DNA of 64,000 bases, taken from the NCBI RefSeq assembly GCF_022808815.1, contig NZ_JAKZLC010000002.1, positions 496,001 through 560,000 on the forward strand, written 5' to 3'. Source of the stretch: Geothrix paludis. GTDB taxonomy: Bacteria; Acidobacteriota; Holophagae; Holophagales; Holophagaceae. This document shows, in pieces, positions 1 to 64,000 of this stretch (positions are counted from its first letter, which is position 1; each line of letters begins with the position of its first letter). The position numbers and the translations under genes were made by a program. The notes beneath the pieces are model-generated. The model saw nothing but the letters and a program-made list of their open reading frames with translations. It did no database searches and had not been told where the DNA came from.

Positions 1-127
1 CCAGCGTGGCCTCGGCCGGCGCGCCCGTCTCCGTGCCCTCGACCACCGTGGGCTGGTGGGGCGCATCGATGCGCGTCACGTAGGGCGAGCGCAGGATTCC
101 GATGGGGTGGAAGGTGAAAGAGGCCAT
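1..127 (-). CDS. trmO: tRNA methyltransferase TrmO-like protein (5' end only)
   Basis: Only the first 42 codons are in the window; the gene runs off the left edge. The visible N-terminus reads MASFTFHPIGILRSPYVTR followed by an APHQP segment. This matches the start of the TsaA/TrmO family, which uses S-adenosylmethionine to methylate the N6 position of t6A37 in some tRNAs. The IG-x-x-RSPY and P-x-QP patterns are the family hallmarks. The ATG at 127-125 is the only reasonable start. The gene is divergent from the hydrolase at 165, with a gap of only 37 bases. Function is assigned from this short N-terminal match, so it is likely but not certain. Confidence 0.75.
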   Translation of the reverse strand, partial: MASFTFHPIGILRSPYVTRIDAPHQPTVVEGTETGAPAEATL

Positions 128-164
128 GTCCGAAGGGTAGCGTCCCGGCGGCTATCCTGGGGCC

Positions 165-980
165 ATGGACGCCCTGAACCCCGCGCGCCGACCTGAGCCC
201 ATGACTGCGCCGCTGATGCACCTCACCGTCGCCGGCCTGCGCCTCGAATGCTGCGACTTCCCCGCCACCGCCGAAGGGCGGCCCACCCTCGTGCTGCTGC
301 ACGAAGGCCTCGGCTGCGCAGCCCTGTGGCGGGACTTCCCCCGGAAGCTGGCGGAGGCCACGGGATGCCGGGTGGTGGCGGGATCCCGCGCGGGCTACGG
401 TGGTTCCGACCCCTACCCCGAGCCGCGCACGCCCCGCTACCTGCACCGCGAGGCGGAGGAGGCCCTGCCCGCCTTCCTCGCGACCCTGGGCATCGAGCAC
501 CCGGTGCTCATCGGCCACAGCGACGGCGGCAGCATCGCGCTGCTCTTCGCCGGGGCCTTCCCGGACGCGCCTCTGGGCGTGGCCGTCCTGGCCCCCCACG
601 AATTCGTCGAGGAGGAGACTCTGGCGGGCCTGCGGACGGCCCGGAAGGCCTGGACCGCCACGCACTGGCCCCGGAAGCTGGCCCGCCACCACGCGGACGC
701 GGCCCGGGTGTTCCACGAGTGGAACGACACCTGGCTGTCGCCGGCCTTCCGCGACTGGAACATCGAGGCCTGCCTGCGCGACATCCGCTGTCCGGTCCTG
801 GCCATCCAGGGCGAAGACGACGCCTACGCCACCCTGCGGCAGATCGATGTCATCGCCGAGCAGGTGCCGGAGACACGGCTGCTCAAGCTGCCCCGGTGCG
901 GGCATGCCCCCCACCAGGATCAGGAGGCGCAGGTGCTCGCGGCGCTGGCGGACTTCGTCGGCGGGCTGCCCCGGCGCTGA
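165..980 (+). CDS. Alpha/beta hydrolase
   Basis: A 271-residue cytoplasmic alpha/beta-hydrolase fold protein with no signal peptide. Visible family features are the oxyanion segment LLHEGLG (about residue 45), the nucleophile elbow GHSDG with Ser119, a C-terminal acid in GEDDAY (about residue 217) and the catalytic His in CGHAPH (about residue 247). This is the ordinary Ser-Asp-His set, so a hydrolase acting on an ester, lactone or similar small substrate is expected; the substrate cannot be read from sequence. An internal ATG at 201 would remove a 12-residue Pro/Arg-rich leader and is an equally plausible start. It converges with the kinase gene, ending 7 bases before that gene's stop. Confidence 0.85.
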   Translation: MDALNPARRPEPMTAPLMHLTVAGLRLECCDFPATAEGRPTLVLLHEGLGCAALWRDFPRKLAEATGCRVVAGSRAGYGGSDPYPEPRTPRYLHREAEEALPAFLATLGIEHPVLIGHSDGGSIALLFAGAFPDAPLGVAVLAPHEFVEEETLAGLRTARKAWTATHWPRKLARHHADAARVFHEWNDTWLSPAFRDWNIEACLRDIRCPVLAIQGEDDAYATLRQIDVIAEQVPETRLLKLPRCGHAPHQDQEAQVLAALADFVGGLPRR

Positions 981-987
981 GGGCGGC

Positions 988-3123
988 TTACAAGCGGGAC
1001 GTGGCGCCGCCACTGGCGGCCAGCGCCTTCAGGATCTCCACCACCTCGGCGGCGGACTGGGGCCGGTCCTCCGGGCGCTTCGCCATGAGCCGGGCCACCA
1101 GGAGGCCCAGGTCCGGGGGGAGGTCCGGCACGGCCTCGGCCAGGGAGGGCGGCGGCGCGTCCAGGTGCAGGGCCAGCAGATCCTCGATGCGGGGGGTGTC
1201 GAAGGGCGCGCTGCCGGCGCACAGCTCGAAGAGCATGACCCCCAGCGCGTACAGGTCGGTCCGGGCATCCACCGCCCCGCCCCGGATCTGCTCGGGGGAC
1301 ATGTACCGCGGCGATCCGAGGAGGTTCCCGGAGTCCCCGGGGGCCGGGGTGGTGGCCGGCGCGGCGAGGCCGAAGTCCATGATCTTGGCGTCGCCCCGGG
1401 TGTCGAACAGCACGTTCGCCGGCTTGATGTCCCGGTGGATCACGCCCACGAGGTGGGCCGCCTCCAGGCCCTCGGCGACCTGGCGGGTGATCCGAAGGGC
1501 CAGCGGCAGGGGCAGCCGCCCTCGCCCTTCCAGCAGCTCCCGCAAGGTGGTGCCACGCAGGTATTCCATCGTCACGAAGGGGATGCCCTCGCTCTCGCCG
1601 AAGTCGTGGATGCGGAGCACGTAGCGGTGGGTGATCCGCCGGGCCAGGCGGATCTCCTGCTTGAGCCGGTCGAGGAAAGCCGGGACCGAGGCCAGGGCCG
1701 GTCGGACCACCTTCAGGGCCACCTCCTCGTCGAGCTGCAGGTCGCGCACCTGGAGGACCACGCCCATCCCGCCCCGGCCCAGCAGCCGTTCCACCCTGTA
1801 GCGGCCGGCGAAGGTCCCCCCGATCCGGAGCGGGCCGGGCAGCGGCTCGTCCGCCGGCATGGCCGCGGGCGGCGCCAGGCGCAGGGTGGCCTCGTCGTCG
1901 CGGACCGGCGGGGAAGAGGCGGACGGCCGCCGGGTCGCGGCCAGCAGGGCCAGGAGCTCATCCTTGGCCTTCAGCTCCGCCACCATCGACTTGAAGGTCC
2001 GGGTCAGCACGCCCACCTCGTCCTGGCTGGGCATCAGGGCCAGGGGCCCGGGATGCTCCCCAGCCGCCAGGGCCTCCGTGGCCGTGGCGAGCTCCTTCAG
2101 CGGGGCCGTCACCTTCCGGGCCGAGCGCAGGCTGAGGCCCAGGGTCACGAGGAGCCCCGCGGCCCCGGCGGCGAGGATGGCCCGCTGAAGGTTGCGGAAC
2201 GGCGCCAGCAGGGGATCCACGGGCATCAGCAGAACCTCGGCCATCTCCAGGTCGAGGGCGTTCACCCCCCGGATGGGGGAGACCAGCCCCAGGTAGCTCA
2301 GCCCGCCCACCCGGAAGCGCAGCACGCCGGAGCCCTGGCCATCGAGGACCCGGCCCCGCACCGCCAGGAGCGACGGCTCCCGGGCCAGGAGGCGATCCAG
2401 TTCCCCGGAGCCCGGGAGGGTGGCGCCCAGCGTCTGGAAGCGGCTGAGCAGGACCAGATGGGGCGCGGGATCGCCCCGCTGGGGCCCGGCCACAGCCAGG
2501 CGTCGCAGGTCCAGGGCGATCCGGTCATCCACCCGCACGCCCACGAGCATGGCCCCGAGGGCGCGGCCCCCGGGGGACCGCAGCGGCCGGGCCACCGCGT
2601 GGTAGACCCCGGGGCGGTTCCCCCAGTCCACGCGCAGGAAGCCCCGGTACGAGGGTCCGGCATGGCCGGCCGTCTCGGCCTCCTCGGGGGCCAGGGCCAT
2701 CTGCAGGATCCCCGCCTCGGGGAAATCCGTGCGGCCGCCGGGGCCGGTGGTGGCCAGTAGGGTGCCGTCCGGCTTCACCACCAGGGCGAGGTCGGCCCCG
2801 AGGCGCGGGAGGTTGTCCGCCAGCGTGTCCGCCAGGCTCGCGGAGGCGCCCGATTCCAGCGCCTGTTCCACGAGGGCGAGGTTGCCCGAATATTCGGTGA
2901 AGACCTCCAGGCCCGCGTCCAGCGACCGGCCCTGCTGCTCGAAGGCGCGCTCCACGACGTACCGTCCGGCGGAGAGGCTCGCGGCCGCCGTGGCCCGTGC
3001 GCCGCGCTCCGCCTCGCTGTAGGCCACCCAGAGGATGAGCGCGATGAGGGCGGCGATGGCCGCCGCCTGCCGGAGGAAGAAGGTCCACGCCAGCGTTCGG
3101 TACCAGCTCATGGGCTGCGGCAT
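988..3123 (-). CDS. Membrane-bound sensor serine/threonine protein kinase
   Basis: A 711-residue protein in the order TM helix (about 12-32), large extracytoplasmic sensor region (about 35-310, double-Cache-like by layout), second TM helix (about 312-330), HAMP-like linker (about 330-385) and a C-terminal Hanks-type kinase (about 437-705). The kinase has the glycine loop GRGGMGVV, the VALKVV lysine (about 469), HRDIKPAN (about 561) and DFGLA (about 581), so it should be active. The usual bacterial PknB order is kinase inside first and sensor outside last. Here the order is reversed and looks like a chemoreceptor or histidine kinase whose output was swapped for a Ser/Thr kinase. It is divergent, with 45 bases between, from the periplasmic cupredoxin gene, a plausible partner. 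Kinase assignment is firm; the sensed ligand is unknown. Confidence 0.93.
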   Translation of the reverse strand: MPQPMSWYRTLAWTFFLRQAAAIAALIALILWVAYSEAERGARATAAASLSAGRYVVERAFEQQGRSLDAGLEVFTEYSGNLALVEQALESGASASLADTLADNLPRLGADLALVVKPDGTLLATTGPGGRTDFPEAGILQMALAPEEAETAGHAGPSYRGFLRVDWGNRPGVYHAVARPLRSPGGRALGAMLVGVRVDDRIALDLRRLAVAGPQRGDPAPHLVLLSRFQTLGATLPGSGELDRLLAREPSLLAVRGRVLDGQGSGVLRFRVGGLSYLGLVSPIRGVNALDLEMAEVLLMPVDPLLAPFRNLQRAILAAGAAGLLVTLGLSLRSARKVTAPLKELATATEALAAGEHPGPLALMPSQDEVGVLTRTFKSMVAELKAKDELLALLAATRRPSASSPPVRDDEATLRLAPPAAMPADEPLPGPLRIGGTFAGRYRVERLLGRGGMGVVLQVRDLQLDEEVALKVVRPALASVPAFLDRLKQEIRLARRITHRYVLRIHDFGESEGIPFVTMEYLRGTTLRELLEGRGRLPLPLALRITRQVAEGLEAAHLVGVIHRDIKPANVLFDTRGDAKIMDFGLAAPATTPAPGDSGNLLGSPRYMSPEQIRGGAVDARTDLYALGVMLFELCAGSAPFDTPRIEDLLALHLDAPPPSLAEAVPDLPPDLGLLVARLMAKRPEDRPQSAAEVVEILKALAASGGATSRL

Positions 3124-3168
3124 CGGCCTTCCTCGGTCGGTGGCTATACTGGCTCGAATCTACCCCGG

Positions 3169-3864
3169 ATGCCCAGCATGATTCGAGTCCCCGTGAACGG
3201 CCTGTGGACCTTGGCCCTGGCCGTGGCCCTGGCCGTCCCCCTGCGGGCGGGCGGACTGGAAGGCCCCGTACGGCTGCACGAGAAGGACGGCCGGATCCGA
3301 GCCTCCCTGAAGGACTGCGTGGCCATCCTGGAGCCCATCGACGCGCCAGTGCCGCCGCCCGGGCCCTCGCGGCCCGTGGCCATCCGCACCCTGGGCAAGC
3401 AGTTCCAGCCCCGGGTCTCCCTGGCCACGCCCGGCACCGAAGTGGCCTTCCCCAACCTCGACCACATCCTCCACAACGTGTTCAGCGTCACCCAGGGCAA
3501 CCGCTTCGACACGGGGCAGTACCGGCCCGGGGACGCGCCGAAGGTGACGGTGGCCCGGCCGGGCCTCGTGAAGCTCTACTGCAACGTCCACCACCAGATG
3601 AACGCCTTCCTCTGGGTGGTGACGACGCCCTTCGCCCAGGTGCTGGACGGCCGCGCCGGGGTGGCCTTCGACCGGGTCCCGCCGGGCACCTACCGGCTGC
3701 GCCTCTGGCATCCGGAATCCGGCGAGAAGGCCTGGACCGTGCGGATCGGCGCCGAAGTGGCCCACGGCAGCTGGGACCTGGACCTGTCCCTGCCCGCCCT
3801 GGAGCCCCACAAGAACAAGTTCGGGCAGGACTATCCGCCCCTGGCGGACGACCGGGCCTACTGA
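3169..3864 (+). CDS. Secreted cupredoxin-domain protein (methylamine-utilization/plastocyanin-like)
   Basis: A 231-residue protein with an N-terminal signal peptide (hydrophobic run about residues 12-26, RAGG cleavage region). The middle carries a type-1 copper site: His102 in ILHNVFS and the Cys138-x2-His141-x2-Met144 cluster in YCNVHHQM, the spacing seen in small periplasmic plastocyanin-like proteins often labelled methylamine utilization protein. The C-terminal part (about 155-215) looks like a carboxypeptidase-regulatory or Ig-like beta fold (PPGTYRLRLWHPESGEK). It probably binds copper in the periplasm as an electron carrier or sensor partner; no methylamine dehydrogenase genes are nearby, so that name should not be taken literally. 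An alternative ATG lies at 3178. The stop abuts the stop of the convergent barrel gene. Confidence 0.82.
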   Translation: MPSMIRVPVNGLWTLALAVALAVPLRAGGLEGPVRLHEKDGRIRASLKDCVAILEPIDAPVPPPGPSRPVAIRTLGKQFQPRVSLATPGTEVAFPNLDHILHNVFSVTQGNRFDTGQYRPGDAPKVTVARPGLVKLYCNVHHQMNAFLWVVTTPFAQVLDGRAGVAFDRVPPGTYRLRLWHPESGEKAWTVRIGAEVAHGSWDLDLSLPALEPHKNKFGQDYPPLADDRAY

Positions 3865-4923
3865 TCAGAACCGCTTCTGCACCACCAGCATCGTCCGGGT
3901 GACGGACTCATCCGTGCCGTCCGTCCGCTGCCGGAGGACCACGAGCGAGGCGATCCAGCGGTGGGGCAGCGGCAGGGACAGGTCGGCGCGGGGCCCCCGA
4001 ACCCGCCGGTAGTACCACCACTCGTCGCCGTTCACGGGATAGAGGGTGCCCGTGGAGGACAGCCGTTGCCAGGTGAGGGTGAGCTGGGGCCAGTAGACCC
4101 GCTCGCGGCTGCCCAGGGCGACCTGGGCCTCCTCCGACGTCTCGCCGGTCTCGCGGTTCCGAATGCCGGACCACCCGGCTTCCACAGGCAGGATCGCGTG
4201 CCAGGTGCCCGAGGCCCCGGCCGCGTCCACCACCAGGCGCTGGCGGGCGGCCGGATCATGGCCCGGCAACCGGCGGAGCCGCTCGTCGCCGGGATCCCAG
4301 GCCAGATCCCAGCGCCCGGCATGGGCCGTCCAGGACCAGGGCCCGGTGTCGATCCGGAGGACCAGCTGCCCGGCGGCGAGGTCCACGCGTCCACCCAGGA
4401 GGTCGCGGACCCGGCCCGCGGCCACGCGGAGGCCCGCCTCCTCGAGCGTGCCTCCGGCGCCGCGCAGCCCGAACCGCCCGCCGACCCCCAGGAAGCGCAG
4501 CTCCGGATCCCACAGCGCCTGGGGGGCCAGGAGGCCGCTGCCCTGGAGCCCCAGGCTCAGGGAGCCGAACGCCTGCTCGGACACCCACGATGCGATCCCC
4601 CGCGCCACGTCCGCCTGGGTCCCGTTGGAGGGCTGCTGGTCCCAGCGGGCCGCGTTGAAGCGGTTGCCGTCGGAGCCCACGGCGGAGCGCGCGCCGGCCT
4701 CGAGGCGCAGCGGGCCGGACTCCCAGGCCCAGCGGAGGCGAAGCTGCGCGTCCACGCGGCGGAAGGCCTCCTCCGGCGCGTCCGGGGCCGAGAGGCGGTC
4801 CCCCCGGAGCGTCAGTTCCCAGGCGGGCACCCAGGGGTTGACAGCCTCCGGGGCGAAGGGACTGGACTCCTGGGCCGCGAGGACCAGGGCAACCAGGGGG
4901 AGGATCCAGCCGAGCGGTCTCAT
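3865..4923 (-). CDS. Predicted outer-membrane beta-barrel protein
   Basis: A 352-residue exported protein. The start at 4923 was chosen because it opens a clean signal peptide (MRPLGWILPLVALVLAAQ); the reading frame is open further upstream, but that part is Arg/Pro-rich and not protein-like. The mature chain alternates hydrophobic and polar residues, is rich in Trp, Tyr and Gly, and ends in VVQKRF with a terminal Phe, the usual insertion signal of outer-membrane barrels. No enzyme motif is visible. It is convergent with the cupredoxin gene with no bases between the stops, and lies in a group with the sensor kinase. Specific function unknown. Confidence 0.7.
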   Translation of the reverse strand: MRPLGWILPLVALVLAAQESSPFAPEAVNPWVPAWELTLRGDRLSAPDAPEEAFRRVDAQLRLRWAWESGPLRLEAGARSAVGSDGNRFNAARWDQQPSNGTQADVARGIASWVSEQAFGSLSLGLQGSGLLAPQALWDPELRFLGVGGRFGLRGAGGTLEEAGLRVAAGRVRDLLGGRVDLAAGQLVLRIDTGPWSWTAHAGRWDLAWDPGDERLRRLPGHDPAARQRLVVDAAGASGTWHAILPVEAGWSGIRNRETGETSEEAQVALGSRERVYWPQLTLTWQRLSSTGTLYPVNGDEWWYYRRVRGPRADLSLPLPHRWIASLVVLRQRTDGTDESVTRTMLVVQKRF

Positions 4924-5096
4924 CAGCCTCCGAAGGAAGCGGTCCTGGCGATGGTAGCCCACCCCGATCCTCCCCGAGGCACCGGAGGGTCTCCCATCTC
5001 CGGACCGGATCTGGAGGGGACCCGCCCACGCCCCACGCTGGACCCATTCGACCCCGGGCCCCGACTCCGGGACCCGCCCGCGAACTGGAGGCACCC

Positions 5097-6236
5097 ATGC
5101 CCATGCACTCAGCCGGTCCCACCTTGCGTTCCCTCTCGACCGGCCTCCTCGGCTCGGCCCTGATTGGCCTGGCGGCCTGCGGCGGGGGTGGCGGCGGCGG
5201 CACCAGCGCACCGCCCCCGCCTCCGCCCACCTACCAGGTCACCAGCCTCGTGACGGACCAGGCCACGACCGGCGCCACCACCGACACCCACCTGGTGAAC
5301 CCCTGGGGCCTGGCCTACGGCCCCACCACGCGGTTCTGGGTGGCCGACCAGGGCACGGCCGACGCCACGGTGTATGACGGGCTCGGCCAGATGCTGGCGA
5401 CGCCCCTGGTGGTATCCGATCCTCCCGCGGCGGGCCGCGCCGTGGGCGGCCCCACCGGCATGGTGTTCAACGCCAGCTCCGGCTTCCAGGGGGACATCTT
5501 CATCATGGCCTCCCTGGACGGATGCATCTCCGGATGGAGCGCGGGCACCGCGGTCACCCGCCGGGTGGACCACTCCGCCTCCGGCGCCATCTACACCGGG
5601 CTGGCCCAGGGCATCTCGGCCAGCGCGACCTACCTGTACGCCGCCAACCTGGCCGGGGGAACCATCGACGTGTTCGACGCCGCCTATGCCCCCGTGACAC
5701 TGGCGGCGGGCGCGCTCGTGGATCCCTCGCTGCCGGCCGGCTACTCGCCCTACAACGTCCAGGTGCTGGGCGGAAAGCTCTATGTGACCTACGCCCAGTA
5801 CACCGCCGGGAATCCGCGGGAGACCACCGGTGCGGGGCTTGGCATCGTGAGCGTCTTCAACCTCGATGGCACCTTCGTCCAGCGCCTCGCCACGGGCGGC
5901 TCGCTCAACGCGCCCTGGGGCCTGGCCCTGGCGCCCGCGAGCTTCGGCCCCTTCGGTGGCGCGCTGTTGGTGGGCAACTTCGGGGACGGGCGCATCACCG
6001 CCTACAACGCCGCCACCGGGGCCCTGATGGGACAGCTCATGGGGCCGGCGGGCACACCCATCGCCGTCAGCGGCCTCTGGGGCCTGGCCTTCGGGAACGA
6101 CGCCTCGGCCGGGAAGTCCACCCAGCTCTACCTCGCGGCGGGCCCGCAGGGCCAGACCCACGGCCTCTTCGCCACCATCAGCTACGGCGGCACCGGAACG
6201 GGCGGCGGCACGGGCGGCGGCCCATACGGCTACTGA
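5097..6236 (+). CDS. TIGR03118-family lipoprotein (beta-propeller-like)
   Basis: A 379-residue putative lipoprotein. The lipobox is LAAC with the Cys near residue 28, followed by a poly-Gly and poly-Pro linker. The body contains repeated segments such as LVNPWGLAYG, WVADQGT, APWGLALAPASFG and LLVGNFGDG, typical of the TIGR03118 family and of NHL-like propellers. It ends in a Gly/Thr-rich tail (GTGTGGGTGGGPYGY). The GGAGG ribosome site sits 6 bases before the ATG at 5097. It is likely surface- or periplasm-exposed; no biochemical role is known for the family. Confidence 0.83.
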   Translation: MPMHSAGPTLRSLSTGLLGSALIGLAACGGGGGGGTSAPPPPPPTYQVTSLVTDQATTGATTDTHLVNPWGLAYGPTTRFWVADQGTADATVYDGLGQMLATPLVVSDPPAAGRAVGGPTGMVFNASSGFQGDIFIMASLDGCISGWSAGTAVTRRVDHSASGAIYTGLAQGISASATYLYAANLAGGTIDVFDAAYAPVTLAAGALVDPSLPAGYSPYNVQVLGGKLYVTYAQYTAGNPRETTGAGLGIVSVFNLDGTFVQRLATGGSLNAPWGLALAPASFGPFGGALLVGNFGDGRITAYNAATGALMGQLMGPAGTPIAVSGLWGLAFGNDASAGKSTQLYLAAGPQGQTHGLFATISYGGTGTGGGTGGGPYGY

Positions 6237-6286
6237 CCTTGACGGGGGTATCCCCAAACCGGATGCTGGTCGTGACAGGGAGCCGG

Positions 6287-7759
6287 ATGGGCAACTGGGA
6301 TCTCGCCATCGCGCTGGATCGATCCAATGCCGAGCCTCTGTACCTCCAGCTGGTGAAGGCCATCGAGGAGGGCATCCGCCACGGGCGCTTCAAGCCCGGG
6401 GATGCCCTCCCGGGGACCCGGGCCATGGCCGATCTCCTCGGCGTGAACCGGAACACCACGCTGGCCGCCTACCGCGAGCTCGAGGCCGAGGGCTGGATCG
6501 AGGCCTCCCCCGATCGCGGCACTTTCATCGCCCGGAACCAGCCCGTGGTCCTCGACGCCCCCGCGGGCATCGCCGCCCAGGACTCGGCCTCCTGGAAGCG
6601 GACCACGCCCCGGGAGGGTCCCTTCTTCCAGCCGGGCATGCCCGCGCCCGAATCCTTCCAACTGACTCCGGACACCACGGACCTGCGGCTCACGCCCACG
6701 GAGGCCATCCACCGCGCATATGGCCGCGTGCTGCGCCTGCACCCGGAGCGCCTGCTCCAGCCGGGCTGGGATCCGCGCGGCCTGCTGGACCTGCGGAACT
6801 CGCTCTGCAAGATGCTGCGCGACCTGCGCGGCCTCTCGGTGGAGGCGGGCAACCTCCTGCTCACCCGCGGCCTGATGAGCACCCTCAACCTGGTGTCGCG
6901 GGTGCTCTTCGCACCCGGGGACGCGGTGGCCGTGGAGAACCCCGGGCAGTTCCGCGTGGCCGAGGCCTTCCGGGCCGCCGGCGCCCGGCTCTTCGCCGTC
7001 CCGGTGGACGCCCACGGCCTGGATGTGGAGGCCCTCGAACACCTCCTGCGCCGGGAACCCATCCGCCTCCTCTACCTCACCACGGCGCCCCAGCAGCCCA
7101 CCCAGGTGAGCCTGGATCCAGCCCGGCGCCAGCGGCTGCTCCAGCTCTCGGAGGCCCACGGCTTCCGCATCCTGGAAGGCGACCCGGCCCTGGGCTTCCA
7201 CCGGGAGCGCAACCCGCGCCTCCCGCTCGCCAGCGAGGACCCCAAGGGCCGCGTGCTCTACTTCAGCAGCTTCGAGCAGATCCTCGCGCCGGGCATGCAG
7301 GTGGGCTTCCTGGCGGGCGAGGCGAGCCTCATCAAGACCCTGGCCCAGCAGCGCCAGCTCGTGGACTGGCCGGGCAACCTCGTGCAGGAGGCCACCATCG
7401 AGGAGACGCTGCGGGATGGTGAGATCGTCCGGCACCTGCGGCGCGTGCGGAAGCTCACGGATGAGCGGCGGGAGACCATGGTGGACCGCCTGCTGCTCCA
7501 CCTCCATCCCGCCATCTCCGTGAAGAACCCGCGGGAAGGCCTCTCGCTGTGGGTCCGCGTGGCCGAGGGCGTGCCCCTCGAGGCCTGGACCGAGCGCTGC
7601 CTGGCCCACGGCGTGGTGGTCTACCCGGGGAGCCTGTACGACCTCCACCACCAGCCCGTGCCCTACCTGAGCCTGGGCTTCGCCGCCCACGACCTGGACG
7701 AGCAGAACGAGGCCTGCCGCCGCATGGCCCTGGCCCTTCAGGAGCTCGGGAGCCGCTGA
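6287..7759 (+). CDS. MocR-type regulator (GntR HTH plus aminotransferase-like domain) lacking the PLP lysine
   Basis: A 490-residue MocR/PdxR-like protein: an N-terminal GntR winged helix (about 12-80, YLQLVKAIEEGI, NTTLAAYRELEAEGW) followed by a fold-type I aminotransferase-like domain. The ATG at 6287 was chosen because AGGGAG lies 6 bases upstream; an in-frame ATG at 6263 is possible. In the second MocR protein of this window the PLP-binding motif is TLSKILAPG; here the aligned segment is SFEQILAPG, so the Schiff-base lysine is Gln331. The EDDYDNEF acid/Tyr segment is also degenerate (EGDPALGF). It probably no longer forms an internal aldimine and may sense something other than PLP. It follows the lipoprotein gene with 50 bases between and is followed by rsmH. 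Confidence 0.88.
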   Translation: MGNWDLAIALDRSNAEPLYLQLVKAIEEGIRHGRFKPGDALPGTRAMADLLGVNRNTTLAAYRELEAEGWIEASPDRGTFIARNQPVVLDAPAGIAAQDSASWKRTTPREGPFFQPGMPAPESFQLTPDTTDLRLTPTEAIHRAYGRVLRLHPERLLQPGWDPRGLLDLRNSLCKMLRDLRGLSVEAGNLLLTRGLMSTLNLVSRVLFAPGDAVAVENPGQFRVAEAFRAAGARLFAVPVDAHGLDVEALEHLLRREPIRLLYLTTAPQQPTQVSLDPARRQRLLQLSEAHGFRILEGDPALGFHRERNPRLPLASEDPKGRVLYFSSFEQILAPGMQVGFLAGEASLIKTLAQQRQLVDWPGNLVQEATIEETLRDGEIVRHLRRVRKLTDERRETMVDRLLLHLHPAISVKNPREGLSLWVRVAEGVPLEAWTERCLAHGVVVYPGSLYDLHHQPVPYLSLGFAAHDLDEQNEACRRMALALQELGSR

Positions 7760-7775
7760 CGGGTACCATGGCGGC

Positions 7776-8801
7776 ATGACCGACCAGCCCTCCCGACCCC
7801 CGCGCCGCCCCCGCTACAAGGGCACCCACCCCCGGCGCTTCGAGGAGAAGTACAAGGAGCTGGCCCCGGAGCGCTACGCCGAGGAGCAGGCCAAGGTGGC
7901 GGCCCGGGGACACACGCCCGCGGGCACCCACCGGTCAATCATGGTGGACGAGATCCTCCGGTTCCTCGATCCCAAGCCGGGTGAGGTTGCCCTGGACGCC
8001 ACCCTGGGCTACGGCGGCCACGCCCGGGAGCTCCTGACGCGGCTTCAGCCCGGCGGGCGCCTCGTGGGCCTGGACGTGGATCCTCTCGAGCTGCCCCGCA
8101 CGGAGGCCCGGCTGCGGGCCCTGGGCTTCGGCGAGGATGCGCTGATCGTGCGCCGCACCAACTTCGCCGGCCTCGCCAAGGTGGCCGCGGAGCTGGGACC
8201 CTTCGACCTGGTGCTGGCGGACCTGGGCGTGTCCTCCATGCAGATCGACAACCCGGCGCGGGGCTTCACCTGGAAGGCCGACGGCCCGCTGGACCTGCGC
8301 CTCAACCCCCAGAAGGGGCGGCCCGCCGCGGACCTGCTGGCCACCCTCGACGCGCCCGCCCTGGCGGAGCTGCTGGCGGAGAACGCCGATGAGCCCCACG
8401 CAGAGATCCTCGCGCCCGCCATCGCAGGCCTGCGGATCCGCACCACACGAGAGCTGGCGGACCACGTGCACGCAGCCCTGCCCGGCCAGGACGAGGACGA
8501 ACTCAAGAAGGTCCTCCAGCGCACCTTCCAGGCCCTGCGCATCGCCGTGAACGATGAGTTCGGTGTGCTGGACCGCTTCCTCGCCCAGTTGCCCGGCGCC
8601 CTCCGCCCCGGCGGTCGCGTGGCGATCCTCACCTTCCACTCCGGCGAGGATCGCCGCGTGAAGAAGGCCTTCCAGCTGGGCCTCCGGGAAGGCCTCTACA
8701 CAGAGGTCGCGCCTGAACCCCTCCGCGCCTCACCGGAGGAGCGCCGCGCCAATCCCCGCTCCACCAGCGCCAAGCTGCGGTGGGCCGTGCGAGGTCTCTG
8801 A
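7776..8801 (+). CDS. rsmH: 16S rRNA (cytosine-1402-N4)-methyltransferase RsmH
   Basis: A 341-residue protein that methylates N4 of C1402 in the ribosomal P site using SAM. It has the family start HRSIMVDEILRFL, the SAM motif DATLGYGGHA (about 73-84), DLVLADLGVSSMQID (about 145-157) and the C-terminal GRVAILTFHSGEDRRVKK. The N-terminus carries about 45 extra basic residues (PRRPRYKGTHPRRFEEKY) before the usual start. rsmH normally sits in the mraZ-ftsL-ftsI division cluster. Here it is 16 bases after a MocR gene and has no division genes next to it. Assignment is firm. Confidence 0.95.
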   Translation: MTDQPSRPPRRPRYKGTHPRRFEEKYKELAPERYAEEQAKVAARGHTPAGTHRSIMVDEILRFLDPKPGEVALDATLGYGGHARELLTRLQPGGRLVGLDVDPLELPRTEARLRALGFGEDALIVRRTNFAGLAKVAAELGPFDLVLADLGVSSMQIDNPARGFTWKADGPLDLRLNPQKGRPAADLLATLDAPALAELLAENADEPHAEILAPAIAGLRIRTTRELADHVHAALPGQDEDELKKVLQRTFQALRIAVNDEFGVLDRFLAQLPGALRPGGRVAILTFHSGEDRRVKKAFQLGLREGLYTEVAPEPLRASPEERRANPRSTSAKLRWAVRGL

Positions 8802-8805
8802 CATG

Positions 8806-8853
8806 AAAGAGGGGACTGCCCGCTCGCTGAAGCTCGCTCTGCGTCCCCCCTTT
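8806..8853. terminator. Intergenic hairpin after rsmH
   Basis: AAAGAGGGGAC (8806-8816) pairs with GTCCCCCCTTT (8843-8853) with one mismatch. It lies between the convergent rsmH and M28 peptidase genes. There is no long T run, so it may act as a weak or bidirectional terminator. Confidence 0.45.
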
Positions 8854-8901
8854 GACCCCCACGCGATGTCCGGGCAGAGTCCGGCCACCGCGTCTGATCC
8901 C

Positions 8902-10431
8902 TCAGCGCTCGGCCCCCGCTAGGCGCCCCAGCTCCAGCGCGAAGCGCACCTGCTGCATCAGGCCCGCCAGGTTCCAGGCGGGGTCGTAGCGGTCCGAAGG
9001 GCGGTGGTAGTGGTTCAGGAAGTCCGAGGCCTTCGCCTGGGCCGCGGCCTTGTCGCCCAGGTAGTCCCAGCCGCCGTCCAGCGAGAAGCCCGGTGACAGG
9101 GCGGGCACGCCCGCCTTCATGAAGGGGAAGTGGTCCGAGCGGAAGCAGAGGCCCGCGGGGTCCGCCTTCGGCGGCGTGATCACGAGGCCCGTGGCGGCGG
9201 CCGCCCGGGCGCAGAGGGCGCGGGTGGCCGGGTCGTCCGACCCCAGCAGGCCGATGTCGCGGGTGGGCCCCACCACGTTCAGGCTCTCGAGGTTGATGAC
9301 GAGGCGCGTCTTCGCCAGCGGCCGCAGGGGCTCGGCCACGTACGCGGAGGAGCCCAGCAGGCCCTGCTCCTCCGCGCAGGGGAAGAGGAACAGCACGCTG
9401 CGCGGGAGCGGCTGGGCCGCCAGCGCCTTGGCCAGGGCCAGGACCGCCGCGCAGCCCGTGGCGTTGTCCACGGCGCCGGGGTAGATGGCTCCGTCCGGCC
9501 GCTTGCCGAAGTGGTCCCAGTGGGCCGAGTAGATCACGCACGCGTCGCGGAGGGCGGGATCCGTGCCCGGCAGGATTCCCGCCACGTTCCACTGCTCCAG
9601 GGAACGCACGGCGGAGCGCAGCGCTCCCTTGGCACGGAGGGGCAGCGGGGCGGGACGGAAGCCCGGTGCGTCGGCGCCCGCCGCGAGGGCATGGAAATCC
9701 TGGCCCGCCGCCGCGAAGAGGCGGACCGCGAAGGCCTCGGTGATCCAGCCCTGCATCGCGCCGGCCTGGCCGGAGCCCTCCCGCTGGAACCGCTCGCCGC
9801 TCCAGCTGTTCCGGACCACGGTCCAGCCGTAGCCGGCGGAGGCGTCCGTGTGCACCAGCAGCGCGCCCGCGGCGCCCCGGCGGCGGGCCTCCTCGAACTT
9901 GTAGGTCCAGCGCCCCTGCTCGTTCTCCGGCTGGCAGCAGAGGGGCATCGGCGCGCCTCCCCGGCGGTCGCCCACGAGCATGACCAGGACCTTGCCGCGC
10001 ACATCCAGCCCCTTGTAGTCGTCCCGGCCGGAGGCGCCGATGCCATGCCCCACGAAGACCAGGGGCGCGTCCACGGACAAGGTGGATTCGGCGCCGGCAG
10101 CGCCCATCACTAAGTCCGTCCCGAGGATCGGCGTGGTCAGGCCCTTCGGGCCTTCGAAGGCGAGGCGGCTGGCAGCCTCCTCCAGCCGCACACCCGAAAG
10201 GCGCACGCTCTGGCGGAAGCTGGATCCGTTCGCGGGCTGGAGGCCCATCGCCTGGAGCTGGGTCTCCAGGTACCGCACGGCCAATTCTCCGCCGCGCTGA
10301 CCGGTGCCCCTGCCCTCCAGCACGTCATCCGCCAGGAAGGCCAGGTGGGCGCGCAGGGCGCCCTCCTCCACCGGGGGGCGCTGGGCCAGCAGGCCCGAGC
10401 AGGCGAGGACGAGGCAGAGGACGGTTCGCAT
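8902..10431 (-). CDS. Secreted M28-family metallopeptidase with PA domain
   Basis: A 509-residue exported zinc peptidase. The start at 10431 gives the signal peptide MRTVLCLVLACSGLLAQ. An inserted protease-associated-like region occupies about 120-260 (GKVLVMLVGDRRGG). The di-zinc site is visible: His304 in HWDHFG, Asp322 in VDNATG, Glu354/Glu355 in CAEEQGLLG and His434 in RSDHFPF. M28 enzymes of this layout remove N-terminal amino acids from peptides in the periplasm or outside the cell. It is divergent from the tricorn protease gene (130 bases between), so the two may form a peptide-degradation pair. Confidence 0.92.
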   Translation of the reverse strand: MRTVLCLVLACSGLLAQRPPVEEGALRAHLAFLADDVLEGRGTGQRGGELAVRYLETQLQAMGLQPANGSSFRQSVRLSGVRLEEAASRLAFEGPKGLTTPILGTDLVMGAAGAESTLSVDAPLVFVGHGIGASGRDDYKGLDVRGKVLVMLVGDRRGGAPMPLCCQPENEQGRWTYKFEEARRRGAAGALLVHTDASAGYGWTVVRNSWSGERFQREGSGQAGAMQGWITEAFAVRLFAAAGQDFHALAAGADAPGFRPAPLPLRAKGALRSAVRSLEQWNVAGILPGTDPALRDACVIYSAHWDHFGKRPDGAIYPGAVDNATGCAAVLALAKALAAQPLPRSVLFLFPCAEEQGLLGSSAYVAEPLRPLAKTRLVINLESLNVVGPTRDIGLLGSDDPATRALCARAAAATGLVITPPKADPAGLCFRSDHFPFMKAGVPALSPGFSLDGGWDYLGDKAAAQAKASDFLNHYHRPSDRYDPAWNLAGLMQQVRFALELGRLAGAER

Positions 10432-10561
10432 GGCGGACTCCGGGACCACCTTAGCGTGCCGAACGGGCCGGTGTTGTCCAAGGCAACTGTCCATCCACCC
10501 TCAACCTTCCGGCCCCCTCCTGCGTAAGCTGCCTGGACCCCTCAGGAACCCGGAGAGACGT

Positions 10562-13500
10562 ATGCGCCTGTTGCCCTTCTTCGCCACCGCCCTCGTCGTG
10601 GCGGCTTCCGTCAGCGCTTCGGCGCAGATCGACGCCCGCCTGATGCGCTACCCCGACGTGTCGGCGACGCAGATCGTCTTCACCTACGCCAACGACCTGT
10701 GGATCGTCCCCAAGGCCGGCGGCACGGCCCAGCGGCTGTCCACCCCCAAGGGCGAGGAATCCTTTGCCCGCTTCTCGCCGGACGGCCGGGAGGTGGCCTT
10801 CAGCGGCAACTACGACGGCAACCTGGATGTCTACACCCTGCCCGTCACCGGCGGCGTGCCCACCCGGATCACCCACCACCCCATGCCCGACCGCATGGTG
10901 GACTGGACGCCGGACGGCCAGTCCATCCTCTTCGCCTCGGGCATGGAATCGGGCAAGGATCGCTTCAACAAGCTCTTCACGGTGGCCAAGGGGGGCGGCC
11001 TGCCGAAGGCGCTGCCCCTACCCTACGCCGAGTTCGGCGCCCTCTCCCCGGACGGGAAGGTGCTGGCCTACCAGCCCATCAGCACGGACTTCCGCACCTG
11101 GAAGCGCTACCGCGGCGGCATGGCCTCGGAGATCTGGTTCTACAACCTGGAGAAGAAGACGGCCACGCGCCTACCCAGCGAGGGCGGCTCCAACGATTCC
11201 CAGCCCATGTGGCACGGCGGGAAGCTCTACTTCCTCTCGGACCGCGACAGCGCGAAGCGCGCCAACATCTGGTCCTACGACCTCGCCACGAAGGCCTTCA
11301 AACAGATCACCTTCTTCAAGGACTACGACGCCCACTTCCCCGCCATCGGCCCCTCGGACATCGTGCTCGAAGCCGGCGGCCGGCTCCACCGCATCGAGCT
11401 GCCCTCCGAGAAGGTGGTCGAGGTGAAAGTGGAGGTGGTGACCGACCAGGCCACCCTGAGGCCGCGGGAAGAGAACGCCAGCCGCCTTCTGAAGAACCCC
11501 ACCCTCTCGCCCCAGGGCAAGCGCGTGCTCTTCGAGGCCCGGGGCGAGGTCTTCTCCGTGCCCGCCGAGAAGGGCTACGTGATGGACCTCACCCGCACGC
11601 CCGGCGCGGCGGAACGCTACCCCGCCCTGTCCCCGGACGGCAAGCAGGTGGCTTATTTCAGTGACCGAAGCGGCGAGTACGAGCTGTACCTGCGGCCCGC
11701 GGACGGCTCCGGCCAGGAGCGCCAGGTCACGCACCTGGGCCCCGGTTTCCGCTACCGCATCTCCTGGTCGCCGGATGGCAAGCAGGTGGTCTTCGCGGAC
11801 CAGGCCATGCGCATCAACCTCTGCGACCTGGCCACCGGCAAGGTGCAGACGATGGACAAGGGCCTCTTCCTCTCCGATGGCCCCCTGGAGGCCTTCCGCG
11901 CCAGCTGGTCCCCGGACGGCCGCTGGGTCTCCTTCCCACTCGACACCCCCAACCGCAACAGCGTGATCGCGATCTACGACACGAAGACCGGGCAGCGGCA
12001 CCAGGTGACGGCGCCCTTCTACAACGCCGCCGACCCCGCCTTCGACCCCGAGGGCAAGTATCTCTTCCTCAGCACCGGCCAGCAGTTCGCGCCCACCTAC
12101 AGCGACCTGGACGGCACCTGGGTCTATGCCGCCACCACCCGCCTGGCGGCCCTGCCCCTGCGCAAGGACGTGCCCTCGCCCCTGGCCCCCCGCAACGACG
12201 CGGACGCGGCCAAGGATGAGAAGGCGAAAGACGAGAAGAAGGAGGCCGGCAACGGGGGCGCCAAGAAGGACGCCGACAAGCCCGAGGCCCCCAAGGCCGT
12301 GGAGATCGACTTCGACGGCCTGGAGTCCCGCATGGTGCTGCTACCTCCTGTGGCCGGCTACTACACGGACCTGGCCGCCACCAAGGGCAAGCTGGTCTAC
12401 CGCCGCGCCGCCCAGCTCAACCCCATGGCCGAGACCTTCACGGGCACGCTCTACACCTACGACCTGGAGGAACGTGAGGAGAAGGCCGTGCTGGCGGATG
12501 TGGACGGCGCCCTCCTCAGCGAAGACGGCAAGAAGGTGCTGGTGAACCGGAAGCAGGAGTACGCCCTCCTGGACCTGAAGCCCGACCAGAAGTTCGAGAA
12601 GAAGCTGCCCACCGGCGAGCTGCTGATGACCGTGGACCCCCGCGCCGAGTGGCAGCAGATCTTCAACGACGCCTGGCGCCTCGAGCGCGACATGTTCTAC
12701 GACCCCGGCATGCACGGCGTGGACTGGAAGGCCCAGAAGGCGCGCTACGGCAAGCTGCTGCAGGACTGCGTCACCCGCGAGGACGTGAACTTCGTCATCG
12801 GCGAGCTCATCTCCGAGCTGAACGCCTCCCACGCCTACCGGGGCGGCGGTGATCAGGAGATGCCGGCCCGGCTCGGCGTCGGCCTCCTGGGCGCGGACTT
12901 CGCCCTGGAGCACGGCGCCTACCGCCTCAAGACCATCCTGCGCGGCGCGGACTGGGACGCCGGCGTCCGCGGCCCCCTGGCCCAGCCCGGCCTCCAGGTG
13001 AAGGAGGGCGACTACCTCCTGGCCGTGAACCGCATTCCCCTCGATCCCCGCGTGGACCCCTGGGCGGCCTTCCAGGGCCTGGCCGGCAAGACCGTGCTCC
13101 TCACTGTCAATGACAAGCCCACCCTGGACGGCGCGCGCGACGTGGCGGTGACGACCGTGGCCAACGACTACCCCCAGCGCTATTGGGCCTGGATCGAGGC
13201 CAACCGGAAATACGTGGAGAAGGCCTCTGGCGGCCGCATCGGCTATGTCTACGTGCCCGACACGGGCCTCGGCGGACAGACGGACCTGGTGCGCCAGTTC
13301 CGCGGCCAGTGGGACAAGGAGGGCCTGATCATCGACGAGCGCTTCAACAGCGGGGGCCAGATCCCCGACCGGTTCATCGAGATGCTGGGCCGCAAGACCC
13401 TGAACTACTGGGGCGTCCGCGACGGCAAGGACTGGCAGTGGCCCCAGATCGCCCACAACGGTCCCATGGCCATGCTCATCAACGGCTGGAGCGGCTCCGG

Positions 13501-13837
13501 CGGCGACCTCTTCCCCCACTACTTCCGCCAGACCGGTCTCGGGCCCCTCATCGGCCGGCGCACCTGGGGCGGCCTCATCGGCATCAGCGGGTCCCCCGCC
13601 CTCATCGACGGCGGCACGGTGACCGTGCCCACCTTCGGCATCTACTCCAAGGAGGGCCAGTGGATCGTCGAAGGCCACGGCGTGGATCCCGACATCGAAG
13701 TGATCGACGATCCCGCGCTGCTGGCCCAGGGCAAGGATCCCCAGCTCGACCGGGCCATCCAGGAAGTGGAAGCGGCGATCAGGAAACAGCCTTCCGCCAC
13801 CCGCAAGCCGGCCTACCCTGACCGCTCCGGAAGGTGA
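10562..13837 (+). CDS. Tricorn-type protease (exported)
   Basis: A 1091-residue protein starting with a signal peptide (MRLLPFFATALVVAASVSASAQ); GGAGAG precedes the ATG. The order is propeller repeats with many SPDG motifs (about 30-540), a Lys/Glu/Asp-rich linker (about 545-580), helical core, PDZ-like segment (about 800-850) and a C-terminal S41-like domain. Catalytic residues match tricorn: Ser756-His757 in NASHAY and the nucleophile Ser979 in SGSGGD; the residue after the nucleophile is Gly instead of the Asp of the archaeal enzyme. Tricorn trims oligopeptides to small peptides. The archaeal enzyme is cytosolic, whereas this one appears exported, as is common for bacterial homologues. The next gene starts one base after its stop. 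Confidence 0.93.
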   Translation: MRLLPFFATALVVAASVSASAQIDARLMRYPDVSATQIVFTYANDLWIVPKAGGTAQRLSTPKGEESFARFSPDGREVAFSGNYDGNLDVYTLPVTGGVPTRITHHPMPDRMVDWTPDGQSILFASGMESGKDRFNKLFTVAKGGGLPKALPLPYAEFGALSPDGKVLAYQPISTDFRTWKRYRGGMASEIWFYNLEKKTATRLPSEGGSNDSQPMWHGGKLYFLSDRDSAKRANIWSYDLATKAFKQITFFKDYDAHFPAIGPSDIVLEAGGRLHRIELPSEKVVEVKVEVVTDQATLRPREENASRLLKNPTLSPQGKRVLFEARGEVFSVPAEKGYVMDLTRTPGAAERYPALSPDGKQVAYFSDRSGEYELYLRPADGSGQERQVTHLGPGFRYRISWSPDGKQVVFADQAMRINLCDLATGKVQTMDKGLFLSDGPLEAFRASWSPDGRWVSFPLDTPNRNSVIAIYDTKTGQRHQVTAPFYNAADPAFDPEGKYLFLSTGQQFAPTYSDLDGTWVYAATTRLAALPLRKDVPSPLAPRNDADAAKDEKAKDEKKEAGNGGAKKDADKPEAPKAVEIDFDGLESRMVLLPPVAGYYTDLAATKGKLVYRRAAQLNPMAETFTGTLYTYDLEEREEKAVLADVDGALLSEDGKKVLVNRKQEYALLDLKPDQKFEKKLPTGELLMTVDPRAEWQQIFNDAWRLERDMFYDPGMHGVDWKAQKARYGKLLQDCVTREDVNFVIGELISELNASHAYRGGGDQEMPARLGVGLLGADFALEHGAYRLKTILRGADWDAGVRGPLAQPGLQVKEGDYLLAVNRIPLDPRVDPWAAFQGLAGKTVLLTVNDKPTLDGARDVAVTTVANDYPQRYWAWIEANRKYVEKASGGRIGYVYVPDTGLGGQTDLVRQFRGQWDKEGLIIDERFNSGGQIPDRFIEMLGRKTLNYWGVRDGKDWQWPQIAHNGPMAMLINGWSGSGGDLFPHYFRQTGLGPLIGRRTWGGLIGISGSPALIDGGTVTVPTFGIYSKEGQWIVEGHGVDPDIEVIDDPALLAQGKDPQLDRAIQEVEAAIRKQPSATRKPAYPDRSGR

Positions 13838-13838
13838 C

Positions 13839-14906
13839 ATGCGCCCGATCCGTTCCGCCCTCCTGCTCCTGGCGACCCTGGCCGCCAGCCTGCTCCCGGC
13901 CCAGGCGCCCACGGAGGGCGACGCCCGGCTCCACGACTTCCGGTTCCAGTCCGGCGAGACGCTGTCCGAGCTGCGCATCCACTACCGCACCTACGGCACC
14001 CCGCGGAAGGACGCCTCGGGCGTGGTCCGCAACGCCGTGCTCATCCTGCACGGCACCACCGGAAGCGGGGCCCAGTTCATGGGCCCCGCCTTCGCGGGCC
14101 AGCTCTTCGGCCCCGGTCAGCCCCTGGATGCCGCGAGGTATTTCATCGTGCTGCCCGACGGCATCGGCCACGGGAAATCCAGCAAGCCCAGCGACGGGCT
14201 CCACGCCCGCTTCCCCCGCTACGGCTACCTGGACATGGTGGAGGCCCAGCGACGCCTGCTGGCCGAGGCCCTGGGCGTGACGCACCTGCGGCTCGTCATG
14301 GGCACCTCCATGGGCGGCATGCACACCTGGCTGTGGGGCCAGCTCCACCCGGACAGCATGGACGCCCTCATGCCCCTGGCCAGCCTGCCCACGCAGATCG
14401 CGGGCCGCAACCGCGCCTGGCGGCGCATGGCCATCGACGCCATCCGCCAGGATCCGCAGTGGCTGGGCGGCGACTACCAGATCCAGCCGGGCTCCCTGCG
14501 CCTCGCGGCCCAGATGCTGTGGTTCATGAGCAGCAACCCTGTGCTGCGGCAGGCGGAGACGCCAACCCTGGCCCAGACCGACGCGGCCCTGGACGCCTTC
14601 GTGGCGCGCTACACGAAAACCGCCGACGCCAACGACGTGCTCTACGCCCTGGAGGCCTCGAAGGACTACGACCCGGGACTAGGCCTGGAAAAGATCAAGG
14701 CGCCGCTCCTGGCCGTGAACTCCGCCGACGACCTCATCAACCCACCGGAGTTGGGCATCCTGGAGCGCGAGATCCGGCGCGTGCCCAAAGGCCGCGCCGT
14801 GGTGCTGCCGCTGAGCCCCGAGACACGGGGCCACGGCAGCCACACGGTGGCGGCGCTGTGGAAGGATCTGCTGGTGGACCTGCTGAAGCGGTCGGAACGC
14901 CCCTAG
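13839..14906 (+). CDS. Exported MetX-like alpha/beta hydrolase
   Basis: A 355-residue protein with a signal peptide (about residues 1-22, LLPAQA). The fold resembles homoserine O-acetyltransferase: LILHGTTGSG, the nucleophile motif GTSMGGMH with Ser near residue 154, NSADDLINP for the acid and GHGSH for the His. True MetX enzymes are cytosolic, so an exported member is more likely a hydrolase or acyltransferase on an unknown extracellular substrate. The ATG begins one base after the tricorn stop, so the two are almost certainly cotranscribed and perhaps translationally coupled. It converges with the cytochrome gene, 15 bases away. Confidence 0.82.
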   Translation: MRPIRSALLLLATLAASLLPAQAPTEGDARLHDFRFQSGETLSELRIHYRTYGTPRKDASGVVRNAVLILHGTTGSGAQFMGPAFAGQLFGPGQPLDAARYFIVLPDGIGHGKSSKPSDGLHARFPRYGYLDMVEAQRRLLAEALGVTHLRLVMGTSMGGMHTWLWGQLHPDSMDALMPLASLPTQIAGRNRAWRRMAIDAIRQDPQWLGGDYQIQPGSLRLAAQMLWFMSSNPVLRQAETPTLAQTDAALDAFVARYTKTADANDVLYALEASKDYDPGLGLEKIKAPLLAVNSADDLINPPELGILEREIRRVPKGRAVVLPLSPETRGHGSHTVAALWKDLLVDLLKRSERP

Positions 14907-14921
14907 GGCGCGCCATCCCGC

Positions 14922-15275
14922 TCAGGGCACCTTGAAGGTGAACCGCGTGTGGCAGGGCAGACAGAGGTTCTCGCTGGCCTGGTGTTCGTGGTGACAGCGG
15001 GTGCAGTCCGTCTGGGTACCGTAGTGCCGGTTCTCGTGGGGGTTCGTGGGCTTCGCCTGAGCCGTGCGGGCGGCCAGGTCCGCCGGGTCGTGGCAGCCCT
15101 GGCACTGGCGGAAGGGCACGGCGGCGGGCTTGCCGCTCTTGCCGTGGCACTGGGCGCAGGTGACGCCGCGCGCCGCGTGCTTCGAGGTCCGCGCCGCGGG
15201 AGCGGCGCCCAGGGAGGCCGCCAGCAGGCCGGCGAGGCCGAATCCCAGGATCCGGGAGGGAGTGAGGATGGTCAT
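14922..15275 (-). CDS. Small periplasmic tetraheme cytochrome c
   Basis: A 117-residue exported protein (signal peptide to about AAPAAR, residue 29) with four CxxCH heme sites: C40-H44, C58-H62, C91-H95 and C105-H109, plus extra His residues (H33, H80, H84, H96, H98) that can serve as sixth ligands. Size and spacing resemble the small tetraheme domain that in Shewanella flavocytochrome c3 is fused to the flavin domain; here it is a separate polypeptide. It is the last gene of the porin-tatA-flavoprotein-cytochrome run, 29 bases after the flavoprotein, and should deliver electrons to it in the periplasm. Confidence 0.92.
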   Translation of the reverse strand: MTILTPSRILGFGLAGLLAASLGAAPAARTSKHAARGVTCAQCHGKSGKPAAVPFRQCQGCHDPADLAARTAQAKPTNPHENRHYGTQTDCTRCHHEHQASENLCLPCHTRFTFKVP

Positions 15276-15304
15276 GTCGTCTCCGTTCGGGCGTCGTCCA
15301 GGGG

Positions 15305-16990
15305 TCAAAGGCGCGCGACGTGGCGGCCCGTCAGGTAGCCGAAGGTGTAGCAGCGCCCCAGGGAGAGGCCGAACACCGTGAGCGGGTAGTCCACGCCGCC
15401 GTAGAAACCGCCGCCGAGGTTGCCGACGAGGAAGAGGCCCTTGATGGGCTTGCCGTCGGCGTCCAGGGCCTGGTGGTGCTCGTCCACCAGCATGCCGGAG
15501 CAGATGGCGGACACGCGCACGCGGCGATGGATGCCGTAGAAGGGGGCCTTCAGGATGGGCGCGAGGAAGCTCGCGGGCTTGCCGAAGTCGCTGTCCTTGC
15601 CGGAGGCCACCACCTCGTTGTACCGCCTCACCGTGGCCACCAGGGTGGCGGGGTCCACCTCGAGCTTGCGGGCCAACTCCTCCAGGGTGCCGGCCTTGTG
15701 GGTGTTGACCTGGGACTCGAACACCCCCTTCTTGGGGCCGGGCTCGTCGGGCATGTAGTTCTTCAGCCCCTCGGGCGGCACCAGCCTGCCCGGCCAGGTG
15801 GCCGCCTGGGTCATGTAGTCGGCGTCGAAGACCTGCGAATAGTGCCCGGCGTTCTCCGCGTCCTTCAGGTAGTTGTTCAGCAGGGACATCTCCACCGTCT
15901 CGTTGACGAAGCGGCGGCCCTTGCGGTCCACGGCCAGGAAGGGCATGTCGCACATGGAGGCCGGCCCCGCGTCGAAGTCGTGGAGCATCTTGGTGTGCCC
16001 GATGGGCTCGAAGACACCGCCCGCCCAGTAAGCCAGCGCGAAGCCGTCCCCGGTCCTGTCCAGCTGCTTGCGCTCCAGGTGCTTCACGTCGGGGATGAAG
16101 TAGTCCGACATGGCCCTGTTGTTCTGGTAGTCGCCGGTGGCGAGGATGACGCCCTTCTTCGCCAGGAACTTGCGGTACTTGCCGTCGTGGCCCCGGGCGA
16201 TGACGCCCTGCACCTCGCCCGAGCGGCCCTGCACCAGCTGCATGGCGGGCATCTGGAAGAAGAACTTCACGCCTGCCTTCTCGGCCGTCTTGGCCAGGGC
16301 CCGCATGCCGTCGCCGGTGGTGTAGGGCTTCGGGCCGAAGAAGGAGGTGACGTAGCCCATGCCGTAGCCGTTCACCTTGAGGATGGCGCGCTGGGCCGGG
16401 CTGCCCTGGTCCACCACCGTCGCGCCGCCCTGCTTCGCGCGGTCGATGACCCAGCGCACGGCCTCGCCGGAGTGGTAGGCCCACTGGCGGATCAGCTTGG
16501 GATTGCAGCGGTGGTTGCTGTCGGCGATGAGGCGCGCCACCAGGGCCTCCACGCCGGCCTTCTCGCTGGCGGCCAGGTCGATGCCGGAACCCGTGTTGCC
16601 CTGGGACAGGGCGAAGGGCGCCTTCTGCACCACGGCCACCTTGGCGCCGTGCTCCGCGGCGGACAGGGCCGCGGGCACGCCCGAGGCGCCGGCGCCCACC
16701 ACCACCACGTCGAAGGTCAGGGTCTCAGAGATCTCGCGGTCGCGGATGGGCTTCGGCTTGGGCAGGAAGGTCAGCGTGGCGCCGCCGTCCGTGCTGGTGG
16801 CGAAGGCATCCGCCTTGGGCTCCTTGACGGCCGCGGCCAAGGCCGGGGAAGCCCCCATGCCGAAGAGCCCCACGGCGGCAGCGCCGCCCGCCGCCCGGCC
16901 CAGGAAGCTCCGGCGCGACAGGCCCTGCTCCAGCACCTGGCGGGTGTAGGCGTCCGGCCCCTGCCCTTCCTCTCTCGGTTCATCGCTCAT
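15305..16990 (-). CDS. Tat-exported FAD-dependent reductase (fumarate reductase/flavocytochrome c family)
   Basis: A 561-residue flavoprotein with a twin-arginine signal (SRRSFLGRAAGG, Arg26-Arg27). The start at 16990 has AAGGAG 8 bases upstream. The dinucleotide fold VVVVGAGASG is near residue 88, and the family segments GRRFVNE, YNEVVASGKDSDFGK and GLFLVGNLGGGFYGG are present. The usual active-site stretch of fumarate reductases, H-T-x-GG near the C-terminal third, is replaced by SAICSGM. Fumarate is therefore doubtful, and another alkene-type acceptor, as in urocanate or related reductases, is more likely. A dedicated tatA and a tetraheme cytochrome flank it. The electron donor assignment is inferred from context. 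Confidence 0.88.
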   Translation of the reverse strand: MSDEPREEGQGPDAYTRQVLEQGLSRRSFLGRAAGGAAAVGLFGMGASPALAAAVKEPKADAFATSTDGGATLTFLPKPKPIRDREISETLTFDVVVVGAGASGVPAALSAAEHGAKVAVVQKAPFALSQGNTGSGIDLAASEKAGVEALVARLIADSNHRCNPKLIRQWAYHSGEAVRWVIDRAKQGGATVVDQGSPAQRAILKVNGYGMGYVTSFFGPKPYTTGDGMRALAKTAEKAGVKFFFQMPAMQLVQGRSGEVQGVIARGHDGKYRKFLAKKGVILATGDYQNNRAMSDYFIPDVKHLERKQLDRTGDGFALAYWAGGVFEPIGHTKMLHDFDAGPASMCDMPFLAVDRKGRRFVNETVEMSLLNNYLKDAENAGHYSQVFDADYMTQAATWPGRLVPPEGLKNYMPDEPGPKKGVFESQVNTHKAGTLEELARKLEVDPATLVATVRRYNEVVASGKDSDFGKPASFLAPILKAPFYGIHRRVRVSAICSGMLVDEHHQALDADGKPIKGLFLVGNLGGGFYGGVDYPLTVFGLSLGRCYTFGYLTGRHVARL

Positions 16991-17037
16991 GTGTCGTCTC
17001 CTTGTCACTCGGATGCGGGGATCGCCGCGCCCTCAGT

Positions 17038-17205
17038 TCACTCGGCGCGGTCCGTGGCCTCGGCGGTCAGGGCCCGCCCGGCCTTCTTGAATTCGTGGAT
17101 GCTCTGGCCCAGCGACTTGCCCAGGCTGGGCAGGCGCGACGGCCCGAAGAAGATCAGCAGCGCGCCGCCGATCGTCAGGATCTCGGTCAGGCCCAGGTTG
17201 CCCAT
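17038..17205 (-). CDS. tatA: Twin-arginine translocase subunit TatA/E
   Basis: A 55-residue protein with one N-terminal TM helix (GLTEILTIGGALLIFFG), the hinge FGPSRLPSLG and an amphipathic helix (GKSLGQSIHEFKKAGRAL). The start at 17205 is preceded by GAGGAGC. It is placed directly upstream of the Tat substrate (flavoprotein, 47 bases), so it is probably a dedicated copy that supports export of that enzyme. tatB and tatC are not in the window. Confidence 0.93.
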   Translation of the reverse strand: MGNLGLTEILTIGGALLIFFGPSRLPSLGKSLGQSIHEFKKAGRALTAEATDRAE

Positions 17206-17236
17206 GGCTTGCTCCTCGGATGGAAGCGGCCCCGCG

Positions 17237-17292
17237 GGAATGCCGGGCGGGAGGGGCCGGGCCGTTTCCAGGGGCCCATCCCGCCCGTTCCC
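17237..17292 (-). terminator. Strong hairpin between porin and tatA (attenuator-like)
   Basis: CGGGCGGGA (17244-17252) pairs with TCCCGCCCG (17279-17287), with GGGGCC/GGGCCC extending the stem inward. No T run follows on the minus strand. It may protect the 3' end of an abundant porin message and reduce read-through into tatA and the enzyme genes. Confidence 0.5.
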
Positions 17293-17299
17293 CCCAGGG

Positions 17300-18553
17300 T
17301 CAGAAGGTGTAGAGGATGCCCAGGCCGAAGCCCGTGGTGGAGGCACCCGGGGCCACGGTGCCCACGGGCGGGAACAGCGCGTAGCTCGCGGACCGCTCAT
17401 TGGTCATGCCATAGACCGAGGCGTAGAGGTCCGCGGACTTGGCGAGGCTGTAGCTGTAGCCCGCGCTCCACTGCGCGCCGCCCAGCCCGTTGGTGGTGGC
17501 GGGGCCGCCGCCCACCACGGTGACGCTGCCGGCGGCCGCCTTGCCGTAGGCGCCGAAGAGCTGGTGCTTCGCCCAGCGCTGCTGGACCAGGACGTACCAG
17601 GCGTCGCGTTCGTAGTGGTTGGCCTTCCCGTCAACGGTGTCGTCCGTGTCGTAGGTCAGGCGCTCCACGATGGCGGAGACCTTGGTGCCCGTGGGGAAGG
17701 CGTAGCTGCCCACCAGCTCGTGGGCCACGTCCCTGGACGAGGCGTTCGTGGGCGTCGCGCCCGCGGAGCCGCCCAGCTGGGCCAGGCCGAAGTAGTCCTT
17801 GTGCTGTTCGTAGCCGTAGCTGAGGGTGAAGGCGCCGCGCTTGTAGGACAGCAGGGCGGAATACAACTCGGGGCTGATGGAGGGCACGGTGGCGGAGGCG
17901 GTGGTCTTGCCCTCGTTCACCGAGTAGGCCACGCGGCCCGAGAAGCCGTTCACCTCGGGGCTCCAGTACTGGATGCTGTTGCCCTGCCGCCGGTTGAAAG
18001 CGGCGTCGGCCTTGCCGTTGACGCGGCCGTTCTGGGTGGTGGTACCGGGCACGTTGAAGCCGGGGTTCGCGGTGAGCGCGTTGTCGAAGGGGTTCAGGCC
18101 GCGCAGGGCGCCCACGAAGAGGATCGGGTACTTGTAGGGCGTGTCCCAGTTGCCGTAGAACACGCGGCCCCAGGGACCTTCCAGGCCCAGGCAGCTGTTG
18201 CGGCTGGTGAGGGAGTTGGGCGCGTCGCCGTCGGGGCTCACAGCGCTCTCGATCTGCCAGATGATCTTCAGGTCGTCGCTGACCTTGAAGCTCCCGCGGA
18301 ACCCCAGGTTCGACGTGCCCGAGGTCATGCGGTTCCGGGCGGCCAGGTTGCCCGCGTCGCCGGTATAGGCGGAGGCGGCCACCTGCGTGGCCCCGCCCGT
18401 GGTGGGGGACAGGCCCGGCGCCGTGGCGCCACTGGTCTTGATGTGGTCCAGGAAGGGCAGGAAGGTGCCGTAGATCTGCGTCTCGCTCGCCTGGGCGGCG
18501 AGGAGCGCGGGCCAGGCGCAGGCCAGGGTGGCGGTGAGGGTTCGGAGCTTCAA
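17300..18553 (-). CDS. Outer-membrane general porin
   Basis: A 417-residue Gram-negative porin of the betaproteobacterial Porin_4 style. It has a signal peptide (LACAWPALLAAQA), then IYGTFLPFLDHI, SNLGFRGSFKVSDDLKIIWQIES, a constriction-loop-like FYGNWDTPYK, paired strand segments and the C-terminal Phe in GLGILYTF. The start codon is TTG at 18553-18551, supported by a GAGGAGG ribosome site 6 bases upstream; no in-frame ATG is near. It heads the porin-tatA-flavoprotein-cytochrome run and probably admits the small organic acceptor used by the flavoprotein. Confidence 0.9.
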   Translation of the reverse strand: MKLRTLTATLACAWPALLAAQASETQIYGTFLPFLDHIKTSGATAPGLSPTTGGATQVAASAYTGDAGNLAARNRMTSGTSNLGFRGSFKVSDDLKIIWQIESAVSPDGDAPNSLTSRNSCLGLEGPWGRVFYGNWDTPYKYPILFVGALRGLNPFDNALTANPGFNVPGTTTQNGRVNGKADAAFNRRQGNSIQYWSPEVNGFSGRVAYSVNEGKTTASATVPSISPELYSALLSYKRGAFTLSYGYEQHKDYFGLAQLGGSAGATPTNASSRDVAHELVGSYAFPTGTKVSAIVERLTYDTDDTVDGKANHYERDAWYVLVQQRWAKHQLFGAYGKAAAGSVTVVGGGPATTNGLGGAQWSAGYSYSLAKSADLYASVYGMTNERSASYALFPPVGTVAPGASTTGFGLGILYTF

Positions 18554-18568
18554 GACAGACCTCCTCTG

Positions 18569-18611
18569 TGTTGCCTAGTCGCAACATTTCAACGTTTGAA
18601 AGCTTATGTTG
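18569..18611 (-). promoter_or_regulatory. Overlapping palindromes in the porin leader
   Basis: Two perfect inverted repeats lie just upstream of the porin start: TGTTGC (18569-18574) with GCAACA (18581-18586), and CAACAT (18582-18587) with ATGTTG (18606-18611), the latter enclosing TTTCAACGTTTGAAA. They are candidate operator sites, possibly for the neighbouring AraC protein or a Crp-like factor. Confidence 0.45.
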
Positions 18612-18718
18612 ACCTCTAGGTTTTCAATTCCCGAGGCAAGGCAAGCTTAGACCTCCCGCGTCCGTCCGGCCTGGTACGGAACGGACAATTTCTGGTGAAT
18701 CCCGTCCTGGACCCGCCT

Positions 18719-19546
18719 TCAGGTCGCGCTCTCCAGCTGCCGGGTGCGGCGGAAGGCCGAAGGCGTCTCGCCCGTGGCCTTGCGGAAGGCCTTGGTGAAG
18801 TTCGAGTGCTCTTCGCAGCCCAGCAGGGACGCGATCTGCTGCACGCTCATGTCGGTGTGCAGGAGCAGCCGCTTGGCCTCCAGCATCACGCGCTCGATGA
18901 TCAGGGTCTGCGGCGTCTTGCCCAGCACGGCCTTGCAGGCGGCGCCCAGGCGGCGCGAGGTGCAGCGGAGCTTTCGTGCGTAGAACTCCACCTCCTTCTC
19001 CTCCTGGAAGCTCTTGTCCAGCTGGTGGAGGAAGGCCTGGAAGAGCTTGAAGTCGGCGCCGCTCTGGACCTGGGCCCGGGCCGCCTGCTCCCGGATGCGG
19101 GCCTGGAAGAGGTGCAGGAAGGCCGCCAGCAGGTGCCGGATGGCCGGCCGCGCCTCCTCCCGCGCCACCTGGCCCAGGTCCCAGAGGAGCCGGGCCAGGG
19201 CCGACGCCTGGCGCACCAGCGCGTCATCGTGCAGGGGCAGGTTCGGCGCCGCGAGGAAGTCCGAGAAGACCCAGGAGGCGTCGTCGTCCAGGAAGTCCTC
19301 GCCGAAGTCGAACATCCAGCCCTCCGTGGGCACGTCCGGCAGGAAGAGGTGCTTCTTCCCCTTAGCGATGAGCATGACCCAGGGCGCCTCCAGGCGCGTC
19401 TCGATGCCATCCACCCAGTGGCTGCCCGTGCCCTTCGTCAGGAAGAACACCTGGTGGAAGGGATGGCTGTGCGGCACCGGCTGGCCCATGAGCCAGTTGA
19501 GGTTGCTCCGTTCGTCGAGGGGCCAGACCGTGAACAGCGACTTCAT
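18719..19546 (-). CDS. AraC-family transcriptional regulator
   Basis: A 275-residue regulator with an N-terminal cupin-like sensing domain (PHSHPFHQVFFLTKGTG, about 22-90) and a C-terminal pair of helix-turn-helix units (about 178-270; LIIERVMLEAKRLLLHTDMS, then IASLLGCEEHSNFTKAFRKATGETPSAFR). It lies just upstream of and in the same direction as the porin/flavoprotein operon and is its most likely regulator. Its own leader folds into a long stem that covers the ribosome site. The effector is unknown. Confidence 0.9.
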   Translation of the reverse strand: MKSLFTVWPLDERSNLNWLMGQPVPHSHPFHQVFFLTKGTGSHWVDGIETRLEAPWVMLIAKGKKHLFLPDVPTEGWMFDFGEDFLDDDASWVFSDFLAAPNLPLHDDALVRQASALARLLWDLGQVAREEARPAIRHLLAAFLHLFQARIREQAARAQVQSGADFKLFQAFLHQLDKSFQEEKEVEFYARKLRCTSRRLGAACKAVLGKTPQTLIIERVMLEAKRLLLHTDMSVQQIASLLGCEEHSNFTKAFRKATGETPSAFRRTRQLESAT

Positions 19547-19551
19547 GGGAC

Positions 19552-19602
19552 AACCCTGTGGCTCGAAAGGTCCCGAGGCGGACCATTGTTGACCACAGGG
19601 TT
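19552..19602 (-). promoter_or_regulatory. Nested hairpin covering the araC-type gene's ribosome site
   Basis: AACCCTGTGG (19552-19561) and CCACAGGGTT (19593-19602) are perfect 10-base complements. Inside them GGTCC and GGACC form a second stem around CGAGGC. In the minus-strand RNA the AGGG of the putative ribosome site is inside the outer stem, 6 to 9 bases before the ATG at 19546. This arrangement could limit translation. Confidence 0.5.
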
Positions 19603-19624
19603 ATCTTGATCAAGGTCCCAGGAG

Positions 19625-20389
19625 CTACTTGCCGAAGATTTCCTTGAAGAAGTCCTTCATGTGCTGCCAGCTCCGGCGGTGGGCAGCCTCGTTGTAGGCG
19701 GCGCCCTTCGAGTTGTCGTTGCCGGCCTCCTTCTGCGTGAAGGCATGCACCGCGCCGGCGTAGGCCACGAACACGTAGTCGGCCTTGGAGGCCCGCATCT
19801 CGTCCTGGAAGGCCGCCACGTCCTTGGCGGGCACGAAGGGATCGTCGGCGCCGTGGCACACCAGCACCTTGGCCGCGATGGGGCCGGGCTTGAAGTCCGC
19901 GAGCACGTCCAGGCCGCCGTGGAAGGACACCACGCCCTTCACGGGCAGGCCGGCGCGCGCCGCTTCCAGGGCCCCCGTGCCGCCGAAGCAGAAGCCGATG
20001 ACGGCCAGGCGCGACGCATCCACGCCCTTCTGGGCCTTGAGCGCATCGAGGGCCGCGGCGATGCGGCGCCGGTAGAGGGCCCGGTCGCCCTTGTACTGGC
20101 CCGCCAGCTTCCCGGCCTCGGGGGTGTTCGCCGGGCGCACTCCGTCGCCGTAGATGTCCGCGGCCAGGGCCACGTAGCCAAGCTTCGCGAGGTCGTCGGA
20201 AACCTTGCGCTCATGGTCCGTGAGGCCCATCCACTGGTGGATCACCACCACGCCGGGCACCTTTCCCTTGGAGGCAGTGGGCTTCGCCAGGTAGCCCGAG
20301 AGCTTCGTGGCGCCGTCGACGTAGGTCAGCGGCTGGCCGGCGAGCAGCGGGAGGGTGGCGAGGGAGAGGGCGAGGGCGGCAGATCGCAT
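19625..20389 (-). CDS. Exported dienelactone hydrolase-family protein
   Basis: A 254-residue alpha/beta hydrolase with a signal peptide (MRSAALALSLATLPLLAG). The nucleophile is Cys134 in GFCFGG, as in carboxymethylenebutenolidase; the acid is in CHGADDPFVP and the His in GAVHAFTQ. Start 20389 has GGAGG 4 bases upstream. Family enzymes open dienelactones and related esters; the exported location means the true substrate is uncertain. It is on the same strand upstream of the AraC gene (78 bases), so it may belong with that regulator. Confidence 0.87.
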   Translation of the reverse strand: MRSAALALSLATLPLLAGQPLTYVDGATKLSGYLAKPTASKGKVPGVVVIHQWMGLTDHERKVSDDLAKLGYVALAADIYGDGVRPANTPEAGKLAGQYKGDRALYRRRIAAALDALKAQKGVDASRLAVIGFCFGGTGALEAARAGLPVKGVVSFHGGLDVLADFKPGPIAAKVLVCHGADDPFVPAKDVAAFQDEMRASKADYVFVAYAGAVHAFTQKEAGNDNSKGAAYNEAAHRRSWQHMKDFFKEIFGK

Positions 20390-20520
20390 GGAACCTCCGG
20401 GGTGGAGGGTGATCCTATAGCTGTTCAAACCAGAATTCCAGGGCGGGGGACCCGGGGCCGATAAGGGAGGATGAGCCGCTGCGGTCCCGATCCCCGAGCA
20501 GGCCCATCAGGAATCCCGTC

Positions 20521-22464
20521 ATGTCGATCCTCCTCCACCCCGACGTCGAGGCTGAAGCCCAGCGTCGGATGACAGCCCAGATGTTCAAGAACGCGCCCTT
20601 CACCTGGGGCGCGCACCTGGCCAACGCCGCCCTGCTGGCCTGGGTCAACGCGACCCAGGCCGCCCCGGCGAGGATGGCCCTGGCCTGGTGGGGACTCGTC
20701 GCGACGACGGCGACGATCCGCTACGCGCTGGCCCGCCGCTTCGCCGCGGCGGATCCGGACGCCGGCCACGCCATGGCCTGGCGTCGCCGGTACGTGCTGG
20801 CCACGGCCCTGGTCTCCGCGGCCTGGGGCCTCGGCGCCATCCCCTTCATCTGGTACGGCAGCGAGGGGACACGGATGTTCACCGGACTCGTGCTGGCCGG
20901 CATGGTGGCCGGCGCCGTGCCCATCCTGGTGGCCGTCCCCGCCGCCCTCCGCGTCTTCGTGGCGCTGGCGGGCGTGCCCATGACGTTGGCGATCCTGCTC
21001 CGGGCCCACTCCGGCCTCCAGTGGGCCTTCGGGTTCATGTGCCTCCTCCTCATGGGCTACATCCTCGCGGGGACCAGGCACCTGCACGAGATGCTCGGCG
21101 TCTCGATCCGGCTGGGCCTGCAGCAGGGGCGCGTCGCCGAGACCCTCGAGCGGGCCCATGCCGCGACGGAGCAGGCCCTCGCCCAGCGGAAGGAGCTGGA
21201 AGAAGCGATGCGCCGGGAACGCGACTTCGCGGAAGGGCTGATCGACACGGCCCAGGCCATCGTCATCGTCCTCGACGCGGAGGGTCGGATCCTCCGCTTC
21301 AACCGCTTCGCAGAGGAACTCTCCGGCTACGCCCAGTCGGAGCTCCAGAACGCGGACTGGTTCGCCATCTTCCCGCTGGAGGCAGAGCGGAACGAGGCGC
21401 GGGCGCGCTTCCAGGAGGCGGTGGCCGGAGGGAGGAGCACGGCGAACACCAGCGGGATCCTGGCGCGGGATGGGCGGAAGATCCTGGTGGAGTGGCACGA
21501 CAAGCCCTTGAGGGACGCCGACGGAGCCATCATCGGCCTGCTGGCCCTCGGCCAGGATGTCACTGAGCGCGAAAAGCTGGCGGAGTCCCAGCGGCTCCTC
21601 TCCGCCGCGGTCGAGCAGAGCGTCGCCTCCATCGTCATCACCGACGCCCACGCGGACATCCAGTTCGTCAATGCCGGCTTCACCCGGTCCACGGGCTACA
21701 CGCCAGCGGAAGCGATCGGCCAGAACCCCCGCATCCTCAAGTCCGGCCACACCCCCCGGAAGACCTTCGAGGACATGTGGGCCGCCCTCAACCAGGGCCT
21801 CCCGTGGGAAGGGGAGCTGGTCAACCGGAAGAAGAACGGCGAGGAGTACTGGGAGCTGGCCCGCATCTCCCCCGTGGTGGATGCCAGCGGCCGGACGACG
21901 CACTACCTCGCCGTCAAGGAGGACATCACTCAGCGCAAAGCCATGGAGGCGGAGCTGCAGCGCCTGGCCACCACGGATCCCCTCACGGGCGTGGCCAACC
22001 GCCGCCGTTTCCTCCAGGAGATGGACCTGGAGCTGGCCCGCCACAAGCGCTTCCACAAGCCCGCGGCCTTCCTGCTGCTGGACCTCGACCACTTCAAGCA
22101 GGTGAACGACGCCCATGGCCACGCCACGGGAGACCTCGCGCTCAAGCACCTTGCGGAACTGGCCCGGGTGCGGCTGCGACGGCTGGATCTCTTCGGCCGC
22201 CTGGGCGGGGAGGAGTTCGGCATCCTGCTTCCGGGCACGGACCAGGCGGGCGCCATGGCCTTGGCCGAGCACTTCCGGAGCCAGGTGGCGCACACGCCGG
22301 TGCAGTCCGGTACGGATTCCATCGCCCTGACCGTGAGCATCGGGCTGACCACCTTCGATCAAGGCGATGCCGCCCCGGACGCCATCCTGGCCAGGGCCGA
22401 CGCCGCCCTCTACCGCGCCAAGGAGGGCGGGCGGAACCGGGTGGTGTCGAATCCGGCGGCTTAG
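20521..22464 (+). CDS. Membrane PAS-PAS-GGDEF diguanylate cyclase
   Basis: A 647-residue protein with about six TM helices in the first 190 residues, a coiled linker, two PAS domains (about 235-350 and 360-480; the second has the classic NAGFTRSTGYTPAEAIGQNPR segment) and a GGDEF domain (about 485-645). The signature is GGEEF at 562-566, and an RxxD inhibitory site (R553-D556) is present, so it should be an active, product-inhibited c-di-GMP synthase. No EAL domain is present. It is a stand-alone gene followed by a clear terminator. Confidence 0.94.
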   Translation: MSILLHPDVEAEAQRRMTAQMFKNAPFTWGAHLANAALLAWVNATQAAPARMALAWWGLVATTATIRYALARRFAAADPDAGHAMAWRRRYVLATALVSAAWGLGAIPFIWYGSEGTRMFTGLVLAGMVAGAVPILVAVPAALRVFVALAGVPMTLAILLRAHSGLQWAFGFMCLLLMGYILAGTRHLHEMLGVSIRLGLQQGRVAETLERAHAATEQALAQRKELEEAMRRERDFAEGLIDTAQAIVIVLDAEGRILRFNRFAEELSGYAQSELQNADWFAIFPLEAERNEARARFQEAVAGGRSTANTSGILARDGRKILVEWHDKPLRDADGAIIGLLALGQDVTEREKLAESQRLLSAAVEQSVASIVITDAHADIQFVNAGFTRSTGYTPAEAIGQNPRILKSGHTPRKTFEDMWAALNQGLPWEGELVNRKKNGEEYWELARISPVVDASGRTTHYLAVKEDITQRKAMEAELQRLATTDPLTGVANRRRFLQEMDLELARHKRFHKPAAFLLLDLDHFKQVNDAHGHATGDLALKHLAELARVRLRRLDLFGRLGGEEFGILLPGTDQAGAMALAEHFRSQVAHTPVQSGTDSIALTVSIGLTTFDQGDAAPDAILARADAALYRAKEGGRNRVVSNPAA

Positions 22465-22473
22465 AGTGCCTGA

Positions 22474-22507
22474 CAAGACCCCCACGCGCAGCCCCGTCGG
22501 GGTTTTG
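22474..22507 (+). terminator. Terminator of the GGDEF gene
   Basis: CAAGACCCC pairs imperfectly with GGGGTTTTG around an inner CCCCGTCGGGG hairpin, followed by TTTTGTT on the plus strand. It is positioned 10 bases after the GGDEF stop and just before the convergent dut stop. Confidence 0.7.
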
Positions 22508-22517
22508 TTAGGAACTC

Positions 22518-22973
<456 letters not shown>

Positions 22974-23115
22974 GGAACCAGGGTCCCAGGGGGAAAGGCC
23001 GGGACGCAATCCCGGGTTCCGCCCCAGGTAACGATCCCCTTCCTTGGTCCGGGCCCGCAGCTTGATAAACTTGATCTTTGGCCCGGATGTCCCGCGCCGT
23101 GTTTTCGGGAGGGTC

Positions 23116-24246
23116 ATGGGCCGCACGGGCCGCCGCTGGTGGATGCCCTCCCTGTTGCTGGCCGCCTCGGCCACCTTTGTCACCTGCCAGCGCGAGGATC
23201 CGCAGATCCGCGCCCTGACCGAGCAGGCGGCCCAGGCGGACGAGGCCTCCCAGCAGCTCCGGCAGGCCTGGAGCGCGCAGTTCAAGAGGCTGGCCCTGGT
23301 TGGGGTCCGGGATCTCCGCCTGGATGCCAGCCCCATGCTGCTGACGCCGGCGCAGAAGCGAGCCCTGGAGGCGCGGCTCCGAATTGAGAAGGACAGCTCC
23401 CGGCGAGGCCTCCTCCAGGAGGTCCTGGACAAGGAGACGGAGCTCCGGACGCTGAGCGATCGGGTCATGGACCTCAAGGCGGCGCTGCCTCCGCCGGAGA
23501 TCGCGCAGGCGAACGACAGCCACTACGGCCTGGCCCTGCGCTTCCTCCAGGGCCGTGGCCTCTCGGAGGAGGCCGCCCGGAAGGCGCTCAGCCACGTGCC
23601 CCTGCCGGAGCGCATGGCCCCGGGCTTCGAGGTCTATCACTTCTACGTCCATGGCGAGTACGGCACCTGGGTGTCCCAGGGCGGGGCCGCGGTCTCGCCC
23701 CGGGAGCTGGACCGCCGGGAGCCTGATCCCCTGCCCGGCCAGCGCGACGCGGCGGTGGCCACCAGCCGCCGGCTCCAGAAGCAGCTCGGCGTGCTGGAGC
23801 GCCAGAAACGCGAGATCGAGCGCGAGATCTCCACCCTCCAGGCGGAGCAGCTCGGCTTCCTCGAAGGCCAGGCCCGGCTCCAGTGGGAGAACGCCGACCA
23901 GCTGGCCCGGCTGAATTCGCTGCACTACCTGGTCGGGGTCCGGGCAGCGCTGGAGAAGGAAGGGATCATCGAGATTCCCCTGTTCGGCCTGGACCACTCG
24001 GGCCCGACCTGGCGGGATGCGGCCTTCACCCGCCACCTGGACCTCCGCACCGGCACCACCCTCGTCATCCGGGCCCAGGAGCTGGGCCTGGCGCGCATCG
24101 GCAAGGTGATCGTCGTCCCCGGCTCCTACACCGCGGGCGAGCACTACCGCCTGACCCTCAGCGCCGACGGGCAGGCGGCCACCGTGGAACTCCTCGCCCT
24201 GCCCCGCTTCAAGAACGACAAAGTGGTGTTCGCCGTCGAGGACTGA
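23116..24246 (+). CDS. Exported coiled-coil protein of unknown function
   Basis: A 376-residue protein I do not recognise. The start at 23116 follows GGGAGGG and opens a signal-anchor or poor lipoprotein signal ([17 protein letters not shown]; Thr before the Cys is unusual for a lipobox). Two coiled-coil stretches are evident (about 22-125 and 205-260, e.g. [20 protein letters not shown]). The C-terminal 110 residues look globular (beta-rich). It is divergent from dut. Possibly a periplasmic or membrane-tethered structural protein; no enzymatic motif seen. Confidence 0.75.
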
Positions 24247-24395
24247 CCGATCCGTGGATGGGGCCGTGGATGAGCCGGTCCAAGGCGGATACCCTGGAGA
24301 TCCGCGCTTCCTGCCGCGGACAGGCACCCGATGCGGATCCGGCCAGGCGCCTTCCGAACGGACTCCAGCCCGCTCTCCACCTTCCGGATCCCCCC

Positions 24396-24944
24396 ATGTC
24401 CTCCGTCTTCGGCCACGCCCTGGCCGGCCTCACCATCAGCGCAGCCTTCCACCAGGGACGGCCCCCCCGCCGGGTCCTGGCCTTCGCGACGGCCTGCGCC
24501 CTGGCCCCGGACCTGGACTGGTTCACCGCCTTCCTCGGCCTGGATGGGACCAGCCTTGCCCACCGCGGCATGAGCCACTCCCTCCTCGCCCTGCTGCTCC
24601 TGGCCACGACGGCCATGCTCCTCGGGTTCCGGCCCCAGCTCCGGAGCCCCCGCCTCTGGGCCTGCATGCTCTCGGCCGCCCTCTCCCACAGCCTGCTGGA
24701 CGCCTGCACCTTCGGGGGAACCGGCGTGGCCTTCCTGCTGCCCTTCTCCGACGCGCGGTTCGTTTGCGTCTGGCAGCCCCTCTTCGTGTCGCCAATCCCC
24801 CTCTCCGGCAAGCTGCTCGACTGGCTGCTGTTCTCCCTGGGCACCGAAGTGGTGTGGATCGGCATCCCGGCCCTGCTGGTGCTCAGCGTGCCCCGGGCCC
24901 TCCAGTGGCTCCGGCTGCGCAGGCGGTCCGAGGAAACGCCCTGA
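24396..24944 (+). CDS. YdjM/DUF457-like membrane metal-dependent hydrolase
   Basis: A 182-residue inner-membrane protein. The family features are FGHALAGLTISA at the start, the APDLDW motif (about 37) and HRGMSHS (about 54), followed by several TM helices and a second histidine segment (AALSHSLLDACT). Proteins of this family are predicted metal-dependent membrane hydrolases, some induced by DNA damage, but no reaction is established. The ribosome site is weak. It converges with rlmN, 9 bases away. Confidence 0.8.
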   Translation: MSSVFGHALAGLTISAAFHQGRPPRRVLAFATACALAPDLDWFTAFLGLDGTSLAHRGMSHSLLALLLLATTAMLLGFRPQLRSPRLWACMLSAALSHSLLDACTFGGTGVAFLLPFSDARFVCVWQPLFVSPIPLSGKLLDWLLFSLGTEVVWIGIPALLVLSVPRALQWLRLRRRSEETP

Positions 24945-24953
24945 TCCGGCGAT

Positions 24954-26030
24954 TCAGCGGCCTTTCACCAGCTGCCCGCAGGCGCCCTGCACATCCCGGC
25001 CCCGGCTGCGGCGGACGGTGACGAAGCAGCCGCGGGCCTTCAGCCACTCGGCGAACTGCTGAACACGGTCTTCGCCGGGCTCGCGGAAGGCGCTGGCCGC
25101 GTGCTCGTTCATGGGGATGAGGTTCAGGTTGTGGCCGCTGCGCAGGTCGCCCAGCCAGTCCGCCAGACGCTGGGCATCGACCTCGGTGTCGTTCTCGCCG
25201 GCGATGAGCACGTACTCGAAGCAGAACTTCTCGCCGCGCTTGGGGCCCCAGTCGTCCAGGGCCTGCCGCAGTCGCGCCAGGTTCCACACGCGGTTCACGG
25301 GCATGGTGCGGCTGCGCGCCTCGTCCGTGGTGGCGTTGAGGCTGAGGGCCAGCAGGGGCCGGGGCTCCAGCTTCGATAGTTTCTCGATGCCACTCACCAG
25401 GCCCGAGGTGCTCACGGTGATGCGGTTCTTCCCCAGGCCCAGGCCCGCCGGGTGGCACATGAGGCGGATGGCGCGGTGCAGGTGGTCGAGGTTGTGCAGG
25501 GGCTCGCCCATGCCCATGAACACCAACGTCAGCTCATGCCCGCGCTCCGGCCCCAACTCCGCCATGAGGGCCAGCACCTGGCCCAGGATCTCGCCGGGCT
25601 GGAGGTTGCGCAGGATGCCCATGCTGCCCGTGGCGCAGAAGGTGCAGCCCATGGCGCAGCCCACCTGGCTGGAAATGCAGTAGGTCACGCGGGGATTCCG
25701 CACCTTGCGCGGCATGTGGACGGACTCGATGCGCTTGCTGTCGATCAGCTCCAGGGCCAGCTTCGTGGAGCCGTCGCCGGAGGCTTGGCGTTCCACGATC
25801 GAGGGCAGGCGCAGGTCCGCCACACCCTCCAGCCAGCGGCGGATGCCCGAGCCCAGGTCCGGCGCGCCATCCTTCCAGGTCCAGGGCCGGTGCAGGCGCT
25901 TGAACGTCTCCAGGGCGCTGCCGGGGCAGCCGAGCGCCGCCAGGTCCTCCGGGAACAGCGACCAAGCCGAAGGCAGCCCCTCCCGCTCGGGGGCAGGGCG
26001 GTCCCAGGGCATCAAGGAGGCATCGGACAC
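24954..26030 (-). CDS. rlmN: Dual-specificity RNA methyltransferase RlmN
   Basis: A 358-residue radical-SAM enzyme that methylates C2 of A2503 in 23S rRNA and A37 in some tRNAs. The iron-sulfur motif is C125-x3-C129-x2-C132 (GCAMGCTFCATG), GMGEPLHN follows, and the C-terminal catalytic Cys351 lies in GACGQL. The longest start is a GTG at 26030; an in-frame ATG at 26012 is an alternative and neither has a strong ribosome site. Confidence 0.95.
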   Translation of the reverse strand: MSDASLMPWDRPAPEREGLPSAWSLFPEDLAALGCPGSALETFKRLHRPWTWKDGAPDLGSGIRRWLEGVADLRLPSIVERQASGDGSTKLALELIDSKRIESVHMPRKVRNPRVTYCISSQVGCAMGCTFCATGSMGILRNLQPGEILGQVLALMAELGPERGHELTLVFMGMGEPLHNLDHLHRAIRLMCHPAGLGLGKNRITVSTSGLVSGIEKLSKLEPRPLLALSLNATTDEARSRTMPVNRVWNLARLRQALDDWGPKRGEKFCFEYVLIAGENDTEVDAQRLADWLGDLRSGHNLNLIPMNEHAASAFREPGEDRVQQFAEWLKARGCFVTVRRSRGRDVQGACGQLVKGR

Positions 26031-26130
26031 TCAGCCATTGTACCGGCCAGGTCGGAATTCGTTATTCAGAGGGAGTTGATGGCATAAGATGATGGCTTCC
26101 TCCCTAATGCATGCCCTCTGGAGCGATCCC

Positions 26131-28188
26131 ATGTATGCCTTGTCCGCTTTGCGGCGACTCCTGCCGGTTCTCCTCCTGGGAACCCTCGCGCCCCTCTGTT
26201 CCGCCGACACTCAGATGGCTTCCTCAAACCTCGGCCGCCAGGTCGAAACCTACACCGCCCAGCCCGTGCTGGGGCCCGCCGTGTCGGTCAAGAACTGGAC
26301 TCTGCCGGTGGGCCGCATGACCTTCGTCATGGCCTCAGGAACCGTGGCTCCCATGACCTCAGGGGGGCGCACCCTCGGCTTCTTCTTCATGGGAAAAGGC
26401 TCCTTCCAGTATCGGTCCGAAGACCCCCTGGAGCGCGCGTCGCTCGAATCGAACTACAAGCAGAACCTCCTGGTGCCCAACACCAGGGCCATCCTGTCCG
26501 AGGCCAGGGACCAGCGGATCCTGACCGAGGACATTCGGAGCCTCACCCTGTGGACCGCGGGAATGGAGCTTTCGATTCCAGTCGGCATCGCCGCCGAGTC
26601 CCCGGAGGCCTCTTTCCAGACAGACTGGAAATTCTTCCGGCGCGATGGGCTCGGTGACCGCGGCCAGGTCTTCGCCCGGCACCTCGCCAATACGCCCATG
26701 AAAACCCTGATCCGTGCGGAGATCCAGGGCGAGGACAGGCCGTTCATCTACGGACTTGATCAGGGCGGGAGCCTCAGGGAATCCCTCTGGTCCATCGCCG
26801 ATCCCATCCGGCCTGCAATCTACGACGGGCTGCGCCTGGTGCCCCTCTCCGACCAGCCCATCGGGTGGGGCTGGAAGGCTCCCCTCTCCCCGCTCCTCAG
26901 CCTGACGGCCGTGGACATCGACTTCCACGGGAACAAGGGTTACGCCCAGCTGAAGGTCAAGGAAACTCTGGTGGCCGGGGACGAGGGACTCCGAATCCTC
27001 GAGCTCAACCTCTACAACGTGGAGGACCGGGCCTACAACCTGGGGATCTACAAGGTCTCCAGGGTCCTGGATGCGGAGGGAAGGAGCCTTTCATTCCACC
27101 ACCGCAACGACAAGCTCCTGGTGGAACTGGATCATCCCATGCCCCCGGGCCAACCCTTCACCCTGACCTTCGAATACGGCGGGCCGATCCTGCTGCGCCC
27201 GGGAGGGGACAACTACTGGGAGTTGGGGGTGGCGCCATGGTTCCCCCAACCGGACATGGATGGGCAGGCCTACACAGTGCATGCCGTTATCCGGACGCCC
27301 AAGGACGATGTACCCGTCGCCCCCGGCCGGACCATCCGGCGTGTCCAGAGCGACGCGGAAAATCTCCTGGAAGTCAGCATCGACAAGCCTGTGCAGTTCT
27401 TCTCCATGTTCGCGGGCGCCTACAGCTTCACCGAGGAGACCAAGGACGGCCTGACCATCCGCGTGGCCGCCTACGCGAACCGGGGCGGCAGCATGCAGAA
27501 GCGGCTCATCGACATCGCCAGGCAGACCATCGGGTTCTACGAAGGCCTGTTCGAAGCCTTCCCCTTCAGTGAATTCAACATCATCCAGGTGAATTCCTAC
27601 GGCTTCGGCCAGGCCCCTCCCGGGATGATGATCATCACCAACGAAGCCTTCGACGGGAAGATGGACGAACTCAGCCAGCTCTTCACGAAGGGGATCAACC
27701 AGCGGTTCGCCCACGAGATCGCACATCAGTACTGGGGCCACCTGGTGAAGATGTCTTCCCCGGAAGAGCAGTGGGTCACCGAGTCCTTCGCCAATTACGC
27801 TTCCGCCCTGGCCATGCGCGGCATGAAGAATCAAGGCACGAGCGCCTATGAGGGCATGCTCAGCCGCTGGCGCAACCATGCGTCGGCCTATGCGAGCTCT
27901 GGCACCATCCCCTTCGCCAACCGGCTTCGCTGGATCAACGATCCGCGGGCCACGTTCCTCGCGCGGACCTCGCTCCTGTACGAAAAGGGGGCCCTGATCC
28001 TCGCCTCTCTCCACAAGGAAATGGGTGACAAGGCCTTCGCTGTCTTCATGAAGTCCATCATCGCCAACTTCCGGTGGAAGGCCGCCACCACCGCCTCCAT
28101 CGAGCAGATCGCCAGCATGGCCGGCCGCAAGGATTACGGCCCCCTGTTCCGCACTTGCTACTGGGGAACCGAGATGCCGCCCAATTAG
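26131..28188 (+). CDS. Exported M1-like zinc metallopeptidase
   Basis: A 685-residue exported gluzincin. Start 26131 has GGAG 7 bases upstream and gives the signal peptide MYALSALRRLLPVLLLGTLA; an earlier in-frame ATG at 26089 is less good. The zinc site is H528-E529-x2-H532 with Glu551 (HEIAHQYWGH, then VTESFANYAS), the M1 spacing. The GxMEN exopeptidase motif of true aminopeptidases is not present: the aligned segment is PPGMMIITNEAF. The N-terminal 260 residues form an unassigned beta-rich region before the M1 N-domain. It probably cleaves peptides in the periplasm, perhaps not as an aminopeptidase. Codon use is less GC-biased than in most neighbours. Confidence 0.87.
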   Translation: MYALSALRRLLPVLLLGTLAPLCSADTQMASSNLGRQVETYTAQPVLGPAVSVKNWTLPVGRMTFVMASGTVAPMTSGGRTLGFFFMGKGSFQYRSEDPLERASLESNYKQNLLVPNTRAILSEARDQRILTEDIRSLTLWTAGMELSIPVGIAAESPEASFQTDWKFFRRDGLGDRGQVFARHLANTPMKTLIRAEIQGEDRPFIYGLDQGGSLRESLWSIADPIRPAIYDGLRLVPLSDQPIGWGWKAPLSPLLSLTAVDIDFHGNKGYAQLKVKETLVAGDEGLRILELNLYNVEDRAYNLGIYKVSRVLDAEGRSLSFHHRNDKLLVELDHPMPPGQPFTLTFEYGGPILLRPGGDNYWELGVAPWFPQPDMDGQAYTVHAVIRTPKDDVPVAPGRTIRRVQSDAENLLEVSIDKPVQFFSMFAGAYSFTEETKDGLTIRVAAYANRGGSMQKRLIDIARQTIGFYEGLFEAFPFSEFNIIQVNSYGFGQAPPGMMIITNEAFDGKMDELSQLFTKGINQRFAHEIAHQYWGHLVKMSSPEEQWVTESFANYASALAMRGMKNQGTSAYEGMLSRWRNHASAYASSGTIPFANRLRWINDPRATFLARTSLLYEKGALILASLHKEMGDKAFAVFMKSIIANFRWKAATTASIEQIASMAGRKDYGPLFRTCYWGTEMPPN

Positions 28189-28197
28189 CCCCGCCAG

Positions 28198-28229
28198 GGG
28201 CCACCGGCCTGGATTCAGGCCGGTGGCCC
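28198..28229. terminator. Perfect 14-bp stem terminator
   Basis: GGGCCACCGGCCTG (28198-28211) pairs perfectly with CAGGCCGGTGGCCC (28216-28229) around the loop GATT, followed by TTTGG on the plus strand. It ends the M1 peptidase gene and overlaps the last codons of the convergent transporter gene. Confidence 0.8.
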
Positions 28230-29108
28230 TTTGGGCTGTGGCCGTTTGGGCAGCACCAGGGCATTGCCCGCCAGGCAGAGGGCGGCGCCCAGGGCCATCC
28301 CCCAGCGCCACTGGAGCCCTTCGAAGGCGGTGGAGAGGGCCAGGGCCACCACGGGGATGACGATCATGGCGTAGCCCGCCCGGCCGGCCCCGATGCGGCC
28401 AACCAGGGTGAGGTAGGCGCCGAAGGCGAGGATCGATCCGAACAAGGAGAGGAAGGCCAGCGAGCCCAGGTAGAGCGGGGAGGGATCGAAGGCGAAGGGC
28501 CGGCCCGCGCCCCAGCAGAAGAGGGTCACGAAGGCCGCGCCGTAGGCCATGCCCACCGCGTTGCCCTGCACGACCGGGATGCCCTGGCGCTGGTTGCGCT
28601 GGGACACCAGGTTGCTGAGGCTGGCCGCCACGGTGCCGCCCAGCGCGAACAGCAGTCCGGCGCGGCTCAGGCCGCCCTGAAGCGGCCCTGCGGCGCCGGG
28701 CAGGCACACGATCCCCACGCCCGCCACGCCGAGGGCCATGCCCGCCAGGGCCCTGCGGGTCAGCGGGGTGCCGAAGAAGAGCCTCGCGCCGATCAGGTTC
28801 AGGACCGCCATCAGGGAGAAGATCACCGCCATGAGGCCCGAGGGAATCCGCTGCTCCGCCAGATAGACGCAGACGTAGTTGATCCCGAACATCAGGGCGC
28901 CCTGGAGGGCCAGCCAGCCGTGCTCCCGCCGCGTGAAGCGGAGCTTCAGCCCCCGCAGGAGGCACCAGACGACAAGCAGGGCCGCGGCCAGGGCGAAGCG
29001 GTAGGCCACCGAGACTTCGGGCGCCACGCGGCCGTACTGGTAGGTGATGGCGATCCAGGTGGAGCCCCAGATCAAGATGGAAGCGAGGTAGAGGGTCAGG
29101 TTGCTCAC
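28215..29108 (-). CDS. EamA/DMT-superfamily transporter
   Basis: A 297-residue inner-membrane protein with ten hydrophobic segments in two EamA repeats (first begins ASILIWGSTWIAI, second near GGLSRAGLLFALGG). Such permeases export amino acids, purines or other metabolites; the substrate is not readable. The start is a GTG at 29108. It follows the DoxX gene by 6 bases, so it is probably the last gene of the AhpD-GNAT-DoxX-transporter operon. Confidence 0.9.
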   Translation of the reverse strand: MSNLTLYLASILIWGSTWIAITYQYGRVAPEVSVAYRFALAAALLVVWCLLRGLKLRFTRREHGWLALQGALMFGINYVCVYLAEQRIPSGLMAVIFSLMAVLNLIGARLFFGTPLTRRALAGMALGVAGVGIVCLPGAAGPLQGGLSRAGLLFALGGTVAASLSNLVSQRNQRQGIPVVQGNAVGMAYGAAFVTLFCWGAGRPFAFDPSPLYLGSLAFLSLFGSILAFGAYLTLVGRIGAGRAGYAMIVIPVVALALSTAFEGLQWRWGMALGAALCLAGNALVLPKRPQPKGPPA

Positions 29109-29114
29109 GGGAAC

Positions 29115-29540
29115 TCAGGTATCGGAGGCGGGGTGCAGCCCCACCAGCAGCGCGGCCGCCGAGGCGGAGAAGACAGAGTAGTCGAGGGGTTCCTTGGGGC
29201 CGAAGGAGATCGCCATGGCCAGGCCGAAAACAGCCAGGAGGGCCGCGCTGGCCAGGGCTGTGATTCGGGCGGCCCGGCCCCGCAGCGGCAGGAGCAGCGC
29301 CAGGCCCAGCGTGAACTCCGCGGCCGTGGCAGCCCAGGCCAGGAAGGGGATGCTGCGGGCCGGCATGAAGCTGTTCACCTGCGCCGTGTACTTCATGAAG
29401 TTGGCGAAGGTGCCGTAGCCCCGGCCCGGGCCCCACCACCCGAACCGGGAGGCGATGCCCGAGAGGAAGGCCGCGCCCAGCGCCCACCGCGCGTAGCGGA
29501 GGGCCCAACGATCGAAGGTGCGCGAAGCAGAACCGGTCAT
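29115..29540 (-). CDS. DoxX-family membrane protein
   Basis: A 141-residue four-helix membrane protein. Features of the DoxX group: RYARWALGAAFLSGIASRFGWWG at the start, FMKYTAQVNSFMP, then TAAEFTLGLALLLPLRG. Its ATG overlaps the stop of the acetyltransferase gene by one base. DoxX-like proteins are linked to redox and thiol stress in several bacteria; the exact role is unknown. Confidence 0.85.
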   Translation of the reverse strand: MTGSASRTFDRWALRYARWALGAAFLSGIASRFGWWGPGRGYGTFANFMKYTAQVNSFMPARSIPFLAWAATAAEFTLGLALLLPLRGRAARITALASAALLAVFGLAMAISFGPKEPLDYSVFSASAAALLVGLHPASDT

Positions 29541-29998
29541 CACGCCCTCTCCGCCAGGTCCGCGTGCTCGGCCTGGTAGGCCTCGTAGGAGCCGGGCGTC
29601 CAGCCCGCGCGGTTCGTCTTCCAGCCGTTCTCGATCTTCTCCCAGCCCACGTGGGCGTAGTAGTCCCGGGCCAGGGGCGCGGCCTGGAGCACCCACTGGA
29701 TGCCCTCGTCCAGGCCCACGGCCAGATCCAGCAACTGGCGCCCCACACCGGCTTTCTGATAGGCGGGATGGATGGCCAGGTCGCACACGTAGCCGTCGTA
29801 GACGAAGTCCGTCCAGCCCCGGAGCAGGCCCACGAGGCGGTCCCCGTCGTAGGCGGAGATCACGACGTTGGAGCCCTCGAACATGCGCCGGATGCGCTCC
29901 GGATCGTGGATGGGCCGGCGCAGGGGCGCGGCGGCGTAGAGGGCGCGGATGGCGTCCACCAGCGGCACGCAGTCCAGGTGGTAGGTGAGGGCGTTCAC
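29540..29998 (-). CDS. GNAT-family N-acetyltransferase
   Basis: A 152-residue GNAT protein. The acetyl-CoA loop is visible as VCDLAIHPAYQKAGVGRQLL (about 90-109), and the C-terminal YYAHVGWEKIENGWK fits family motif B. Start is GTG at 29998, overlapping the AhpD-like stop by 4 bases (GTGA). Substrate unknown; operon partners suggest stress or detoxification. Confidence 0.88.
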   Translation of the reverse strand: MNALTYHLDCVPLVDAIRALYAAAPLRRPIHDPERIRRMFEGSNVVISAYDGDRLVGLLRGWTDFVYDGYVCDLAIHPAYQKAGVGRQLLDLAVGLDEGIQWVLQAAPLARDYYAHVGWEKIENGWKTNRAGWTPGSYEAYQAEHADLAERA

Positions 29999-30444
29999 TT
30001 CGCCTCCGCGGGGACATCGGGCAGGAAGGCCACCCCCAGGCGGTTCCAGGCGTTGATGAGGGTGATGGCGTAGGTGAGGTCCGCCAGTTCCTGCTCCGTG
30101 AAATGCTCCAGGGTCGCGGCGTAGAGGGCGTCGCTCACCTGGTGGCGGTGGAGCTCCGTGAGCGCCTCGGTCCAGGCCAGGGCCGCCCGTTCCCGGGGGG
30201 TGAACACGGTGGCCTCCCGCCAGCCGGCCAGCATATGCAGGCGGCGCGGCGATTCGCCGGCCTGGAGGGCCTCCGTGGCATGCATGTCCATGCAGAAGAC
30301 GCAGCCGTTCAGCTGGGAGGCGCGGAGCTCCACCAGGTAGAGGAGGCCGTGCTCAAGCCCGCAGGAGCGGGTGTGGCGGTAGATCTGCAGGAGCCCCTGG
30401 TAGGCGGCGGGGGCGAATTCGGCGTGGGGTTTGGATGTGCGCAT
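29995..30444 (-). CDS. AhpD-like carboxymuconolactone decarboxylase-family protein
   Basis: A 149-residue protein with the AhpD-type redox motif C-x2-C-x3-H (GCVFCMDMHATEA, about 49-61), the mark of the peroxidase-related CMD family. It probably reduces peroxides or acts as a thiol adaptor. First gene of the four-gene minus-strand operon; divergent from the PLP-dependent MocR regulator that likely controls it. Confidence 0.9.
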   Translation of the reverse strand: MRTSKPHAEFAPAAYQGLLQIYRHTRSCGLEHGLLYLVELRASQLNGCVFCMDMHATEALQAGESPRRLHMLAGWREATVFTPRERAALAWTEALTELHRHQVSDALYAATLEHFTEQELADLTYAITLINAWNRLGVAFLPDVPAEAK

Positions 30445-30462
30445 GGAGCCTCCTGGGCATCG

Positions 30463-30508
30463 GATCCATTCCAGGATCGGATCATATGGCCCATTGAAAA
30501 GATCCATT
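30463..30508. promoter_or_regulatory. Repeated GATCCATT boxes between the MocR gene and the AhpD operon
   Basis: GATCCATT occurs as direct repeats at 30463-30470 and 30501-30508, with an intervening GGATCGGATCATATGG. MocR regulators commonly bind paired direct repeats in such divergent promoter regions, so this is the likely operator. Confidence 0.5.
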
Positions 30509-30528
30509 TCTGTCATTACAACTAGACC

Positions 30529-31971
30529 ATGCGTCCCTGGACCTTCCCCATCGCCCTGCAGCCCGGAACCTCCCGCGAGCCGGTCTTCCAGCAGATCGCC
30601 CAGGCCATCCGGGGCGACATCCGGCGCGGCCGCCTGCGGCCGGGGGACGCCCTGCCCGGCTCCCGGACCCTGGCCGGAACCCTGGCCGTCCACCGGAACA
30701 CCGTGCTGGCGGCCTACCGGGAGCTGGAGGCCGAGGGCTGGACGGTGGCGGAGGCGCGCACGACCCGCGTGGCCCGGGACCTGCCCCAGGCGCTTCCCCG
30801 GGCCTCTGCGACCCGGCGGGCCGAAGCCACGGGCCGGCCGGGCTACGACCTGGCCCCGCCCGGTCCCGGAAGGAGCCTCCGCGAGCTCGGCCTCCTGGCC
30901 TTCGGCGGCGGCCTGCCGGACCTCCGCCTGGTGCCCACGGACCTCCTGGCCCGGGCCTACCGGCGGGCTCTCGGCAGCCGCGAGCTGCTGGGCTACGGCG
31001 ACGCCCACGGCGAGGCGCGGCTCCGGACCGCCCTGGCCCGGCTCCTCTCGGAGATGCGCGGCCTGGCGGTCACAGAGGGCCAGCTCATGATCGCCAGCGG
31101 CAGCCAGGGGGCCCTGGACCTCGTGGCCCGCACCCTGATCCGGCCCGGCGACCGGGTGGCGGTGGAGGACCCCGGCTATCCCACGGCCTGGCGCACGCTG
31201 CGGGCCGCCGGCGCGGAGCTGGTGCCCGTGCCCGTGGACGAGGCGGGCATGCGGGTGGAGGACCTGGCCGCCCGCCTGGCCGACGGGCCGCTCCGCGCCG
31301 TCTACCTCACGCCGCACCACCAGTTCCCCACCACCGTGACCATGGGCGCCGCGCGCCGGCTGAGGCTGCTCGAACTGGCAGCCCGCCACCGCATCGCCCT
31401 CCTGGAGGACGACTACGACAACGAGTTCCACTTCGAGGGCCGCCCGGTGCTGCCCCTGGCCGGGGCGGATCCGCACGGCGTGGTGGTCTACCTGGGCACC
31501 CTGTCGAAGATCCTCGCGCCCGGCCTGCGCCTGGGCTTCGTGGCGGGTCCGGGGGCCCTGGTGGAGGCTCTGGCCTCCCACCGGAGCGCCACGGACGGCC
31601 AGGGGGACCTGGTCGTCCAGCGGGCGGCCGCCGAGCTTCTGGAAGACGGCCTCCTCCAGCGCCATGCCCGCAAGATGCGACGGATCTACCAGGCCCGCCT
31701 GGAGGTCCTGGTGACGGCCCTGCGCCGGCACCTGGGTCGCGCCCTGGCCTTCGAGCCGCCAGTCGGCGGCATGACCCTGTGGGCCCGCGTGGATCCCTCG
31801 ATCGACGTGGAGGCCTGGGCCGTATCCGCGCGGAAGGCGGGCGTGGCCCTCAGCACGGGCCGGCTCTTCGACTTCCACGGGCGGCCGAGGCCCAACCTCC
31901 GCCTGGGCTTCTCCACCCTGGATGAGCGGGAGCTGGAGGAGGCCGTGCGCCGGCTGGCGCGGGCTTTGTAG
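30529..31971 (+). CDS. MocR-family PLP-dependent transcriptional regulator
   Basis: A 480-residue GntR-type winged helix (about 12-80) fused to an aminotransferase fold. The PLP lysine is intact: Lys327 in TLSKILAPG, and the EDDYDNEFHFEG acid/Tyr segment is present, unlike the MocR protein at 6287. Divergent from the AhpD-GNAT-DoxX-transporter operon; neighbours of this sort in other bacteria are usually the regulated genes. It could be a PdxR-like sensor, but no pdx genes are nearby. Confidence 0.92.
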   Translation: MRPWTFPIALQPGTSREPVFQQIAQAIRGDIRRGRLRPGDALPGSRTLAGTLAVHRNTVLAAYRELEAEGWTVAEARTTRVARDLPQALPRASATRRAEATGRPGYDLAPPGPGRSLRELGLLAFGGGLPDLRLVPTDLLARAYRRALGSRELLGYGDAHGEARLRTALARLLSEMRGLAVTEGQLMIASGSQGALDLVARTLIRPGDRVAVEDPGYPTAWRTLRAAGAELVPVPVDEAGMRVEDLAARLADGPLRAVYLTPHHQFPTTVTMGAARRLRLLELAARHRIALLEDDYDNEFHFEGRPVLPLAGADPHGVVVYLGTLSKILAPGLRLGFVAGPGALVEALASHRSATDGQGDLVVQRAAAELLEDGLLQRHARKMRRIYQARLEVLVTALRRHLGRALAFEPPVGGMTLWARVDPSIDVEAWAVSARKAGVALSTGRLFDFHGRPRPNLRLGFSTLDERELEEAVRRLARAL

Positions 31972-31975
31972 AAGC

Positions 31976-33244
31976 TCAGGCCACCAGATCCTGGGGCCGG
32001 ATGTCGCAGCCGCGCCGCGTGCCGAGGGTGCTGACGCCGACGCGGGCGGGATCGAGCAGGGCCTGCGCCATGCGCTGCAGGTCCTCCCGCGTGACGGCGT
32101 CGATCTCCGCGATCTGCTGGTCGAGGCTGCGCAGCTCGCCCTGGTGGATGGCCTGGTGGGCCAGGCTGAACATGCGGCTGCTGCTGCTCTCCTGGCTGAA
32201 CACGAGGCTGGTGCGGGCCTGGAGCTTGGCGCGCTCCAGTTCGTCGGCCTCCACGCCGGTTTCGCGGATGCGCGCACACTCGGCCATGGTGCGCTGCACC
32301 AGCTCGCGCAGCTGGGCCGGGGCGCAGCTGGCGCTGATCTGCAGGGCGCCCGTGTCGGCGTAGGGGCTGAGGTAGCTGCCCACCTGGTAGCAGAGGCCCC
32401 GGCGCTCGCGCAGCTCCAGGAACAGGCGTGAGGCCATGCCGCCGCCGAGCACCTGGCTCAGGAGGTTGGCGGCGGAGCGGTCCGGCGAGCGGTGATCCGG
32501 CGCGGGAAAGCCCATCACCAGGTTGGCCTGCTGGAGGTCCTTCCGGGGCACGTTCAGCAGGAAGGGCCGCGTGCGGGCCGGCAGGTTCGGAGCATGGTCC
32601 GTGCCCTTCGGCAGGCGGTCCAGGATGGGCGCCAGCAGCGCCTGGAAGGCCCCGGGCTCGAGGGCCCCGGCCGCGGCCACCACGAGGTTGGGCGCCCGGT
32701 AGGTGTGGTCGAAGAAGGCCCGGGCTTCCGAGGGACCATAGCCCGACACCTGGTTCCGCGTGCCGAGGATCGGATGCGCCAGCGGCGTCCCCTCCCAGAA
32801 GCCCCCGTAGAACAGCTCGCTCACCCAGTCGTCCGGCTGATCCTCGCTTTGGGCGATCTCCTCCAGGATCACGCTCCGCTCCCGCGCCAGCTCCTCCGGG
32901 TCGAAGCGGGGCGAGGTCACCAGTTCGCCCAGCAGGCCCACCAGGTCCGGCAGCTGCTCGGAGAGCACCTTCCCGTAGAAGCAGGCCACCTCCTTGCCCG
33001 TGAAGGCGTCCACGTGCCCGCCCAGGCGGTCCGTGGCCGCCGCCATCTCATCGGGCGTGGCGTAGGAGGCCGTGCCCTTGAACACCGTGTGCTCGAGGAA
33101 GTGGGCCAGGCCCTCCTCCGCGGGCCCCTCGTGCCGGGAGCCGCGCCGCACCCAGAACCCCACCGAGCAGCTCCGCACGTGCGGGATGGGTTCGACGAGG
33201 ATCTCGGTGCCCGCGGGCGTGACGGTGCGGAAGGGTTCGGCCAT
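31976..33244 (-). CDS. M16-family zinc metallopeptidase (processing-peptidase type)
   Basis: A 422-residue single-chain M16 peptidase. The inverted zinc motif HFLEH (about 48-52) with the downstream Glu in a helix and the C-terminal R/Y-rich segment (GLCYQVGSYLSPYADTG) identify the PqqL/MPP-beta-like group. No signal peptide, so it is cytosolic. It probably degrades short peptides or precursors. It converges with the MocR gene with 4 bases between. Confidence 0.92.
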   Translation of the reverse strand: MAEPFRTVTPAGTEILVEPIPHVRSCSVGFWVRRGSRHEGPAEEGLAHFLEHTVFKGTASYATPDEMAAATDRLGGHVDAFTGKEVACFYGKVLSEQLPDLVGLLGELVTSPRFDPEELARERSVILEEIAQSEDQPDDWVSELFYGGFWEGTPLAHPILGTRNQVSGYGPSEARAFFDHTYRAPNLVVAAAGALEPGAFQALLAPILDRLPKGTDHAPNLPARTRPFLLNVPRKDLQQANLVMGFPAPDHRSPDRSAANLLSQVLGGGMASRLFLELRERRGLCYQVGSYLSPYADTGALQISASCAPAQLRELVQRTMAECARIRETGVEADELERAKLQARTSLVFSQESSSSRMFSLAHQAIHQGELRSLDQQIAEIDAVTREDLQRMAQALLDPARVGVSTLGTRRGCDIRPQDLVA

Positions 33245-33282
33245 CCCTCCAGTCTATCGCCCCGGCGGTCCGGAGCCTCGTC

Positions 33283-33591
33283 TCAACAGGGGCCGGAGGC
33301 CTTGAGGACCGCCTTCAGCAGACCCGGGAAGCGGGCCTCCAGATCCTGCTTTCTCAGACTGTTGTAGCGATGGACACCTTCCACCCGTGTCTGGATGAGC
33401 CCAGCCTCCCGCAGGACCTTGAAGTGGTGGCTCAGCGTGGCCTTGGTGGCGGACAGGCCGAAGGTCCCGCAGGCCCGCTCCCCGTCTGCGGCCAGCCTGC
33501 GCACGATCTCGAGGCGCGTGGGGTCGCTCAGCGCGTAGAGCACCGCGGGAAGGTCGAGCTGTTCGCGCCCGGGATGTTGGAGGTTCCGCAT
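33283..33591 (-). CDS. ArsR-family transcriptional repressor
   Basis: A 102-residue winged-helix protein: LYALSDPTRLEIVRRLA, then LSATKATLSHHFKVLREAGLI as the DNA-binding helices. No metal-binding CVC motif is seen, so it probably senses something else. Start 33591 ATG is preferred; a TTG at 33621 is possible. Divergent from the quinone reductase gene, its likely target. Confidence 0.88.
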   Translation of the reverse strand: MRNLQHPGREQLDLPAVLYALSDPTRLEIVRRLAADGERACGTFGLSATKATLSHHFKVLREAGLIQTRVEGVHRYNSLRKQDLEARFPGLLKAVLKASGPC

Positions 33592-33618
33592 GGCTCCAGG
33601 ATGCCCGGGCTCGGAGTT

Positions 33619-33709
33619 CAATCATCAAATATTTTGATTGTTTTCAAACTATTTCGATTGACCGGGAGCATCCGGCGGGTATATCAATCCATTGTTTGAC
33701 GACAATCGA
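33619..33709. promoter_or_regulatory. AT-rich divergent operator region (ArsR/quinone reductase)
   Basis: Inverted repeats in a marked AT-rich island: CAATCA (33619) facing TGATTG (33635), and TTCGATTG (33653-33660) facing CAATCGAA (33702-33709). These CAATC-type half-sites are the best candidates for the ArsR-type repressor's binding sites. Confidence 0.5.
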
Positions 33710-33724
33710 ACAACAGGAGGCCCC

Positions 33725-34711
33725 ATGACCCATCGCATCCAGTTCACGACGCCCGGCGGCCCCGAGGTCCTCCAGTGGGTGGAGGCGGACCTCCCCGATC
33801 CGGGCCCAGGCGAAGTGCGCCTGCGCCACACAGCCATCGGCGTGAACTACATCGACGTCTACCACCGCAGCGGCGCCTACCCGGTGCCCCTGCCCGCGGT
33901 GCCGGGCTTCGAGGCCGCCGGCATCGTGGAAGCCCTGGGGCCCGGCGTGACGGACCTAGCGGTGGGCCAGCGGGTCGCCTACGTGGACGGCCCCACGGGC
34001 GCCTACTCGGAGGCGCGGAACCACCCCGCCGACCGCCTGGTCCCGCTACCCGCGGGCCTGCTCGACGAGGTGGCGGCGGCCCTCCTCTTCAAGGGCCTGA
34101 CGGCGCACATGCTGGTCCGGCGCGTGTGGCGCGCAGAGGCTGACCCCTGGGTCCTGGTCCACGCCGCGGCGGGGGGCGTGGGGCTCATCCTGACCCGGTG
34201 GCTGGCCCGCGAAGGCGCCCGGGTCATCGGTGTCGTGGGCAGTGAGGAGAAGGCCGCGGCGGTCCGGGCGGAAGGCGCCGAAGCGGTCCTGGTGGTGCCC
34301 CGGGGCGCCGCCTATGACCAGGTGCCCGCCGAGGTTCGCCGGATCACGGGCGGTCGTGGCGTGGGCACCGTGTTCGATTCGGTCGGACGCGACACCTTCG
34401 AGGCTTCTCTGGACAGCCTGGCCCCCTTCGGGCTCCTGGCCTCCTTCGGCCGGAGCAGCGGCCCCCTGCCCCTGGTGGATCCCGCCGAACTGGCGAAGCG
34501 CGGCTCCCTCGCCCTCCAGCGGCCCAGCATCTTCCACCACATCGCCGATCCCGCGGCCCTCCGCGCCGCCGCCGCCGAGGTGTTCGCCGCGCAGGCGAAG
34601 GGGATCATCCAGGCCCACATCCACGGCACGCTTCCCCTACGCGAGGCCGCCCAAGCCCATGCCCTGCTCGAATCCCGGGCGACGCGGGGCGCCCTGGTGC
34701 TCATTCCCTGA
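33725..34711 (+). CDS. NADPH:quinone oxidoreductase (zinc-free MDR family)
   Basis: A 328-residue medium-chain dehydrogenase/reductase of the quinone reductase (QOR) type. It has GVNYIDVYHRSG (about 39-50), the Rossmann GxGxxG-like AAGGVGLI (about 145) and no zinc-ligand cysteines. Start 33725 has AGGAGG 5 bases upstream; the frame is open to 33692 but lacks a ribosome site there. It reduces quinones or reactive enones with NADPH. Control by the divergent ArsR protein is inferred. Confidence 0.92.
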   Translation: MTHRIQFTTPGGPEVLQWVEADLPDPGPGEVRLRHTAIGVNYIDVYHRSGAYPVPLPAVPGFEAAGIVEALGPGVTDLAVGQRVAYVDGPTGAYSEARNHPADRLVPLPAGLLDEVAAALLFKGLTAHMLVRRVWRAEADPWVLVHAAAGGVGLILTRWLAREGARVIGVVGSEEKAAAVRAEGAEAVLVVPRGAAYDQVPAEVRRITGGRGVGTVFDSVGRDTFEASLDSLAPFGLLASFGRSSGPLPLVDPAELAKRGSLALQRPSIFHHIADPAALRAAAAEVFAAQAKGIIQAHIHGTLPLREAAQAHALLESRATRGALVLIP

Positions 34712-34750
34712 GGGCTCTCCTGAAACGGACCGTGGAAGGCGAGGCGGGGG

Positions 34751-35536
34751 TCAGCCCTCCGCTTCGCTGCCCGCCAGCCCCACGGGCGTGCGGTGGAGCT
34801 TCCAGCCGGCGAGGGCCCAGCAGAGGGCGCCGAAGGCCAGGAGGGCCAGGAGGGCCAGGGCGGGATGGGTCGTCACCTGTTCCTGGGCCAGCAGCTGCGG
34901 CGCCCCCACCTGGGCGGCGCGGCTGCCCGCCAGGCTCTCGATGTGGTGGGTGAAGGTGAGGCGCTGGAGGAAGGGTGGGAAGATCCGCACCAGCGGCTCC
35001 CAGAGAAAGAAGTAGAGGGCGCCCCAGAGGGTGCCGCGCTTGAAGAGCAGGCCCACCAGGGTCATGAGGGCCAGCTCGCCCCACCAGGCGCCCACCAGGG
35101 CCAGGATGCGGCCCGGCAGCAGGGCGGGGTCGCCTCCGACCAGTTGGAGGCCGAGGGCCCCGAGGACGAGCCAGGCGGCGCCCCAGGCGAACCAGGGCAG
35201 GCCCTTGCCCAGGGGCAGCGCCCAGGCGGGGGCGGGACGCACCAGCAGCAGGGGCAGGGTGCGCTGCTCCAGATCCTCGCGGATGCCCGCCGGGGCCGCC
35301 ACCAGGGCCATGATGGGCAGCATCATCTTCACCAGCCCCTCGTGGAAGATGCGGAGGGCCTCGCTGGGATCGGCGTCCAGCCCGCGGAGGCGGCTGATGG
35401 TGAAGATGAGGAGGCTGAGGCCCACCGGCGCCATGACCAGGGCCGCCAGCACCCAGCCCCGGCCTTGGAGCACGCGAGGCAGGTATCCCCGCGCCGTGGC
35501 ACGGATCGTCGCCAAGGGGGTCGGGATCCCGTTCAT
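34751..35536 (-). CDS. ABC-2 type transporter permease
   Basis: A 261-residue membrane protein with about six TM helices (e.g. VLAALVMAPVGLSLLIFTIS, MLPIMALVAAPAG, LALLALLAFGALCWALAGW). Its start overlaps the stop of the adjacent ATPase gene by 4 bases, so it pairs with that ATPase. Last gene of a four-gene export operon. Confidence 0.85.
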   Translation of the reverse strand: MNGIPTPLATIRATARGYLPRVLQGRGWVLAALVMAPVGLSLLIFTISRLRGLDADPSEALRIFHEGLVKMMLPIMALVAAPAGIREDLEQRTLPLLLVRPAPAWALPLGKGLPWFAWGAAWLVLGALGLQLVGGDPALLPGRILALVGAWWGELALMTLVGLLFKRGTLWGALYFFLWEPLVRIFPPFLQRLTFTHHIESLAGSRAAQVGAPQLLAQEQVTTHPALALLALLAFGALCWALAGWKLHRTPVGLAGSEAEG

Positions 35537-36453
35537 GCATGATCCTTGGTCAAGTACTGGAAGACCGCATCCAGGTTGAGATCCAGGGGATCCAGCGCCC
35601 GCAGCGGGATGCCGCCCTCGGCCGCGGCCTTCTGGAGGCGGGGCAGGATGTCGCGGGGCGAGCGCACCGAGATCACCACGGCGCCCTCCTCCATGCGCAG
35701 AGCCGCCAGCTCCGGCTGCTCCACGGCCCAGCGGGCCAGCACCTGGGCCTCGCCCGTGAGGCGCAGCTCCACGGGATGCCGGTCGAGGAGCTGGCGGATC
35801 TCCGTGACGGTGCCTTCCGCCAGCAGGCGGCCCCGGAACAGCAGCAGGATGCGGTCCGTGAGCTGGGCGATCTCGCCCAGGATGTGGCTCGACACCAGGA
35901 TGCGCGTGCCCGTCGCCGCGAGGTCCCGCAGCAGGGCCATGAGCGTGAGGCGGGCCTCGGGATCCAGGCCGTTGAACGGCTCGTCGAGGATGAGCAGCTC
36001 CGGCTCGTGCAGCAGGGCCTGGGCCAGGCGGATGCGCTGGCGCATGCCCTTGGACATGCGGGCGAAGGTGAGGTGGGCACGGTCGGCCATGCCCACCGTG
36101 GCGAGCGCGCGGGCCACGGCGGCCTTCAGCTCCGGGCCCGACAACCCCGACAGCTCGCCCATCATGCGCAGCCAGCGGTCTGCCCGGAGGCCCGTGGGCA
36201 GGCGGTCGCCCTCGGGCACCAGGCCCAGCCGCGCCAGCACGGCGGGGTTGCGGAAGGGGGCTGCACCGAAGACTTGCACCGCGCCGCCGGAGGGCGGCAG
36301 CAGGCCCGAGAGCAGCTGCAGCAGGGAGGACTTGCCGGCACCGTTGGGGCCCAGCAGGCCCGTGATGCCGCCGCCGTCCGGCAGCTCGAAGGTGGTGGGA
36401 CTGAGGCCCAGGATGGGGCCGTAGCGGAGGGAGGCGCGGTCGAGGGAAATCAT
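35533..36453 (-). CDS. ABC transporter ATP-binding protein (ABC-2 export)
   Basis: A 306-residue ATPase: Walker A GPNGAGKSS (about 35), signature MSKGMRQR, Walker B LLILDEPFNGLDP, then H-loop SSHIL. The C-terminal 80 residues form the extension common to CcmA/NatA-like exporters (ARWAVEQPELAALRMEEG). Its start overlaps the stop of the permease gene at 36453 by one base, and it pairs with the 34751 permease. Confidence 0.94.
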   Translation of the reverse strand: MISLDRASLRYGPILGLSPTTFELPDGGGITGLLGPNGAGKSSLLQLLSGLLPPSGGAVQVFGAAPFRNPAVLARLGLVPEGDRLPTGLRADRWLRMMGELSGLSGPELKAAVARALATVGMADRAHLTFARMSKGMRQRIRLAQALLHEPELLILDEPFNGLDPEARLTLMALLRDLAATGTRILVSSHILGEIAQLTDRILLLFRGRLLAEGTVTEIRQLLDRHPVELRLTGEAQVLARWAVEQPELAALRMEEGAVVISVRSPRDILPRLQKAAAEGGIPLRALDPLDLNLDAVFQYLTKDHA

Positions 36454-37313
36454 CAGATGACGGCCTCCGACGGCATGGTCCGCTTGGCGGCCACGAAGGT
36501 CCACAGGCCCACGTGGAAGGCCGTGCCGAGCAGTGCGGGACCCCAGCCCATCAGGGGGTGGGCCACGCCCACGAAGAGCTGGGGCCAAGTCTCCGCCAAC
36601 AGGATCGGATTGATGGCCTGCACGGCCGAGAAGCCTGTCAGTCCCTGGATCATGGAGGCCAGGGTGGCCGAGCCCAGCACCAGGCCCAGCACCCAGCCGA
36701 TGCCCGCCCGGGGCGTGGCGGCCATGCTGGAGGCGCCTGCGGCCAGGGTGCCCATGAGGACCGAGCTGATGGCCATGGCCGGCAGCAGCCGCAGGGGCGC
36801 CGTCACCCACACGGGGCCGCTGGCGCCGGCGAGGATCAGGGACATGAGCCAGGGCAGCAGGGCGAAGGGCAGGAGGATGGCGAAGGGCAGCGCCGAGGCG
36901 AAGCCCAGCTTGGCGAGCAGGTAGTCCCGGGGCGCGACAGGATGGGCATACATCAGGGGCCGCACGCGGTAGAGCGTATCCCGCGCCACGAGACCGCCGC
37001 CCACCAGGGCCACCAGGAACCAGAGCAGGTAGCTGGCGGGGTTCAGCAGGTCCGCCTGGAAGTCCGCACCCTGGGTGAGGATGGTCTTCGCGAAATCCTG
37101 CATGGGCCGGAAGGTCTGGTTGGTCTGGAGCAGGTGGTCCACGTAGATGCGGGCCACCTTCCACAGCAGCAGGAAGAGGAAGGTGAAGCCGAAGAAACGG
37201 CCGATCTTCTGGCGCCAGAGCCGGGTCAGGTCGAAGCGCGCGAGCACCAGGGCCGGCGGCTGGCCGTGGCTCAGGTCCGGCGCGGGCGGAAGGGTGGGGG
37301 CGTAGATCGGCAT
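36453..37313 (-). CDS. ABC-2 type transporter permease
   Basis: A 286-residue membrane protein with about six TM helices (FFGFTFLFLLLWKVARIYV, LWFLVALVGGGLVARD, FAILLPFALLPWLMSLIL). The AARDxxYR-like segment VARDTLYRVRPLMYAHPVA is typical for ABC-2 permeases that move to an intramembrane gene cluster. The gene lies 3 bases after the upstream ATPase. Confidence 0.86.
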   Translation of the reverse strand: MPIYAPTLPPAPDLSHGQPPALVLARFDLTRLWRQKIGRFFGFTFLFLLLWKVARIYVDHLLQTNQTFRPMQDFAKTILTQGADFQADLLNPASYLLWFLVALVGGGLVARDTLYRVRPLMYAHPVAPRDYLLAKLGFASALPFAILLPFALLPWLMSLILAGASGPVWVTAPLRLLPAMAISSVLMGTLAAGASSMAATPRAGIGWVLGLVLGSATLASMIQGLTGFSAVQAINPILLAETWPQLFVGVAHPLMGWGPALLGTAFHVGLWTFVAAKRTMPSEAVI

Positions 37314-37316
37314 GGC

Positions 37317-38240
37317 CTAGGCTCCCATCTGAGGATGCAGGGCGCGCAGAAGCACCTCATCCAGCCGGTCGTGGCGGGGCGTGAGCTGGATCAGCGTGGC
37401 GCCCTTCGCCTCGGCCCAGCGGAAGGCGGCCGTGGGATCGGCCTCCGCCAGCTCCAGGTCGTAGAGGCCGTTGCGGGCCTCCAGCACCGCTCCCAGCTCC
37501 GCCAAGGCGGCCTCCTGGTCGGCGTCGAGCGGATCGAGGAAGCGCAGCTCCACGCGCCGGGCCAGGGCCTTGCGCAGGCCCGCCATGGAGCCCGCGGCCT
37601 TGATCTGGCCCTGGTCGAGGATCACCAGCTGGTCCGCCACGCGCTCCACGTCGCCCAGCAGGTGGGAGGCCAGGATGACGCCGGTGCCCAGCTCCGCGTG
37701 GACGCGCAGCACCAGGTCCAGCATGCGGCGGCGGCCGTCGGGATCGAGGCCGTTGGTGGGCTCGTCCAGGAAGACCAGCTCCGGGCTGTGCACCAGGGCC
37801 TGGGCCAGCTTCACCCGCTGGCGCATGCCCGTGGAGTAGCCGCTGACGGGTCGGTAGCGGGCCTCGTCCAGGCCCACGAAGTAGAGCACCTCGTGGGCGC
37901 GGTCCCGGGCCGACTCTGGCGCCAGGCCGCTCAGCTCGCCCCAGAAAGCCACCTGCTCATAGGCCGAGGCGTCCTCGATGAGGGCGTCGTACTCGGGCAT
38001 GTAGCCGATGCGCGCCCGGAGCTTGGCGGCCTCGGGAGCGCCGAGGGCCACGCCCAGCACCGACCCGCCGCCGGCGGAGGGGCGCAGGAGGCCAAGGAGA
38101 GCCTTCAGCAGGGTGGACTTGCCGGCGCCGTTGGGGCCCAGCAGGCCCACGATGCCCTGGTCCAGGGTGAGGGTCAGCCCCTTCAGGGCGGGCGCCGCCG
38201 CGGCGGCGTAGCGCACTTCCAGGTTCTCGAAGGCGATCAA
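37317..38240 (-). CDS. ABC transporter ATP-binding protein (ABC-2 export)
   Basis: A 307-residue ATPase with Walker A GPNGAGKST, signature YSTGMRQRV, Walker B LVFLDEPTNGLDP and ASHLL H-loop. The start is taken as TTG at 38240, because GGAGG lies 6 bases upstream and the family N-terminus LIAFENLEVRYAAA begins there. The frame is open to an ATG at 38330, but the added residues are Pro/Ser-rich. First gene of a two-pair exporter operon with its own permease next. Confidence 0.92.
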   Translation of the reverse strand: MIAFENLEVRYAAAAAPALKGLTLTLDQGIVGLLGPNGAGKSTLLKALLGLLRPSAGGGSVLGVALGAPEAAKLRARIGYMPEYDALIEDASAYEQVAFWGELSGLAPESARDRAHEVLYFVGLDEARYRPVSGYSTGMRQRVKLAQALVHSPELVFLDEPTNGLDPDGRRRMLDLVLRVHAELGTGVILASHLLGDVERVADQLVILDQGQIKAAGSMAGLRKALARRVELRFLDPLDADQEAALAELGAVLEARNGLYDLELAEADPTAAFRWAEAKGATLIQLTPRHDRLDEVLLRALHPQMGA

Positions 38241-38412
38241 CGGGGCCTCCAGGGGATGGTCACGGCTGCTCCAGGATGTGGCGGCTACGGGAGGCGGAGG
38301 GGAATGGATTAGGCCGGTGCGGGCGGGCACGGAATGGGGCGCGGAATGGATTGTTCAATGAAAGCGACTTAGGCTGGACGGAATCATCCTCCCACCGCCC
38401 GAGGGCTTTAGC

Positions 38413-39627
38413 ATGCAACTCCTGGACTGGCCATTCCTTGACGCCCTGCAGGCGGGAGCGCTGGCGACCCTCTTCGTGGGCTTCGGCCTGGATGCCCTGG
38501 CCCGGCGGGATCGGATGATGGGCTGGATGGCCCTCACCTGCCTGCTGGTGGGCATCCGGCACGGGGTGCTGGCCCTCGGCACCATGCCGGCCTGGAATCC
38601 GGACCTGGTGGACCGCATCCAGAGCCTGCTGGTGGCCGTCGGATTCATCACCCTCTGCGCGGCCCTGGTGAACCTGTTCCCGCGGCACTTCCCGCGGCGA
38701 TTCCCCGAGTGGATCGCCCTGGGCATGATCCCCAACTACATCCGCAACCTCCTCCTGACCCACCCGAGCCAGGCGGAGGTGTGGGCCCACGGTCTCTACG
38801 ACCTCACCTTCCTCCTGGGCTGCGGGTTCATCGTCTATTGGTCCCTGCGGGCCCGGCAGGACGGCGACCCCATGGGGCGGCGGCTGTTCTTCGCCTTTTT
38901 CGCCCTCACCGTCCCGGTGGTGGTGGAGATCGCCGCCCAGAGCCTCTTCGGGATCAAGATCCGGCTGTCCGGCTTCAGCCTCGTGATCCTGGCCATGGCC
39001 ATCGGCACCTCCTGGCAGTGGCTCGTGGTGCGGGACATGGAATCCCGCGTCCAGCGGGCCGAGACCGAGGTCGAGATCTGGCGCAGCCTCGTGCCGGGCA
39101 ACGCCTTCCGGACCGACCGGCCCTCCGCGCTGATGGAAGGGCTCTTCGGAAGCGGGTGGGCGGACCGCGTGCGCGAGAATCCCGAAGCGCCCCTGGTGGC
39201 CCTGGACGGCGCCTCCTACCGCCTGCGGACCCGCCTCCTCCGCCACCCCGAGCGGCTGGGCTGGTACGAGCGCGAGGGCGGCACCCAGCCGGGCACCCGG
39301 GGCTTCCTGGCCGGATGGACGGTGGCCCTGGGCATGGACGACCCCGAGGCCAGCGCCCGGATCCAGGAATGGCTTCACAGCTGGGGCGCCGATGTGCATC
39401 TGTGGGGCACCGTGCCCCCTCGGGAGGGCCCCTATCCCAGCGTCCTCATCTGGGCGCGGGAACCCAGCATCCTGGCCGTGTGGCGGGAGGACGACCTGCT
39501 GCGCCGGCGCCCCCGATGGATCCAACTGGGCGGCCCCATCACCGCGGGCCCCCATGTCCGGCTGGACCTGGGCCTGGATGCCGCGGGCCTACGGGAGGCC
39601 CTCCGCGAGCTGCTCTCCCGGCACTGA
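38413..39627 (+). CDS. Seven-TM membrane protein of unknown function
   Basis: A 404-residue protein that I do not recognise. Seven TM helices fill about residues 8-205 (e.g. MMGWMALTCLLVGIRHGVLAL, LYDLTFLLGCGFIVYWSL, LFFAFFALTVPVVVEIAA), followed by a 200-residue cytoplasmic domain with no clear motif (WADRVRENPEAPLVALDG, then IQLGGPITAGPHVRLDLGLD). The layout resembles 7TM receptor proteins, but no kinase, GGDEF or HTH is visible. It is divergent from the ABC operon and 48 bases upstream of dnaE on the same strand. Confidence 0.75.
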   Translation: MQLLDWPFLDALQAGALATLFVGFGLDALARRDRMMGWMALTCLLVGIRHGVLALGTMPAWNPDLVDRIQSLLVAVGFITLCAALVNLFPRHFPRRFPEWIALGMIPNYIRNLLLTHPSQAEVWAHGLYDLTFLLGCGFIVYWSLRARQDGDPMGRRLFFAFFALTVPVVVEIAAQSLFGIKIRLSGFSLVILAMAIGTSWQWLVVRDMESRVQRAETEVEIWRSLVPGNAFRTDRPSALMEGLFGSGWADRVRENPEAPLVALDGASYRLRTRLLRHPERLGWYEREGGTQPGTRGFLAGWTVALGMDDPEASARIQEWLHSWGADVHLWGTVPPREGPYPSVLIWAREPSILAVWREDDLLRRRPRWIQLGGPITAGPHVRLDLGLDAAGLREALRELLSRH

Positions 39628-39675
39628 GCCTGCGGCACTTGCCCGGGAACGCGGGTTCCGTCGGAGAATGGGGGC

Positions 39676-42600
39676 ATGAGCTTCGCCCATCTCCACCTGC
39701 ATACCGAGCACTCGCTGCTCGACGGCCTGACCCGCATCCCTGATCTGGTGAAGAAGTGCCGGGCCTCGGGCATGCCCGCCGTGGCCGTCACGGACCACGG
39801 GAACATGTTCGGCATGATGAAGCTCTTCGACGCCTGCGAGAAGACGAAGGACGCCGAGGGCAACTGGGCCGTGAAGCCCATTCTCGGCTGCGAAGTCTAC
39901 GTGGCCCCCAAGACCCGCTTCGACCGGAAGCTGGAGGCCAAGAACCTCACGGGCGAGGAGGGCCTGGAGGACTGCGTGGATCCCAGTGGCAGCCGCGACG
40001 CAGGCTACCACCTGGTGCTGCTGGCCAAGAACCCGAAGGGCTTCGCCAACCTCTCCAAGCTGGTGTCAGCGGGCTTCACCGAGGGCTTCTACTACAAGCC
40101 CCGCATCGACAAGGACATCCTCCGGGAGCACAGCGAGGGCCTCATCGCGCTCTCCGCGTGCCTGGGCGGCGAGGTGCAGGCCCGCATCCTCCAGAACCGC
40201 CTGGACCAGGCCGAGCGCGTGGCCCGCGACTTCCGTGACGTCTTCGGCGATGACTTCTACCTGGAGATCCAGGACCAGGGCTTCGACAAGGAGAAGGAGA
40301 TCATTCCCTTCCAGCAGCAGCTCGCGGAGCGGCTGGGCATCCCGCTGGTGGCCACCAACGACGCCCACTACCTCAACCACGAGGACTCCGACCTGCACGA
40401 CACGCTGCTATGCATCGGCACGAAGACCACCAAGGCCAAGGAGAAGCGCATGCGCTTCTCCACCGACCAGTTCTTCGTGAAGACGCCCGAGGAGATGCGC
40501 GCCGTCTTCCCCGATCACCCGGAGTATCTGGAGCGCACCCTGGAGATCGCCGCCAAGGTGGACCTGTTCCCCATCACGCGGAAGCCCGTCACACCCCAGT
40601 TCCCCGTGCCCGACGGCTACGACCTGGAGTCCTACTTCGTCCATGTGGCCAAGGAGACCTTCGAGGCACGCATGGCCGAGTGCCGCCCGCGCTGGCAGGC
40701 CGGCACGCTGAAGCACCCCGAGGAGAAGTACCGCGAGCGCCTGGCCTTCGAGCTGGACATGATCCTCAAGATGGGCTTCCCGGGCTACTTCCTACTGGTC
40801 TGGGACTTCATCCGCAAGGCCCGGGAGATGGGCGTGCCCGTGGGCCCGGGCCGCGGTTCCGCGGCGGGAAGCATCGTGGCGTGGTCCATGAAGATCACGG
40901 ACATCGATCCCATGCAATACGATCTGCTCTTCGAACGCTTCCTCAACCCCGAGCGCGTCTCCATGCCCGACGTGGACATCGACTTCTGCCGCGACGGCCG
41001 CCAGCGGGTCATCGACTACGTCACCGAGAAGTACGGCCAGGACAAGGTCAGCAACATCGTCACCATCAACCAGCTCAAGACCAAGGCCGTCATCAAGGAC
41101 GTGGCGCGAGTCTTCGAGAAAGACTTCGCCTTCGCCAACAACCTCACCAAGCTGGTGCCCCAGGAGCCCGGCAAGCCCATCACCGTGGGCGAGGCGCTGG
41201 AGAAGAGCGACAAGCTCCGCGAGCTGTACGAGAGCGATCCCGAGGTGAAGAACATCCTCGATATCTCCGCCAAGCTGGAGGGCCTGGCCCGCAACACCGG
41301 GGTCCACGCGGCGGGCGTCATCATCGCGCCCGACGAGCTGACGCAGTTCGCGCCGCTCAGCATGGACAAGGACAAGAAGGTGATGGTGCAGTACACCATG
41401 ACCGAGGCCGAGCGCGCGGGCCTGCTGAAGATGGACTTCCTGGGCCTGGAAACACTCACCCAGATCGCCAAGACCCAGGAGGTCATCGCCCGGCGCCACG
41501 GCGCGCCCAAGGACATGACCAGCATCCGCACCTTCGACGACAAGAAGACCTTCGAGCTCTTCGCCGCCGGGGACACGGACGGCGTCTTCCAGTTCGAGTC
41601 CGGCGGCATGAAGCAGCTGCTCCGCCAGCTCGGCCCCGACCGCTTCGACGACCTCATCGCGCTCAACGCCCTCTTCCGCCCGGGCCCGCTGGGCGCGGGC
41701 ATGGGCACCACGTACGTGGAGCGCCGTCACGGCCGGGAGCCCGTGACCTACATGTTCCCGGATCTGGAGCCCATCCTCTCCCCGACCTACGGCGTGATCC
41801 TCTACCAGGAACAGGTCATGCAGATCGCCAGCCTCGTGGCCGGGTACTCCCTGGGCGAGGCGGACATGCTGCGCCGCGCCATGGGCAAGAAGGACAAGGA
41901 GAAGATGGCGAAGGAGAAGACCAAGTTCATCGAGCGGGGAGCCTCCCGCGGCTACGACAAGGCCAGGGTCGCGGAGATGTTCGACCTCATCGAGTACTTC
42001 GCCGGCTACGGGTTCAACAAGAGCCATAGCGCGGCCTATGCCATGGTGGCCTACGAGACCGCCTACCTGAAGGCCAACTACCCCGTGGAGTTCATGGCGG
42101 GCCTTCTCTCCACCAAGTCCGGCCGCACGGACGACGTGGCCAAGTACGTGCAGAACTGCCGGGAGCGCGGCATCGAGGTGCTGGGGCCCGACATCAACCA
42201 GTCGGCGCTCGATTTCACGGCGACCAGTGACCGGCAAATCCGGTTCGGATTCGCCGCGGTGAAAGGATTGGGAGAGGCTGCCTTGCAGGCCATCCTCGAA
42301 GCGCGCGAGGCCGAGGGCGGCTTCAAGGACCTCTTCCACGCGCTGAAGAGCACGGACCTCCAGAAGGCCAACCGCAAGGTGTGGGAGTCCCTCATCAAGG
42401 CCGGGGCCTTCGACAGCCTGGAGCCCAACCGGGCGGCGCTGGTCCAGGGCCTGCCGGACGCCATCTCCGCGGCCTCCCGCGGCACCGGCGACACGGGCAT
42501 GACCAGCCTCTTCGACGACGCGGAGATGGCCACCCTCAGCGAGGACTGGCGCGTGCCCGAGGGCATCGAGCCCTGGGATCGCCGCACCCGCTTGGCCGCG

Positions 42601-43311
42601 GAGCGCGAGGTGCTGGGCCTCTTCGTCAGCGGCCATCCCCTCGAGGAGTTCGCCGACGCCATCCAGGTGCACACGCACGGCACCTTGGCCAAGATCCTGG
42701 AGGACGTGGCCGCCGGGCGGCTGCGGGACCGCGGCGAGGTGACGCTGGGCGCCATGGTCAGCACCGTGGCCTTCAAGACCAACCAGAAGGGCGAACCCTG
42801 GGCCATCCTCCAGGTGGAGGACCTGGCCGGGAAGATGGAAGTGCTGCTCATGGCCAGCAAGTGGGATCCCCTCACCAAGAAGGCCACGCTCCGCCCCTTC
42901 GAGCGCTACCGGCACCTGGCGGTGCCCGAGGCCATGTTGCGCATCACGGGCGAGCTGCGGGTGGAGACCCTCCAAGCCAACGGCAATGGCAACGGAAACG
43001 GGGAAGCCGAGGAGGAAGAGGAGCAGACCGTGGTGAAGGTCTTCGCCACGGTGCTGGAGCCGCTGGAGTCCTTCCAGGGCCAGGGCTTCACGGGGGCCCT
43101 GGTACGCCTGCCCGTGGGCGAGTGCCCGCCCCGCCTGGAATCGATCCTCAAGGATTACCGGGGCGACCTGCCCGTGACCTTCGAATACCGCTCGAAGGAG
43201 GGCCTGGTGGCCCGCGTCCGGGCCGGCCGGGACCTGCGCCTCAAGCACGACCCCGACCTGGCGGAACGGCTCGCCAAGGATACGGGCTGCACCCTCACCT
43301 GGACCTACTGA
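39676..43311 (+). CDS. dnaE: DNA polymerase III alpha subunit
   Basis: A 1211-residue replicative polymerase, somewhat longer than the usual 1160. The N-terminal PHP domain begins HLHLHTEHSLLDG (about 5-17) with VTDHGNMFG. The catalytic palm has Asp432 and Asp434 in PDVDIDF. Later segments are VPVGPGRGSAAGSIV (nucleotide binding), the HhH region and a C-terminal OB fold (GEVTLGAMVSTV, about 1018) ending with a tau/beta-binding tail. A short Asn/Gly/Glu-rich insert (NGNGNGNGEAEEEEEQ, about 1103) is an oddity in the C-terminal part. It is followed by two atypical regulator genes. Confidence 0.97.
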   Translation: MSFAHLHLHTEHSLLDGLTRIPDLVKKCRASGMPAVAVTDHGNMFGMMKLFDACEKTKDAEGNWAVKPILGCEVYVAPKTRFDRKLEAKNLTGEEGLEDCVDPSGSRDAGYHLVLLAKNPKGFANLSKLVSAGFTEGFYYKPRIDKDILREHSEGLIALSACLGGEVQARILQNRLDQAERVARDFRDVFGDDFYLEIQDQGFDKEKEIIPFQQQLAERLGIPLVATNDAHYLNHEDSDLHDTLLCIGTKTTKAKEKRMRFSTDQFFVKTPEEMRAVFPDHPEYLERTLEIAAKVDLFPITRKPVTPQFPVPDGYDLESYFVHVAKETFEARMAECRPRWQAGTLKHPEEKYRERLAFELDMILKMGFPGYFLLVWDFIRKAREMGVPVGPGRGSAAGSIVAWSMKITDIDPMQYDLLFERFLNPERVSMPDVDIDFCRDGRQRVIDYVTEKYGQDKVSNIVTINQLKTKAVIKDVARVFEKDFAFANNLTKLVPQEPGKPITVGEALEKSDKLRELYESDPEVKNILDISAKLEGLARNTGVHAAGVIIAPDELTQFAPLSMDKDKKVMVQYTMTEAERAGLLKMDFLGLETLTQIAKTQEVIARRHGAPKDMTSIRTFDDKKTFELFAAGDTDGVFQFESGGMKQLLRQLGPDRFDDLIALNALFRPGPLGAGMGTTYVERRHGREPVTYMFPDLEPILSPTYGVILYQEQVMQIASLVAGYSLGEADMLRRAMGKKDKEKMAKEKTKFIERGASRGYDKARVAEMFDLIEYFAGYGFNKSHSAAYAMVAYETAYLKANYPVEFMAGLLSTKSGRTDDVAKYVQNCRERGIEVLGPDINQSALDFTATSDRQIRFGFAAVKGLGEAALQAILEAREAEGGFKDLFHALKSTDLQKANRKVWESLIKAGAFDSLEPNRAALVQGLPDAISAASRGTGDTGMTSLFDDAEMATLSEDWRVPEGIEPWDRRTRLAAEREVLGLFVSGHPLEEFADAIQVHTHGTLAKILEDVAAGRLRDRGEVTLGAMVSTVAFKTNQKGEPWAILQVEDLAGKMEVLLMASKWDPLTKKATLRPFERYRHLAVPEAMLRITGELRVETLQANGNGNGNGEAEEEEEQTVVKVFATVLEPLESFQGQGFTGALVRLPVGECPPRLESILKDYRGDLPVTFEYRSKEGLVARVRAGRDLRLKHDPDLAERLAKDTGCTLTWTY

Positions 43312-43339
43312 TGCCCGGAACCCCGGACACGGAGTCCCC

Positions 43340-44059
43340 GTGATCCCCCTCTTCCTGCTGCCCGGCTTCGGCCACTGGGGCGCCCACCTGGAGGCCCTCC
43401 TGGCCCGGCCCGAGGGCTTGTGGATCCACGGCCCGGCGGGATCGGGGGTCTCGACGATTGCGGCAGAATTTGCCCTTCGTCGTAACCGGTCCAGGTTCGA
43501 AGCCGGTTCGGTGGAGGAAGGCGCCGCCTGGACCGCCACCCACCCCGGCGGCGTGGTGGCGGCCCGGGGTCCGATGCCCGCCGGGTTGAATTGCCTGGAG
43601 TTGCGCCTTCCCGCCCTGGACGAGGATCCCGACTGCCTTCCGGGGTTGCTGGCGGCCCTGGCGGAGGAGGAGGGCGTCCCCGCGCCTTGGCCCCCGGCCC
43701 TGGGAGCCCTGCCCTGCCCCGGCAACCTCCGGGAGCTCCGCAACCGGATGCTGCGCTGGAAGCTCCTGGGCCAGCTGCCGGAGCCCGAGCCGGCCGGCCC
43801 GCCCCGCTTCGAGGCCGAGGACCTGGCCACGAACCTGCACGACCTGGAACGCTTCCTCCTGCACCGGGCCCTGCGCCGGGCCTACGGTAACCGCGTGGAG
43901 ACCGCCCTCCGCCTGGGCGTGAGCCGCCGCCAGCTCTACCTCCTCATCCGCCGCCACGGGGATCCGGTCCGGGGCGAGGCGGCCTCCGGGGACCTGCCCC
44001 AGCGGATGAAGCGGCGCAGATCGGCACAAAACTCCAGTCCAGAGTCCGGCGCCCGATAA
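43340..44059 (+). CDS. Vestigial NtrC-like protein (short, Fis-type HTH)
   Basis: A 239-residue protein starting with GTG (GGAG 5 bases upstream). It has a P-loop-like GPAGSGVST (about 33-41) in which the essential Lys is Val, no GAFTGA loop and no clear Walker B. It retains a GNLRELRNRMLRWKLLG segment resembling the sigma-54 activator GNVRELEN motif, and a C-terminal Fis-type HTH (DLERFLLHRALRRAYGNRVETALRLGVSRRQLY). It looks like an enhancer-binding protein with its ATPase core stripped down; it probably binds DNA without activating sigma-54. It sits between dnaE and another degenerate NtrC-like gene. Confidence 0.68.
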   Translation: MIPLFLLPGFGHWGAHLEALLARPEGLWIHGPAGSGVSTIAAEFALRRNRSRFEAGSVEEGAAWTATHPGGVVAARGPMPAGLNCLELRLPALDEDPDCLPGLLAALAEEEGVPAPWPPALGALPCPGNLRELRNRMLRWKLLGQLPEPEPAGPPRFEAEDLATNLHDLERFLLHRALRRAYGNRVETALRLGVSRRQLYLLIRRHGDPVRGEAASGDLPQRMKRRRSAQNSSPESGAR

Positions 44060-44103
44060 CGGGGAGGTGCGGCCGGTCGGCTGCGGCTTGGATGTAATGG
44101 ACC

Positions 44104-45588
44104 ATGGCGACTCCCCTTCGGGTACTGGTGGTGAATGACGATCCTGGAATGCGGGATGGTGTGGCCTTGAGCCTGAAACGCTCGGGCCTCGCGGTGGACC
44201 TGGCCCGGGAGGGCGCCGAAGCCCTCCGGCTGGCCCACCAGGGCGGCTACGACGCCGTGGTGGCCGATCTCCACCCGGCCGGCATGGACGGCCTCGAGCT
44301 GTCGGCCCGCCTCAAGGCGGTCGATCCGGTCCTGCCCGTCCTGCTGATCGGGGCCGCCGAAGAGCCCGAGACCGCGCGCCTGGCCGCCTTCGAAGTCCTC
44401 TACCGACCCTTCAGCGCCGACGAGCTCAGCGCCGCGGTGCAGAAAGCCGTGGCGTCCGAAGGACACCTCAAGGCCGCCGAACCCTCCGAGGCGCCCCTCA
44501 CACTCACGCAGGACCCCGCCCTCGGAGAGACCCTGGCCATGGCCCGTCGCGCGGCGGACAGCCGCGCCACCATCCTCATCCAGGCGGAGAACGGCACAGG
44601 GAAGGAGCTCCTGGCCCAGCTCATCCACGGCACGAGCTCCCGCCACGGCGGTCCCCTGGTGACCCTCAGCTGCGCGGCCCTTCCCGAGGAGGCGCTGGAA
44701 GCCGAGCTGTTCGGCGCCGAGAAAGGCGCCCACCCCGGAGCGGCCCCGAAACCCGGCGCCCTGGAGCGGGCGGAGGGCGGCACCCTGGTGCTCGATGCGG
44801 TGGACGCCCTGCCTCCCGGCCTCCAGGGCCGGCTGCTGCGGATCCTCCAGGAGCGCGCGGGCAGCGGGCGTCCCGCGCCCATGGACGTGCGCCTGATCTC
44901 GCTCACCAGCCAGGACCTCCTCGCCGAGGTGAAGGCGGGCCGCTTCTCCGAGGACCTCTACTACCGCCTGAACGTGATCCCCCTGAACCTGCCCCCGCTG
45001 CGGGAACGGCCGGGGGACCTGAGCCTGCTGGCCGAGCACTTCGCCGAGCGCTACGCGCGGGAGAACGGCCGCGAGGTGCCCGAGCTGACGCCCAGCTTCT
45101 TCGCGGCGCTGGCCCGCCACCCCTGGACGGGCAACCTGCGCGAGCTGGAGAACGTCATCCAGCGCTGCGTGGTGCTGAACCAGGGCCACCGCCTCACCCA
45201 GCAGGACCTCCACTGGCTCATGCCCACCGAGGCTTTCGAGGGCCTGCCCCAGGACTCGCCCGCAGCGGCGCCCCTCGCCGCCGGGGCGCGCCAGGCCCCC
45301 GGCGTCTCTCCGCGGCCGGACGGAAGCCCGGTCCCCGGCGCCGTGCTGGCCGATCCCCGCAAACCCCTGGTGGGCCTGCCCCTCGGCACCCCCGTGACCC
45401 TGCCCCTGGGCCTGAGCCTGCCGGAGCTGGAGCGCTTCTGGCTGCTCTCCACCCTCAGCGCCCTCCGGGGCAACCGGACCCACTGCGCCACCCAGCTGGA
45501 CATCGCCCTGCGCACCGTGCGGAACAAGATCAACGAGTACAAGGCCGACGGCTTCGCCATCCCGCCCAGCCAGCGCGGCGGCGAGTAG
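44104..45588 (+). CDS. NtrC-like response regulator with non-canonical sigma-54 motifs
   Basis: A 494-residue protein: receiver (about 5-115), AAA+ domain (about 135-365) and Fis HTH (about 440-490). The receiver keeps the phospho-acceptor Asp55, but the conserved Lys is Arg101 (YRPF) and the conserved Thr/Ser appears to be Gly (LIGAA). Walker A is AENGTGKE (160-167). The GAFTGA loop that contacts sigma-54 is GAHPGA (208-213), and the Walker B Glu is Ala232 (LVLDAVD). It is therefore unlikely to be a normal phosphorylation-driven sigma-54 activator; it may be a repressor, as TyrR or HupR-like proteins are, or a sigma-70-linked regulator. It has no partner histidine kinase nearby. Confidence 0.9.
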   Translation: MATPLRVLVVNDDPGMRDGVALSLKRSGLAVDLAREGAEALRLAHQGGYDAVVADLHPAGMDGLELSARLKAVDPVLPVLLIGAAEEPETARLAAFEVLYRPFSADELSAAVQKAVASEGHLKAAEPSEAPLTLTQDPALGETLAMARRAADSRATILIQAENGTGKELLAQLIHGTSSRHGGPLVTLSCAALPEEALEAELFGAEKGAHPGAAPKPGALERAEGGTLVLDAVDALPPGLQGRLLRILQERAGSGRPAPMDVRLISLTSQDLLAEVKAGRFSEDLYYRLNVIPLNLPPLRERPGDLSLLAEHFAERYARENGREVPELTPSFFAALARHPWTGNLRELENVIQRCVVLNQGHRLTQQDLHWLMPTEAFEGLPQDSPAAAPLAAGARQAPGVSPRPDGSPVPGAVLADPRKPLVGLPLGTPVTLPLGLSLPELERFWLLSTLSALRGNRTHCATQLDIALRTVRNKINEYKADGFAIPPSQRGGE

Positions 45589-45611
45589 GGCCAGGGCCGG
45601 TCAGGCAGCCG

Positions 45612-47624
45612 CTAGGGCCGGGGGTCCGCGGCCTCCAGCATCTCCCCGTACCGGCTGTCCCGAAGGATCCCTTCGAAGTCGCTGGAGGTGAGGATCTCCC
45701 GGATGGCGCGGACCTTGTCCTTGGCCTGGGCGTAGTAGGCCTGGGCGATGCGGAAGCCCATGAAGTAGCCGAGGTCCGCCGGATGCCCCTCGCGCTGGCT
45801 GCTGCCGTAGAGCCAGCGGGAGGCGTCCGTCCCACCCATCTCTGCCCGGAACTTCCGCCAGAGCTCCGCCTCGTGCGCGTAGCCGTAGGCGTAGGCGGCC
45901 TGGTTGAAGGTGCCCTCGGCGATGAGCGAGGCGAGGAAGTCCGCGGAGCCCTCGTGGAAGGCCTTCCCAAGCAGCGTGCGCGTCTCGTGGGTCTGCTGGA
46001 AGTGGATCAGTTCGTGGGCCACGATGCTGGGCAGGTCCGCGGGGGTGTGGAGGACCTCCCGGTGCCAGGGGCCCATCTCGTCCATGGGCACGCCGGGCCC
46101 CCCTCCGAACAGGTCGACGCCCAGCAGCAGGCCGTTGGGCGATGAGGTCCCGCCCGAGTCCAGCGCCCCCACCACGAAATAGACGTCGGGGAACATCGCG
46201 TCGGCATAGAGCGCCTTGAAGGCCCAGAAGGAGCGCCGCGCGACAGCCTCCACCCCGGCGGCCTTCAGGGTGTTCCCGCGGATGGCGGCGAAGTAGCGCG
46301 GGTGCCGCTGGATGGCGTCGAGGAGGTTGGCGGCGCTCCGGATGCGGTTCGGGATGAAGTCCTGCAGCCCGGCGCTGCCCCGGTCGAGGTACTCCCGCCT
46401 CAGGAGGCCCGCGGGATCCGGAGAGGCCGGGAGCTTTGCGTAGGCCTTCCAGAAGAGGTCCACATCGGTGGCGATGAACCGCGCCCCATCGGGATCCGAA
46501 TGGACGGCCCGGAAGCGCCGCGCGTTGGCTTCCGCCGCGGCCAGCACTCCTGACCAGCGGGGATCGGCGTGGAGCGAGGCCAGGTCGGCGTCCTCCCGGA
46601 GGGCGGCCGCCTCGTGGAAGCCCTGATCCAGGGCCTTCTGGAGCAGGCCGAAGGCGGCGTCCCCGTGCCCCGCCAGGGCATGGGCGCAGGCCCCCTGGTA
46701 GGGGTGCTGGGCGCCCTTCAACCCGGCCGCGAGGGCCCGGTCGTAGAGGTCGGCGGCGCAGGCCGGATCCTTGGCGAGGAGGGCCCGGTGCCCCTGCTGG
46801 GCGAACTCCGCCGCGGAGGGGGCCAGCGGCGCCTCGGCCTGGGCCCGCAGGGCCGCGTAGGCCTCCGCCAGGGCCGTGAGGAGGTCCGCCTGGGCGTGGA
46901 GGTCCTCCGTCCCGCGGAAGGCCGAGGAGGCATGGGGCTCCAGGGCGCGCACGGCCTTCTCCCAGACGGGCCAGGCCGGCAGGGTCCGGATGCGCCCGCC
47001 CACCATGGCGCCGAAGGCCTGGAGGAGGTAGGCCTCGCTGCGGGGTTCCGGCGACCGGCCCGGCTGGACGGCCTCCACGAAGACGGGGACGATCATGTCG
47101 GCCACGGCGGCGGGCCGGGGTCCGAAGCCCAGGCGCGCCGCGACCCAGGCCTCGCTGCCCACCACGCCCAGCGCGGAATCCGCCGGGAACCAAGTGCCGG
47201 TGACGGGGTCCCGCACCTCCAGCCAGCGATGGTCGTTGTGCCGGTAGCCGAAGACGCTGAAGCCCTTCCCGCTCTCGGCCACCTTGGCCCGGGCCGAGGC
47301 CTGGCGGCGCTCCGAGGGGGCCTGGAGGTTGATCTCCTGTACCCAGCGGGACTCGAAGCCGCCGGCTTTCAGCAGGTTCTGGAGCACCCTGGCATGGTCG
47401 GCGCAGTTGCCCATGCCCCGCGCCAGGATCTCGTCCACCGTGCGGTTCCGGTAGTCCGTGGCCACCCAGGGCATGCGCTGGTGGAGGTGGTCCACCAGGG
47501 CCCGCACCCGGGCCTCCGCCGTCCCCGGCCGCGCCAGGACGGCCATGGCCTCGGTCCGCGGCAAGGCCGGCGTCTCCTGGGCCACCAGGAGCGCGGGCGG
47601 GAGCAGCAGCATCAAACGCTTCAT
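45612..47624 (-). CDS. Exported fusion protein: transglutaminase-like domain plus gluzincin protease domain
   Basis: A 670-residue exported protein (signal peptide to about QETPA). N-terminal transglutaminase-like papain fold with a full triad, Cys74 (GNCADHARV), His132 (NDHRWLEV) and Asp149 (FPADSALG). Then a TPR-like helical middle (about 230-370), then a C-terminal domain with HELIH (His537, Glu538, His541) and a downstream FHEGSADFLASLIAEG, the pattern of the DUF2268-type metalloproteases. Two different hydrolase folds joined in one secreted chain are unusual. It follows the shorter transglutaminase-like gene with a 4-base overlap, so they form an operon. Confidence 0.82.
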   Translation of the reverse strand: MKRLMLLLPPALLVAQETPALPRTEAMAVLARPGTAEARVRALVDHLHQRMPWVATDYRNRTVDEILARGMGNCADHARVLQNLLKAGGFESRWVQEINLQAPSERRQASARAKVAESGKGFSVFGYRHNDHRWLEVRDPVTGTWFPADSALGVVGSEAWVAARLGFGPRPAAVADMIVPVFVEAVQPGRSPEPRSEAYLLQAFGAMVGGRIRTLPAWPVWEKAVRALEPHASSAFRGTEDLHAQADLLTALAEAYAALRAQAEAPLAPSAAEFAQQGHRALLAKDPACAADLYDRALAAGLKGAQHPYQGACAHALAGHGDAAFGLLQKALDQGFHEAAALREDADLASLHADPRWSGVLAAAEANARRFRAVHSDPDGARFIATDVDLFWKAYAKLPASPDPAGLLRREYLDRGSAGLQDFIPNRIRSAANLLDAIQRHPRYFAAIRGNTLKAAGVEAVARRSFWAFKALYADAMFPDVYFVVGALDSGGTSSPNGLLLGVDLFGGGPGVPMDEMGPWHREVLHTPADLPSIVAHELIHFQQTHETRTLLGKAFHEGSADFLASLIAEGTFNQAAYAYGYAHEAELWRKFRAEMGGTDASRWLYGSSQREGHPADLGYFMGFRIAQAYYAQAKDKVRAIREILTSSDFEGILRDSRYGEMLEAADPRP

Positions 47625-48799
47625 GGCCGGGCCCAGAAGGCGGCGGGATCATGGGTGATGAGGCCTCCGGCGGCATCCCGGGCGGGTCGTGGCGGGAAGC
47701 CGAGGCCGTCCAGGGTCACGTAGCGGCGCTCGGCCCGGGACTCGTAGCCGTAGGCGCTCTCCACCGGGCAGGTGATCCGCACCAGGTTCTTGGCCATGTA
47801 GGCCTTGTAGGTGGCCGGGCTCTCGGGGCGCCCGTTCCAGTTGGCGCCCTTCGAGAGCTCCAGGGGCCCACCGGTGACGAGGCGCTCGCGCACCTCGGCG
47901 ATGGCGAGGGGGCGGCCCTGGCCGTCCGTGAAATACGCCTCCATGGTGGGATCCATGTAGAGCCACTGACTCAGGTCGTTGGACCACACGGTGGTGATCA
48001 CGTGGCAGTCCGGGTCCTTCTCATCCAGGGGCTGGCAGGTGACCTGGCGGGACTTGAAGCCCATGGCAAGGTAGGCCTCGTTGAGGATGGTGGCCATCAT
48101 GCGGCAGTTGATCCCGCGCTTCTCCATGCGGCAGACCTCCAGCAGGTGCAGAGCGTTCATGGGCTCGGGGTTCTTGGAGTTGCCGTCGTGGCGGACCTGG
48201 GCGTGGACCCAGTGCATGAGGTTCACGATCCGCTCGAACTCGGGGCCGCTGCCGGCCACCTCGTCCAGGCGGCAGACCTTCCGCAGGGCCACCAGGTCCG
48301 GCGCGTCCTTGGCCTGGTAGGCGAAGGCCGGGGCCGGGCTGCCGGCGCCGGGCCCGTAGTCCTGGAAGTGCCGGAGGATCCCCACGAAGTCGCCCCGCGA
48401 GCGCACGATGCCCTCGAGCCAGAGGAAGCCCGACTCCTTCCGTAGGGGATCCAGGTCCGTGTCCGCGCTGAAGGTCGTCCAGTCCTTGAGGCCCTCGCCG
48501 ACTGCCGTGCCCAGGAAGGCCAGGGCCTCGCCGCGGCGGCCCAGGAGCGAGGCCGCGCAGGCCATGTTGTAGTGCACGCCCGCCCGGGTCTCGGCGCCGA
48601 GCTGCGTGAAGCCGGGGGACTGGGCCCGGGCGGCCAGGACCTTCAGGGCCTCCTCGAACTTCTTCTCTTTCCACAGGTCCTGGATGTGGACGTTCTCCGC
48701 CTGAAGCTCCTGAGGCGGCGGGGGCACCTGGGCCCATAGGGCGGTCGAAATGAACACGGCGAAAGCCAGGCCCAGCAGGGCCAGCCGGAATCGGCGCAT
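47621..48799 (-). CDS. Exported TPR plus transglutaminase-like protein
   Basis: A 392-residue exported protein (MRRFRLALLGLAFAVFISTALWA) with a TPR-like N-terminal part (FEEALKVLAARAQ, VHYNMACAASLLGRRGEALAFL) and a transglutaminase-like domain with Cys232 (GINCRMMA), His266 (DCHVITTVW) and Asp283 (YMDPTM). The triad is complete, so peptidase, transglutaminase or deamidase activity is possible. It is upstream of and overlapping the fusion gene; both probably process peptides in the periplasm. Confidence 0.82.
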   Translation of the reverse strand: MRRFRLALLGLAFAVFISTALWAQVPPPPQELQAENVHIQDLWKEKKFEEALKVLAARAQSPGFTQLGAETRAGVHYNMACAASLLGRRGEALAFLGTAVGEGLKDWTTFSADTDLDPLRKESGFLWLEGIVRSRGDFVGILRHFQDYGPGAGSPAPAFAYQAKDAPDLVALRKVCRLDEVAGSGPEFERIVNLMHWVHAQVRHDGNSKNPEPMNALHLLEVCRMEKRGINCRMMATILNEAYLAMGFKSRQVTCQPLDEKDPDCHVITTVWSNDLSQWLYMDPTMEAYFTDGQGRPLAIAEVRERLVTGGPLELSKGANWNGRPESPATYKAYMAKNLVRITCPVESAYGYESRAERRYVTLDGLGFPPRPARDAAGGLITHDPAAFWARP

Positions 48800-48866
48800 G
48801 GGGTCCTCCCTGTCATGGGATCCGATGGACCATTTACGGAGCGCCGGGGCGCCGGATTAGAGCGCC

Positions 48867-49805
48867 CTAGTGGGAGGCGGTCGGGTCCGCCGCCTTCCCC
48901 CGCAGCCAGGGCGGCACGGGGGTGGCGCCGGTCTCGTGGCGGTAGAAGGCGGCGGTGATCTCGGCCCCCAGCAGCAGGATGGCGCAGCTGTAGTAGAGGA
49001 AGGTCAGGCCGGCCACGATGCCCAGCAGCGAGCCGTACATGATGCCCCAGGTCATGGTGTGCCGCAGGTAGACGCCGAAGCCCCACTTCGCCAGCCACCA
49101 CAGGGCCGTGGAGATCCCCGCGCCCAGGAGGGCGTGGCGGAACTTCACGTGCAGGCGCGGGAGGTGCTGGAGCACCACCGTCACCACCACCAGGCCCAGC
49201 AGGGGCGCCAGGTAGGGCAGGAAGTCCGTCTGGCGGGCGGGCATGAACTTCCTCAGGGCGCCGCCCACCAGGAGGGCGAGGAAGATCACCAGGGTGAGCA
49301 GGCCCACCACCAGGAACGTCACCTGGCGCAGCAGGTGGTTCTTGCGGGTCTGCCGGTGCTTCTTGATGCGCAGGCCGAAGACGTGCGCCAGGCTCGTGTC
49401 CAGCTGGCTGATGCCCCAGTAGCTGCCGAAGAGCAGCACGACCCAGGACAGGCCCATGCCGCCGATCTTCTGGCTGTTGGCCACGGCGTCCACGACGAAC
49501 TCGCGGGGCAGGTAGGGCACGATCTCCTGCAGCGTCTTCAGCGTGCCCGGCCCGTAGGCGCGGCTGCCCAGGATGGCGCCCAGCAGCTTGAAGAGCAGGG
49601 TGGACAGGGGCACCAGGCTGACGATCAACCAGAAGCTGAGCCCGGCGGCGTAGCTCAGGCAGTCGTCCTTGTGGTACTTGCCCAGCACCTCCATGGTGAA
49701 GGCCCCGGCCCGGCCCAGGGGCGGAACCGCCCGGGCGATCTCAAGCCAGATCCGCTCCAGGGTGGCGACCAGGTTCGCCCAATGACCCAGGACCTTCTCG
49801 ACCAC
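48867..49805 (-). CDS. YihY/UPF0761-family inner-membrane protein
   Basis: A 312-residue protein with six TM helices. The family motifs are DCLSYAAGLSFWLIVSLVPL (about 48-67), WGISQLDTSLAHVFG and GSLLGIVAGLTFLYYSC. It starts with GTG (AGGAG upstream). Often labelled virulence factor BrkB or ribonuclease BN; the ribonuclease label is now considered wrong for this family and the function remains unknown. A small membrane gene lies 8 bases upstream on the same strand. Confidence 0.9.
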   Translation of the reverse strand: MVEKVLGHWANLVATLERIWLEIARAVPPLGRAGAFTMEVLGKYHKDDCLSYAAGLSFWLIVSLVPLSTLLFKLLGAILGSRAYGPGTLKTLQEIVPYLPREFVVDAVANSQKIGGMGLSWVVLLFGSYWGISQLDTSLAHVFGLRIKKHRQTRKNHLLRQVTFLVVGLLTLVIFLALLVGGALRKFMPARQTDFLPYLAPLLGLVVVTVVLQHLPRLHVKFRHALLGAGISTALWWLAKWGFGVYLRHTMTWGIMYGSLLGIVAGLTFLYYSCAILLLGAEITAAFYRHETGATPVPPWLRGKAADPTASH

Positions 49806-49813
49806 GGCGGCTC

Positions 49814-50014
49814 CTAGAAGCGGACGGGATGCCGGGGCAGCAGGTACATCAGCCAGGCCAGCGCCAGGCCGATGCCGATGAGACCCACCGCGTGCTTGAG
49901 GATCGAGGCCCGCGTCCGCTCCGGCCGCGTCGTCGGATGAAGGAGCCCCAGCACCAGGGAGATGCCGAGCCCCATGACGACGAAGTGGATGACGTGGCTG
50001 GAGAGAAAGCGCAT
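49814..50014 (-). CDS. Small two-helix membrane protein
   Basis: A 66-residue protein with two hydrophobic segments (VIHFVVMGLGISLVLGLL and AVGLIGIGLALAWLMYLL) separated by a basic loop (HPTTRPERTRASILKH). Starts with ATG at 50014. It is tightly upstream of the YihY gene (8 bases). No known family recognised. Confidence 0.55.
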   Translation of the reverse strand: MRFLSSHVIHFVVMGLGISLVLGLLHPTTRPERTRASILKHAVGLIGIGLALAWLMYLLPRHPVRF

Positions 50015-50021
50015 GGAATCA

Positions 50022-50091
50022 GGCTATCAGCTATCAGCTATCAGCTGTCAGCCAGGACGAGGCCGTCGCTGATAGCTGAGAGCTGACAGCT

Positions 50092-50092
<1 letters not shown>
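50022..50092. repeat. TATCAGC heptad repeat and long inverted repeat after lon
   Basis: Left arm holds four tandem heptads (CTATCAG three times, then CTGTCAG, 50024-50051). Right arm CTGATAGCTGAGAGCTGACAG (50069-50089) is its near-complement. A 17-base spacer lies between. The structure ends at the lon stop codon and can fold into a long hairpin, so it may act as a terminator or RNA stabiliser. Repeated TCAGCTA-type palindromes are common as dispersed intergenic elements in bacteria, but only one copy is seen here. Confidence 0.65.
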
Positions 50093-52506
<2,414 letters not shown>

Positions 52507-52520
52507 AGGTTTTCCCTTCT

Positions 52521-53765
52521 TCAGCCCGCGGCGGAGATGGGCTGGGAGGGCAGACCCAGCACCTCTTCCACCTTCTGGCGGGTGATGCGCAGGGACTCAC
52601 GCGAGGTGCGCTTGTCCGAAGGCAGCTCGTACATGGGCTCCAGCAGGATCTGCTCGACGAGGCTGCGCAACCCGCGGGCGCCCAGCTTGCGGGTGAGGGC
52701 CTGCTCGGCGATGGCGTCGATGGCGCCGTCCTCGAAGGTCAGGTCCACGTCGTCCATGTCGAAGAGCTTCACGAACTGCTTGGTGATGGCGTTCTTGGGC
52801 TGGGTGAGGATGGCCACCAGGGCCTCCCGGTCCAGGGGCGAGAGGCCCGCCACCACGGGCAGGCGGCCCACCAGCTCGGGGATGAGGCCGAACTTGATGA
52901 TGTCCTCGGGCTCCACCAGGCGCAGCAGGTTCTCCTTGTCCTCCTTGGACGAGGGCGTGGAGCCGAAGCCCACGGCCTTGGCCCGGATGCGCTGCTTGAT
53001 GATGTCCTCGATGCCCACGAAGGCGCCGCCACAGATGAACAGGATGTTGCTCGTGTCCAGCTGGATGAACTCCTGGTGGGGGTGCTTGCGTCCGCCCTGC
53101 GGGGGAACGTTGGCGACCGTGCCCTCCACCAGCTTCAGGAGGGCCTGCTGCACGCCCTCGCCGCTCACGTCGCGGGTGATGCTGGGGTTCTCGCTCTTGC
53201 GGCCCACCTTGTCGATCTCGTCGATGAAGACGATGCCGCGCTGGGCCCGCTCCACGTCGTAGTTGGCGGCCTGGAGCAGCTTGGTGAGGATGTTCTCCAC
53301 GTCCTCGCCCACGTAGCCGGCTTCCGTCAGCGTGGTGGCGTCGGCCATGGCCAGGGGCACGTCCAGGAAGCGTGCCAGGGTCTGGGCCAGCAGGGTCTTG
53401 CCCGTGCCCGTGGGGCCCAGCAGCAGGATGTTGCTCTTGGAGAGCTCCACCTCGGGGCCGCCCAGGGCCTTCCGGGGGGTGACGATGCGCTTGTAGTGGT
53501 TGTAGACCGCCACGGAGAGGCGCTTCTTGGCAGCCTCCTGGCCGATGACGTAGTCATCCAGAAAGGCCTTGATCTCCTTCGGGCGGCTGAGCCGGGCGTC
53601 GGGCTTGCCCAGGGGCTTGCCCTGGCGGCTCATGCGCAGCTGGAGCTGGCCCGCCTCCAGGCACTCGTTGCAGATGAACGCCTCCGGTCCCGCGAGGAGC
53701 TGCTCCACCTCGTGGGGCTCCTTGCCGCAGAAGGAGCATTTCTGCTCGCGCTTGTACTTGTTCAT
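52521..53765 (-). CDS. clpX: ATP-dependent Clp protease ATP-binding subunit ClpX
   Basis: A 414-residue unfoldase. N-terminal C4 zinc finger ([15 protein letters not shown] and FICNECLE), Walker A GPTGTGKT, Walker B VFIDEIDK, pore loop GYVGEDVE and sensor-2 region. The usual E. coli protein is 424 residues, so length is normal. clpP is absent here, so the partner is encoded elsewhere. 14 bases separate it from lon. Confidence 0.97.
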
Positions 53766-53783
53766 GGCGGGACCTCGCCGGAC

Positions 53784-54254
53784 CTAGGCTACATCGTGAA
53801 TGGTCTTCAGTTCCAGGATCTCGAAGCGCCGGACGCCCGCCGGGATCTGAACCCGCACCTCGTTGCCCTCCTCCTGGCCCACCAGCGCCATGCCGATGGG
53901 GGAGCTGATGCTGAGATGCTGGGGATGGCCGTCGAGTTCCTCAGGAAGCACCAGCTTGAAGGTGAACTCCTCCTCGGAATCCAGGTCCAGGATCGTGACT
54001 TTGGACCCGTAGGCGGCCCGGGTCTTGGGCAGGCGGCTGATGTCCAGGCTGGCCACCTCGGAGATGCGCTTCTCCAGCGTCACCAGCTTGTTCTGGAACA
54101 TGTCCCGCTTGGCGAGGGCCTGTTCGTATTCGGCGTTCTCGGACAGGTCGCCCTGGCCGGCGGCCCGGGCGATCTCCTGGGGGATGTCCACCAGGAGGGC
54201 CTGCTTGACGGTCTTGAGTTCCTGTTCGAGCTTCGCAAGCACGTGCTTGGGCAT
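53784..54254 (-). CDS. greA: Transcription elongation factor GreA
   Basis: A 156-residue elongation factor that rescues backtracked RNA polymerase. The coiled-coil tip with the two acidic residues is GDLSENAEYE (about 41-50), followed by GSKVTILDLDSEEEFTFKLV and the C-terminal FKBP-like domain ending ELKTIHDVA. Start 54254 chosen from family length; an upstream in-frame start at 54281 would add nine residues. It is 18 bases upstream of clpX on the minus strand and just downstream of a strong terminator of the acyltransferase gene. Confidence 0.95.
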   Translation of the reverse strand: MPKHVLAKLEQELKTVKQALLVDIPQEIARAAGQGDLSENAEYEQALAKRDMFQNKLVTLEKRISEVASLDISRLPKTRAAYGSKVTILDLDSEEEFTFKLVLPEELDGHPQHLSISSPIGMALVGQEEGNEVRVQIPAGVRRFEILELKTIHDVA

Positions 54255-54279
54255 GGGGGGTGTCCTGGTAAAGGGGGTC

Positions 54280-54307
54280 AAAAAAAATGGCGGGCCGAAG
54301 GGGCCCG
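54280..54307 (-). terminator. Rho-independent terminator of the lipid A acyltransferase gene
   Basis: CGGGCC CCTTC GGCCCG (minus strand) forms a 6-bp perfect stem followed 3 bases later by eight T residues. It starts 2 bases after the acyltransferase stop at 54309. Confidence 0.9.
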
Positions 54308-54308
54308 G

Positions 54309-55289
54309 TCAGGCAAGGGGTGGTTGGATCGATTCTACCCACTCCCCGGGCGGAAGCGGAGCCGGGAGGGGATGGCCTTCCCCCGGGCGGGTCTTGAAAC
54401 GGCGGTGCATCCAGAACCACCAGCGGGGGTCCTTGCGGATCTGGGCCTCGATGCGGGCGGTCATGAGCTGGGTGGCCACCCAGGCATCCCGTGCCGCGTC
54501 CCCGGTGACGGGCACGTGGAAGGCGGGCTCGAAGCGCACGGTGGTGGTGCCATCGGGGTTGGGCCAGCTGAAGACCGGAAGCACGGGCAGGTCGTAGCGG
54601 GCGGCCAGGCTGCCGGCGGTGGAGAAGGTGGAGGCCCACTGGCCCAGGAAGCGGACGAACACGCCGCTGGTGAGGGCGTCCTGGTCCAGCAGGAAGCCCA
54701 CGCCCCGCCCCGACCTGAGGGCCTTCAGCGTGTCGCGCATGGCGCCGTCCTTGAGGATCACCCGGTTGCCGAACCGGGTGCGGAAGGCCAGGGAGATGGG
54801 CTCCAGCAGCGGGTTGTCCAGCTCCCGCCCGATGGCGTCAATGGTACGGCCGAGGCGGCTCTGGGCCAGGGCGACAGCCTCCCAGTTGCCGTAGTGGCCC
54901 GTGAGCTGGATGAAGCCCTTGCCCGCGGCCTGGACGGCATCGAAATGCTCCAGTCCCTCGACCTTGATCCAGCGGTCCAATTCCTCGGGCGTGGCGTGGC
55001 GCAGGCGGAGGAGGCTCACGAAGAGGCCCCCGAAGTGGCGGAAGCAGGCCAGGGAGAGGGCCCGGGTCTCCGCCTCGGAGAGGTCGAGATCCGCGAAGCG
55101 CAGGTTCTCCCGGACGATGCGGCGGTGCCGGGGATCCACCAGGTAGAACAGCGTGCCCGCCCCCTCGCCCAGGGTCTGGACGGTGGTCATGGGCAGGCGG
55201 CCGAGGATCCCGTCCAGCAGGCGGAACAGCCCGTACTCCAGGCGGTGCCGGAGCTTGGGTCGGGGGGTCTGCGGGGGGGTGGGGGTCAA
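54309..55289 (-). CDS. Lipid A biosynthesis acyltransferase (LpxL/HtrB-like)
   Basis: A 326-residue membrane-anchored acyltransferase. Family motifs: LTGHYGNWEAVAL (HX4E-type catalytic site, about 128-140), GRGVGFLLDQD and the C-terminal RKDPRWWFWMHRRFKTRP. It adds a secondary acyl chain to the lipid A precursor in the inner membrane. The start is TTG at 55289. Its terminator is at 54280. It is upstream of greA and downstream of the heptosyltransferase gene. Confidence 0.9.
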   Translation of the reverse strand: MTPTPPQTPRPKLRHRLEYGLFRLLDGILGRLPMTTVQTLGEGAGTLFYLVDPRHRRIVRENLRFADLDLSEAETRALSLACFRHFGGLFVSLLRLRHATPEELDRWIKVEGLEHFDAVQAAGKGFIQLTGHYGNWEAVALAQSRLGRTIDAIGRELDNPLLEPISLAFRTRFGNRVILKDGAMRDTLKALRSGRGVGFLLDQDALTSGVFVRFLGQWASTFSTAGSLAARYDLPVLPVFSWPNPDGTTTVRFEPAFHVPVTGDAARDAWVATQLMTARIEAQIRKDPRWWFWMHRRFKTRPGEGHPLPAPLPPGEWVESIQPPLA

Positions 55290-55298
55290 GTCGGCCCT

Positions 55299-55329
55299 AA
55301 AAAAAGGGGCGCCTCGGGTGACGAGGCGC
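55299..55329 (-). terminator. Rho-independent terminator after the heptosyltransferase gene
   Basis: GCGCCTCG and CGAGGCGC form an 8-bp perfect stem with a five-base loop (TCACC on the minus strand), followed by seven Ts. It is downstream of the heptosyltransferase stop (55357) and just before the acyltransferase start. Confidence 0.9.
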
Positions 55330-55356
55330 GGAAATTCAGTCTAGCAGGAACCTCGC

Positions 55357-56475
55357 TCAGGATTCCTTCATCAGCATTTCCAACACTTCCAACACCCTCG
55401 CCGGAGAGATCCGGTGGGCGCTGGAGCCGTGGGTGGGAAAGCCGCCCGGAGCCGCCGGATCGCAGTCCACATCCGGCCCCCGCAGGGGCAGGGCCCGGGG
55501 CCCAATGGGGTTCACCCAGACCTCGGGGCTGGGCCCGAAGAGGGTGACCGTGGGCCTTCCCGTGGCGGCGGCCGTGTGGGCCAGGCCCGTGTCGATGGCC
55601 ACGTTGCCCTGGGCCGCGGCCTGGATGGCGCAGGCTTCGGGGAGGGTGGTCTTCCCGGCCAGGTTCAGGGCCCCGGGGACGGCGCCCGCCAGGGCCTCGC
55701 CCAGGGGCACCTCGTCGGGTCCGCCCAGCAGCACCGGACGGAAGCCCTGCCCCTGGAGCAGGCGCATCAGCTCCGGCCAGGTGTGATCCTCGGGGAACCA
55801 GCGCTTGCCGAAGCCGCGGGTGCCGAAGGCCAGGGTGACGTAGGGCTCCCCGCCCCAGCCCTCGGCCCGCAGCTTGTCCGGCCCCTTGTGCCCGCCCAGC
55901 AGGGCCGGGGTCAGGGGCAGCCAGAGGGCCCGATCGTCGCCCGTGAGGGCTTCGAGCAGAGGCTGGATGCGGGTGGCGATGTGGAGGGGCAGGTTCCGGT
56001 AGCGGATGCTGTGGTGGTACAGCAGGCGCAGGTGGTTGTCGGCGATGCCGGCCCGGAGGGGCACCCGGCTCAGCCAGGCGGCGAAGGGCAGGCGGGCGCT
56101 CTGGGAGAGGTTCAGGAAGGCCGCGGGCGGGCGCTTCCGCCAGCCCCGCACCAGGGCCCAGGGGTCGGGTTTGGCCGCCCCGCCGCCCTCGATGTGGGCC
56201 TCGGCGATGAAGGCGGGATCGGCCTCGGAGAGCAGGGCGGCTCCGATGTGGTGGCCCACTGCGATCCAGCGGAGCTGCACGCCCCGCTCTGCCGCCACGG
56301 CGTTCCAGTGGTGCTGGAGGGTGCCCAGGAAGGGCAGCGTCATCACCACGTCGCCCAGCTGGCGTGGGAAGCGGATCCACACCTCCGGGGCCGCGCCTCC
56401 GGCCAGGGCCCGGTCGAAGTGGGTCAGGGCCGGGTGGCGGCCGGCGCTCAGGTCGCCTCCGCGACCGGCGTTCAC
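55357..56475 (-). CDS. Glycosyltransferase family 9 (heptosyltransferase-like)
   Basis: A 372-residue GT9 enzyme. Segments IRFPRQLGDVVMTLPFL (start of the GT-B fold), VTLAFGTRGFGKRWFPEDHTW and IDTGLAHTAAATGRPTVTLFGPSPE (donor-binding) are characteristic of ADP-heptose:LPS heptosyltransferases. It likely adds heptose to the LPS core. Start is GTG at 56475, overlapping the arginine deiminase stop by 4 bases (GTGA). This links LPS genes with an arginine enzyme in one transcript. Confidence 0.9.
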   Translation of the reverse strand: MNAGRGGDLSAGRHPALTHFDRALAGGAAPEVWIRFPRQLGDVVMTLPFLGTLQHHWNAVAAERGVQLRWIAVGHHIGAALLSEADPAFIAEAHIEGGGAAKPDPWALVRGWRKRPPAAFLNLSQSARLPFAAWLSRVPLRAGIADNHLRLLYHHSIRYRNLPLHIATRIQPLLEALTGDDRALWLPLTPALLGGHKGPDKLRAEGWGGEPYVTLAFGTRGFGKRWFPEDHTWPELMRLLQGQGFRPVLLGGPDEVPLGEALAGAVPGALNLAGKTTLPEACAIQAAAQGNVAIDTGLAHTAAATGRPTVTLFGPSPEVWVNPIGPRALPLRGPDVDCDPAAPGGFPTHGSSAHRISPARVLEVLEMLMKES

Positions 56476-57782
56476 GCGCCCTCCCGGGAGAGGGGCATGG
56501 TCATGCAGCGCGGCCCGCCCCGGGCGCGGCTCAGCTCACTGGCCTCGATCTGCACCAGGTACTTCCCTCCGTCCAGCAGGTCCAGGGCGGGATCCGCCAG
56601 GACCTCCTTGGCGTTCAGCACCTTGTAGCCGGCCCGGTCGAGGGCCTCGGCGGTGGCCAGGTTCCGGCCGTAGCTGGTGATGACGCCCGGCGCCAGGCAA
56701 AAGGCATTGGCCCCGTCCGTCCACTGCTCCCGCTGCTGGAGGATGAAATCGTTCCCGCCGCAGAAGATGGGCCTCAGGTCGATGCCCACGCCCCTCAGCG
56801 CCTTCAGCAGGCTGGGGTGGGTGCTCATGCGCAGCTCGGGGTGCCGCAGGTCGATGCTGGTGACGTTCAGCAGCTCCCGGCTGCCCTCCACGAAATAGGG
56901 CGGGTAGAGCAGGCACTCGCCCTCGCTGGTGCGGGTGAAGATGGTGTCCAGGTGCATGGCGCTGCGCTTCTTGGGCATGAGCACCATGAGCAGGTGGTCG
57001 AAGCTGCTGTCGTCCTCGGCGCGATGGTCGCGGAGGCTCTCGGCCAGGAGCTGGATGGCGTCCGCCTGGGTGCGCTCAGAGCAGCCCACCACCAGCACCT
57101 TGCGGCTGAGCACGAGGATGTCGCCGCCCTCCAGGCTCACGGGGGCCTTGATCTCGCCGCGGATGAGGGGCGTCACCTGGTCGAACCACTTGTCGTGCTC
57201 CGTGTGGTGCCGGAGCCGCGGGTGGTGCCGGAAGACGTAGCTCAGGATCAGCGGCTCCCGCTCCCGGGCCCAGGTGGCCATGGAGTTCACGCTGTAGCCG
57301 TCGCCGATGACCGAGGCCGGGTCGCGCATGAACAGCAGGTTCGGGATGGGTCGCACCCGGTAGTCGAACTCCTCCTCCCAGTGCGTGTGGGCGGGCATGT
57401 CGTCCCAGGGCAGGCCGCCGATGACGCTGCGGGCCACGTCTGCCGGGATCATGTCCCGCAGGAGGTTGCAGGTATCGTCCGGCAGGCCCACCAGGCGCCG
57501 GAGGTCCTCGACGAAGGCCAGCTTCACCCCTTCGTCCTGGAGGGCCTCGATGAAGAGGTCCTGGATGTCGAGCACCTCGTCCGCCACACGCGCCAGCACC
57601 TGGCGGAACTGGGCATGCTCCTGCCGGGCGAGGTCGCCGTAGAGGATGTCGTCGAAGAGGAGCTTCTCCATCATCCCGGGCACCATCAGGTCCACTTCCG
57701 GGCCGGGGTTGTGGACCACCACCTGCCGGAGGCGGGCGGTCTCGGAGAACACGGAAAGCTGGATCGGCTGAATGGGCTGCAT
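56472..57782 (-). CDS. arcA: Arginine deiminase
   Basis: A 436-residue guanidino-group modifying enzyme converting arginine to citrulline and ammonia. Motifs: VVVHNPGPEVDLM near the start, NLLFMRDPASVIGDGY (about 151-166), SLEGGDILVL, and the C-terminal catalytic Cys426 in RGGPRCMTMP. Start 57782 was chosen by family N-terminus. The remaining pathway genes (arcB, arcC, arcD) are not adjacent, so this is a solitary arcA. It is first in a transcript with the heptosyltransferase gene. Confidence 0.93.
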   Translation of the reverse strand: MQPIQPIQLSVFSETARLRQVVVHNPGPEVDLMVPGMMEKLLFDDILYGDLARQEHAQFRQVLARVADEVLDIQDLFIEALQDEGVKLAFVEDLRRLVGLPDDTCNLLRDMIPADVARSVIGGLPWDDMPAHTHWEEEFDYRVRPIPNLLFMRDPASVIGDGYSVNSMATWAREREPLILSYVFRHHPRLRHHTEHDKWFDQVTPLIRGEIKAPVSLEGGDILVLSRKVLVVGCSERTQADAIQLLAESLRDHRAEDDSSFDHLLMVLMPKKRSAMHLDTIFTRTSEGECLLYPPYFVEGSRELLNVTSIDLRHPELRMSTHPSLLKALRGVGIDLRPIFCGGNDFILQQREQWTDGANAFCLAPGVITSYGRNLATAEALDRAGYKVLNAKEVLADPALDLLDGGKYLVQIEASELSRARGGPRCMTMPLSREGA

Positions 57783-57874
57783 GGGGGTCCTTGGGGGGGC
57801 CGGAACCCCGCAGCGTAGCATGGAAGCCTTGTGACTTCTGCATCTGCGTCCTTCAGTTGACCCACGGGTTTGGT

Positions 57875-57899
57875 ATACTTTACTGATTTAGTCGGATAT
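57875..57899 (+). promoter_or_regulatory. IscR type-1-like (Rrf2) operator upstream of the peroxiredoxin gene
   Basis: An imperfect palindrome with half-sites TTTACT and TTAGTC bounded by ATA at the left end and TAT at the right. This fits the known IscR type 1 pattern (ATA-N3-GACT-N5-AGTC-N3-TAT) closely, with the left GACT as TACT. It overlaps a TATACT (57874-57879) that may be the -10 box. The site suggests iron-sulfur or oxidative-stress control of the peroxiredoxin. Confidence 0.55.
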
Positions 57900-57917
57900 T
57901 TTCCTTGAACCCCGGGG

Positions 57918-57933
57918 AGGCTAGTCCTAGCCT
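57918..57933 (+). promoter_or_regulatory. Hairpin in the peroxiredoxin 5' leader
   Basis: AGGCTAG (57918-57924) and CTAGCCT (57927-57933) are perfect complements around a two-base gap. CCCGGGG also occurs on both sides of it (57911 and 57951). The leader is about 100 bases, so it may be structured, but no known riboswitch is recognised. Confidence 0.4.
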
Positions 57934-57979
57934 GATTATTCCCAACGAAACCCGGGGCAAGACCCCTTCTGGAGGCTTC

Positions 57980-58561
57980 ATGGCCGCGTTCGTCACCCAG
58001 CCCGCACCCGATTTCAAGGCCGATGCCCTGGTCAACGGCGAGTTCAAGCAGATCTCGCTGTCCGACTACAAGGGAAAGAAGGTCGTCCTCTTCTTCTACC
58101 CCCTCGACTTCACCTTTGTCTGCCCCACGGAGATCCTGGCCTTCGCCGACGCCCTCAAGGAGTTCGAGGCCCGCAACACCCAGGTCATCGGCGTGAGCGT
58201 GGACTCCAAGTTCAGCCACCACGCCTGGGTCAACACCCCCCGCAAGGAGGGCGGCATCCAGGGCGTGACCTTCCCCCTGGTGTCCGACCTGAACAAGACC
58301 ATCGCCCAGGACTACAACGTGCTGCTGCCCGCCGGCATCGCCCTGCGCGGCCTGTTCATCGTGAACAAGGAGGGTATCCTCAAGCACATCACCGTGAACC
58401 ACAACGACCTGGGCCGCAGCGTGGAGGAAGTCCTTCGTCTCCTCGACGCCATCGACTTCACCGAAGAGCACGGCGAAGTCTGCCCCGCCAACTGGCACAA
58501 GGGCGAAAAGGCCATGAAGCCTACCTTCGATGGGCTCAAGGCCTACGCTGCCACTAAGTAG
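57980..58561 (+). CDS. 2-Cys peroxiredoxin (AhpC/Prx1 type)
   Basis: A 193-residue thiol peroxidase reducing H2O2 and organic peroxides. The peroxidatic Cys48 lies in DFTFVCPTE and the resolving Cys168 in GEVCPANWHKGEK. The GGAGG ribosome site is 4 bases before the ATG at 57980. The frame is open to 57905, but the upstream part lacks a ribosome site. No ahpF is adjacent, so reduction is probably by thioredoxin or another donor. It is preceded by an IscR-like operator and followed by a degenerate repeat of its own 3' end. Confidence 0.96.
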   Translation: MAAFVTQPAPDFKADALVNGEFKQISLSDYKGKKVVLFFYPLDFTFVCPTEILAFADALKEFEARNTQVIGVSVDSKFSHHAWVNTPRKEGGIQGVTFPLVSDLNKTIAQDYNVLLPAGIALRGLFIVNKEGILKHITVNHNDLGRSVEEVLRLLDAIDFTEEHGEVCPANWHKGEKAMKPTFDGLKAYAATK

Positions 58562-58581
58562 ACAGGCAGAGCACGCACGAA

Positions 58582-58603
58582 GCGGGCGCCGAAAGGCGCC
58601 CGC
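58582..58603 (+). terminator. Hairpin after the peroxiredoxin gene
   Basis: GCGGGCGCC and GGCGCCCGC form a 9-bp perfect stem with a GAAA tetraloop, 21 bases after the stop. No T run follows, so it may stabilise the RNA rather than end it. Confidence 0.55.
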
Positions 58604-58731
58604 GGCGCGTACGCAGAGGCGGAATGGCCGAAGGCCATGACCATCCGACCGTAGCGAAGCGGAGGGAGGATAGGGCCGCATCGGCGCAGCCGATGGCGGG
58701 GGCGGAGCCCCGAGGACCGGAGGCCCGAGCC
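58604..58731 (+). other. Hairpin-rich spacer between the two copies of the peroxiredoxin 3' end
   Basis: No gene was found in this 128-base stretch. It has several small palindromes: ATGGCC-GAA-GGCCAT (58624-58638), ATCGGC-GCA-GCCGAT and GGGGC-GGA-GCCCC. Dense short stems give the look of a REP-like or structured-RNA element. Confidence 0.45.
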
Positions 58732-58797
58732 AAGCCGACCTTCGACGGGCTGAAGGCCTACGCTTCCGCCAAGTAGGACGGCAGAGAACGCACGAAG
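58732..58797 (+). pseudogene. Degenerate duplicate of the peroxiredoxin 3' end
   Basis: These 66 bases match 58517-58582 (last codons plus downstream 21 bases of the peroxiredoxin gene) with about ten differences (roughly 85% identical). The copy still encodes KPTFDGLKAYASAK followed by TAG, in place of KPTFDGLKAYAATK. No start or upstream peroxiredoxin sequence is present in this copy. It is therefore a remnant of a duplication or of a former second copy. Confidence 0.8.
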
Positions 58798-58824
58798 GGG
58801 GCGCCGCAAAGCGCCCCCTTCGTG
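58791..58824. terminator. Long 14-bp hairpin after the duplicated tail
   Basis: CACGAAGGGGGCGC and GCGCCCCCTTCGTG are perfect complements around CGCAAA. It can work in both directions: it is also a candidate for ending the convergent minus-strand operon that stops at 58884. It has no T run. Confidence 0.65.
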
Positions 58825-58883
58825 TACCCCGTGCCAGGATGGCCCCCGAAGTCTGGCCGCTGACCTGCACTTAGACCTGAGGT

Positions 58884-59069
58884 TCAAGGGTGAATCGGTC
58901 TGTGGCCCTCGGCTCCCTGGAACGGGGCGGGTCCCGCCGACAGATTCAACCGCGTGGCCGTTCCCTGGGGATCTTCCCGCCTGGCTTTCGCCCGCCGGGA
59001 GACGGCCTGCACGACAAAGTCCGTGCCGACGAAGGCGAGGATCAGGAACAGGACGAGCAGCATGGTCAT
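58884..59069 (-). CDS. Small single-helix membrane protein of the hyb-like operon
   Basis: A 61-residue protein with one N-terminal TM helix (MTMLLVLFLILAFVGTDFVVQAV) and a basic then polar tail. GGAGG lies 6 bases before the ATG at 59069, so it is very likely translated. It is last in the minus-strand run of four genes (HybA-like, HybB-like and two small proteins). Probably a small subunit or assembly factor of the membrane complex; no family recognised. Confidence 0.7.
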   Translation of the reverse strand: MTMLLVLFLILAFVGTDFVVQAVSRRAKARREDPQGTATRLNLSAGPAPFQGAEGHRPIHP

Positions 59070-59084
59070 GGCTGGCCTCCGGGT

Positions 59085-59243
59085 CTAGTGTTTGCGGTGT
59101 GATTCCCTGCGCTGAAGGACGAACTCACGGATCGCCTCGCCGCAGATCCAGGCGACCAGCACGAAGGCTGCGATTCCGAGCGCGCTGTTCGTGATGTTCA
59201 ACATGAGCGTTTCTGGGTTCTTCCAATTGGCCAAATCGAACAT
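59085..59243 (-). CDS. Small membrane protein of the hyb-like operon
   Basis: A 52-residue protein with one TM helix (NSALGIAAFVLVAWICG) and a basic C-terminus (REFVLQRRESHRKH). AGGAGG sits 6 bases before the ATG at 59243; the frame is open to 59282 without a ribosome site. Placed 39 bases after the HybB-like gene and 15 bases before the next small gene. No family recognised; context points to a small accessory subunit. Confidence 0.72.
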   Translation of the reverse strand: MFDLANWKNPETLMLNITNSALGIAAFVLVAWICGEAIREFVLQRRESHRKH

Positions 59244-59282
59244 GTAGACCTCCTGTAGGACATTCACTGAGGGGAACTCCAC

Positions 59283-60485
59283 TCACCGGGACTCCAGGTC
59301 CCCGCCTTCACGGGAGATGAAGATGGGTTCCGGCCGCCCGGTCACGACCTCCTTTCGAGGGCGTGGGCCGGCCACCATGGGCTCGAAGATCGGCAGGTGC
59401 TTGACGATGAGGGAGAAGGCACTGAACCCGACCGCCGTGATGCCGAGCGTGATGAACACCTCGATCAGGGACGGGAAGTAGGTCTGCGCGGGGTAGTGCT
59501 CCAGCCCGGTGATCGCGGTATTCATCCGGTTGAAGGCGAACCCGACCACCACCAGCAGGGTCGCGGCATACAGCCCCCGCCGCGAGGTCCGGACCCTTTC
59601 CATCAGCAGCATCGCGAACGGGATGACGAAGCCGATCAGCAGCTCCGCGTAGAACGCGAGGCTGTAATAGGTGAGGGCCGTCAGCTCGCGCAACGCCCCC
59701 CTGGTCAGAAGATCCTGGACCCGGACGACGACGTACACGGCCAGCGCGACGGCGATGATCTTGGCCAAGTTGGCGCGGAGCGGCGTGGGAAGGAGGTCGC
59801 GCCCTCCGCGGGCGAAGATCAGGGATTCGAGGATGACCATCGAGATCCCCGACGCGATGCAGGAGATGAAGAAGAGGACTGGCAGCAGCGGCGTGTACCA
59901 GAGCGCGTGCAAGCGGTTCGGGACGATCAGGTACAGCGAGCCGAACGAAGACTGGTGCAGGGTGGACAGCAGCACTCCGAAGATCATGAGCGGCAGCGAG
60001 ATGGCGTGAATCCACTTGATCGGCGAAACGATATTCAATTTTTCGAGGACGATCGGAGCGAACTCCAGGGAGAGGACCGTGGTGTACAACATGAGACACC
60101 AGCTGATCTCGCACATCACTGAGTGCGGATTCCACATGACCAGGGGATGCCAGAAATGGTCGGGGCGGCCGAGGTCGATGATGAGAACCAGCACCACCAG
60201 CAGGTACCCGATGAAGGCAGTCAGGATCGCGGGTCGCACGATGGGCTCGTACTCCTTGGCGTGGAACAGGTTGACGGCAGCCACGATGGTGAAGCCCGAG
60301 GCGGCGAGCCCGATCCCGAGGAAGTCGAAGCCGATCCAGAGCCCCCACGGGAACTCATCGCTCAGGTTCGTGGTGGCGCCGAGTCCGTAGTTGAACCGGG
60401 CGAAGGCCGCCATGGCCCCGGCCAGGATCAGGGTGGTGGCGATGGGGTGCCATCCGGTGATGCGTGGCAGACCTGGGATCTTCAT
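59283..60485 (-). CDS. NrfD/HybB-type integral membrane subunit
   Basis: A 400-residue protein with about ten TM helices, related to HybB and other NrfD-family quinone-interacting subunits. Seen in the sequence: LIIDLGRPDHFWHPLVMWNP (a typical loop of the family, with conserved Asp and His), SLEFAPIVLEKL and NRMNTAITGLEHYP near the C-terminus. It lacks hemes and would exchange electrons with the quinone pool together with the adjacent ferredoxin-like subunit. Its ATG overlaps the stop of that gene by 4 bases. No catalytic subunit is encoded next to it. GC content is lower than in flanking regions. Confidence 0.88.
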   Translation of the reverse strand: MKIPGLPRITGWHPIATTLILAGAMAAFARFNYGLGATTNLSDEFPWGLWIGFDFLGIGLAASGFTIVAAVNLFHAKEYEPIVRPAILTAFIGYLLVVLVLIIDLGRPDHFWHPLVMWNPHSVMCEISWCLMLYTTVLSLEFAPIVLEKLNIVSPIKWIHAISLPLMIFGVLLSTLHQSSFGSLYLIVPNRLHALWYTPLLPVLFFISCIASGISMVILESLIFARGGRDLLPTPLRANLAKIIAVALAVYVVVRVQDLLTRGALRELTALTYYSLAFYAELLIGFVIPFAMLLMERVRTSRRGLYAATLLVVVGFAFNRMNTAITGLEHYPAQTYFPSLIEVFITLGITAVGFSAFSLIVKHLPIFEPMVAGPRPRKEVVTGRPEPIFISREGGDLESR

Positions 60486-61255
60486 GGCTTATCCTCGGGC
60501 GGGCGGGTCGGGTCCTTCTTCTGGGAGGCCTCGAAGGCCTGGACTTTGGCGCGTCGGTTGGTGATCCACCAGACACCGCCGAGCAGGACCCCTCCCACGG
60601 AAAGCACATTGGGAACCTTGGAAAGGGCGCTCATGGTCAACATGGGCATGGGCGTCTTCCCCATCCGGGAATCGAAGCCCAGTTGCTCGAACGGAACCGG
60701 GCTTAGGTAGAACATGGATGTGCCGCCAACATCATCCTTCCCGTAGATCCTGTGAACGAACTTGGCCGGCTCGGCGTTGATCCGGCGGGCTGCCTCGACC
60801 AGCAGTTCCTCGCGATCCCCGAACTGGGTCGCCCCGGTGGGGCAGGCTTCGGCGCAGGCGGGCTGAAGCCCTTTGGCCAGCCTGGACGCGCAGAACTTGC
60901 ACTTCTGAATGCGAGGCTTGGTGCTGCTCCATTCGTATTTCGGGACGTGGAAGGGGCAAGCCTGCAGGCAATAACGGCAACCGATGCATTTCTCGGCATC
61001 GTAAGCCACGGGGCCGGCTTCCGTCTTGCTGAGAGCGCCCACGGGGCAGACGGACACGCACGTGGGGACGTCGCAGTGCTGGCACATGCGGCGGACATAC
61101 AAGTCGTTGTACTTGTCGAGAGCCGTGTAGGCGGTCAATGACAGGTACTTTTCTTCGCCGGGGGGAAGCCGGTTCTCTTCCTTGCAGGCGCTCTGACAGG
61201 CGTTGCACCCGACACACAGGGTCAGGTCAATTAGCATGGCTTTCTTCTGACTCAT
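60482..61255 (-). CDS. HybA-like 4Fe-4S ferredoxin subunit
   Basis: A 257-residue iron-sulfur protein with sixteen cysteines in four groups (CVGCNACQSAC, CQHCDVPTCVSVC, CIGCRYCLQAC, CKFC with CAEAC), enough for four [4Fe-4S] clusters. A C-terminal TM helix (VLSVGGVLLGGVWWI) follows. There is no Tat signal, unlike classical HybA, so the clusters may face the cytoplasm. First gene of the run and the likely electron path between an unknown catalytic partner and the HybB-like subunit. Confidence 0.9.
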   Translation of the reverse strand: MSQKKAMLIDLTLCVGCNACQSACKEENRLPPGEEKYLSLTAYTALDKYNDLYVRRMCQHCDVPTCVSVCPVGALSKTEAGPVAYDAEKCIGCRYCLQACPFHVPKYEWSSTKPRIQKCKFCASRLAKGLQPACAEACPTGATQFGDREELLVEAARRINAEPAKFVHRIYGKDDVGGTSMFYLSPVPFEQLGFDSRMGKTPMPMLTMSALSKVPNVLSVGGVLLGGVWWITNRRAKVQAFEASQKKDPTRPPEDKP

Positions 61256-61318
61256 GGTCTCAGCCCATCCATCAGGATGAAAAAAAATTTATTTCTTGAT
61301 TCCATAGGATATTGGCCA

Positions 61319-61364
61319 CATTCCCACTGCCTATAATCAAGTCCCATGCCAGAGCGTGGGAATG
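61319..61364 (-). promoter_or_regulatory. Inverted repeat flanking the hyb-like promoter
   Basis: CATTCCCAC (61319-61327) and GTGGGAATG (61356-61364) are perfect 9-base complements that exactly bracket the -24/-12-like element. This is the typical position of an operator that blocks or recruits at a promoter. Confidence 0.55.
61336..61351 (-). promoter_or_regulatory. Sigma-54-like -24/-12 element of the hyb-like operon
   Basis: On the minus strand: TGGCATGGGACTTGAT. It resembles the sigma-54 promoter TGGCAC-N5-TTGCA, but the normally invariant GC at -12 is GA. It is about 82 bases upstream of the HybA-like start, and a near-identical element precedes the gene at 63507. The neighbouring gene is a canonical sigma-54 activator. 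Confidence 0.5.
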
Positions 61365-61377
61365 ATCACACATTATT

Positions 61378-61412
61378 CATCTGTTTTAATGATTAATCTT
61401 AAATTACAGATG
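61378..61412 (-). promoter_or_regulatory. AT-rich upstream motif (candidate activator site) of the hyb-like promoter
   Basis: CATCTGT (61378-61384) and ACAGATG (61406-61412) are perfect complements. On the minus strand the motif reads CATCTGTAA, one base, then TTAAGATTAAT. A close relative (CATCTATAA, three bases, TTAAGATTAAT) lies upstream of the coiled-coil gene at 63371. It is probably a binding site of the neighbouring activator. Confidence 0.5.
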
Positions 61413-61626
61413 CCATCCAACTCAGACCCAGGCCGTGCCCCACCCGCCACGCCAGGACGCGGAACCGTCAAATGCGACGGATGCAGGCTTGGATTGGGAC
61501 TTGATGGGCCCTTAAACAGTTCGTAAAGACTCGATGTGGAATTTCGGGATTCGCGGGTTTGCGAAGGGAAAAGTCCTACATTGATTAATGACCGGTTGGT
61601 ATTTAACAAATTGTCGGGGGGCTGTA
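61413..61626 (+). other. Remaining intergenic leader of the sigma-54 activator gene
   Basis: Together with the sites above this makes a 371-base gap between the divergent HybA-like and activator genes. I see no ORF with a ribosome site and no stable RNA. An in-frame ATG at 61588 (without a good ribosome site) is an alternative start of the activator. A GC-rich middle (61430-61500) is set between AT-rich ends. Confidence 0.5.
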
Positions 61627-63270
61627 ATGTCAATGCATCATGGACCTTACGCATTCCATTCCCGCCAGACCTCCGGAGTCCGTTTTCGTTTCGACCCAGT
61701 TCAAGGCCGGAGGCACCGGTCGCTCGCGGCCCTCGTGTCCGAACTGCTCCTGAAGCGGACTGAAATGAATGCCATTCTCGACACGACTCCAAACGCCGTC
61801 TGCATCCTGTCCAAGGACGGGGTCACCCGATGCAATCCCGCTGCCCTCCGGATGTTTGGTGCCACGTCCCTCGATGAGCTTCGGGACACCTTCGGAAGGC
61901 ATGTGGAGGGGTTCGCCCTTCGCTGGCCAGACAGCCAGCTCCCCCTCCGCAAGGAGGAGCGCCCGCTCACACGCGCCCTCTCGGGGGAACGGCTGACCGA
62001 AATTGTTCTGGCCACCCACGCCGGGACCGGCGATGAAATCATCCTCCGGATCACGGCCGCGCCCATTCTGAACATGGGCCGCATCATCGGTGCCGTGGGC
62101 GTCCACTCGGATATCACCTGGGGAAGGCGGGCGGGAGCTTCCTCTTCCCCATCTGGCCAGGAGCCGCTGATGGGGAGCGGGTGGCCAGGCCAACCCATGC
62201 ACCCGCGCTCGAAGGAACAGGCACTCCGGGAACAGGCGGAAGCAGAACTCCACAGGGCTCACACGGAGATACAGGAGCTGAAGAAGCATCTTCAGGCGGG
62301 GCACGCGTACCTGTTCCAGGAGACCAACCGCACCTACAACTTCGGTGAGGTGATCGGACAAAGCCGCTGCCTGGAGGACGTTTTCTACCGGGTCGAAGCC
62401 GTGGCACCGCAGGATTCGACGGTGCTGCTGCTGGGCGAGACGGGAACGGGCAAGGGACTGGTGGCCCGCGCCATCCACAGCAGGAGCCTGCGCAAGCACC
62501 GCCCCCTCGTCACTGTCAACTGCACCGCCCTGCCCGGCAACCTGATTGAAAGCGAGCTCTTCGGGCGCGAGAAGGGCGCCTTCACGGGGGCCAGTTCCCA
62601 GCAGCTGGGCCGATTCGAACTGGCCGACAAGGGCACCATCCTCCTGGACGAGATTGGCGATCTGCCTTTCGAGCTGCAGGCCAAACTGCTGCACGTCATC
62701 CAGGAAGGTGAGTTCAGCCGCCTGGGCAGCGCGAAGACGGTGAAGGTCGATGTCCGCATCATCGCGGCCACGAACCGGGACCTCTACGAGGAGATCCGGC
62801 TGGGCCGCTTCCGGGAGGATCTGTTCTACCGGCTCAACATCTTTCCCATCACCGTGCCCCCCCTGCGGGAGCGCAAAGAGGACATCCCGCTGCTCGTCGA
62901 CTATTTTCTTGATAAATTCAATCGCAAGCTTGGCAAAAACATTAGAACGGTCACCAACGGCACCATGGATGACCTCATGGCCCACTCCTGGCCCGGCAAT
63001 GTGCGGGAGCTGGAGAGCGTCATCGAGAGGGCCGTGATCATCTCCAAGGGCACCACCTTGCAGGTGCTGGATCATTTCGAGGCTCCCTCCCTGGCCGGGC
63101 CGCAGGATGAAGGGAAACCGCTGGTCGATCTGGAGCGCGACTACATCGATCAGGTGCTGCGGAGGACCAACTGGAGGATCGAGGGCAGCAAGGGGGCGGC
63201 CCGCATCCTCGGCCTGAATCCGAGCACCCTCCGCGGCCGGATGCGGAAGGAGGGCATCCACCGCCCCTGA
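61627..63270 (+). CDS. PAS-domain sigma-54-dependent transcriptional activator
   Basis: A 547-residue NtrC-family activator without a receiver. N-terminal PAS domain (about 48-170, ILDTTPNAVCILSKDGVTRCNPAALRMFG), a coiled linker (about 195-230), AAA+ domain with Walker A GETGTGKG (270-277), the intact GAFTGA loop (317-322) and Walker B LLDEIG (Asp341-Glu342), then a Fis-type HTH near the C-terminus (WRIEGSKGAARILGLNPSTLRGRM). All the motifs needed to activate sigma-54 are present, unlike the gene at 44104. Start 61627 follows a GGGGGG run; 61588 is possible. It lies between two target-like promoters that share motifs. The PAS ligand is unknown. Confidence 0.94.
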   Translation: MSMHHGPYAFHSRQTSGVRFRFDPVQGRRHRSLAALVSELLLKRTEMNAILDTTPNAVCILSKDGVTRCNPAALRMFGATSLDELRDTFGRHVEGFALRWPDSQLPLRKEERPLTRALSGERLTEIVLATHAGTGDEIILRITAAPILNMGRIIGAVGVHSDITWGRRAGASSSPSGQEPLMGSGWPGQPMHPRSKEQALREQAEAELHRAHTEIQELKKHLQAGHAYLFQETNRTYNFGEVIGQSRCLEDVFYRVEAVAPQDSTVLLLGETGTGKGLVARAIHSRSLRKHRPLVTVNCTALPGNLIESELFGREKGAFTGASSQQLGRFELADKGTILLDEIGDLPFELQAKLLHVIQEGEFSRLGSAKTVKVDVRIIAATNRDLYEEIRLGRFREDLFYRLNIFPITVPPLRERKEDIPLLVDYFLDKFNRKLGKNIRTVTNGTMDDLMAHSWPGNVRELESVIERAVIISKGTTLQVLDHFEAPSLAGPQDEGKPLVDLERDYIDQVLRRTNWRIEGSKGAARILGLNPSTLRGRMRKEGIHRP

Positions 63271-63370
63271 TCAGGCGGAGGCCCGTCGCATTTGGCGAAT
63301 CCGCACCATGGCGCGGTGGGTCGCGCCAGGATTTCAGCTGTGCCAGCAGGCATGGGTCGATCAAGCTGTA

Positions 63371-63428
63371 CATCTATAACAATTAAGATTAATTTTTTAT
63401 CTTTACATTGTCTGGCATGTGATTTGAC
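63371..63428 (+). promoter_or_regulatory. Shared upstream motif and sigma-54-like promoter of the coiled-coil gene
   Basis: CATCTATAA and TTAAGATTAAT at 63371-63393, then TGGCATGTGATTTGAC at 63413-63428. Both elements match those upstream of the HybA-like gene; the core differs at three positions of 18 (TCTGGCATGKGAYTTGAY). The promoter is about 80 bases before the ATG at 63507. Location downstream of the activator, in an AT-rich patch, fits co-regulation. Confidence 0.5.
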
Positions 63429-63506
63429 ACCTCCAGGTCCAGGTCGTCAAAGGGCAGCTGCTGGGCCCTGGACCGACCTTCCAACCCTTCTGGACTGGAT
63501 GGAACG

Positions 63507-63833
63507 ATGCGCGTCAACGAAGACGTCCCTCTGCCTCCCCCCTCCTCTTTCTCAAGGCGAAAGGCCGACACCGAGCGGCTGGAGGCCCAGCTCGCGGAAT
63601 GGACCGCGACCATCGCGCAGGCCCGCGCCAGGGCGAAGCGGTGCAGGTCAGACACCGGGCTCGAATTCGACCGGATCGCGGATGAGCTGCAACTCCTGCG
63701 GAATGAGGCTGGCGCCCAGGTCATGCGCCTGAAAGGTTCGACCGGCCTCGACGGGGAGGGCCTGCTGACGGAACTGGACAACCGATGGGAGCTCCTTCGC
63801 ACCCGCCTTCGGCGGGCCGAAGCTGAGATCTGA
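63507..63833 (+). CDS. Small coiled-coil protein of unknown function
   Basis: A 108-residue soluble protein that I do not recognise. After a Pro-rich start (EDVPLPPPSSFSRRK) it is helical with heptad-like spacing (TERLEAQLAEWTATIAQARARAK, then LQLLRNEAGAQVMRLKG). No TM helix or catalytic motif. It begins with ATG at 63507 and a weak ribosome site. The promoter region shares two motifs with the hyb-like operon, which suggests that it belongs to the same regulon. Confidence 0.65.
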   Translation: MRVNEDVPLPPPSSFSRRKADTERLEAQLAEWTATIAQARARAKRCRSDTGLEFDRIADELQLLRNEAGAQVMRLKGSTGLDGEGLLTELDNRWELLRTRLRRAEAEI

Positions 63834-64000
63834 GCGGATGTCGAAGGTGATCCATGGGGGGTGAGGAATCTGAATGGCGATGGGACGGCAGGCGGTGCCC
63901 TTCTGTCATTGGAATAGGAGGGCGGTTACCCTGTGAGGCCCCATCTCACAGCAGACCCAGTCCCAGCTCTCCCGAGGCATCGCTTGCACCAGCCCACACC
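63834..64000. other. Right edge, unassigned (possible partial minus-strand gene)
   Basis: No complete gene. An inverted repeat CTGTGAG (63931-63937) and CTCACAG (63945-63951) is present. On the minus strand an open frame enters from the right edge and ends at a TGA at 63906-63908 (about 31 codons, including AMPRESWDWVCCEMGPHRV). It could be the tail of a gene, but is too short to judge. Confidence 0.25.

Follow-up and report, generated by a model that had tools for sequence, protein, structure and literature searches.

Tandem degenerate enhancer-binding proteins in Geothrix and the domain-selective decay of one of them in lineages lacking flagellar genes

The two regulators downstream of dnaE

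The window, a stretch of 64,000 nucleotides from Geothrix paludis, belongs to a draft assembly of 3.4 Mb and nine contigs. It encodes two tandem proteins related to the bacterial enhancer-binding proteins (bEBPs), EBP1 and EBP2, whose features are collected in Table 1.

Table 1. Coordinates of the pair, its motifs and domains, and the upstream gene (positions in the window)
Feature	Position	Strand	Basis
dnaE, DNA polymerase III alpha; upstream neighbor within this sub-lineage only	39676..43311	+	NCBIfam/profile; directly upstream in 13/68
EBP1, compact protein of 239 aa; AAA+-like core lacking the P-loop Lys, and Fis-type HTH	43340..44059	+	ORF listing, Pfam, orthologues, model
EBP1 degenerate P-loop GPAGSGVS, Lys replaced by Val37	43430..43453	+	Sequence; Lys missing in 68/68 orthologues
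EBP1 Fis-type HTH (HTH_8)	43838..43942	+	Pfam; pN/pS 0.142
EBP2, 494 aa; receiver, sigma-54 AAA+, and Fis-type HTH, with degenerate AAA+ and receiver motifs in the window clade	44104..45588	+	ORF, Pfam, motif table
EBP2 receiver; Asp55 kept, Thr replaced by Gly83, Lys by Arg101	44122..44439	+	Pfam, motif table; pN/pS 0.641 vs 0.060 in flagellated Geothrix
EBP2 AAA+ (Sigma54_activat); Walker A Lys167 kept	44506..44985	+	Pfam; pN/pS 0.338 vs 0.073
EBP2 GAHPGA replacing GAFTGA (residues 208-213)	44725..44742	+	Sequence, motif table, loop comparison
EBP2 Walker B Asp231-Ala232 replacing Asp-Glu	44794..44799	+	Sequence, motif table
EBP2 Fis-type HTH, constrained	45418..45540	+	Pfam; pN/pS 0.129 vs 0.131

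EBP1 is initiated with GTG, 28 bases past the end of dnaE. Its Walker A region reads GPAGSGVST, such that Val37 replaces the lysine, and its HTH_8 domain (residues 167–201) scores 31.1 bits against a cut-off of 22. The initial annotation had described a protein of 239 residues with a lysine-free P-loop and a Fis-type HTH, all of which is confirmed. It had also called EBP1 a remnant. This is ruled out for a truncated, recently broken gene, as 68 genomes of the family harbor an orthologue of similar length (229–251 aa in the set of 81 EBP1 loci) and not one of these orthologues has a P-loop lysine. The position is occupied by Val (49), Ala (8), Arg (4), Leu (4), Thr (2), or Ser (1).

The AlphaFold2 model of EBP1 (pLDDT 78.8, pTM 0.59, with an alignment of 23 sequences) contains an AAA-like core in residues 1–147. 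Structural alignment of this core to NtrC1 and to FlrC gives Z 9.7 and rmsd 2.8–3.0 over 139–144 residues (rmsd 2.8 across 144 residues for NtrC1); the matched chains comprise 245–247 residues, and 385 in one NtrC1 entry. FleQ is found at Z 9.5 and a clamp loader chain at Z 9.6, and since the clamp loader scores this close to NtrC1, the fold alone does not single out the bEBPs. Foldseek alone returns weak matches with large rmsd. The placement of EBP1 with the bEBPs is instead afforded by a ZraR sequence match that spans the lid and the HTH (27 bits), together with the Fis-type HTH itself. On the basis of sequence and model, EBP1 is a shortened bEBP relative that is short of about 100 core residues and the P-loop lysine of the NtrC-family bEBPs. 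The absence of this lysine suggests that EBP1 is ATPase-dead.

EBP2 has the domain order of the bEBPs (i.e., receiver, AAA+, and Fis-type HTH), with all Pfam scores above the cut-offs (Response_reg 60.3, Sigma54_activat 162.6, AAA lid 74.1, and HTH_8 23.5 bits). The initial annotation had read this layout correctly, as well as GAHPGA, the Walker B alanine, and the replaced receiver Thr and Lys; an additional change replaces the sensor-I Asn with Ser. Both the GAFTGA loop and the catalytic Walker B Asp-Glu are missing from the window protein, while the receiver Asp55, Walker A Lys167, the arginine finger, and the sensor-II Arg are retained. The functional roles of the Walker motifs, sensors I and II, the arginine finger, and the receiver Asp, Thr, and Lys are well established. 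The role of GAFTGA is also described among passages of PMC10274813, PMC3162934, PMC12316311, and PMC9927559. The motif states support the earlier expectation that both window proteins should be incapable of normal sigma-54 activation. EBP1 and EBP2 are homologous to established domains, and their conservation extends across a bacterial family; their occurrence is thus not a matter of chance.

Conservation of the pair and covariation with flagellar genes

EBP1 is present in 68 of 77 Holophagaceae genomes; the search at E 0.001 matched 71, of which G042, G060, and G062 were dropped because they contain weak paralogue matches only. These three and G054, G074, and G076, all without EBP1, are drafts of 64–88% completeness. 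The remaining genomes without EBP1 (G001–G003) constitute genus g2, with reduced genomes of 0.9–1.2 Mb that lack EBP2 as well. No EBP1 was found in 16 genomes of the same class outside the family, and in a phylum sample of 396 genomes all 37 genomes with matches are Holophagaceae. Named contigs with EBP1 orthologues belong to Geothrix, other Holophagaceae, and Acidobacteria MAGs (23 loci, one of which, L121, is a paralogue match only, at 32%). Among the genomes searched, EBP1 is a conserved P-loop-less bEBP relative confined to Holophagaceae.

The tandem arrangement is equally persistent. There are 81 EBP1 loci in total, with some genomes counted twice, and in all 77 loci that have a full-length EBP2 it lies behind EBP1 on the same strand, with a gap of 19–102 bases. 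The four remaining loci have a split EBP2 (L038), no EBP2 (L047), or one truncated where the contig ends (L082 and L096).

Two flagellar markers, FlhA (PF00771) and flagellin (PF00669), were sought in the 77 family genomes. FlhA was not found in 22 and flagellin in 21; neither was found in 18 genomes, which comprise the eight species of the window clade, five genomes of genus g6, the three of g2, and the drafts G047 (85% complete) and G054 (76%). EBP2 is readable in 68 genomes. It is degenerate in 13 of the 13 readable genomes that lack both markers, and in 53 of the 55 with either marker it is intact at GAFTGA, the Walker B Asp-Glu, and the receiver Asp, Thr, and Lys. The two exceptions are G033, which reads SAFTGA and is otherwise intact, and G075, in which the gene is cut by a contig end. 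G063, which has a flagellar marker, is counted as intact at the tested positions, yet its Walker A Lys is replaced by Pro. In the draft genome G014, the EBP2 reading frame is split. The flagellated species in culture that carry an intact EBP2 include G. limicola (G009, locus L118) and G. rubra (G013, locus L107).

The 13 genomes with a degenerate EBP2 form two monophyletic groups on the EBP1 tree, one of eight tips (support 0.93) and one of five (support 0.97). The former, the window clade, includes Geothrix sp. SG200, G. terrae, G. fuzhouensis, G. oryzisoli, G. campi, and G. fermentans. G. fermentans is non-motile. All eight members have lost the loop, the Walker B Glu, the sensor-I Asn, and the receiver Lys, and all eight retain the Walker A Lys, the arginine finger, and the sensor-II Arg; the receiver Asp is kept in five and the Thr in two. 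The g6 proteins (5/5) have lost the loop, the Walker A Lys, the arginine finger, the sensor-I Asn, and the receiver Asp and Thr, the Asp column being less sure owing to an insertion in that region. They retain (5/5) the Walker B Glu, the sensor-II Arg, and the receiver Lys. In the draft G047, which has neither marker, EBP1 is followed by a convergent brkB, with 147 bases between the two alignments. EBP2 was not found in this genome, the best match being a paralogue at 3e-72. Together with the motif table and g2, this amounts to two lineages with a degenerate EBP2, one apparent deletion, and one genus in which both genes are missing.

Intact orthologues in relatives, with decay restricted to this strain, would point to a recent local event. 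Intact EBP2 orthologues do exist, but the decay extends over a clade of eight species and a second genus, which rules out a strain-specific event, and no EBP1 orthologue has a P-loop lysine.

Of the 77 genomes, 73 carry rpoN (PF04552), among them the window genome and all 13 with a degenerate EBP2; sigma-54 itself has therefore not been lost. The window genome encodes 14 activators, 13 of which are readable at the loop (L006 was left out). Twelve harbor GAFTGA or a mild variant (GSFTGA, GAFSGA, GAFTDA, or GAYTDA), identical to the loop of the orthologue in the flagellated genomes G011 and G035 where one exists; only EBP2 has lost it. Whole-protein identity to G011 and G035 sets EBP2 (70%) less clearly apart: the seven activators common to both genomes range from 73 to 94%, one of them lying at 73–76%, and the two with an orthologue in G011 only are at 69 and 49%.

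Across the family, intact EBP2 thus co-occurs with encoded flagella and is lost or degenerate where these are not encoded. On this basis, the intact orthologue most likely serves the flagellar regulon in the Holophagaceae relatives. The pair lies at least 83 kb from flhA in eight Geothrix genomes in which both are on one contig (G009, G011, G013, G017, G020, G021, G033, and G035). In five genomes, consensus sigma-54 promoters within 300 kb around flhA number nine in a relaxed search, compared with 11 in a reversed control, and two in a strict one. Genome-wide, five genomes contain 0–1 each versus 0–2 in the reversed control, which is no enrichment; this scarcity suggests that the promoter sequence of the group has diverged or that the search pattern is unsuitable. 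The window EBP2, the degenerate protein that was scanned, reaches none of the NCBIfam cut-offs. FlbD scores 296.5 bits (cut-off 750), and AtoC scores higher at 311.9 (cut-off 714). Given the distance to flhA, the FlbD score, and the lack of promoter enrichment, the flagellar role of EBP2 should be regarded as putative.

Selection on the individual domains

Pooled pN/pS values with a codon bootstrap were compared between the eight species of the window clade and flagellated Geothrix (22 of the 37 with a non-degenerate EBP2). The sequences are related, and the more distant pairs approach or reach saturation at synonymous sites, so that these values are comparisons rather than absolute rates: 0.641 versus 0.060 for the EBP2 receiver (ratio 10.6, 95% 5.7–25), 0.338 versus 0.073 for the AAA domain (4.6, 2.7–8.9), and 0.129 versus 0.131 for the HTH (0.98, 0.36–2.5). 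The lid is at 0.342 versus 0.140 and the AAA+-HTH linker at 0.665 versus 0.427. For EBP1, the corresponding values are 0.338 versus 0.490 (N-terminal), 0.181 versus 0.368 (lid-like), and 0.142 versus 0.153 (HTH); all three segments are at 0.49–0.93 of the flagellated value, with no relaxation. The relaxation is hence found in the signaling and motor parts of EBP2 and mildly in its linker, but neither in its HTH nor in EBP1. With the EBP1 topology fixed, the receiver has a mean depth of 0.413 in the window clade versus 0.025 (about 16-fold greater), and the HTH one of 0.041 versus 0.083 (half).

In genus g6, the fixed topology gives a long stem for the receiver (0.71) and the AAA domain (1.07) and a short one for the HTH (0.11). 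Within the genus, the receiver (pN/pS 0.161), AAA (0.297), and HTH (0.137) are all constrained.

All 13 degenerate EBP2 reading frames are open from the start through the HTH. A free HTH protein made from an internal EBP2 start was also considered and is rejected, as no start with an RBS-like motif is common to the eight window-clade genes and only one of them has such a start. The proposal that EBP1 and EBP2 form a DNA-binding pair gains support from the tandem, which is fixed in 77/77 loci with a full-length EBP2, and from DNA-binding domains that stay fully constrained.

Proposed origin of the pair and comparison with known systems

The motifs lost in the window clade are those for responding to phosphorylation, hydrolyzing ATP, and contacting sigma-54, and the HTH domains are kept under selection, so that the simplest reading is a DNA-binding pair acting without sigma-54. 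EBP2 most likely represents a sigma-54 activator, probably a flagellar one, which has lost its activator function and persists alongside EBP1 as a regulator that binds DNA independently of ATPase activity. Its ancestor would have been a normal two-component sigma-54 activator such as is still intact in most Holophagaceae. Upon loss of the flagellum, phosphorylation, ATP hydrolysis, and sigma-54 contact would no longer have been required, and the receiver and AAA+ motifs would have decayed. The Fis-type HTH has escaped this decay within a full-length frame, and EBP2, along with EBP1, most likely continues to bind DNA. The pair probably functions as a repressor, or as a regulator of sigma-70 promoters, on nonflagellar targets and without ATPase activity; for this, EBP1 and EBP2 would have to be made, bind DNA, and interact. 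Both window proteins look broken most likely owing to flagellum loss in the lineage, which is a simple cause for an odd-looking pair of regulators.

A wider proposal, put forward tentatively and with somewhat more doubt than belief, is that the core job of EBP1 and EBP2 was never sigma-54-dependent. Flagellum loss would then let EBP2 converge on the ATP-free DNA-binding state of EBP1. The window clade, in which decay is ongoing, would mark an early stage of a single repeated path, and g6, where the degenerate protein is under selection, a late one.

The correlation with flagella rests on two degenerate lineages and two losses, and with so few independent events, another trait lost in both lineages could be the cause. 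That motif loss follows such a trait, lost along with the flagella, is unlikely. The small number of degenerate lineages and the flagellar genes without detected sigma-54 promoters would agree with it, but EBP2 is also missing in the aflagellate draft G047, and both genes are missing in the reduced genus g2.

There is a small chance that EBP2 is a pseudogene that has been slowly decaying since flagellum loss, with the HTH conserved by chance or lag. The pN/pS of the window-clade receiver resembles that of the linker, so this domain is close to unconstrained, and G047 lacks the EBP2 gene altogether. However, the HTH is as constrained as in flagellated relatives in the same reading frame in which the receiver is relaxed about 11-fold and the AAA domain about 5-fold. 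Moreover, no degenerate frame is interrupted before the end of the HTH (13/13), and the degenerate EBP2 of g6 is under purifying selection in every domain.

It is similarly improbable, by analogy with NtrC proteins devoid of GAFTGA, that EBP2 has lost receiver signaling yet still binds ATP, oligomerizes, and acts at sigma-70 promoters. The retention of the Walker A Lys, arginine finger, and sensor-II Arg throughout the window clade is consistent with such a regulator, as are an AAA pN/pS below that of the linker and the precedents in the relevant passages of PMC10274813. In contrast, the Walker B Glu is lost in all eight window-clade proteins, and the g6 proteins lack the Walker A Lys and the arginine finger (5/5), so that in g6 the retained role does not require ATP binding.

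The initial annotation had also suggested a link to replication through dnaE and asked for the pair behind dnaE in related genomes. The pair is conserved in the family, but the gene immediately upstream of EBP1 in the 68 genomes, some with short flanks, is an HlyIII-family membrane protein in 39, dnaE in 13, and another or undetermined gene in 16. The HlyIII assignment derives from one member that matches PF03006 in Pfam at 148.6 bits and from tblastn matches elsewhere of its reading frame, which is over-extended at the start. The 13 genomes with dnaE upstream are all Geothrix and include all eight window-clade species; five of them (G011, G015, G020, G026, and G035) carry an intact EBP2. A functional tie of the pair to DNA replication is therefore very improbable and is rejected, despite the 28-base spacing in the window and the presence of dnaE in this position throughout the window clade. 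No shared binding site upstream of EBP1 is evident by eye, and the gene preceding it varies.

The preferred reading, a former sigma-54 activator retained for DNA binding, offers a case in which the part of such an activator that selection maintains after activation has ceased can be told from the rest. With two independent lineages, the path by which a sigma-54 activator turns into a plain DNA-binding regulator becomes testable. Among the matches listed from open-licence papers, none concerns these proteins or Geothrix flagellar regulation, and none describes repeated domain-selective decay in step with flagellum loss beside a P-loop-less partner.

EBP2 shares its domain order with the NtrC-family bEBPs, including FlrC, FleQ, and FlbD, and 53 of its orthologues retain every tested position. 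The window EBP2 differs from these in lacking GAFTGA, the Walker B Glu, and two receiver residues. bEBPs without GAFTGA are already known. According to passages of PMC10274813, NtrC of Caulobacter, NtrC of Rhodobacter capsulatus, and VspR of Vibrio cholerae lack GAFTGA and act at sigma-70 promoters. The window EBP2 resembles these proteins in that the sigma-54 loop is lost and the DNA-binding HTH is kept under selection. In the R. capsulatus and Caulobacter NtrC proteins, however, the loop is deleted (PMC10274813, in part), whereas in EBP2 it is lost in two lineages of an otherwise intact family. Unlike the GAFTGA-less bEBPs as covered there, EBP2 has lost the loop only where flagella are gone, its receiver and ATPase motifs decay too, and it is accompanied by a second, putatively ATPase-dead partner, EBP1.

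A further parallel is found in Lysobacter enzymogenes, which has lost fleQ. In the portions of PMC9927559 that bear on it, FleQ expressed in this bacterium binds and represses a nonflagellar promoter and operon in a manner that needs the HTH, so that flagellum loss is linked to a flagellar bEBP with a nonflagellar promoter, as proposed here. While Lysobacter deleted fleQ (PMC9927559, same portions), the window-clade Geothrix keep EBP2, and only its receiver and ATPase decay.

Gene order downstream of EBP2

In the window, the receiver/AAA+/Fis-type protein EBP2 is followed by two genes with transglutaminase-like domains, one of which is additionally DUF2268/GldB-like, and then by brkB. In many relatives, brkB is the gene immediately downstream of EBP2.

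Features of the window discussed here
Feature	Position in window	Strand	Basis
Two adjoining genes with transglutaminase-like domains	45612-48799	minus	domain matches
Second sigma-54 activator	62350-62850		GAFTGA motif intact

Atypical loci in two draft genomes

The draft genome G047 retains the compact AAA+-like protein EBP1 and lacks EBP2 (L174, 5950-6900). The next gene after EBP1 is brkB, which is convergent, with 147 bases separating the two alignments. FlhA and flagellin were likewise not found in this draft. In G063, the Walker A lysine of EBP2 is replaced by proline (L085); the genome harbors flagellar genes. Two copies of flhA are present in G063, and because the contig coordinates of one are identical to those of the G040 copy, this draft may be contaminated.

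Sigma-54 activators and promoters

Four other activators of the window genome (L001, L008, L009, and L011) carry GAFTDA or GAYTDA as the sigma-54 loop, and the variants of L008 and L009 are kept in flagellated relatives. Across five whole genomes (G000, G006, G011, G017, and G035), the classical sigma-54 promoter pattern TGGCAYN5TTGCW has 0-1 matches per genome, which is not above the reversed control (0-2). rpoN and 9-17 activators per genome were detected in the same five; the sigma-54 promoter sequence may have diverged in this group.
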